From the IMG/VR virus record IMGVR_UViG_3300025732_000289, positions 1 to 22,529 of that record: DNA of 22,529 nucleotides. One strand, written 5' to 3'. The stretch is from a virus. The position numbers and the translations under genes are program-made. Below the pieces are notes generated by a model. It had not been told where the DNA came from and ran no database searches. It saw nothing but the letters and a program-made list of their open reading frames with translations. Position 1 is the stretch's first letter. The number at the start of each line of letters is the position of its first letter. Positions 1-22,529 of this stretch are shown one piece after another.

Positions 1-1029
1 AACAGCTTCAGATGAACCTTTAGCTAATTGACCAGGTTGAGCTGTTTCTACAAAGTCATCTAGGTTTTCTACTAAAATACTTGCTAAACGTCTTTCAGAT
101 GCGTCTGCACTAGAACCTGCTGCTTGACTAATACGTCTTAATATTTCCATATTTTCAAGTGTTACATTAGAACCTTTTGTATCTTTAATTCTTTCTAATG
201 CTGCATATACTCTAGGTTGTAATGTTTTATCTAAACCTTCTTTAGCTAATGTTGACTCTATTTTGTTAGCAAATTGGTTATAAGAATTCTTTTTAAATAC
301 AGCACCTACATCTTCAGCAAACTTGTATTGTTGACCAGCTTGTCCTTTTAATTCTTGCACAGTAGGAGCTTGTAATGTGCCTTTAGCACCCATAGCAAAT
401 GGGATACCTGCTGCAATACCTGTTGCCATACCTACTAAAGGACTACCTGTTTCTTCTGCAACATATTGTGATGTAGCACCTACAGGTAATGCTGCTGCAA
501 CTTGTCTTGCTGGTTGTTGTGATAATGTTTGTGCAATGCCACGACCAATAGGTGTTGTAGCTGTTTTAGCTAATTGACCTAATGCACCTACTTGACCACC
601 TACTCCACCTAATGCACTACCACCTACTTGTAATGCTCTTTCTACTTGTGTTTCAGGATTAGGAAAGCCTAATTTAGTTAAGCCTTTTTCTACTTGTGCA
701 GTAGGAGATGGAATATCATATTTATCAGGCAATGCTAAGTTTAAACTTTTAGTAAGCAATTCAGCAGCAGGCAAAGCTAATCCACCGGCTATAGCACCAG
801 CAGGACCTGCTAACGCACCACCAGCAATTGCACCTGTTACAGGAACAGCAGCACCTCTAGCAATAGAACTTAAACCACGACCTATCTTTTCTGTCATGCT
901 TTTTTCTTTTTTAAGAATAGAAGATGGTAAGTCATCTTCAGGCACAATATTAGAAGAAGATAGTTCCATAGGCAAATCGCTTGTAGGAACTAAATTACTT
1001 GGTAAATCTTCTAAAGGCACTCTAGCCAT
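1..1029 (-). CDS. Putative internal virion/ejection protein, N-terminal 343 residues (3' end beyond window)
   Basis: The frame is open from an ATG at 1029-1027 to the left edge, so the C terminus is missing. The ATG overlaps the stop of the upstream gene (TAATG), which suggests coupled translation. The first 45 residues carry a degenerate VPxxDLP motif (VPLEDLPSNLVP, then VPTSDLP and VPEDDLP). Residues about 58-92 form a Gly/Ala-rich glycine-zipper-like hydrophobic stretch (for example GAIAGGALAGPAGAIAGG), followed by mixed helical sequence. I do not recognise a catalytic motif. Its place last in a run of Gly/Ala/Gln-rich proteins after the tail genes matches where podoviruses keep internal proteins ejected with the DNA. 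A membrane-inserting or channel role is inference. It could equally be a large structural tail component. Confidence 0.75.
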   Translation of the reverse strand, partial: MARVPLEDLPSNLVPTSDLPMELSSSNIVPEDDLPSSILKKEKSMTEKIGRGLSSIARGAAVPVTGAIAGGALAGPAGAIAGGLALPAAELLTKSLNLALPDKYDIPSPTAQVEKGLTKLGFPNPETQVERALQVGGSALGGVGGQVGALGQLAKTATTPIGRGIAQTLSQQPARQVAAALPVGATSQYVAEETGSPLVGMATGIAAGIPFAMGAKGTLQAPTVQELKGQAGQQYKFAEDVGAVFKKNSYNQFANKIESTLAKEGLDKTLQPRVYAALERIKDTKGSNVTLENMEILRRISQAAGSSADASERRLASILVENLDDFVETAQPGQLAKGSSEAV

Positions 1030-2315
1030 TATTCATACTCCCATTGACCATTTCTAAATATCATTGGTTTACCACTTTTAGATTTAGTTCTTGAACCTTC
1101 TGTAAATCCACTAGGTTGTTGCGTAGCAGATTTAGCTGGTGCTTTTTCAGTTGACTTAATTTTAGTGTTATATTCATTTAAGAATTCGCTAGTGCTATTA
1201 TATAACTTACCTTTGAAACCTTTTAAAGTGCCATTAGTATTGTAATAGTCAACAGCTTCTTGTTTAGTTTTAGCTGCACTTGTCATTTGTTCTTGTAACA
1301 AATCAAGACGTTTAACATTAACACTTTGTGGCAATGCAGGGTTATATACTCGGTTAATTAATGCTTCACCTTCTTTTGCTGTAAACTGTGGACCAAGAAT
1401 AAGTCTTAAGTTACGTTGAGCAATTTCTTGTACTTGTTCTTTAGTATCTTGAGCTGCTGGGTTTGTATATTTAAGCAAACCTGTATCATCTTGTGCACCG
1501 ACTAACTTACCTGTAATTCTTCCTTCAGGTTGTTGTTGAAGTGTTTGTTTAGCTATTTCTAATTGAGATAAACCTTTTTGCACATCTGAAAATCCACCAC
1601 CAATTGTAAAGTCTACTAAATCTTGTGCTGACTTTTCTTCTACTTTCATTTCTAATGGAGAAAGACTTTTCTTAAGTACTTCACCTCTAGTTTCCATAGA
1701 TGATACAGATGGAACTAATCTACTAATATCACCTGTTTGTTGATATTGAGCAATAGATTGAACAGTAAACTTAGTAGGGTCAATTGCAGCAATATTTCCA
1801 ACTTGCATTGATACTGGTTTTAGTACACCTAAATTACCTGTTTGTTGGTATTCTGCTAATGACTCAGATGTAAATTTACTTGGGTCAATGTTACCGATAT
1901 TAGTACCACGTGCTTGAGATATTGGTTTTAATGTACCATAGTCTTTTGTTTTTTGAAATTCAGAAATAGACTCTGGAGTATATTTAGAAATATCAATAGT
2001 TCCAAATGGGTCATTTTTACCAGCTAATAATTGTTGTCTATACGCATTATTTAAAGCAGTATCAACAGCACCTTGAGATGAACTCATACCACCTAAAAAT
2101 GCTTTACCTAGATAAGGCAATGCACTTTTAGCGTTTAAGTTTTTAGGGGTAGCAAGATATGTAGCACCTGCACCTAAAACACCTGATAATAATGCTTGAT
2201 TTCTTAATTTTTCTTCTTGGTTAGGGTCTAAAATGCCTGTAGGAATAGATGTACCAAATATATTCATTCCATTAAACAAATTACCTAAGCCACTATTTGT
2301 GTCAAATAAAGCCAT
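1029..2315 (-). CDS. Putative internal virion protein with three 36-residue repeats
   Basis: A 428-residue protein with an ATG start preceded by a GAGGATAATAAT ribosome site that overlaps the end of the upstream gene. The N terminus (residues 1-100) has a short hydrophobic Gly/Ala stretch at 43-55 and an Ala/Gln-rich helix. Residues 105-207 contain three copies of a repeat of about 36 residues built on IDxxKxTxxSxxxxQxT. The C-terminal half is polar and helix-rich, and ends in a Lys/Ser-rich linker plus a short aromatic tail (FRNGQWEYE). No enzyme motif is visible. Similar repeat-bearing proteins occur in the tail or ejection modules of aquatic podoviruses, but this comes from memory of the family type and was not searched. 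The virion role rests mostly on position between other structural genes. Confidence 0.8.
   Translation of the reverse strand: MALFDTNSGLGNLFNGMNIFGTSIPTGILDPNQEEKLRNQALLSGVLGAGATYLATPKNLNAKSALPYLGKAFLGGMSSSQGAVDTALNNAYRQQLLAGKNDPFGTIDISKYTPESISEFQKTKDYGTLKPISQARGTNIGNIDPSKFTSESLAEYQQTGNLGVLKPVSMQVGNIAAIDPTKFTVQSIAQYQQTGDISRLVPSVSSMETRGEVLKKSLSPLEMKVEEKSAQDLVDFTIGGGFSDVQKGLSQLEIAKQTLQQQPEGRITGKLVGAQDDTGLLKYTNPAAQDTKEQVQEIAQRNLRLILGPQFTAKEGEALINRVYNPALPQSVNVKRLDLLQEQMTSAAKTKQEAVDYYNTNGTLKGFKGKLYNSTSEFLNEYNTKIKSTEKAPAKSATQQPSGFTEGSRTKSKSGKPMIFRNGQWEYE
1695..2003 (-). repeat. Three tandem 35-36-residue protein repeats
   Basis: Residues 105-207 of the 428-residue protein. The units begin GTIDISKYTPES, GNIDPSKFTSES and AAIDPTKFTVQS, and the Ile-Asp pairs fall at residues 107, 143 and 178. 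The second half of each unit reads roughly (Q)QTGxxxxLxPxS. The DNA copies have drifted, so the repeat is best seen at protein level. Confidence 0.85.
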
Positions 2316-2319
2316 ATTA

Positions 2320-2943
2320 TTATCCTCTATATCCTTGAGCTAATTGTTGTAATCTCATCTTTTCTTCGTCTGTTAATGGAATACGTGTCATTAAGTTTGT
2401 TAATCCTATTTTATTTTCTTGCACAGGCATAACATTAGGAGCTACATTACTTAATGGTGAAGATACCATTTCAGGATTTCCTCTTGTAATAGGCATTAAA
2501 GGAGGAGTTTGCATTTGTTGTGGTGGTTGATTTAAAGCATCAAAACTTTTAGAGCCTAAATTAATTTTATCCATTGTAGACATATTTGAAAATGGATTGC
2601 CAATGTTATTAGTTAAGAAAGCACCTGTTTTATCCATAAGACTAGATGCACCCAATCCACCATATACACTAGGAGTAGCACCTAAACCAGCCAATGACCC
2701 TTGACTAAGCAAACTAGCATTAAGTGTAGGAGTGCCTAATATGGCAGGAGCTACAGTTCCAGCAGCTAAATCAGCACCACCAGCAGCAGTAGCAGCACCT
2801 GCACCACCACCTAATAGACCTGCACCACCTGCTCCAAGACCAGCACCTAGTAAAGCTGTTTTAAATGGGTTAGCACCTGTTACAGCACCGCCTACAGCAC
2901 CTACACCTGCACCTATCATGGCAGGAACTAATAGTTGTCCCAT
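2320..2943 (-). CDS. Gly/Ala-rich putative internal virion protein
   Basis: A 207-residue protein. Residues about 8-60 are almost entirely Gly, Ala, Leu and Val in glycine-zipper spacing (for example GAGVGAVGGAVTG and LLGAGLGAGGAGLLGGG), a pattern that packs as membrane-associating helices. The middle is Pro/Met/Asn-rich, and the C terminus carries a short charged helix (LTDEEKMRLQQLAQGY). The start has an AGGAAAGG ribosome site, and the gene sits 1 base from its upstream neighbour. Small Gly-rich proteins of this kind are common among podovirus internal or ejection proteins. The function is inferred from composition and context; no family was identified with certainty. Confidence 0.75.
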   Translation of the reverse strand: MGQLLVPAMIGAGVGAVGGAVTGANPFKTALLGAGLGAGGAGLLGGGAGAATAAGGADLAAGTVAPAILGTPTLNASLLSQGSLAGLGATPSVYGGLGASSLMDKTGAFLTNNIGNPFSNMSTMDKINLGSKSFDALNQPPQQMQTPPLMPITRGNPEMVSSPLSNVAPNVMPVQENKIGLTNLMTRIPLTDEEKMRLQQLAQGYRG

Positions 2944-2944
2944 A

Positions 2945-4054
2945 TTATACCTTTCCTACTACGTAACAAATAGGTTCTAAAATAGCACGATAAATCATGC
3001 CATAAGTATCTCTAGTTTTACCTCTTTTTTGTTTCCATATATCAGCAGTACGGTGTCTTGCAATATGCTCTAAAACACCCCTTAAAATGCGTTGTAGGGC
3101 ATTCTTTTCACCAGTCTTGTAAGCATAGTTTACTAATGGTAAGAATAGTTTATGGTAACCTTTTTCGTATGCTGGGTCTAAGTCTTTAGATTGAGCTAAC
3201 CAAATAGCGTTACGGAAGCTACCAAAGCCATATTCAGCATTCATAGCTGTACATACTATCTTGCCACCACCAGATTGAGTAGTTGTAGATACTTGACCCA
3301 TAGGCGCACCATAAGCAGCACCAAGATATGAAGCAAGTTTTTGATATGGTTTGTTTTGTTCAAAGTTAAATCTATCAATATCAGCTTGTAAAGCAGTTTT
3401 TTGATAGTCTTCAGCAGTTTTACCTACGTTAGCTAATTGTGAAATATCTGCATAGTCAGCTTGTGCTAATCCAGGAGCATTCATAACTGCTTGGTTTTGC
3501 ATACCACGTTCACCAGCATAGTTTTGATAAGCTAAGTTACCGTATGTATTAGCTAATGTTGTAGCTAGTGTGTTTGCTGCTCTGTTTTGAATATCAGCAG
3601 ATGCACCTGAACCATAACGACCAGCCATAGAAGCACCACCTTGTGCTTGTCTAATAGCATCATTGTATGCTTGTGTAGCTTGTTGTGTAGGACCTGCTAA
3701 TGCTTGTTGAAAATATGGGTTACCAGCAGATAAATAGTCGCCTTGAATAGAACTTAATTGTTGTTGTTGTGCAGCAGGAATTAATGGGTTACCAGCTAAT
3801 GCTCTTTGTCCTGCTAAACCTAATGCTTGAGTAGTTTGTGAAGATGGTCCAACATAAGTTTGACCAGCATAATAATTAGGACTTTGTGTTTGATATAAAC
3901 CTTTAGCTTCTTCAAGACCATATTTAACAAATGGTGCAATTGTAGGGTCTAATTGTTGTTTAGTTTCAGATGTTCCACCGCCACCTGACCCACCACCACC
4001 ATAAAATGTAAATGACTGAACTAAATTATTGAGCCAATTGTGTAAACTTATCAT
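2945..4054 (-). CDS. Putative internal/tail protein with a distinct C-terminal KIVCTAMN domain
   Basis: A 369-residue protein with an AAGGA ribosome site 7 bases before its ATG. Residues 19-27 are a poly-Gly/Ser linker. Residues 30-260 are rich in Ala, Gln, Asn and Tyr and look helical, typical of podovirus internal virion proteins. From residue 264 the composition changes: the C-terminal domain of about 106 residues starts KIVCTAMN, contains YGFGSFRNAIWL and KGYHKLFLPLV, and ends in a basic helix with HIARHR and KQKRGK motifs. I recall this C-terminal module as a recurring attachment to phage structural proteins; no activity can be assigned from sequence. The gene lies between an acetyltransferase-like gene and the Gly-rich 207-residue protein. 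Confidence 0.78.
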   Translation of the reverse strand: MISLHNWLNNLVQSFTFYGGGGSGGGGTSETKQQLDPTIAPFVKYGLEEAKGLYQTQSPNYYAGQTYVGPSSQTTQALGLAGQRALAGNPLIPAAQQQQLSSIQGDYLSAGNPYFQQALAGPTQQATQAYNDAIRQAQGGASMAGRYGSGASADIQNRAANTLATTLANTYGNLAYQNYAGERGMQNQAVMNAPGLAQADYADISQLANVGKTAEDYQKTALQADIDRFNFEQNKPYQKLASYLGAAYGAPMGQVSTTTQSGGGKIVCTAMNAEYGFGSFRNAIWLAQSKDLDPAYEKGYHKLFLPLVNYAYKTGEKNALQRILRGVLEHIARHRTADIWKQKRGKTRDTYGMIYRAILEPICYVVGKV

Positions 4055-4064
4055 ATTGCTTTCC

Positions 4065-4463
4065 TTAAAGTATAAATTCCCATGTTTGAGGTTTAAATCC
4101 TAATTCCCTTGCTCTACGTTCCCATCCTTTTCGTTGTGAAGAGAATGTAACTCTAGACTTACCGCCTTGTTTTGCTATTGCTTGAATTTCTTGCCATGCT
4201 TGTTGAAAGAGTGTATTGTCGTTAATGGTTGACCATGAAGCCCATACATGAAGTGTGTCACCTATAGGCTGAAGTACTACAAAACCTACTACTTTGTTAT
4301 CTATCATACCTACAAATAACATAGACCTGTTTTCATAACAGTCGCAATAGACATCTTCTACTATCCATTGTGTATGACCACGTTGTCTTACTAACTCAAG
4401 ACCATGTTTGACATAATCCCAATGTGAACGTAACTGGTCTTTAGGTATGTAATGTAAAATCAC
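4065..4463 (-). CDS. GNAT-like N-acetyltransferase, small
   Basis: A 132-residue protein with a GTG start that overlaps the TGA stop of the upstream C1q-like gene (GTGA), so it probably depends on coupled translation. The sequence has a GNAT-like order: an N-terminal helix with HWDYVKHGLELV, a central strand pair (MLFVGMI then KVVGFVVLQ), a helix (QQAWQEIQAIAKQ) and a final strand-helix-strand with RRARELGFKPQTWEF, which resembles the conserved end of GNAT proteins. The usual R/Q-xx-G-x-G/A acetyl-CoA loop is not clearly present, so catalysis is uncertain. It may have a structural or chaperone role in tail assembly. The substrate is unknown. Confidence 0.65.
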   Translation of the reverse strand: MILHYIPKDQLRSHWDYVKHGLELVRQRGHTQWIVEDVYCDCYENRSMLFVGMIDNKVVGFVVLQPIGDTLHVWASWSTINDNTLFQQAWQEIQAIAKQGGKSRVTFSSQRKGWERRARELGFKPQTWEFIL

Positions 4464-5257
4464 GCTACTATAATATATCCGTATGTTTTATCTGCTGTAT
4501 TGTTTGCAAAATGTTTTAGTGTTGCACTACCGCTACTTCTAGCACTTACATATACATTAGTAGATGCTGAAGTTGATACATAACTCATTGTAGTAATAAC
4601 GCTTGGTGTAACTGGTCTTGTTGGACTTGTACCTGCTGCATAATGTTGTATAGACACACCAGTATCAGATACTTTCCACATAAGTTCAACATAATCACCT
4701 GCTACTAATTCTAAATAAAAGTTTAATGCACCAATAATATGACTTGGGTCACCAGCAGACCTTCTTGGTGCTAAACCAAACCTACTGTTTGATGCTGCAA
4801 TATCTGTGCCATTTTTTCTAAACCAAACTTCTGCGTCTTGAGAGTCGTTGGTTGTATTCTTAAACTGTATAGAAAACTCTAAATTATAAAGACCACTATT
4901 TCTTACATTAAGTTTAGAACTGTTTGACAAATAAACACCATTAGAAAAGTCAGTAGTGTTAAATGTAATTGCATAAGCTGCTGTTGTTGATGCAGCAGTC
5001 TGGTCAGTTGAGTCTTGAAACGCACCATAAGGAACAGTATCACTACCAGCAGCAGTACTAATAGGTGTTAGTAGTATTATACTATTATAACCTATTCTTT
5101 CATCTGATATCGTGGTAGTTGTAGCATTGCCTGTAGCTAAAGTAATTTCACCAGTATTATTGCTTTTACCTTCTACAAGGTTATTTACAATTTCTGCGAC
5201 ACTTCTAGCATCACCACCTGTCCAAGGTAGTTTACGGTACATATCACTACGTGCCAT
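4460..5257 (-). CDS. Tail protein with C1q/TNF-like jelly-roll domain
   Basis: A 265-residue protein starting at an ATG 8 bases after AAGGT. Residues 75-229 read as a C1q/TNF-like beta jelly roll, with AYAITFNTTDFSNGVYL, the inner strands SGLYNLEFSIQF, DAEVWFRKNGTDIA and GDYVELMW. This type of module is frequent in fibres and appendages of aquatic phages. The residues outside it (about 37-74 and 231-265) look like the two halves of another small beta domain that ends SATLKHFANNTADKTYGYI. The protein is probably an exposed tail or head appendage involved in host contact. Its position between the nozzle protein and later virion genes fits. Confidence 0.8.
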   Translation of the reverse strand: MARSDMYRKLPWTGGDARSVAEIVNNLVEGKSNNTGEITLATGNATTTTISDERIGYNSIILLTPISTAAGSDTVPYGAFQDSTDQTAASTTAAYAITFNTTDFSNGVYLSNSSKLNVRNSGLYNLEFSIQFKNTTNDSQDAEVWFRKNGTDIAASNSRFGLAPRRSAGDPSHIIGALNFYLELVAGDYVELMWKVSDTGVSIQHYAAGTSPTRPVTPSVITTMSYVSTSASTNVYVSARSSGSATLKHFANNTADKTYGYIIVA

Positions 5258-7071
5258 TATCTAGTACCTTGTGTAGAGTAATCTATATCCATGCCAATTG
5301 CTGAGAACCAATCTGCACCAGTAGGTGTTAAAGCAACTCTGTGATAACGACCTGAGCTTCTTACAGCACATCTATCTTCTTGACTTGCAGATACAGCAGT
5401 TGAGTATGTAAGAGTATCATCTAACATACGTCTAGAAGCCACAGAAACATCCGCAGAGCCATTATTTACAGAAGGTCTAATAAGAGTAAGCACAGAGTTA
5501 TATCCGTATTCTAGGTCATTTGTAGTGATATTTGCTGTAGCTGGAGTTCCTGTAAATGTGATAATTTTAGTATCACGAACACCACCAAATAGGAATTTAC
5601 CACCTGCGTATAGTCTATCGTCTAGTGTAGTAGTAAGAGTATCTACAGTCTTTAATGCTGCAGCACTTGCTGCCATATCAATAGCAACACCTGTACCAGA
5701 ACCTACACCTGTAGCTGTAAACAATACGCCTACAGTATTAGCTACTGCACCTATATTTGTAAATGATGTAGATGCTTCTACATTACCACTTGTTGAACCT
5801 GATGCTACTGTAGTAAGTGTAAATGTATTTGCTCCTGTGCTTGTAATAGTATAATTACCATCTAAAGCAGTTCCGCTAGTAAAGTCTATAGCTAATACAT
5901 TACCAGTAGAAAAACCATGAGCCGTAATAGTGACTGTGACAGTTGTTCCTGTTCTACTATATGTTCCTGTTTTTGTACCTAAACTTCTAATAGTATATGA
6001 CTTGGCTGCTACAAAAGAACCTGCTGTTACGTTATAAGCTGTATCTATACCATCTAAAGTTGTACCTGTAGTAGCTAAAGTAGATAAAACATCTACATCT
6101 GTGTCTGCTTCACACCATTTTTGTGTTTCAAAGTTATAGATAAGTAAAGCTCTGTTACCTGAAACTGTTGTGTAATTCCAAATAACTAAATTGCGTTCTG
6201 GGTCTATAGCTGCTGATATAGAGTCAATATCACCAATGTTAGCGTTGTTAAAGAAGTATCTGTCTACTTTTTCTGAGCCAATGCCAACTACTTGTTGACC
6301 ATTGCATGAATAGAAACCATCATCTGATAAGAAGTATGATATGCCACCGTATTGAGCTATAGAACCACCTTCTATACAACCTACGTTACGAGAGATAGTG
6401 TCAAATTGGAAGAATAATGGTGAGCCAATATATGACATACGCACAATGGATTTTTCTAGGAATACAATACCAAACTCGCCACCTGTGATACCGGTAATAT
6501 CACCACCGTCAGGAAGTTCTTGATAGTCTGATTGTGATGCAGCACCTGCAGTCCAATCCGTTGGGTCATTTATATCTGACCATTGTACTCGTGATGGATA
6601 TGTACCAGCACCTATATTAGCACCTACTACAAAGTCACGAACTACTGTAATGTATTTAGCTACTGGAGCTGCTGCTGCTAAATCTGCAAAGTCTGTAGAT
6701 GAATTTACATCATAATATTGTATCTTTTCAGAACCATTAGAAGCTAGTGCATAGTTACCAAATTGAACGAACTTCCATCTATTAACACCTGTATATCCAC
6801 CAGCTTTAGATACATCTTCCATAGTTAAGTCTGTAGAAGATACTTTAAATAATTTAGTAGCACCGCCTGCAAATATACTTACATCATTATCCACTTTAGC
6901 TGCAAAACAGTTATTAAGGTCTTCTGTAGCTGCACCTGAATAGTTTACTGCTGACTTAAATGGACCATATCCTATCGCTAAAGGAGTGACGTTATTAGCT
7001 TCTGATACTGTGTCTAGGATACTAGGTTGGTCTGGTAACCATTCTTTAAATTGTATACGTTGTGTAGGCAT
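5257..7071 (-). CDS. Tail nozzle / phage stabilisation protein (beta-propeller type)
   Basis: A 604-residue protein that follows the collar gene by 1 base, with AAGG in its ribosome site. The first 340 residues resemble the podovirus tail nozzle or DNA-stabilisation proteins that continue the portal-adaptor channel: FKEWLPDQPSILD at the start, then repeated blade-like strands such as RVQWSDINDPTDWT, SYFLSDDGFYSC and ERNLVIWNYTT. Residues about 347-468 look inserted, because the typical LDGID and LDDRLYAGGKFLFGG segments lie on each side. The inserted part contains TVTVTITAHGFSTGN and NTFTLTT, which recall the FCCH-type beta domain found in other phage proteins. The C terminus returns to propeller-like sequence. 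The role follows from family resemblance plus context; the fold is inferred. Confidence 0.8.
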   Translation of the reverse strand: MPTQRIQFKEWLPDQPSILDTVSEANNVTPLAIGYGPFKSAVNYSGAATEDLNNCFAAKVDNDVSIFAGGATKLFKVSSTDLTMEDVSKAGGYTGVNRWKFVQFGNYALASNGSEKIQYYDVNSSTDFADLAAAAPVAKYITVVRDFVVGANIGAGTYPSRVQWSDINDPTDWTAGAASQSDYQELPDGGDITGITGGEFGIVFLEKSIVRMSYIGSPLFFQFDTISRNVGCIEGGSIAQYGGISYFLSDDGFYSCNGQQVVGIGSEKVDRYFFNNANIGDIDSISAAIDPERNLVIWNYTTVSGNRALLIYNFETQKWCEADTDVDVLSTLATTGTTLDGIDTAYNVTAGSFVAAKSYTIRSLGTKTGTYSRTGTTVTVTITAHGFSTGNVLAIDFTSGTALDGNYTITSTGANTFTLTTVASGSTSGNVEASTSFTNIGAVANTVGVLFTATGVGSGTGVAIDMAASAAALKTVDTLTTTLDDRLYAGGKFLFGGVRDTKIITFTGTPATANITTNDLEYGYNSVLTLIRPSVNNGSADVSVASRRMLDDTLTYSTAVSASQEDRCAVRSSGRYHRVALTPTGADWFSAIGMDIDYSTQGTR

Positions 7072-7072
7072 A

Positions 7073-7783
7073 TTAAGCCTTCATAATGTAGCAAAGTGCA
7101 TAGTATGGTGGAAGGTTAGCATTAGTTCCACTTGAACCTGTTGTGCTATTTGTTACTGTTATGCCTGTTGTAGCAGTTGATGTATTAACAGTTCCTGAAC
7201 TAGCTGCATCTTGTTTTAAAAATCCAAGAACACCAGCACCACTTGTATTGCCTTGCACTGTATGAAGGTGACCAGGGTCGGTAACTGTCGCTGTATGAGT
7301 ATGAGATACCACAATAGCATCTGTAGAACCACCAGTAGCACCTACAGCATAAGTAGATGTAGCACCTACTACAAAACGGTTACGTAAGTCAGGTGTAGAG
7401 CTTGAGCCATCACATAATAACCAACCAGTAGGGATAGATGCAGATGAACCTGACCATAACATAATCATACCAGCAACAAAAGCATTGCCCCATGTAGGAG
7501 TATTACTGCCACCTGCTGATAATAATACTTGACCAGAAGTGCCTGCTGAACCATCTAGTTTAAATCCACCTGTAATGTCAATAGTGCCAGATGATACTAA
7601 TGTGCCTGAGCAAGTAAATGGGTCACCACTCGTACCTGCTTGTTGGTCTTTTAATTGTGCCATTACTGTTCTAATAGCATTATTTACGTTAGCTGGTGAA
7701 CATCCTTCAGCAATGTTAATGTTAGATATGTCAGTATTATCTGCTGACGTAGCTGAATATTCACTAATCTTTGTCTTTGCCAT
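7073..7783 (-). CDS. Tail fibre protein with phage tail-collar domain
   Basis: A 236-residue protein with an AAGGA-TAAAAG-ATG start. The N terminus (1-54) has the common phage fibre attachment pattern with NIAEGCSPANVNNAIR and LKDQQAGTSGDP. A short beta linker leads to GGFKLDGSAGTSGQVL. From residue 104 it is a classic tail-collar domain: AGMIMLWSGSSASIPTGW, LLCDG, then PDLRNRFVVGA. His-rich loops HTHT (161-164) and GHLH (171-174) and a terminal LPPYYALCYIMK follow. These His loops bind metal ions in known collar-fold fibres. It most likely forms a trimeric host-recognition or fibre-tip protein. The gene directly follows the periodic beta-repeat protein, whose stop lies within its leader. Confidence 0.9.
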   Translation of the reverse strand: MAKTKISEYSATSADNTDISNINIAEGCSPANVNNAIRTVMAQLKDQQAGTSGDPFTCSGTLVSSGTIDITGGFKLDGSAGTSGQVLLSAGGSNTPTWGNAFVAGMIMLWSGSSASIPTGWLLCDGSSSTPDLRNRFVVGATSTYAVGATGGSTDAIVVSHTHTATVTDPGHLHTVQGNTSGAGVLGFLKQDAASSGTVNTSTATTGITVTNSTTGSSGTNANLPPYYALCYIMKA

Positions 7784-7786
7784 CTT

Positions 7787-8569
7787 TTATCCTTGTCGTA
7801 ACCAAATGTCTATACTTGGAGTTGTATCAGTCCAAGTTTCTGTTCCTGCTGTAATTGTTGTCCATGTGTCTGTAGAAGGTGATATTGCAGACCATGTTTC
7901 TGTTCCTGCTGTGACTGTATTCCATGTTTCTGCACCTGGAGTAACAGTTATCCATCCTTCACCTTGCCTTGTACCTTTAGCAGTAACTGTTCCTACACCT
8001 TCTACATAAGCAAAACCTGCAAATATACCTTTAGCACTTACTGATAATAGTGCATAAGCATCTATATCTGCGTGACCATCAATAATGTAGCCACCAAGTG
8101 CTGTTACTGTAGCAGTTCCTGTGATAGAACTATTGTTTAATCTAATTCTGTTGTAAGTAACTGTAACTGTAGCATTGGCTGTAATAGAAGCAATGCCAGG
8201 AATTAGTAATGAGCCTAATGCTGTTACTGTTCCTGTTGCTGTGATACTTGCTGAAGAGAGTGCTATAGAACCGCCAGTAGCAGATACTGTAGCTGTTCCT
8301 AATATTGTACCACTACCAAATGTAGTTCTTGTAGCTAATGCAGATACTGTTGCAAATCCATTTATAACTGCTGTGCCAAATACTAAAGAACCGCTTGTTG
8401 TAACTGTGACTGTTGCAGTAACATTAATGCTTGCGTTAGATGTTCTAAAGCGTATTCCTGATGCACTTACGGTTGCATCTGCTGTAATTGCAGCAGAAGC
8501 AGTTATTACATTACCAGTTATTACTAATGAGCTAAAAGGAGCTTGGGAAAAGCTAGCTATGCCAAACAT
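7787..8569 (-). CDS. Periodic beta-repeat tail protein with six Trp in 10-residue spacing
   Basis: A 260-residue protein with one of the best ribosome sites here (AAAGGAG-CAATAA-ATG). The N-terminal MFGIASFSQAPF is a short conserved-looking opening seen on similar phage proteins. Residues 21-200 are a run of Ala/Thr/Val/Ser repeats, exactly 20 residues apart between residues 61 and 200 (A-x-I-T at 67, 87, 107, 127, 147, 167 and 187). Residues 201-260 switch to a 10-residue period with Trp at 206, 216, 226, 236, 246 and 256. There are almost no charged residues in the repeats, which suggests a beta-solenoid or a trimeric beta-prism in an extracellular fibre. No catalytic residues are visible. 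The tail role follows from its place between the assembly-like genes and the collar fibre. Confidence 0.82.
   Translation of the reverse strand: MFGIASFSQAPFSSLVITGNVITASAAITADATVSASGIRFRTSNASINVTATVTVTTSGSLVFGTAVINGFATVSALATRTTFGSGTILGTATVSATGGSIALSSASITATGTVTALGSLLIPGIASITANATVTVTYNRIRLNNSSITGTATVTALGGYIIDGHADIDAYALLSVSAKGIFAGFAYVEGVGTVTAKGTRQGEGWITVTPGAETWNTVTAGTETWSAISPSTDTWTTITAGTETWTDTTPSIDIWLRQG
7790..7969 (-). repeat. Six 10-residue (30-nt) Trp repeats
   Basis: Residues 201-260 of the same protein. Units end AETW, TETW, TDTW, TETW and IDIW, with Trp every tenth residue. Alternate units are the more similar ones at DNA level: the stretch near 7840 and the one near 7900 both carry TGTTCCTGCTGT on the plus strand, which points to duplication of a 60-nt block. 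Confidence 0.88.
7970..8389 (-). repeat. Seven 20-residue (60-nt) beta repeats
   Basis: Residues 61-200 of the 260-residue tail protein. Each unit has the form (6 variable)-A/S/G-x-I/V-x-x-x-x-T/x-V-T/S-A, with the Ile/Val position at residues 69, 89, 109, 129, 149, 169 and 189. More degenerate copies, slightly out of phase, lie upstream at residues 21-60. The period is preserved exactly without insertions. Confidence 0.85.
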
Positions 8570-8603
8570 TTATTGCTCCTTTATTCGTTTGCTAGTTTTA
8601 ACA

Positions 8604-8837
8604 TTATTTAATTGTCAATGCTTTTAATTCTTCTACTGTGTTTGCAATATCAACAAGTTTAGTAATATCACGAAGTCTTTGTTTTTCTACAACAATAGAA
8701 GATGTATCTGCATTTAATTCTAAAGCACGTTGGAATGCTACATCTTGGGCTAATAGTAATGGCTCACGTTCTTGACGTAATCTATCTTTGGTAATATCTT
8801 TAGCTTTATCTATATCAATAATTATTGCCATGTCCAT
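8604..8837 (-). CDS. Small protein resembling the C-terminal half of tail-fibre-assembly-like proteins
   Basis: A 77-residue protein starting ATG GAC ATG, with AGGA 4 bases upstream. It overlaps the preceding 64-residue gene by 16 bases in another frame. It is helical and charged: DIDKAKDITKDRLRQER, then LLLAQDVAFQRALEL, then VVEKQRLRDITKLVDIA and TVEELKAL. This order matches the C-terminal half of the small fibre-assembly or chaperone-like proteins that many phages encode next to a fibre gene, where a DMAKAKDIHRDRLR-type segment follows the AWT segment. Here that half is a separate reading frame. It may act as a two-part complex with the 64-residue protein, or reflect a frameshift. The resemblance is from memory and moderate. 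Confidence 0.75.
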   Translation of the reverse strand: MDMAIIIDIDKAKDITKDRLRQEREPLLLAQDVAFQRALELNADTSSIVVEKQRLRDITKLVDIANTVEELKALTIK

Positions 8838-9016
8838 GCGTTCCTAAATGTTCTGTCTGTTGGTATTTCAGATACGTCTACAATGTGATATTCTTTTCCT
8901 TGTGGCACATCTTTAGCAGCAATTTCTTCTATAGTCATAGTTTCAAGAGCTTCAGGTGTAGGAATAATTATTGCCACTCCATTTTCATTTGTTTGGTAAA
9001 TAATGCGTTGTGTCAT
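8822..9016 (-). CDS. Small protein resembling the N-terminal half of tail-fibre-assembly-like proteins
   Basis: A 64-residue protein with an AAGGG-AATAGC-ATG start, 9 bases after the tail fibre gene. It contains an IIYQTNENGVAIIIPTPE strand pair, an acidic helix (TIEEIAAKDVP), a YHIVDVSEIP strand and the terminal sequence DRTFRNAWTWQ. In the usual one-piece version of this protein the FRNAWT segment runs straight into the KAKDI helix that is here in the next gene. The stop codon TAA falls 16 bases after the next gene's ATG. Expression is probably coupled. The product probably helps fold or attach the preceding fibre, which is inference from position and likeness. Confidence 0.75.
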   Translation of the reverse strand: MTQRIIYQTNENGVAIIIPTPEALETMTIEEIAAKDVPQGKEYHIVDVSEIPTDRTFRNAWTWQ

Positions 9017-9025
9017 GCTATTCCC

Positions 9026-10327
9026 TTATCTAAATATAGCTATATTTACTACAGATGCGTCTGTGTATCCACCTAGACCTGCCCTAGAAACAGCCAATTT
9101 TAATGCTGATGTTGTATATGAGCCAGTAGGGTCCCAACCAGCAATATAAGCATTTCCATTGTCCCCAATAGAACCACTTGTAAAATTATAATTGGCATCA
9201 GGCATTGCAGTTGTAAAATTAATTGTGTATAAACCAGTTCCATTATCTGTAATAGAGCTTACATTTACACTTGCACGAATAGCTACAGTACCAGTACCAT
9301 TAAAATTTACCCAAGCTCTAGCTCCATAATAAGCAGGAGAACCAGTAGTTGTAGTTAATTGATTTGTTGAAGTATTAGTAATAGTTACTCCGCCAGTACC
9401 TGCTGAAACTGAAATTCCAGTACCAGCAGTAACAGAAGTAACTCCAGCATTTGTTAAAGTAACAGTACCGCTAGTAGTTACAGTTCCTCCGCCTGACATT
9501 CCAGTTCCTGCGGATACAGTAATACTTGTTACTGTTCCACTTCCTGTACCTGCACCAATGGCAGTTCTAAATGTAGCAGCATCTAATGACGAAACGGTAT
9601 TGTCAGCATTAAAACGTGGGAAAGTAACAGCACTTGGGTTTGTTAGCGTAAATAAATTACTGCCAACTGTTGTTGCTCCTAATTCTGTTCTTGCATTGGG
9701 AGCAGTAGTTGCATTTGTACCACCATTAGCTACAGGAAGTGTTCCTGATACATGAGTTGTAAGACCAACCTTACCCCATGCAGGGTCTCCACCAACTCCA
9801 CCAGATATTAATGCGTTACCAGTTGCTACATCTGCTAATTTACCTAATGTATTTGTAGCTGAAGCATAAACAATATCACCTTGAGTGTATGTTGTTAGGT
9901 TTGTACCACCGTTAGCAATTGGTAAAGTGCCTGTTACACCTGTAGTAAGTGGAAGTCCTGTACCATTTGTAAGTGTAACGGATGCTGGAGTGCCAAGTGC
10001 TATTACATTGCCAGCAGCATCATCATAAATTGACTTATCAGCAGGGTAAGTAACAAATACATTCTTTGTGCCAGCACTAAAGTTGACTGCACTTCCACCA
10101 TTGCTAGATGCTAATATGGTATCACGAGATAAAGTAGTGCCTGAAGACGTATAAGTGCCTAGACCTACTTCCCATTCTGTTCCACCAACAATAGCGTAGT
10201 AAGTAGTATTGCCGTTACCTATTGCAGAGAATGACTGAAAGCCAGTAACTGCACCAGCAAGCGTAAACGTACCTGTGCCTGTTGTTGTTGAAGTCTCTTG
10301 GACTCTATCCTTTACGACTAAAGGCAT
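9026..10327 (-). CDS. Tail fibre / receptor-binding protein
   Basis: A 433-residue protein with an AAGGATAACTC-ATG start. Residues 1-105 form the N-terminal attachment domain common to many phage fibres (VKDRVQETSTTTGTGTFTL, then TEWEVGLGTYTSSGTTLSR and KNVFVTYPADK). Residues 131-208 hold two copies of the fibre repeat GTLPxANGGTNxTT (134-146 and 196-208). Residues 262-320 are Thr/Gly/Ser beta repeats of the VTSxTxxxGTGxS type. The C-terminal region (332-433) is a separate domain beginning ARAWVNFNGTGTVAIRAS and ending DASVVNIAIFR, likely the receptor-binding tip. It is followed by the two small assembly-like genes. I see no diversity-generating target features such as a C-type lectin end. 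Confidence 0.9.
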   Translation of the reverse strand: MPLVVKDRVQETSTTTGTGTFTLAGAVTGFQSFSAIGNGNTTYYAIVGGTEWEVGLGTYTSSGTTLSRDTILASSNGGSAVNFSAGTKNVFVTYPADKSIYDDAAGNVIALGTPASVTLTNGTGLPLTTGVTGTLPIANGGTNLTTYTQGDIVYASATNTLGKLADVATGNALISGGVGGDPAWGKVGLTTHVSGTLPVANGGTNATTAPNARTELGATTVGSNLFTLTNPSAVTFPRFNADNTVSSLDAATFRTAIGAGTGSGTVTSITVSAGTGMSGGGTVTTSGTVTLTNAGVTSVTAGTGISVSAGTGGVTITNTSTNQLTTTTGSPAYYGARAWVNFNGTGTVAIRASVNVSSITDNGTGLYTINFTTAMPDANYNFTSGSIGDNGNAYIAGWDPTGSYTTSALKLAVSRAGLGGYTDASVVNIAIFR

Positions 10328-10336
10328 GAGTTATCC

Positions 10337-10723
10337 TTAAGCTAATGTAACTGAAAGGTTGCCTGTTGATATCTTAAAGATGTCACCAGAGTCAATAGTT
10401 TTAGACGTATCTAAAGGCGAATGATATAAAAGATTACCTGAAGTAGCAGCATCATTAATACCAATCCAGCCTACCACACCCCATGAAGCTGTTGCTGTTG
10501 GAAATGTAACGTCAGCAGAGTTTGTAGTTACACCGTTAGAAGGTGCAGCAAATGTAACTGCTGTTCTAGCGTATGAACCACCTGATACTTCTGTACCACT
10601 ACCTGCGTCTGTAGGGTCTGAAGTCCATAGTGATACATATACTGTTGCTGGTGATGTGTATGTTGTTGCTCGTAGAGTTGCATTAATAAGTGCATTCTCT
10701 AAAAAATTACTCATTTCGGACAT
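10337..10723 (-). CDS. Gp80-like small tail/virion beta protein
   Basis: A 128-residue protein with an AAGGAAAATATT-ATG start. It begins with a short helix (NFLENALINATLRA), then beta strands VYVSLWTSDPTDAGSGTEV, GGSYARTAVTF, SADVTFPTATASWGVVGW and a final TIDSGDIFKISTGNLSVTL. This is the pattern of a widespread small phage protein often annotated as tail fibre or Gp80-like. It is probably a virion component, perhaps a decoration or fibre-connector protein. A second start is possible at the ATG 3 codons in. It lies between the adaptor gene and the main fibre gene, which suits a tail role. The exact role is not established from sequence. Confidence 0.85.
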   Translation of the reverse strand: MSEMSNFLENALINATLRATTYTSPATVYVSLWTSDPTDAGSGTEVSGGSYARTAVTFAAPSNGVTTNSADVTFPTATASWGVVGWIGINDAATSGNLLYHSPLDTSKTIDSGDIFKISTGNLSVTLA

Positions 10724-10733
10724 AATATTTTCC

Positions 10734-11342
10734 TTATCTTGGTGTTACGTTTAGTGTTGTATATGCGTATGTTTGACCTAAGTCACTTGTTTTGATATTA
10801 GCAATTGCTCTATCATATAATGCTGACCATGTTGCTACTCTAGGGTCATTCATTAAATAAGGTTCTGCTTCTGCTAGAGTTGCGTAAAGTAAAGCATCTG
10901 GATAGTATGCTAAGAACAAGTTACTAGCTGTTGTAGTAGAGATAAATGTAGGTTGAGCATAATATAAAATTTGAATGGTGTAATCAGAGTTTTGACTAGG
11001 TGCAAATTGAAACTCTGTGCCTAACATTGTAAAATAATGTGAACGACCTGATAATGATGTTTGACCATTACGGAAGAACAAGTCAGGTGATTGGTACTCT
11101 AAGATAATAGGTGGGTTACCCTGAAAGTGCATCTCTCTTAACTCTAAGAAGTCACTAGGAAACGCTACCTTATTATCAGAAGGTGTAGTAGTTGCAACCT
11201 TTAACATAGCTTCTGTTCGTAAGTCACGACTCATTCTTAACTGTGCCATCTGAACAAAGTCAGGTATGACAGTTGTTAAGTCTGTACGTGCAAGATAGCT
11301 TTCTACCGTTGATACAAAGCTGGTATAGTTTGTAAATGCCAT
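10734..11342 (-). CDS. Head-tail adaptor protein (SU10-type)
   Basis: A 202-residue protein with an AAGGATTACGA-ATG start. It begins with an N-terminal helix (TNYTSFVSTVESYLARTDL), then a helix with PDFVQMAQLRMSRDLRTEAM. A beta section follows with NKVAFPSDFLELREMHFQG and LLYY-type strands (YTIQILYYAQPTF). It ends in a helical bundle (FLAYYPDALLYATLAEAEPYL and WSALYDRAIANIKTSD). This is the pattern of podovirus adaptor proteins that ring the portal and connect the nozzle. The SU10-type family fits the SU10-type capsid protein further up the operon. In cells the protein acts at the end of head completion. The methyltransferase stop lies 9 bases upstream. Confidence 0.85.
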   Translation of the reverse strand: MAFTNYTSFVSTVESYLARTDLTTVIPDFVQMAQLRMSRDLRTEAMLKVATTTPSDNKVAFPSDFLELREMHFQGNPPIILEYQSPDLFFRNGQTSLSGRSHYFTMLGTEFQFAPSQNSDYTIQILYYAQPTFISTTTASNLFLAYYPDALLYATLAEAEPYLMNDPRVATWSALYDRAIANIKTSDLGQTYAYTTLNVTPR

Positions 11343-11351
11343 TCGTAATCC

Positions 11352-11864
11352 TTATTGTTTTTTAACTAATACGATACAACCATTATCTATCTTTACTTGT
11401 TTGGTAATAGTAAAGCGAGTGCTGAGATGTTTATTCCACCACTCTAAAGGTTGTTGTATAAGATGTGCGTTTCTACCGTCTGGTAATATTTTTACTGCTG
11501 GACCAGTATGTATTGTAAATAGTCCGTATTTGTTTACTACTCTTTTTAAATCATCTAGTACGTTATCTAGTAATTCAGGTTCTATGTGTTCAAGAACGTC
11601 TATACATGTTACAAATTCGTTTGGTTCTGGTGTTTGACTCCATAATGGATTACTAGGTTCATAGGGAGTGTAGATAACTTCTGACTTAATACTGTCTTTT
11701 AGTCTACATTTACCTGCACCGTAGTCTAATAGGCTTGTAATACCAAAACTTTGTATAACATCATCAACAATAGGTGCAAAGAATGTACTTGCTATGCCAT
11801 AGTCAGGATTTTCATGCAGTTTTGCCTGCATTTCTCTGTATTCGTTAGAGATTAAGCTGTTCAA
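11352..11864 (-). CDS. Class I SAM-dependent methyltransferase
   Basis: A 170-residue protein. The SAM-binding motif I is at residues 45-53 (LLDYGAGKC), an acidic ribose-binding position is probably E69, and the post-motif DVLEHIEPE (89-97) is typical of type 11/23 methyltransferases. The downstream LPDGRNAHLIQQPLEWW (127-143) is a strong signature of phage-encoded relatives. I chose the TTG start at 11864 because EYREMQAKLHENPDYG (8-23) looks conserved and would be cut by the first ATG at 11831. The start overlaps the end of the TPR-glycosyltransferase gene by 20 bases, so the two are probably made and act together. The substrate is unknown; sugar or peptide O- or N-methylation is plausible. 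Confidence 0.88.
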   Translation of the reverse strand: MNSLISNEYREMQAKLHENPDYGIASTFFAPIVDDVIQSFGITSLLDYGAGKCRLKDSIKSEVIYTPYEPSNPLWSQTPEPNEFVTCIDVLEHIEPELLDNVLDDLKRVVNKYGLFTIHTGPAVKILPDGRNAHLIQQPLEWWNKHLSTRFTITKQVKIDNGCIVLVKKQ

Positions 11865-13167
11865 TGACTTCTTTCCATGTTCTATCGTCTTGGTAAATGA
11901 GTCTCATGTGTCTATACCAAGGCATACTTACTTGAGCATATCTCCATTGGTGATATTTAGGTACCAAGCACCATGTTTTAACGCCCATAGCAGCACTACA
12001 ATGTAAAGCTGTAGTATTGACCCCTAAAACCATATCACAAGCTGCTATAAGAGCTGCTGTGTCATCATAATCTTTTGCGTCAGATGCTAATTCTAAGTAC
12101 TTAATTCCTTCAATTTTGCTCTCTACGCTATAATCTAAGCTAACTAATTGTATGTCTTTGCGTCTTAATAGTGGTTGTAAGTCTTCTTCTGTAAGTTGTC
12201 TACCTTTAGCGTTAGTTCTAAACGTACCGCCTTTAGTAGTGATACCTATGACTGTTTTACCCCATGGTTTAAACATGGCTTTCCACATTTCAACCTTATC
12301 TGTATCAGGTATTAGAAAAGGAGTCCCAGGAAAAGATTTACTCGTTGGTCTGAAAAACTGGGGTAAGCCACCAATAGCACATCTTGCATCAATTGTAATG
12401 TCATTTATCCACTCCACTTCTTTTGCTTTACGTGTTCCATGAACAATTGCTTTAGGAAAGCTACGTTTAAATAATGTTTCTAATCTTTCATCACAGTCTA
12501 TGTAGACTTTCTTACTAATGTCTATAGCGTCTGGTATACATGATGCGTAGAATATCTCATCACCTAAACCTTGTTCACCATAAATAACTAAGTCTTTACC
12601 GGATGAGCCATCCCATCTAGGTTCGTCTTTATAAACTAATTCTTTACGGAACTTACCACCTAGTGACTTGTTCCATTCTTCCCAACCTTTAACCCATTCA
12701 CCTTTGGCTAGGTAACTATGAGCTAGGTTTAATTGTGCGTGTAGCTCGTTAGGATTGCATTCTAAAGCCATCTTTGCAGACTTCTCTGCATCATCCCATC
12801 TTGACATCTGAACGAGTGAAGCTGAAGCGTTAGCATAAGCTAGTGCATAGCTAGGGTCTAATTCTGCTGACTTTAAAAAGTATTTAATAGCATCATCAAA
12901 CATATCCATCTCATGACATGCACGACCTAGAGAAGTCCATAATGCTTTATTGCCTGGTTGTTCTTGTAATGCTCTACGGAAATATTGATAAGCAAATGCA
13001 GGTTTGTCACCCATTAACCAGATATAACCTAAGAAATGTAATGTAGCTGCATCATTAGGATAGACCATTAACACTTCGTTAATGATAGGCATTGCTACGT
13101 CATACTCTTCTTTTTGTATGAGGTCGTGTATTGCTAACTGTACTTTCTTTAATTCGTCTTTATCCAC
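11845..13167 (-). CDS. TPR-glycosyltransferase fusion (GT9/OGT-like)
   Basis: A 440-residue protein with a GTG start that overlaps the upstream stop by 8 bases and has no clear ribosome site. Residues about 5-170 hold four or five TPR units, each with the W/L-x-x-L-G/A-x-x pattern and a Pro at the unit end (ALQEQPGNKALWTSLG, AELDPSYALAYANASAS, ALECNPNELHAQLNLA). Residues about 190-440 form a glycosyltransferase region: VIYGEQGLGDEIFYAS at 194-209 near its start, and GVNTTALHCSAAMGVKTW at 382-399, the pattern of GT9 and OGT-like transferases that binds the nucleotide-sugar phosphates. TPR units would bind a protein or other acceptor. It lies between head and tail genes and pairs with the methyltransferase. 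The acceptor, virion or host envelope, is not known. Confidence 0.85.
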   Translation of the reverse strand: MDKDELKKVQLAIHDLIQKEEYDVAMPIINEVLMVYPNDAATLHFLGYIWLMGDKPAFAYQYFRRALQEQPGNKALWTSLGRACHEMDMFDDAIKYFLKSAELDPSYALAYANASASLVQMSRWDDAEKSAKMALECNPNELHAQLNLAHSYLAKGEWVKGWEEWNKSLGGKFRKELVYKDEPRWDGSSGKDLVIYGEQGLGDEIFYASCIPDAIDISKKVYIDCDERLETLFKRSFPKAIVHGTRKAKEVEWINDITIDARCAIGGLPQFFRPTSKSFPGTPFLIPDTDKVEMWKAMFKPWGKTVIGITTKGGTFRTNAKGRQLTEEDLQPLLRRKDIQLVSLDYSVESKIEGIKYLELASDAKDYDDTAALIAACDMVLGVNTTALHCSAAMGVKTWCLVPKYHQWRYAQVSMPWYRHMRLIYQDDRTWKEVIEQLNL

Positions 13168-13483
13168 GTTTTGTAGTTAGTTTCAAGTATGGATAGTTTT
13201 CGTTTATTTCTTTCATTAACTCTTTTGTTTGGTTAGGGTTATACATGTCTATACCCTTTTGCTTTAACTGCATTTCCACTACAGGTGGAATACTAGCAAA
13301 GTGCGCCCATTCTTCTTTAACACCTTTATTCCAAACCTCAGGGTTATCTCTGGACTGTTTAATCTTGTCTAACATGCCACTAATATCTTGTGTGCTAGTT
13401 AGGTAGTATGTATCTTTAGCTGGGTCATAGTCAAAGTACTGACTTACACCTGTTACGCTATTGTGGTCAAATAATATTGGCAT
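13160..13483 (-). CDS. Conserved phage protein downstream of the major capsid gene, unknown function
   Basis: A 107-residue soluble protein. N-terminal strands carry QYFDYDPAKDTYYLTSTQD, followed by a helix (SGMLDKIKQSRDNPEVW), a helix with EEWAHFASIPPVVEMQLKQ and a short C-terminal KELMKEINENYPYLK. I recall this layout as that of a small protein often found just after the capsid gene in podoviruses. No role can be assigned; head completion is a guess. The ATG at 13483 has no good ribosome site, and a strong hairpin lies 15 bases upstream of it. The stop overlaps the start of the TPR-glycosyltransferase gene. Confidence 0.75.
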   Translation of the reverse strand: MPILFDHNSVTGVSQYFDYDPAKDTYYLTSTQDISGMLDKIKQSRDNPEVWNKGVKEEWAHFASIPPVVEMQLKQKGIDMYNPNQTKELMKEINENYPYLKLTTKRG

Positions 13484-13497
13484 AGTATAAATACAAC

Positions 13498-13519
13498 AGA
13501 GGGAGAATTAACTCCCTCT
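13498..13519 (-). terminator. Perfect 8-bp hairpin after the capsid gene
   Basis: An 8-bp perfect stem, AGAGGGAG with CTCCCTCT, around a 6-base loop AATTAA, in the 55-base gap after the major capsid gene. In the minus direction it is followed by GTTGTATTTATAC, which is only moderately U-rich. It may be a weak terminator or an RNA-stabilising or processing hairpin that separates abundant capsid message from the genes beyond. Confidence 0.7.
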
Positions 13520-13538
13520 ATCATATCACATCTAATTA

Positions 13539-14492
13539 CTAAGCACCTACGTTTTGCACTTTTGCATGTGCGTCAGGGTTTTGAACTACTAAAGCATATT
13601 CTGCTGTTAATAGCCAGTTTGTTGCGTCACCAGTCTTAGCAAGTTCTTCTTTGCTTAAAGGACGTAGTGAAGCTAAACCAACATAACCTGGGTCTACACA
13701 TAAAACTGCTGCATCACGCATGAAACGGTCAAGTTTCACAGTGTGATTACCGAAGTCAGAAACGTAAACGTCTGCTGCACCAGTAATTGTAGCTTGTGTT
13801 GTACCTTGAACATTGTTGAACTTAGTAGCAATACCGCTAAAGCCAGAGAAACGTGCTTTGTTAGTTGCTGACATAAGGATTAATGATGGCTCGCCACCGT
13901 CTGTCCAAGCTAATTGTAAAGCTGACTTTAAGTCTGCTTCAATGAATGTTACTGAAGTACCGTCTGTAGGAGCTGCAACTGTACCGCCTGAAAAACCAGG
14001 AGTTGTACCAGATGTAGAACCTGTAGCTAATACTCGGTTTACAATCCAAGACTCAATACCTGCAGATGAACGAGCTGTTGCTGCACCGCCTGCTGAAGAT
14101 GCTTGGTTACGTACAATTGCATACTCCATGTCACGTTTCATTTCTTTACCAGCTTTCATAAGTTGGTAAGCAACTTCAGACTTACGACCATATTTTTTAA
14201 CTACGTCATAAGTGTTAGAAATTTGAACTGTTTTACGTGAGATTTGAGTATAGTTACCTAATACTGTTGTTGATGCTAATGTTGCGAATGAAGCGTCATC
14301 ACCTTCAAGTGCTCTGTTAGTCGCTGCTGCTGCGAGGGCGTCAGTTTGCCATTGGTGATACGTCTGGCCGGCCGAAGACCTCTTTGCAATTGATAAAAGT
14401 GGTGTATCTTCTGGAGAAATATCAAAAATGATATCCTCAAATGACTCCGCTATACCTTTACCGGTATAACTATTGGTTGCTGCTGTTGCCAT
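13539..14492 (-). CDS. Major capsid protein (SU10/DUF5309-like)
   Basis: A 317-residue protein, normal length for an HK97-fold capsid protein without a decoration domain. The ATG is preceded by AAAGGA-AAAAATC. The N-terminal arm contains SFEDIIFDISPEDTPLLS and TYHQWQTDALAAAATN, and a helix EMKRDMEYAIVRNQASS corresponds to the spine region. The C-terminal part contains VYVSDFGNHTVKLDRFMRD, then LCVDPGYVGLASLRPL and WLLTAEYALVVQNPDAHA, which are the shell-building strands and C-terminal end of the SU10-like capsid family. It assembles the icosahedral head on the scaffold whose gene immediately precedes it. A terminator lies upstream of the scaffold and a hairpin lies just after this gene, as expected for a highly expressed gene. 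Confidence 0.93.
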   Translation of the reverse strand: MATAATNSYTGKGIAESFEDIIFDISPEDTPLLSIAKRSSAGQTYHQWQTDALAAAATNRALEGDDASFATLASTTVLGNYTQISRKTVQISNTYDVVKKYGRKSEVAYQLMKAGKEMKRDMEYAIVRNQASSAGGAATARSSAGIESWIVNRVLATGSTSGTTPGFSGGTVAAPTDGTSVTFIEADLKSALQLAWTDGGEPSLILMSATNKARFSGFSGIATKFNNVQGTTQATITGAADVYVSDFGNHTVKLDRFMRDAAVLCVDPGYVGLASLRPLSKEELAKTGDATNWLLTAEYALVVQNPDAHAKVQNVGA

Positions 14493-14510
14493 GATTTTTT
14501 CCTTTGTAAA

Positions 14511-15494
14511 TTAAAGCATGTTTTCTATAAGTTTTGTAGCCATATCTGACTTACCTGTTTTACGTAATGACTCACGTAATTGACGGTGAGCAGAGCTAGC
14601 TTCCGCTTTAGTATCTTTAGAACCAGGTTTCACTACTGGCTTAGCACTTGATACTTTTTTCTTTACAGTAGAATTCTGTTGAAGTTTTCGCCATTGCATA
14701 GCGTCATGCAATACCTTTACGTGACGAGGGTCAACAATTGAATTGAGTTCTGCATCTGAAAAACCATAATCCTTGCCAGTAGATAACAATGCTTGGTTAG
14801 TCTCAGGACTCCAATTTGGTATCTCTTTTGCTAGAATTTCTTTTCCTTTTGCTATCTTCTCAGACATCAATTGCGTTTGCTTCTGAACGACTTGTTGCTT
14901 TTTGGCTTCAAACTGTGAAACAAGTTGACTACGTTCTTGCTGTAGTTGGTTGTATGTAAAGAAAAGTTTTTGTGCTTCCACAAAGTCATTATCAGACAAT
15001 TGTTGCCAATTCACGTTTGCATATTGGTTTAATTGTTGGTCTAATGATGTGATTTTTGCTACATCTTCAATTAAGACATTGTTAAGTTGCATCTGTTCTT
15101 GAAAGGCTTGCTCCTGCATTTGTATTTGCTGGGCATACGCTTCTAGCTCTTTGCGTTGTTCTGCTACTTGTTGTGTCTTTTGCGTGTAGTCTAAGCCTTG
15201 TTGAGCTAATGCTACTACTTCGTCTAGTGGTTTTTCAACATCTTCACCATTGACTTTAAGTTTAAGGATAGCAGGAACTTCATCTTGCGACTGTTCTTCT
15301 TCCTCAGCTTCGTCATCTGGCTCATCTGTTGCTTCTTCTGACTCTACTTCTTCAGTATCTTCAGCTTCAGCCTCTAGTGGTGTTTGTTCTTCTTCGTCTT
15401 GAAGTTCAGGTGGTTTAACATCTGACTCAACACTATCACCAAGCATAGTCTCTAACCGACTTTGTGGTGACTGTTCTGCGACTTGGTCACTCAT
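14511..15494 (-). CDS. Capsid scaffolding protein
   Basis: A 327-residue protein. Residues about 29-72 are extremely acidic (EEEQTPLEAEAEDTEE and EPDDEAEEEEQSQDE). Residues 78-110 hold KLKVNGEDVEKPLDEVV and GLDYTQKTQQVAEQ, which match the conserved DYTxKTQ segment of phage scaffold proteins. Residues 100-215 are Gln/Glu-rich coiled coil. A Lys-rich linker (KKKVSSAKPVVKPGSK) leads to a basic C-terminal helix (QLRESLRKTGKSDMATKL), the part that binds capsid subunits in known scaffolds. The start has AAGGAA 9 bases before its ATG. It directly precedes the capsid gene. A good intrinsic terminator stands in the leader, so scaffold and capsid may have their own promoter or depend on readthrough. 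Confidence 0.92.
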   Translation of the reverse strand: MSDQVAEQSPQSRLETMLGDSVESDVKPPELQDEEEQTPLEAEAEDTEEVESEEATDEPDDEAEEEEQSQDEVPAILKLKVNGEDVEKPLDEVVALAQQGLDYTQKTQQVAEQRKELEAYAQQIQMQEQAFQEQMQLNNVLIEDVAKITSLDQQLNQYANVNWQQLSDNDFVEAQKLFFTYNQLQQERSQLVSQFEAKKQQVVQKQTQLMSEKIAKGKEILAKEIPNWSPETNQALLSTGKDYGFSDAELNSIVDPRHVKVLHDAMQWRKLQQNSTVKKKVSSAKPVVKPGSKDTKAEASSAHRQLRESLRKTGKSDMATKLIENML

Positions 15495-15520
15495 AATTTT
15501 ATTTCCTTGAAATTAGACAA

Positions 15521-15543
15521 TAAAAAAGACTCGTAAGAGTCTT
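15521..15543 (-). terminator. Intrinsic terminator between the small portal-adjacent gene and scaffold
   Basis: On the minus strand the stem AAGACTC pairs with GAGTCTT around a 4-base loop TTAC and is followed by TTTTTATTG. It lies in the 135-base gap between the 90-residue gene and the scaffold gene. The U-run and stem geometry are typical of rho-independent terminators. I did not find a convincing promoter in the remaining gap (15544-15629); a TTGACA-like hexamer there has no matching -10 element. Confidence 0.85.
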
Positions 15544-15629
15544 AAGTAGGCTTGTCCTTACCTAAATTCTTTTGCATGTCAAAACGGTTTTCACTCAAAA
15601 TACTGACAAATTGCTTTTGAATGAAACAC

Positions 15630-15902
15630 TTACCCAAATACTTTAAATCTTGGCTTATCCGTTTGTATAGCTGCGAGCCTACCTGTGGTCATCACGTCAG
15701 TAAGTTGCTTGTTGATTTGGTTTAATAGTTGTAAAGCGATAACTAATTTGTTATGTGTCTTCTCATCACCTAATGGACTGTTAGCCATACTAGCAATAAG
15801 ACTTTCTCTTACTTTATCCATAGCTTCTTTGTAGATAGGGTTATCTAATATCTGTGCTGCTTGTTCACCACGTTTAACTTCTTCTAATGACTTATCCGCC
15901 AT
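15630..15902 (-). CDS. Small conserved protein between portal and scaffold, unknown function
   Basis: A 90-residue helical protein that starts inside the portal gene's last 11 bases, with AGGGA-TGATGT-ATG as ribosome site. It reads as mostly helix: SLEEVKRGEQAAQIL, then YKEAMDKVRESLIASMAN, then a Leu/Gln-rich helix NKLVIALQLLNQINKQLTDV, and a short end PRFKVFG. No motif identifies it. Position and translational overlap suggest it works with the portal or in early assembly, but I cannot assign a role. The gap after it contains the intrinsic terminator. Confidence 0.75.
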   Translation of the reverse strand: MADKSLEEVKRGEQAAQILDNPIYKEAMDKVRESLIASMANSPLGDEKTHNKLVIALQLLNQINKQLTDVMTTGRLAAIQTDKPRFKVFG

Positions 15903-17925
15903 ACATCATCCCTGCCTGAGCTTTGATTTGTGCAATGGCTAAGTCAGTTTCAGCTTTTAATTGTGCTTTAAACTTCTCTAACTCAGCTTGTGCAATTATT
16001 TTTTCACGTTCAATTATTATATCATTCTTTGAACGTTCTTGTTCTTGCATCATTTGTGCTTGGGCTTTTTGTTGTGACAATGCCATATCAGACTGAGCCT
16101 TTTGTTGCTCAATAGCTAACTGACCTTGAATAAGAGTTTCATTAGGGTCAGGTCTTTGTTGACCTTCTTGCTCAGGTGTATTAGCTGGATTAACCCAGAA
16201 CTCTTCAGGGTTTTTAAAGCCTGCGTTCTGTGTAAGTTTAGCGAGTGCGTTGTATATCTTTTCAGGGTTAGTTAAGCCAACAGCAATAGCTTCTTTTTGC
16301 ATATTCAAGATAGATGTTAAGTGAACTAACTGTTGGTCTTTATTACCAGCACCTAAGCCTACAGAGATAGATAAGTCTTTACGAGCTTTCCATTCTCTAG
16401 GGTCTACTTCTACCCATTTGTTACGTAAACGAATAATGTCTGGTTTAGTAAGTGTTGTTCTAACTAAATGATGCACAAGTTTAAATAGTTCTTTTACACC
16501 TGTCTCAGCGAATGTTCTAGCTACTAACTCAATACGTTGTTGAGACGCATTCATAATCTGTGCTACACCGGTAGCTGTCTTGTTAAGACTGTTAGAGTCT
16601 AAGCCTTGATTGTAAGCTGTGATACCTGTTCTCTTTTCTTTCATAGAGTCCATGTATTCAACCATACCGAATGATGATGCTGGTAGTGGTGGATGTGATA
16701 AAGGCATGATGCCTGAACCTGGGTCACCTTCTACACGAACAATACCACCTGGTCTTGACGTAAGCATATCGTCTAGGTTTACTCTGTCAGATATTGCATA
16801 ACGACCATTGTTAGCTAGATACATATTATCTAACTGACCACGAATAAGCGTAGACTTAATTAACTGAATGTCCATAGTCAAGTCAGCATAAGAACGACCA
16901 ATATGTCTATGTGGCATTATCATAGGTGTGATACATGCGAAAGGTACATACTCGCATTTCTCTTTGTATAGGATTGTATTGCCTAACACTACAACTCTAT
17001 ATCTTTCACCGTCTAACTTAATGTATGTGTCTTTAACTAAACCTTCTTCTGGAGCAATAGCTCTGTCGTATTCTTCATCATAGATATCACGAGCATTAGA
17101 CTCTTCTTCAAAAGTGTCTCTAATATCTGACATGATAGACTTGATGTATTCTAGTGGCTTGTCAAATGCTTCAGCAATACTAGCTAACTGCATAACTTCT
17201 CTATGTTGAACGAAAGTAGCGTCTTGTAGGTTAGGACCTGATACCTCTACAGATATCATCATGTTTTCAGGTGCTACGTTATCAATGTATATTTCAGTCT
17301 TGCTTTCTGTAACCTTGAGTTTAACGTCATGTAACATAGGTTGCATGATAGTTGCTGGGTCAACACCATTCATCATAGCTTGTTGATATAACGCATCCAT
17401 ATTAATAGATGGGTCAGGGTAACCAGTATGCTCTAATACTTCTGTCTTCTCATCTGAAGCCAACATTTGTAGTTGTGCATCAGTTAAACCTTTATACTCG
17501 TATTCTTCTACCTCTTCCTCTTCTTCAGAGTAAACCTTTACATATCCGTTCTTAGATAGTAATGCGTCTTTAAACCATACATAGAATACTTTAAACCCTT
17601 CGTTCTTTTCCATAACGACATGGTTAATGTAATCTGTTTCTTGGTCTGCTGCTTCTTGGTCTTCAGGACCTTTAGGGTCAAACTGAACAACCTTATCACC
17701 AGCTACAAAGACTTTGAGTAATTGTGGTAATGCTGACTCAATCGTGTCTTGCACGTCATAAGATACAACTTGTGAACGACCTTCTTCTTCGTTACCGAAT
17801 GGTTGACCTAAGTAATAGTCAATAGCCTCTGCTCTATCGTTAGATAGTGATGAGTCATTTACACCATAGGCAATACTTTCTTGTTGCTCTATCTGTGCAA
17901 TGATTTCCATATCTTGTATCTTCAT
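15892..17925 (-). CDS. Portal protein (head-to-tail connector)
   Basis: A 677-residue protein, the usual size for SU10/P22-like portals. Its ATG overlaps the TAA of the terminase gene (TAATG). The N-terminal region has EAIDYYLGQPFGNEEEGRSQ and VVSYDVQDTIESALPQLLKVF, typical of such portals. The middle contains VPFACITPMIMPHRHIGRS followed by DIQLIKSTLIRGQLDNMYLA, and VNLDDMLTSRPGGIVRV. A helical region (LNKTATGVAQIMNASQQRIE) follows. The C terminus from about 595 is Gln/Glu/Lys-rich coiled coil (QQKAQSDMALSQQKAQAQM), corresponding to the barrel or helical extension that protrudes into the head. It forms the dodecameric ring at one vertex and is the docking site for the terminase. Confidence 0.93.
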   Translation of the reverse strand: MKIQDMEIIAQIEQQESIAYGVNDSSLSNDRAEAIDYYLGQPFGNEEEGRSQVVSYDVQDTIESALPQLLKVFVAGDKVVQFDPKGPEDQEAADQETDYINHVVMEKNEGFKVFYVWFKDALLSKNGYVKVYSEEEEEVEEYEYKGLTDAQLQMLASDEKTEVLEHTGYPDPSINMDALYQQAMMNGVDPATIMQPMLHDVKLKVTESKTEIYIDNVAPENMMISVEVSGPNLQDATFVQHREVMQLASIAEAFDKPLEYIKSIMSDIRDTFEEESNARDIYDEEYDRAIAPEEGLVKDTYIKLDGERYRVVVLGNTILYKEKCEYVPFACITPMIMPHRHIGRSYADLTMDIQLIKSTLIRGQLDNMYLANNGRYAISDRVNLDDMLTSRPGGIVRVEGDPGSGIMPLSHPPLPASSFGMVEYMDSMKEKRTGITAYNQGLDSNSLNKTATGVAQIMNASQQRIELVARTFAETGVKELFKLVHHLVRTTLTKPDIIRLRNKWVEVDPREWKARKDLSISVGLGAGNKDQQLVHLTSILNMQKEAIAVGLTNPEKIYNALAKLTQNAGFKNPEEFWVNPANTPEQEGQQRPDPNETLIQGQLAIEQQKAQSDMALSQQKAQAQMMQEQERSKNDIIIEREKIIAQAELEKFKAQLKAETDLAIAQIKAQAGMMYGG

Positions 17926-19193
17926 TAAACAATCCCTCTATTTGTATATTGTATCTTCTCTTTAGACCATGACTCGTTCTTCATAGCTTCTATAGAGGTA
18001 CATAAGTATCTGAGACAATCACTACCATGACTGTATTCGTCATGTAGTGGTGCACCAGGTTCATTGGTTGCAGAGTTTATACTTCTGCGATAATTCTTTA
18101 AACATTCAACAAGTCTATTAGCTGACTTATCAAAGTATATTCTGTGGAAGTTCATTCTTACTAATTTAATGCCAGACTCTATATCTTGCCTAGGAACAAT
18201 CCTTACATCCCATCCTAACTTCTTCATAATATCTTCTGCTGATATACCATGCTTAAAATCTTTAGACTGTCCGTCATGTGGTAAGAACATTGTACCCCAG
18301 TTATAGGATAAGTTCTTTAGTTGTGCAGAATAACTATCTAGTGTTCTGTGGTCATCTTCTATATAACCAATGATGCGTAAATCTGATATACCTTTTTGGC
18401 ATAGGATAACTGACATGCTGTCGTTCCATCCTAAGTCCATGACTACATGAACCTTCATCATAGGGTCATAAGGCACAGTTGTTATACGGTTACCTTCTTG
18501 TGCTTCACGTATCTCGTTAGAGTATATAGCACCATCTACAGCAGCTTTACAATCACCTTCCCATATGTTTGCATAGTCAGGGTTAGTCTTCTCGCTATGT
18601 TGACGTTCTATCTCTAGTACTTCAGGGAACCAAGGATTGTCAGTATAGTTTACTTTAACAACCTTAGCGTTCTCTGGTGGATTAACCACGAACCTAGTAT
18701 ATGTGTCGTCTGTATCTATGTTGGGGTTAAATGATACCCATATCTCTGAATTAGGTTTACGTATCGTAGGTATAAGAATATCCCATGACTTCTTACTAAC
18801 TGTCTGGGCTTCCTCCACCCATACAATATCACATCCTTCAAAAGACTTTATAGACTCAACAGTATTTGTAGCAAGACCAGTAAAGCTAAATGAACTACCG
18901 TTAAGACCTCTAATCTCTGCTTCAAGAACTTCATAGAAAGCTCCTAGACCTAAAGACTGTATTTGGTCATTAAGTAATGTATGGACTGACTGCTTAATAG
19001 ACTTTTGTATTTCTCTGGCACATAAGACACGTGTTGGCTCACTAGCTGCTTTTATAAGCAATGCTCTTGCCATAGACCATGACTTACCTGAACCTCTACC
19101 ACCGTATGCTACTTTATAACGGTGTGGCTCAAATAAGAAGTCTAGCTTACTCGGAAACTTGGCTATCGTCTGGCTTGACAAAAGTAATTCCAA
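17925..19193 (-). CDS. terL: Terminase large subunit
   Basis: A 422-residue ATPase-nuclease that packages DNA. Walker A is GGRGSGKS (31-38), Walker B is DIVWVEE (122-128) and the coupling motif is SFNP (154-157). The C-terminal nuclease has the acidic residues D253 in MDLGWND, D307 in LPHDG and D392 in HGSD. It resembles the PBSX/Terminase_3 type. No ATG is available near the N terminus: the frame opens with a TAG only two codons before TTG at 19193, so I take TTG. The overlap with the small-subunit gene is 47 bases. Another TTG four codons later is possible. It is followed immediately by the portal gene. Confidence 0.95.
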   Translation of the reverse strand: MELLLSSQTIAKFPSKLDFLFEPHRYKVAYGGRGSGKSWSMARALLIKAASEPTRVLCAREIQKSIKQSVHTLLNDQIQSLGLGAFYEVLEAEIRGLNGSSFSFTGLATNTVESIKSFEGCDIVWVEEAQTVSKKSWDILIPTIRKPNSEIWVSFNPNIDTDDTYTRFVVNPPENAKVVKVNYTDNPWFPEVLEIERQHSEKTNPDYANIWEGDCKAAVDGAIYSNEIREAQEGNRITTVPYDPMMKVHVVMDLGWNDSMSVILCQKGISDLRIIGYIEDDHRTLDSYSAQLKNLSYNWGTMFLPHDGQSKDFKHGISAEDIMKKLGWDVRIVPRQDIESGIKLVRMNFHRIYFDKSANRLVECLKNYRRSINSATNEPGAPLHDEYSHGSDCLRYLCTSIEAMKNESWSKEKIQYTNRGIV

Positions 19194-19467
19194 TTCCTAA
19201 TGGTAGTTCTGAACCATCTGGTCCACTTAATTCAGTTTGTGTAGGTAGTATCTTAGCGTATATGTTATAGAAGTTATTAGGGTTATCTATAGCCCATTGC
19301 TTCATGTGGTCTACACCACCTAATTGTTCAAACACTTCTATTACGTTTTGTTTAGCTGTAGCAGATAGTTTATTAGGAACTCCTGCCTTTCTACCTGAGC
19401 CTGGTCTTTTACCACCGTGACTTGATAAATTCTCTTCTACTTTTTCAAGTTGTTCATTGTTTTCCAT
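19147..19467 (-). CDS. terS: Probable terminase small subunit (DNA recognition)
   Basis: A 106-residue protein with AAGGAG 10 bases before its ATG. The N-terminal half has the basic segment HGGKRPGSGRKAGVPNK, found at the start of many terminase small subunits and related phage DNA-binding proteins. A helix with LSATAKQNVIEVFEQLGG and a short helical section NFYNIYAKILP follow. Acidic and Pro-rich residues end the protein. Directly upstream of, and overlapping, the large subunit gene, this is the expected place of the small subunit, which recognises the packaging site and loads the large subunit. Sequence alone would be weak; context makes it likely. Confidence 0.8.
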   Translation of the reverse strand: MENNEQLEKVEENLSSHGGKRPGSGRKAGVPNKLSATAKQNVIEVFEQLGGVDHMKQWAIDNPNNFYNIYAKILPTQTELSGPDGSELPLGIGITFVKPDDSQVSE

Positions 19468-19506
19468 TGTTTTGCAACTCCTTATAGGTTGGTTGCCCTC
19501 TATTGT

Positions 19507-19998
19507 TTAATCGCTTAATAGTCCTTTTGGTTCTCTATACATTGTTTCTCTTGTAGAAAAGTCTTTTAACTTTCCTTTGTTTTCCACAAAACCTAAATTC
19601 TTATAAAAATCTTTTAATCTATCTATTGATGTAGCTCCAAATGCTTTAGATGGAGTTAATGTTACTTTGTTTCCTGTTTGGTCTGCATAGTTAGTAATAT
19701 CTTGCATGACTTGTGTTCCTATGCCTTGACTTCTCATTTCTTTAGGAACTACTATTTTAGATACAGTTAATTCTGGCTTATTCTTACTTACATAAGCACT
19801 AATATCTATTCCCATGTCTTTATATGGCTTTATAACGTCATCTAAGCTACCTAATAGACCTTTTGTTACATTCCCTACTTGGCTAGTAGATAGTCCTAAG
19901 TATGGGTCTTGCAAGTAAGATGGCATTTGGGCATAGCCTTCTGCATATTTCTGTGCAGCAGGGAAGTTCCCTGATAGTATGTCCTGTAATGTTGCCAT
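19507..19998 (-). CDS. GNAT-domain protein next to the terminase genes
   Basis: A 163-residue protein if the ATG at 19998 is used; that start lies one base after the HNH stop codon. An in-frame extension of seven codons to 20019 exists but lies inside the HNH gene. Residues 1-45 have a phage-structural-looking opening (MATLQDILSGNFPAAQKYAE). Residues 75-155 form a GNAT acetyltransferase core: VPKEMRSQGIGTQVMQ contains the acetyl-CoA loop R89-x-x-G-x-G, and LKDFYKNLGFVEN is the closing conserved segment. The C terminus ends REPKGLLSD. The substrate is unknown; it may modify a phage or host protein. Its proximity to the terminase gene is unusual for an enzyme of this type. Confidence 0.75.
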   Translation of the reverse strand: MATLQDILSGNFPAAQKYAEGYAQMPSYLQDPYLGLSTSQVGNVTKGLLGSLDDVIKPYKDMGIDISAYVSKNKPELTVSKIVVPKEMRSQGIGTQVMQDITNYADQTGNKVTLTPSKAFGATSIDRLKDFYKNLGFVENKGKLKDFSTRETMYREPKGLLSD

Positions 19999-19999
19999 G

Positions 20000-20494
20000 T
20001 TAAGTCCCATTGTTTGCAAATTCTTTATGGTATATGTTTCTGTGGTAGTCTATAACCTCTTTTGCTTTATTAATATCAGAATACATACCTAAATATTTGT
20101 GTATTTTATTAAATGTAATTACTACTTGCCATTTCTTACATCTTTTATGCCAAGTAACGCCTTTTACTCCAGATGTATTTCTTTTGCTCATTTTTCTATT
20201 GTAAGCATTTTCACTTACACTAGCTTTTCGCAAGTTACATATTCTATTGTCTGTTTTAATGCCATTAATATGGTCTATTGCATCTAACTGATACTCACCA
20301 TATACATATAACCATGCTAACTGATGTGCATGATGCCTTTTACCATTTATAGACATTCTAATATAGCCACTATCTAATGAACCACATACATCTCCAATTT
20401 TTCTATTAGAATACTTATGTGTTTTTAGCCAAGTAAAAATACCTGTTTCTTGGTTATAATGAACTTCTTGCTTTAATTGCTCTTGCGTAATCAT
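20000..20494 (-). CDS. HNH homing-type endonuclease with AP2-like DNA-binding domain
   Basis: A 164-residue protein with an AGGGG ribosome site. The middle is an HNH_3-type nuclease: HHAHQLAWLYVYGEYQLDAI at 54-73, then DHINGIKTDNRICNLRKAS at 74-92, with H75, N83 and N87 as candidate key residues. Residues 108-150 form an AP2-like DNA-binding domain with VKGVTWHKRCKKWQVVI and LGMYSDINKAKEVIDYH. This nuclease-plus-AP2 layout is that of free-standing homing endonucleases in phage genomes. The gene sits between a structured spacer and a GNAT gene. An alternative view is that it helps packaging, since some phages have an HNH next to the terminase, but the AP2 domain favours the mobile reading. Confidence 0.88.
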   Translation of the reverse strand: MITQEQLKQEVHYNQETGIFTWLKTHKYSNRKIGDVCGSLDSGYIRMSINGKRHHAHQLAWLYVYGEYQLDAIDHINGIKTDNRICNLRKASVSENAYNRKMSKRNTSGVKGVTWHKRCKKWQVVITFNKIHKYLGMYSDINKAKEVIDYHRNIYHKEFANNGT

Positions 20495-20516
20495 ATTTAC
20501 CCCTAATTAGGTTAAT

Positions 20517-20567
20517 TAAAAGGCTATCCATGAATTAGCATGGAAGGGGAGCTACCCCGTTCGCCCT
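20517..20567 (-). other. Possible structured RNA element before the HNH gene
   Basis: In the spacer between the glycosyltransferase and HNH genes the minus strand can pair AGGGC (20563-20567) with GCCTT (20520-20524), closing around two hairpins: GGGG-TAGCT-CCCC (20546-20558) and CCATG-CTAATT-CATGG (20528-20543). A short run of U follows. This would make a three-way junction, possibly a terminator-like or processing element or a relic linked to the mobile endonuclease. Folding was not computed. Confidence 0.4.
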
Positions 20568-20572
20568 ATTTG

Positions 20573-21280
20573 TTACAACTTACTTTCTTTTCCATTCCCT
20601 GTAAGTGGATATATCATTCTATGATACGTACTCCACCATTCATCACTATAATCTGTGTTTTGATAATCCTTGAAACAACAAGTTCCAAGGGTGTGATGCA
20701 CTAACTTAGCATCTGGATTGTATTCGTATTCTGTTTCTAGCCAGTTCCATGTTTCGTCTAGTTTACCTACTTGTTCTTCAGGATATTTGAGCCATTCAAA
20801 CCTGTGTAGGTATTTACCTGTTTGTTCTTGTACGAATTTAGGTGTTAATTGTTTATTGAGCCAATGCCCACAATTCCATAACATGACTGAACTCCAATTT
20901 TTCTTTGGATAGTCTTCGTTCTTTGCACCTAAGTACTTAACAGGATGCTTTGTTTTATAGTGATGCTTTACGACTTTTACTGCTTCGTCTGTATCAAAGT
21001 TCGCTAGTATCTCTGCAATATCTGTTCTGCATATCATATCGCCATCTACAAATAGTGCGATACCTTTAAAGTTATTTAGATATGGCACTAGAAAGCGTGA
21101 ATAGATAAATGCGTTACTACCGTCTTTATGTGTTTCTTCGTAGTCTTTTAAAGTGTTTAATGCTAATGGTGTAAAACTGACCGGTATTGAAGACCTCTCA
21201 ATAACTGACTGGCAAAACGCATGATAAGCCACCGGCTCAACTTTACCATCATATCCTACATATATATCTAGCTTTACCAC
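20573..21280 (-). CDS. GT8-like glycosyltransferase
   Basis: A 235-residue protein with a GTG start that overlaps the upstream stop by 7 bases. Features of a GT8-like retaining glycosyltransferase are visible: an N-terminal IYVGYDG strand-loop, SNAFIYSRFLVPYLNNFKG at 55-73, the metal-binding DxD as DGD at 79-81 within ALFVDGDMICRTD, and NWSSVMLWNCGHW at 128-140. The C-terminal region contains WNWLETEYEYNPDAKLVHHT, where the His residues may complete the metal site. This family is frequent in phages of aquatic bacteria. It would transfer a sugar from a nucleotide-sugar, perhaps to DNA, a capsid component or the host surface. The acceptor is unknown. Confidence 0.82.
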   Translation of the reverse strand: MVKLDIYVGYDGKVEPVAYHAFCQSVIERSSIPVSFTPLALNTLKDYEETHKDGSNAFIYSRFLVPYLNNFKGIALFVDGDMICRTDIAEILANFDTDEAVKVVKHHYKTKHPVKYLGAKNEDYPKKNWSSVMLWNCGHWLNKQLTPKFVQEQTGKYLHRFEWLKYPEEQVGKLDETWNWLETEYEYNPDAKLVHHTLGTCCFKDYQNTDYSDEWWSTYHRMIYPLTGNGKESKL

Positions 21281-21525
21281 TTAACTTTGTTAGCCCAGTA
21301 TGCTGCGGACATTTTTCCTTTTGCAATGTTTTTAGCGTGTCTTGCTTTAAATGACTTTGCTCTATCTGTATTTGTTTTGTCACCACTTACACCCTTTTGT
21401 CCAAAGCGTATAAGTTTCTCTGTGTCACCATCTTTAGCCAATACTGCATGTGACTTAGTAGGATGACTAGGTGTTCTCTTAGGTTTATTATAACCTGAAA
21501 ATGTTTCCTTGCCCTTCTTAATCAT
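21274..21525 (-). CDS. Small basic conserved phage protein (DUF6321-like)
   Basis: An 83-residue basic protein. It starts at the ATG that overlaps the upstream stop (ATGA). It contains FSGYNKPKRTPSHPTKSHAV, then GDTEKLIRFGQKGVSGDK, then KARHAKNIAKGKMSAAYW and ANKVKW at the end. I recognise this as a recurrent small protein in marine and freshwater phage genomes, from memory and under the name DUF6321; the domain number is not certain. The many Lys, Arg and His residues suggest nucleic-acid binding. It sits in a run of small, mostly basic proteins ahead of the packaging genes. Confidence 0.82.
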   Translation of the reverse strand: MIKKGKETFSGYNKPKRTPSHPTKSHAVLAKDGDTEKLIRFGQKGVSGDKTNTDRAKSFKARHAKNIAKGKMSAAYWANKVKW

Positions 21526-21671
21526 TTCTTTTTCTTAGCTGTCTTTGCTGATTGTTTAAATGCCATAGCTGTAGGTGCACCTTTAGAACCTACCTTACGC
21601 ATCTTCTCACCAGAGCCTGCTTTAATTCTTGCTTTCTTTGCTGCAATGTTTGCGTATAAACCTGTTTTCAT
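21522..21671 (-). CDS. Short Lys-rich phage protein (49 residues)
   Basis: A 49-residue gene. The ATG at 21671 comes after GGAAAG, which is within the end of the upstream gene (Tyr-Gly-Lys-Lys). It encodes a protein with 13 Lys: KTGLYANIAAKKARIKAGSG, then EKMRKVGSKGAPTAMAF, and a terminal AKKKK. The stop TGA is part of an ATGA overlap with the next gene. The YANI..K..RI..GS pattern occurs in small phage proteins, remembered but not searched. Strong basicity suggests that it binds DNA or RNA. Confidence 0.72.
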   Translation of the reverse strand: MKTGLYANIAAKKARIKAGSGEKMRKVGSKGAPTAMAFKQSAKTAKKKK

Positions 21672-21672
21672 G

Positions 21673-22116
21673 TTATTTCTTTCCGTAAAGATGTTTAGAC
21701 ATAATAAGAGTTTGTTTTTCTTTAGTAGTCATAGGCTTTGTTACTGGACCACCTATTAACCATGCACTGCACGTTCTATCTGCGGCACATTTGAACTCAA
21801 ACAGTTCACAATAACCTAGACTAGCACCATCCACTACTTCATTAGCGTATGTTTCATCATCTGACTCTTCACCTTGTATGCCACTGACTATGCAGTCCAT
21901 CATTTCAGGAGTTTGGATAAATGCAGAGCAATTACCACAACGCATAGTCTTGGCAGTTTCTACTGGAGTTTGCCATTCATCTGCTCTAGCACTCCAAAAT
22001 TCTTTGTTTGGTTCATCTGGATTAGCTGGACCATAACCTACATTCTTAAACGCCCAGTCTCTATTCTTAAGATTAAGTTTTATGTCGTGCGTTACGACTG
22101 GACATTCTTTAGCCAT
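21673..22116 (-). CDS. Cys-rich phage protein, possible metal or Fe-S binding
   Basis: A 147-residue protein whose ATG overlaps the upstream stop (TAATG). Seven Cys lie at residues 5, 60, 63, 75, 103, 110 and 116. The main cluster reads C60-x2-C63 (CGNC), then GYCELFEFKC at 101-110, C116 and W119 (TCSAW). The Cys spacing together with the aromatic residue is reminiscent of high-potential iron-sulfur (HiPIP-like) proteins found near the terminase of many aquatic phages, although a zinc site is also possible. The C terminus is basic and helical (TTKEKQTLIMSKHLYGKK). It may be an electron-transfer or structural metal protein; its role in the phage is unknown. Confidence 0.72.
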   Translation of the reverse strand: MAKECPVVTHDIKLNLKNRDWAFKNVGYGPANPDEPNKEFWSARADEWQTPVETAKTMRCGNCSAFIQTPEMMDCIVSGIQGEESDDETYANEVVDGASLGYCELFEFKCAADRTCSAWLIGGPVTKPMTTKEKQTLIMSKHLYGKK

Positions 22117-22292
22117 TATTTTTTCTTCTTAGCCATGCCTGCAGATGAAAGTGCAATTGCGATAGCTTGTTTTGGGTTCTTAACAATAGGACCTTTTTTA
22201 GAACCAGTATTTAATGTACCAGCTTTATATTCCTTCATCACTTTGCCTATTTTTTTCATCTTTCCTGCTTTGGTCTTCGGTACTGATTTCAT
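22116..22292 (-). CDS. Short Lys-rich phage protein (58 residues, DUF6496-like)
   Basis: A 58-residue gene with a good ribosome site (AAGGA-AACCAC-ATG). It encodes a protein with 17 Lys: MKSVPKTKAGKMKKIGKVM, then a KEYKAGTLNTGSKKGP segment, then NPKQAIAIALSSAG and a terminal AKKKK. The segment KAGTLNTGSKKG...KQAIAIALS matches the pattern I remember for DUF6496, a small protein family found in phages and bacteria; no biochemical role is known to me. The stop overlaps the next gene start. The 5' part overlaps the end of the zinc-ribbon gene by 68 bases, which makes the upstream gene the less certain of the two. Confidence 0.78.
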   Translation of the reverse strand: MKSVPKTKAGKMKKIGKVMKEYKAGTLNTGSKKGPIVKNPKQAIAIALSSAGMAKKKK

Positions 22293-22401
22293 GTGGTTTC
22301 CTTAATTTAATAAATCTGTGGTCATATCTACAATCGTTACACAAAGTATACTCGGTGAAGTCAAATGGTTCACCACATTGTTCGCAAATAGATAGTTTCA
22401 T
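22225..22401 (-). CDS. Small zinc-ribbon-like protein
   Basis: A 58-residue reading frame with two Cys pairs, CEQC and CNDC, separated by 13 residues (SICEQCGEPF and YTLCNDCRYDH), as in a small zinc-ribbon or treble-clef domain. The C-terminal half is polar and basic (HEISTEDQSRKDEKN). I chose the ATG at 22401 because a TTG at 22422 lies in the terminator stem. There is no good ribosome site before 22401, and the U-run of the terminator abuts the start. The gene overlaps the next one by 68 bases. It is first in the operon if real and might act as a small regulatory protein. Confidence 0.5.
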   Translation of the reverse strand: MKLSICEQCGEPFDFTEYTLCNDCRYDHRFIKLRKPHEISTEDQSRKDEKNRQSDEGI

Positions 22402-22445
22402 AAAAAGAAAAAGCCCAACCAAGGAGAGAGTATGGTCAGGCTTTT
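22402..22445 (-). terminator. Intrinsic terminator in the leader of the minus-strand operon
   Basis: On the minus strand AAAAGCC and ACCA pair with TGGT and GGCTTTT across an internal TG/TG mismatch, closing an 11-base loop. TTTTTCTTTTT straddles the stem end and continues to 22402. It lies about 40-80 bases downstream of the promoter and immediately before the first gene. In the plus direction the run of U is much shorter, so the orientation is minus. Confidence 0.75.
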
Positions 22446-22464
22446 GTGGGATTACGTTATTAAC

Positions 22465-22479
22465 GGACAGGAGTTGTCC
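22465..22479. promoter_or_regulatory. 5-bp inverted repeat in the leader (GGACA-GGAGT-TGTCC)
   Basis: GGACA and TGTCC form a short inverted repeat just downstream of the inferred transcription start (about 22483). It could be an operator half-site pair or a small hairpin in the leader RNA. No protein can be assigned. Confidence 0.45.
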
Positions 22480-22489
22480 AACAAGTAGT

Positions 22490-22519
22490 ATTATAGCATA
22501 CTTTGCTATATCTGTTCAA
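22490..22519 (-). promoter_or_regulatory. Sigma70-type promoter with extended -10
   Basis: On the minus strand TATAAT (22490-22495) is preceded by TGC, which gives the extended -10 TGCTATAAT. A TTGAAC (22514-22519) lies 18 bases upstream as a -35 close to TTGACA. The start site should be near 22483. It would drive all the genes of the window. It is the only strong promoter match I found. Confidence 0.75.
22492..22510. promoter_or_regulatory. 7-bp inverted repeat across the promoter spacer and -10
   Basis: TATAGCA and TGCTATA are separated by 5 bases (TACTT). One arm contains the TGC of the extended -10 and part of the hexamer; the other lies in the spacer. A bound repressor would block RNA polymerase. 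This is a candidate operator; the binding protein is unknown. Confidence 0.5.
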
Positions 22520-22529
22520 CAACATTATG

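Follow-up and report, generated by a model that had tools for sequence, protein, structure and literature searches.

How does a phage reach its structural genes when a terminator stands between their promoter and the first start codon? The question is raised by the window analysed here, a virus record of 22,529 bases that is classified as a linear fragment and has the structural genes on its minus strand. A first-pass annotation had read the promoter and hairpin ahead of these genes as possible lambda-type late antitermination, with attenuation named in its title and a hairpin belonging to a preceding transcript as an alternative. We consider it very probable that this module is a late promoter with a proximal terminator, the functional equivalent of lambda pR'/tR', in a lambda-like aquatic podovirus.

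Late promoter and proximal terminator

The late promoter occupies 22519-22490 of the minus strand and consists of the -35 element TTGAAC (22519-22514), an 18-nt spacer and the extended -10 element TG-C-TATAAT (22498-22490, with TATAAT at 22495-22490); the first-pass annotation had placed a strong extended -10 promoter here, correctly to within a few bases. The full TTGACA (6/6) is found in 89/163 relatives and an exact TATAAT in 147/163. Between 20000 and 22529 this is the sole minus-strand site having 10/12 matches together with the TG. Sigma-70 matches alone are not rarer than chance in the AT-rich window (6 found, 9.1 expected), and because the hexamers by themselves stay at chance level, the evidence for the promoter is the composite of promoter and terminator, together with its conservation. 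On the window's minus strand a search for a promoter followed by a terminator returned one strong site, the late promoter, and one weak site. Judged by its elements, the late promoter would be a near-consensus sigma-70 promoter independent of an activator.

The likely 5' end of the leader RNA, as predicted from the position of the promoter, is 22482-22483, which gives a leader of about 80 nt. It ends in a tR'-like intrinsic terminator (22445-22402, minus strand) whose arms AAAAGCCTGACCA and TGGTTGGGCTTTT form a perfect stem of 13 pairs around an 11-nt loop, UACUCUCUCCU, followed by the U-tract TTCTTTTT. The U-tract ends at 22402 and the ATG of the first late gene starts at 22401, which bears out the earlier description of a leader of about 80 bases with a hairpin directly before the ATG. 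Folding of the minus-strand hairpin, a check that the first-pass annotation had proposed, gave -16.4 kcal/mol (z about -4.6), and 0/200 shuffles were equally good. A simple terminator scanner missed this hairpin, as it accepts loops of 8 nt at most.

A Q-like gene ends just before the promoter

The few bases of the window that lie beyond the -35 element hold the stop codon of a Q-like gene (22527-22525, minus strand), the body of which is beyond the contig end. A near-identical contig, L002, continues the window (match from L002:4660, 11 mismatches in 9357 bases); its Q-like gene (4335-4664) encodes 109 aa and ends just before the -35 element. The search for a Q-like protein proposed in the first-pass annotation thus found a small gene of this type directly upstream, in L002 and in its relatives (350 loci). 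Further upstream in L002 are a MarR/HTH-like gene, a 106-aa gene, a YbcO-like HNH gene, NinB, a DnaB-like helicase and an O-like replication gene. The early gene order (O-like, helicase, NinB, YbcO, Q) is lambda-like, as in the lambdoid early rightward operon, and is comparable with the ybcN-ninE-ybcO-rusA-quuD order of the DLP12 prophage.

Profile searches of 33 members of the Q-like family gave matches to PF06530 (Phage_antitermQ) for 8 (best E 3.7e-4, matches being counted up to E 1), to sigma-70 region 4 for 13 (best E 9.4e-4) and to PHROG 248, 'transcriptional activator', for 8 (best E 3.8e-4). Pfam scores were below the curated cut-offs wherever cut-offs were shown: the window's closest homologue scored 19.0 bits with PF06530, for which the gathering cut-off is 26, and membership of PF06530 is not claimed because the Q-like protein scores below the cut-off. 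Homologues are annotated as 'phage antitermination protein Q' in MW202481 and as 'antitermination-like' in Methylophilales phage Venkman. Alignment of the Q-like profile with QuuD by hhalign was weak (E 0.052), and comparison of the family's sequence profile with the PDB gave chance matches and no Q structure.

The AlphaFold model of the Q-like protein (pLDDT 80.3) has an N-terminal helix with an invariant Trp14 and a C-terminal helical part; the loop LGYPSKS..GGEST is strongly conserved and poorly predicted. In phage 21 Q, a helix carries W26, loops form a ring and helices H3-H6 resemble sigma region 4 in fold (PMC6606751). The Q-like model shares with this protein (PF06530; PDB 6jnx, 6p18) the N-terminal helix with an invariant Trp, a conserved loop and sigma region-4-like helices. 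It differs in that its score is below the PF06530 threshold and that a Foldseek search with the model listed weak matches to sigma region-4 domains, all with E >1, and not 21Q. The modelled likeness to phage 21 Q in general plan is suggestive and not proof of membership. Sequence and annotation together point to the Q-like gene being an antiterminator, probably one of a divergent Q-like family that escapes current profiles or is under-called by them.

The sigma region 4-like C-terminus and the PHROG 248 matches would also suit a late sigma-like factor or an activator of the RinA/ArpU kind, in which case the terminator would be incidental. We find this very improbable, for near-consensus sigma-70 promoters (TTGACA 89/163, TATAAT 147/163) should need no such factor, and the terminator is present in nearly all regions.

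Conservation of the module in relatives

The Q-like gene was located by tblastn over the fetched loci, in 350 loci with 183 distinct downstream regions; counts of homologues are not independent, since there is redundancy among the loci and almost all of them are from a single collection. Promoter and terminator are kept in 174/183 distinct regions, adjoining the Q-like gene in 163 and lying past inserted sequence in 11, where the module sits 120-830 nt downstream of the Q-like gene; few regions were without the module by scan. In most distinct regions the distance from the Q-like stop to the start of the -35 element is -1 to +10 nt. The composite site follows the Q-like gene in all 15 relatives that were scanned on both strands (317 kb), and equally strong composites (energy -9 or better) occur about three times elsewhere. 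When the leaders were grouped into 25 clusters (<80% identity), the terminator was present in 25/25, built from many different stem sequences with each cluster having its own, and lay 3' of the promoter in all of them, with 58-91 nt between the -10 element and the U-tract.

These positions bear on the alternative already raised in the first-pass annotation, namely that the hairpin does no more than end the early (O to Q) transcript and that an ordinary constitutive late promoter leaks through it. The hairpin lies about 80-125 nt past the Q-like stop codon and would indeed stop the early transcript, so that this reading does not exclude ours. As the whole explanation we judge it very unlikely: a hairpin serving only to end the early transcript is expected before the promoter, whereas it is found after the promoter in 25/25 clusters. 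Moreover, promoter, leader and terminator stay together as one unit downstream of sequence inserted after the Q-like gene, and for this reason the reading is insufficient alone.

In most displaced modules the insert between the Q-like gene and the late leader is a DNA methyltransferase-like gene, judged by eye from its translated start. It lies exactly between the two in L086, L118, L134, L140, L148, L152, L263, L284, L385 and L404, and this insertion has been repeated, apparently in several lineages. In L108 the leader is broken after its 5' hairpin by inserted sequence that brings a new reading frame, and the usual terminator is lost there; L294 and L319 carry two tandem intrinsic terminators after the late promoter in place of one.

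EBPR podovirus 1 and a relative (L292, L371) were missed by the scan, their -10 being below the threshold, and the module was recognized by eye: TTGACA-17-CAGAAT, a 5' hairpin and AGCCAGCA-GAGA-TGCTGGCT-TTTTTT, with the small terminase gene next in L292. No such leader was found after the Q-like gene of Venkman. In that phage (L290, MT375522, 12928-13700) a different gene follows the homologous Q-like gene and the structural genes are encoded on the other strand, so that the late promoter must be located elsewhere. Venkman provides a weak link to a Methylophilales host. A prophage search for relatives in genome contigs found none.

Leader RNA and candidate recognition elements

The promoter spacer varies among phages with nearly identical Q-like proteins and shows no clear binding element; CATTT..TGG is a repeated pattern in some other clades. 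Two candidates near the window's -10 were rejected because relatives do not retain them: a binding element formed by the direct repeat TTGTTGAACA / TTGTTGGACA that surrounds the -10, and an operator formed by an inverted repeat across it. A -10-like candidate for a sigma-dependent pause element in the early transcribed region, an AxxxT hexamer at one fixed offset, occurs in 11/25 clusters (95% of shuffles gave 5 or fewer); the clusters share ancestry, and the hexamer is absent from the window's own cluster.

Among 34 distinct close relatives the spacer is variable, whereas there is hardly any change in TATAAT, in the linker AACGTAAT or in the terminator, and across the leader clusters the first ~26 bases after the -10 align almost gap-free. 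They include a 5' hairpin of the leader RNA, which we call H1 (UGGACA-ACUCC-UGUCCG; 22480-22464, minus strand), at about +3 to +20 in most of the 25 clusters. Its fixed position is accompanied by covariation: across the four core pairs, 85.7% of cells in an alignment of 21 sequences are paired, and slid pairings reach no more than 59.5%, clusters with the hairpin shifted by one base being scored as mispaired, and changes on both sides number 6 against 2.5 in shuffles, of which 7/500 reached as high a count. Support for H1 is moderate, because clusters of the L042/L385 type have only a weak form of the hairpin. Conserved and constant in its spacing from the promoter, H1 is an undescribed leader hairpin absent from Rfam: no Rfam 15 family matched the leader at the gathering score.

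In most clusters a linker with an NGTAA core comes after H1, at a spacing that hardly varies. In the window this is TTAATAACGTAATCCCA (22463-22447, minus strand), invariant or almost invariant among the 34 near relatives; NGTAA is seen again in diverged clusters. The 25 leaders contain 32 copies of CTCC where 13.6 are expected, an excess that is suggestive only, since the clusters share ancestry.

A leader with two hairpins might suggest attenuation in cis, in which a ligand, a tRNA or translation of a leader peptide chooses between the terminator and an antiterminator fold. In all 25 clusters, pairing of the 5' arm of the terminator with upstream sequence gains only 0 to -2 kcal/mol, far from the -8 to -19 kcal/mol of the terminator itself. 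No conserved reading frame for a leader peptide was seen in the leaders, and this adds to the lack of an Rfam match. We reject cis attenuation, as no competing antiterminator fold exists, and hold it to be extremely improbable; the word attenuation, used in the title of the first-pass annotation, is dropped for the same reason.

As conserved parts of the leader, H1 and the NGTAA linker would most likely act in pausing, in Q loading or in stabilisation of the leader RNA. A bolder and rather doubtful proposal is that the leader RNA is itself functional, either because H1 and NGTAA load the Q-like family through the transcribed region, replacing the spacer element, or because the terminated leader, with its repeated single-stranded CUCC, is a trans-acting small RNA. 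A duplex search within these phages for targets of such a small RNA yielded nothing convincing or conserved. The best duplex requires an opened terminator arm; an apparent -35 kcal duplex with the start of a 90-aa gene in L002 was an artefact of ignoring the terminator stem and is much weaker in other relatives.

Late operon and internal hairpins

The first late gene (22401-22225, minus strand) encodes a 58-aa putative zinc-ribbon protein, with Pfam zinc-finger matches below threshold only. Its ATG abuts the U-tract (window 22399-22409), and in many relatives it lacks a Shine-Dalgarno sequence. The head of the late operon (22292-13160, minus strand) includes a DUF6496 protein, the terminase large subunit (19193-17925), the portal (17925-15892), a scaffold-like gene (15494-14511) and a capsid-like gene (14492-13539), all on the minus strand; the last two were assigned solely by position and size against annotated MW202481. 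Two minus-strand stretches among the late genes (21280-19507 and 13167-11352) hold non-structural genes, which include an HNH endonuclease, an acetyltransferase-like gene and, by eye only, glycosyltransferase-like, TPR-like and methyltransferase-like genes.

A second intrinsic terminator lies inside the operon, before the scaffold-like gene (15543-15521, minus strand), conserved with changed stems in L006, L010, L013 and L015. After the capsid-like gene there is a strong hairpin with a weak U-tract (13519-13488, minus strand), conserved with changed stems in L006, L010, L014, L015 and L410, which may be a partial terminator or a 3'-end hairpin. Possibly both are partial terminators that tune capsid expression. 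Transcription from the late promoter would have to pass the terminator at 15543-15521, which fits a processive antiterminator. A second promoter before the scaffold-like gene was considered and rejected, as the TTGACA in L002 is without a good -10 and was unseen in the relatives shown.

Proposed mechanism and comparison with known systems

The lambda-type antitermination reading of the first-pass annotation is well supported by the Q-like gene ending just before the -35 in L002 and by the module being kept ahead of the structural genes in hundreds of relatives; the switch, that is, promoter firing, termination, Q loading and processivity, we infer from this arrangement. Host RNA polymerase would fire constantly from the strong, activator-free late promoter and would be halted about 80 nt later at the hairpin, releasing a short leader RNA. 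The Q-like protein, as the last gene product of the early rightward operon, would meanwhile accumulate and join the polymerase near the late promoter; the modified polymerase would then ignore the proximal terminator and the hairpins inside the operon, and the head and tail genes would be transcribed.

The module shares with the lambdoid Q/pR'/tR' systems (lambda, 21, 82) a Q-type gene directly upstream, a strong promoter, a short leader, an intrinsic terminator, late genes downstream and the lambda-like early gene order. It differs from them in a Q-like sequence (109 aa) that is unrelated or barely related to lambdoid Q, in the ~80-nt leader with its constant 5' hairpin H1, and in the ATG of the first gene abutting the U-tract. 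The spacer binding element of lambda and 21, which in phage 21 takes the form of direct repeats between -35 and -10, is not evident here.

A promoter with a nearby intrinsic terminator is also found with AlpA of Pseudomonas aeruginosa, a small protein that bypasses an intrinsic terminator starting 54 nt past the promoter (PMC7969949). AlpA differs in having a predicted winged-helix motif and no sequence likeness to Q, and it controls cell lysis genes (PMC7969949). As outlined in a review (PMC7873438), StxS is a small RNA made from the pR'-tR' leader of an Stx phage (Sy et al. 2020). The leader described here would likewise be a late leader RNA cut short by termination and would share that origin, though no target was found for it; StxS is a precedent for a late leader with a second role (PMC7873438).

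The type of control proposed is already well known, and the phage group that carries it is large and little studied. To our knowledge, lambda-style late antitermination has been studied almost only in enterobacterial phages; the module indicates it as a standing feature of a large, uncultured, mainly aquatic phage group. The hundreds of natural variants of promoter, H1 and terminator mean that the recognition target of the Q-like family can be sought. If H1 matters for loading, Q action would be separable from the binding element that lambda and 21 carry in the spacer.
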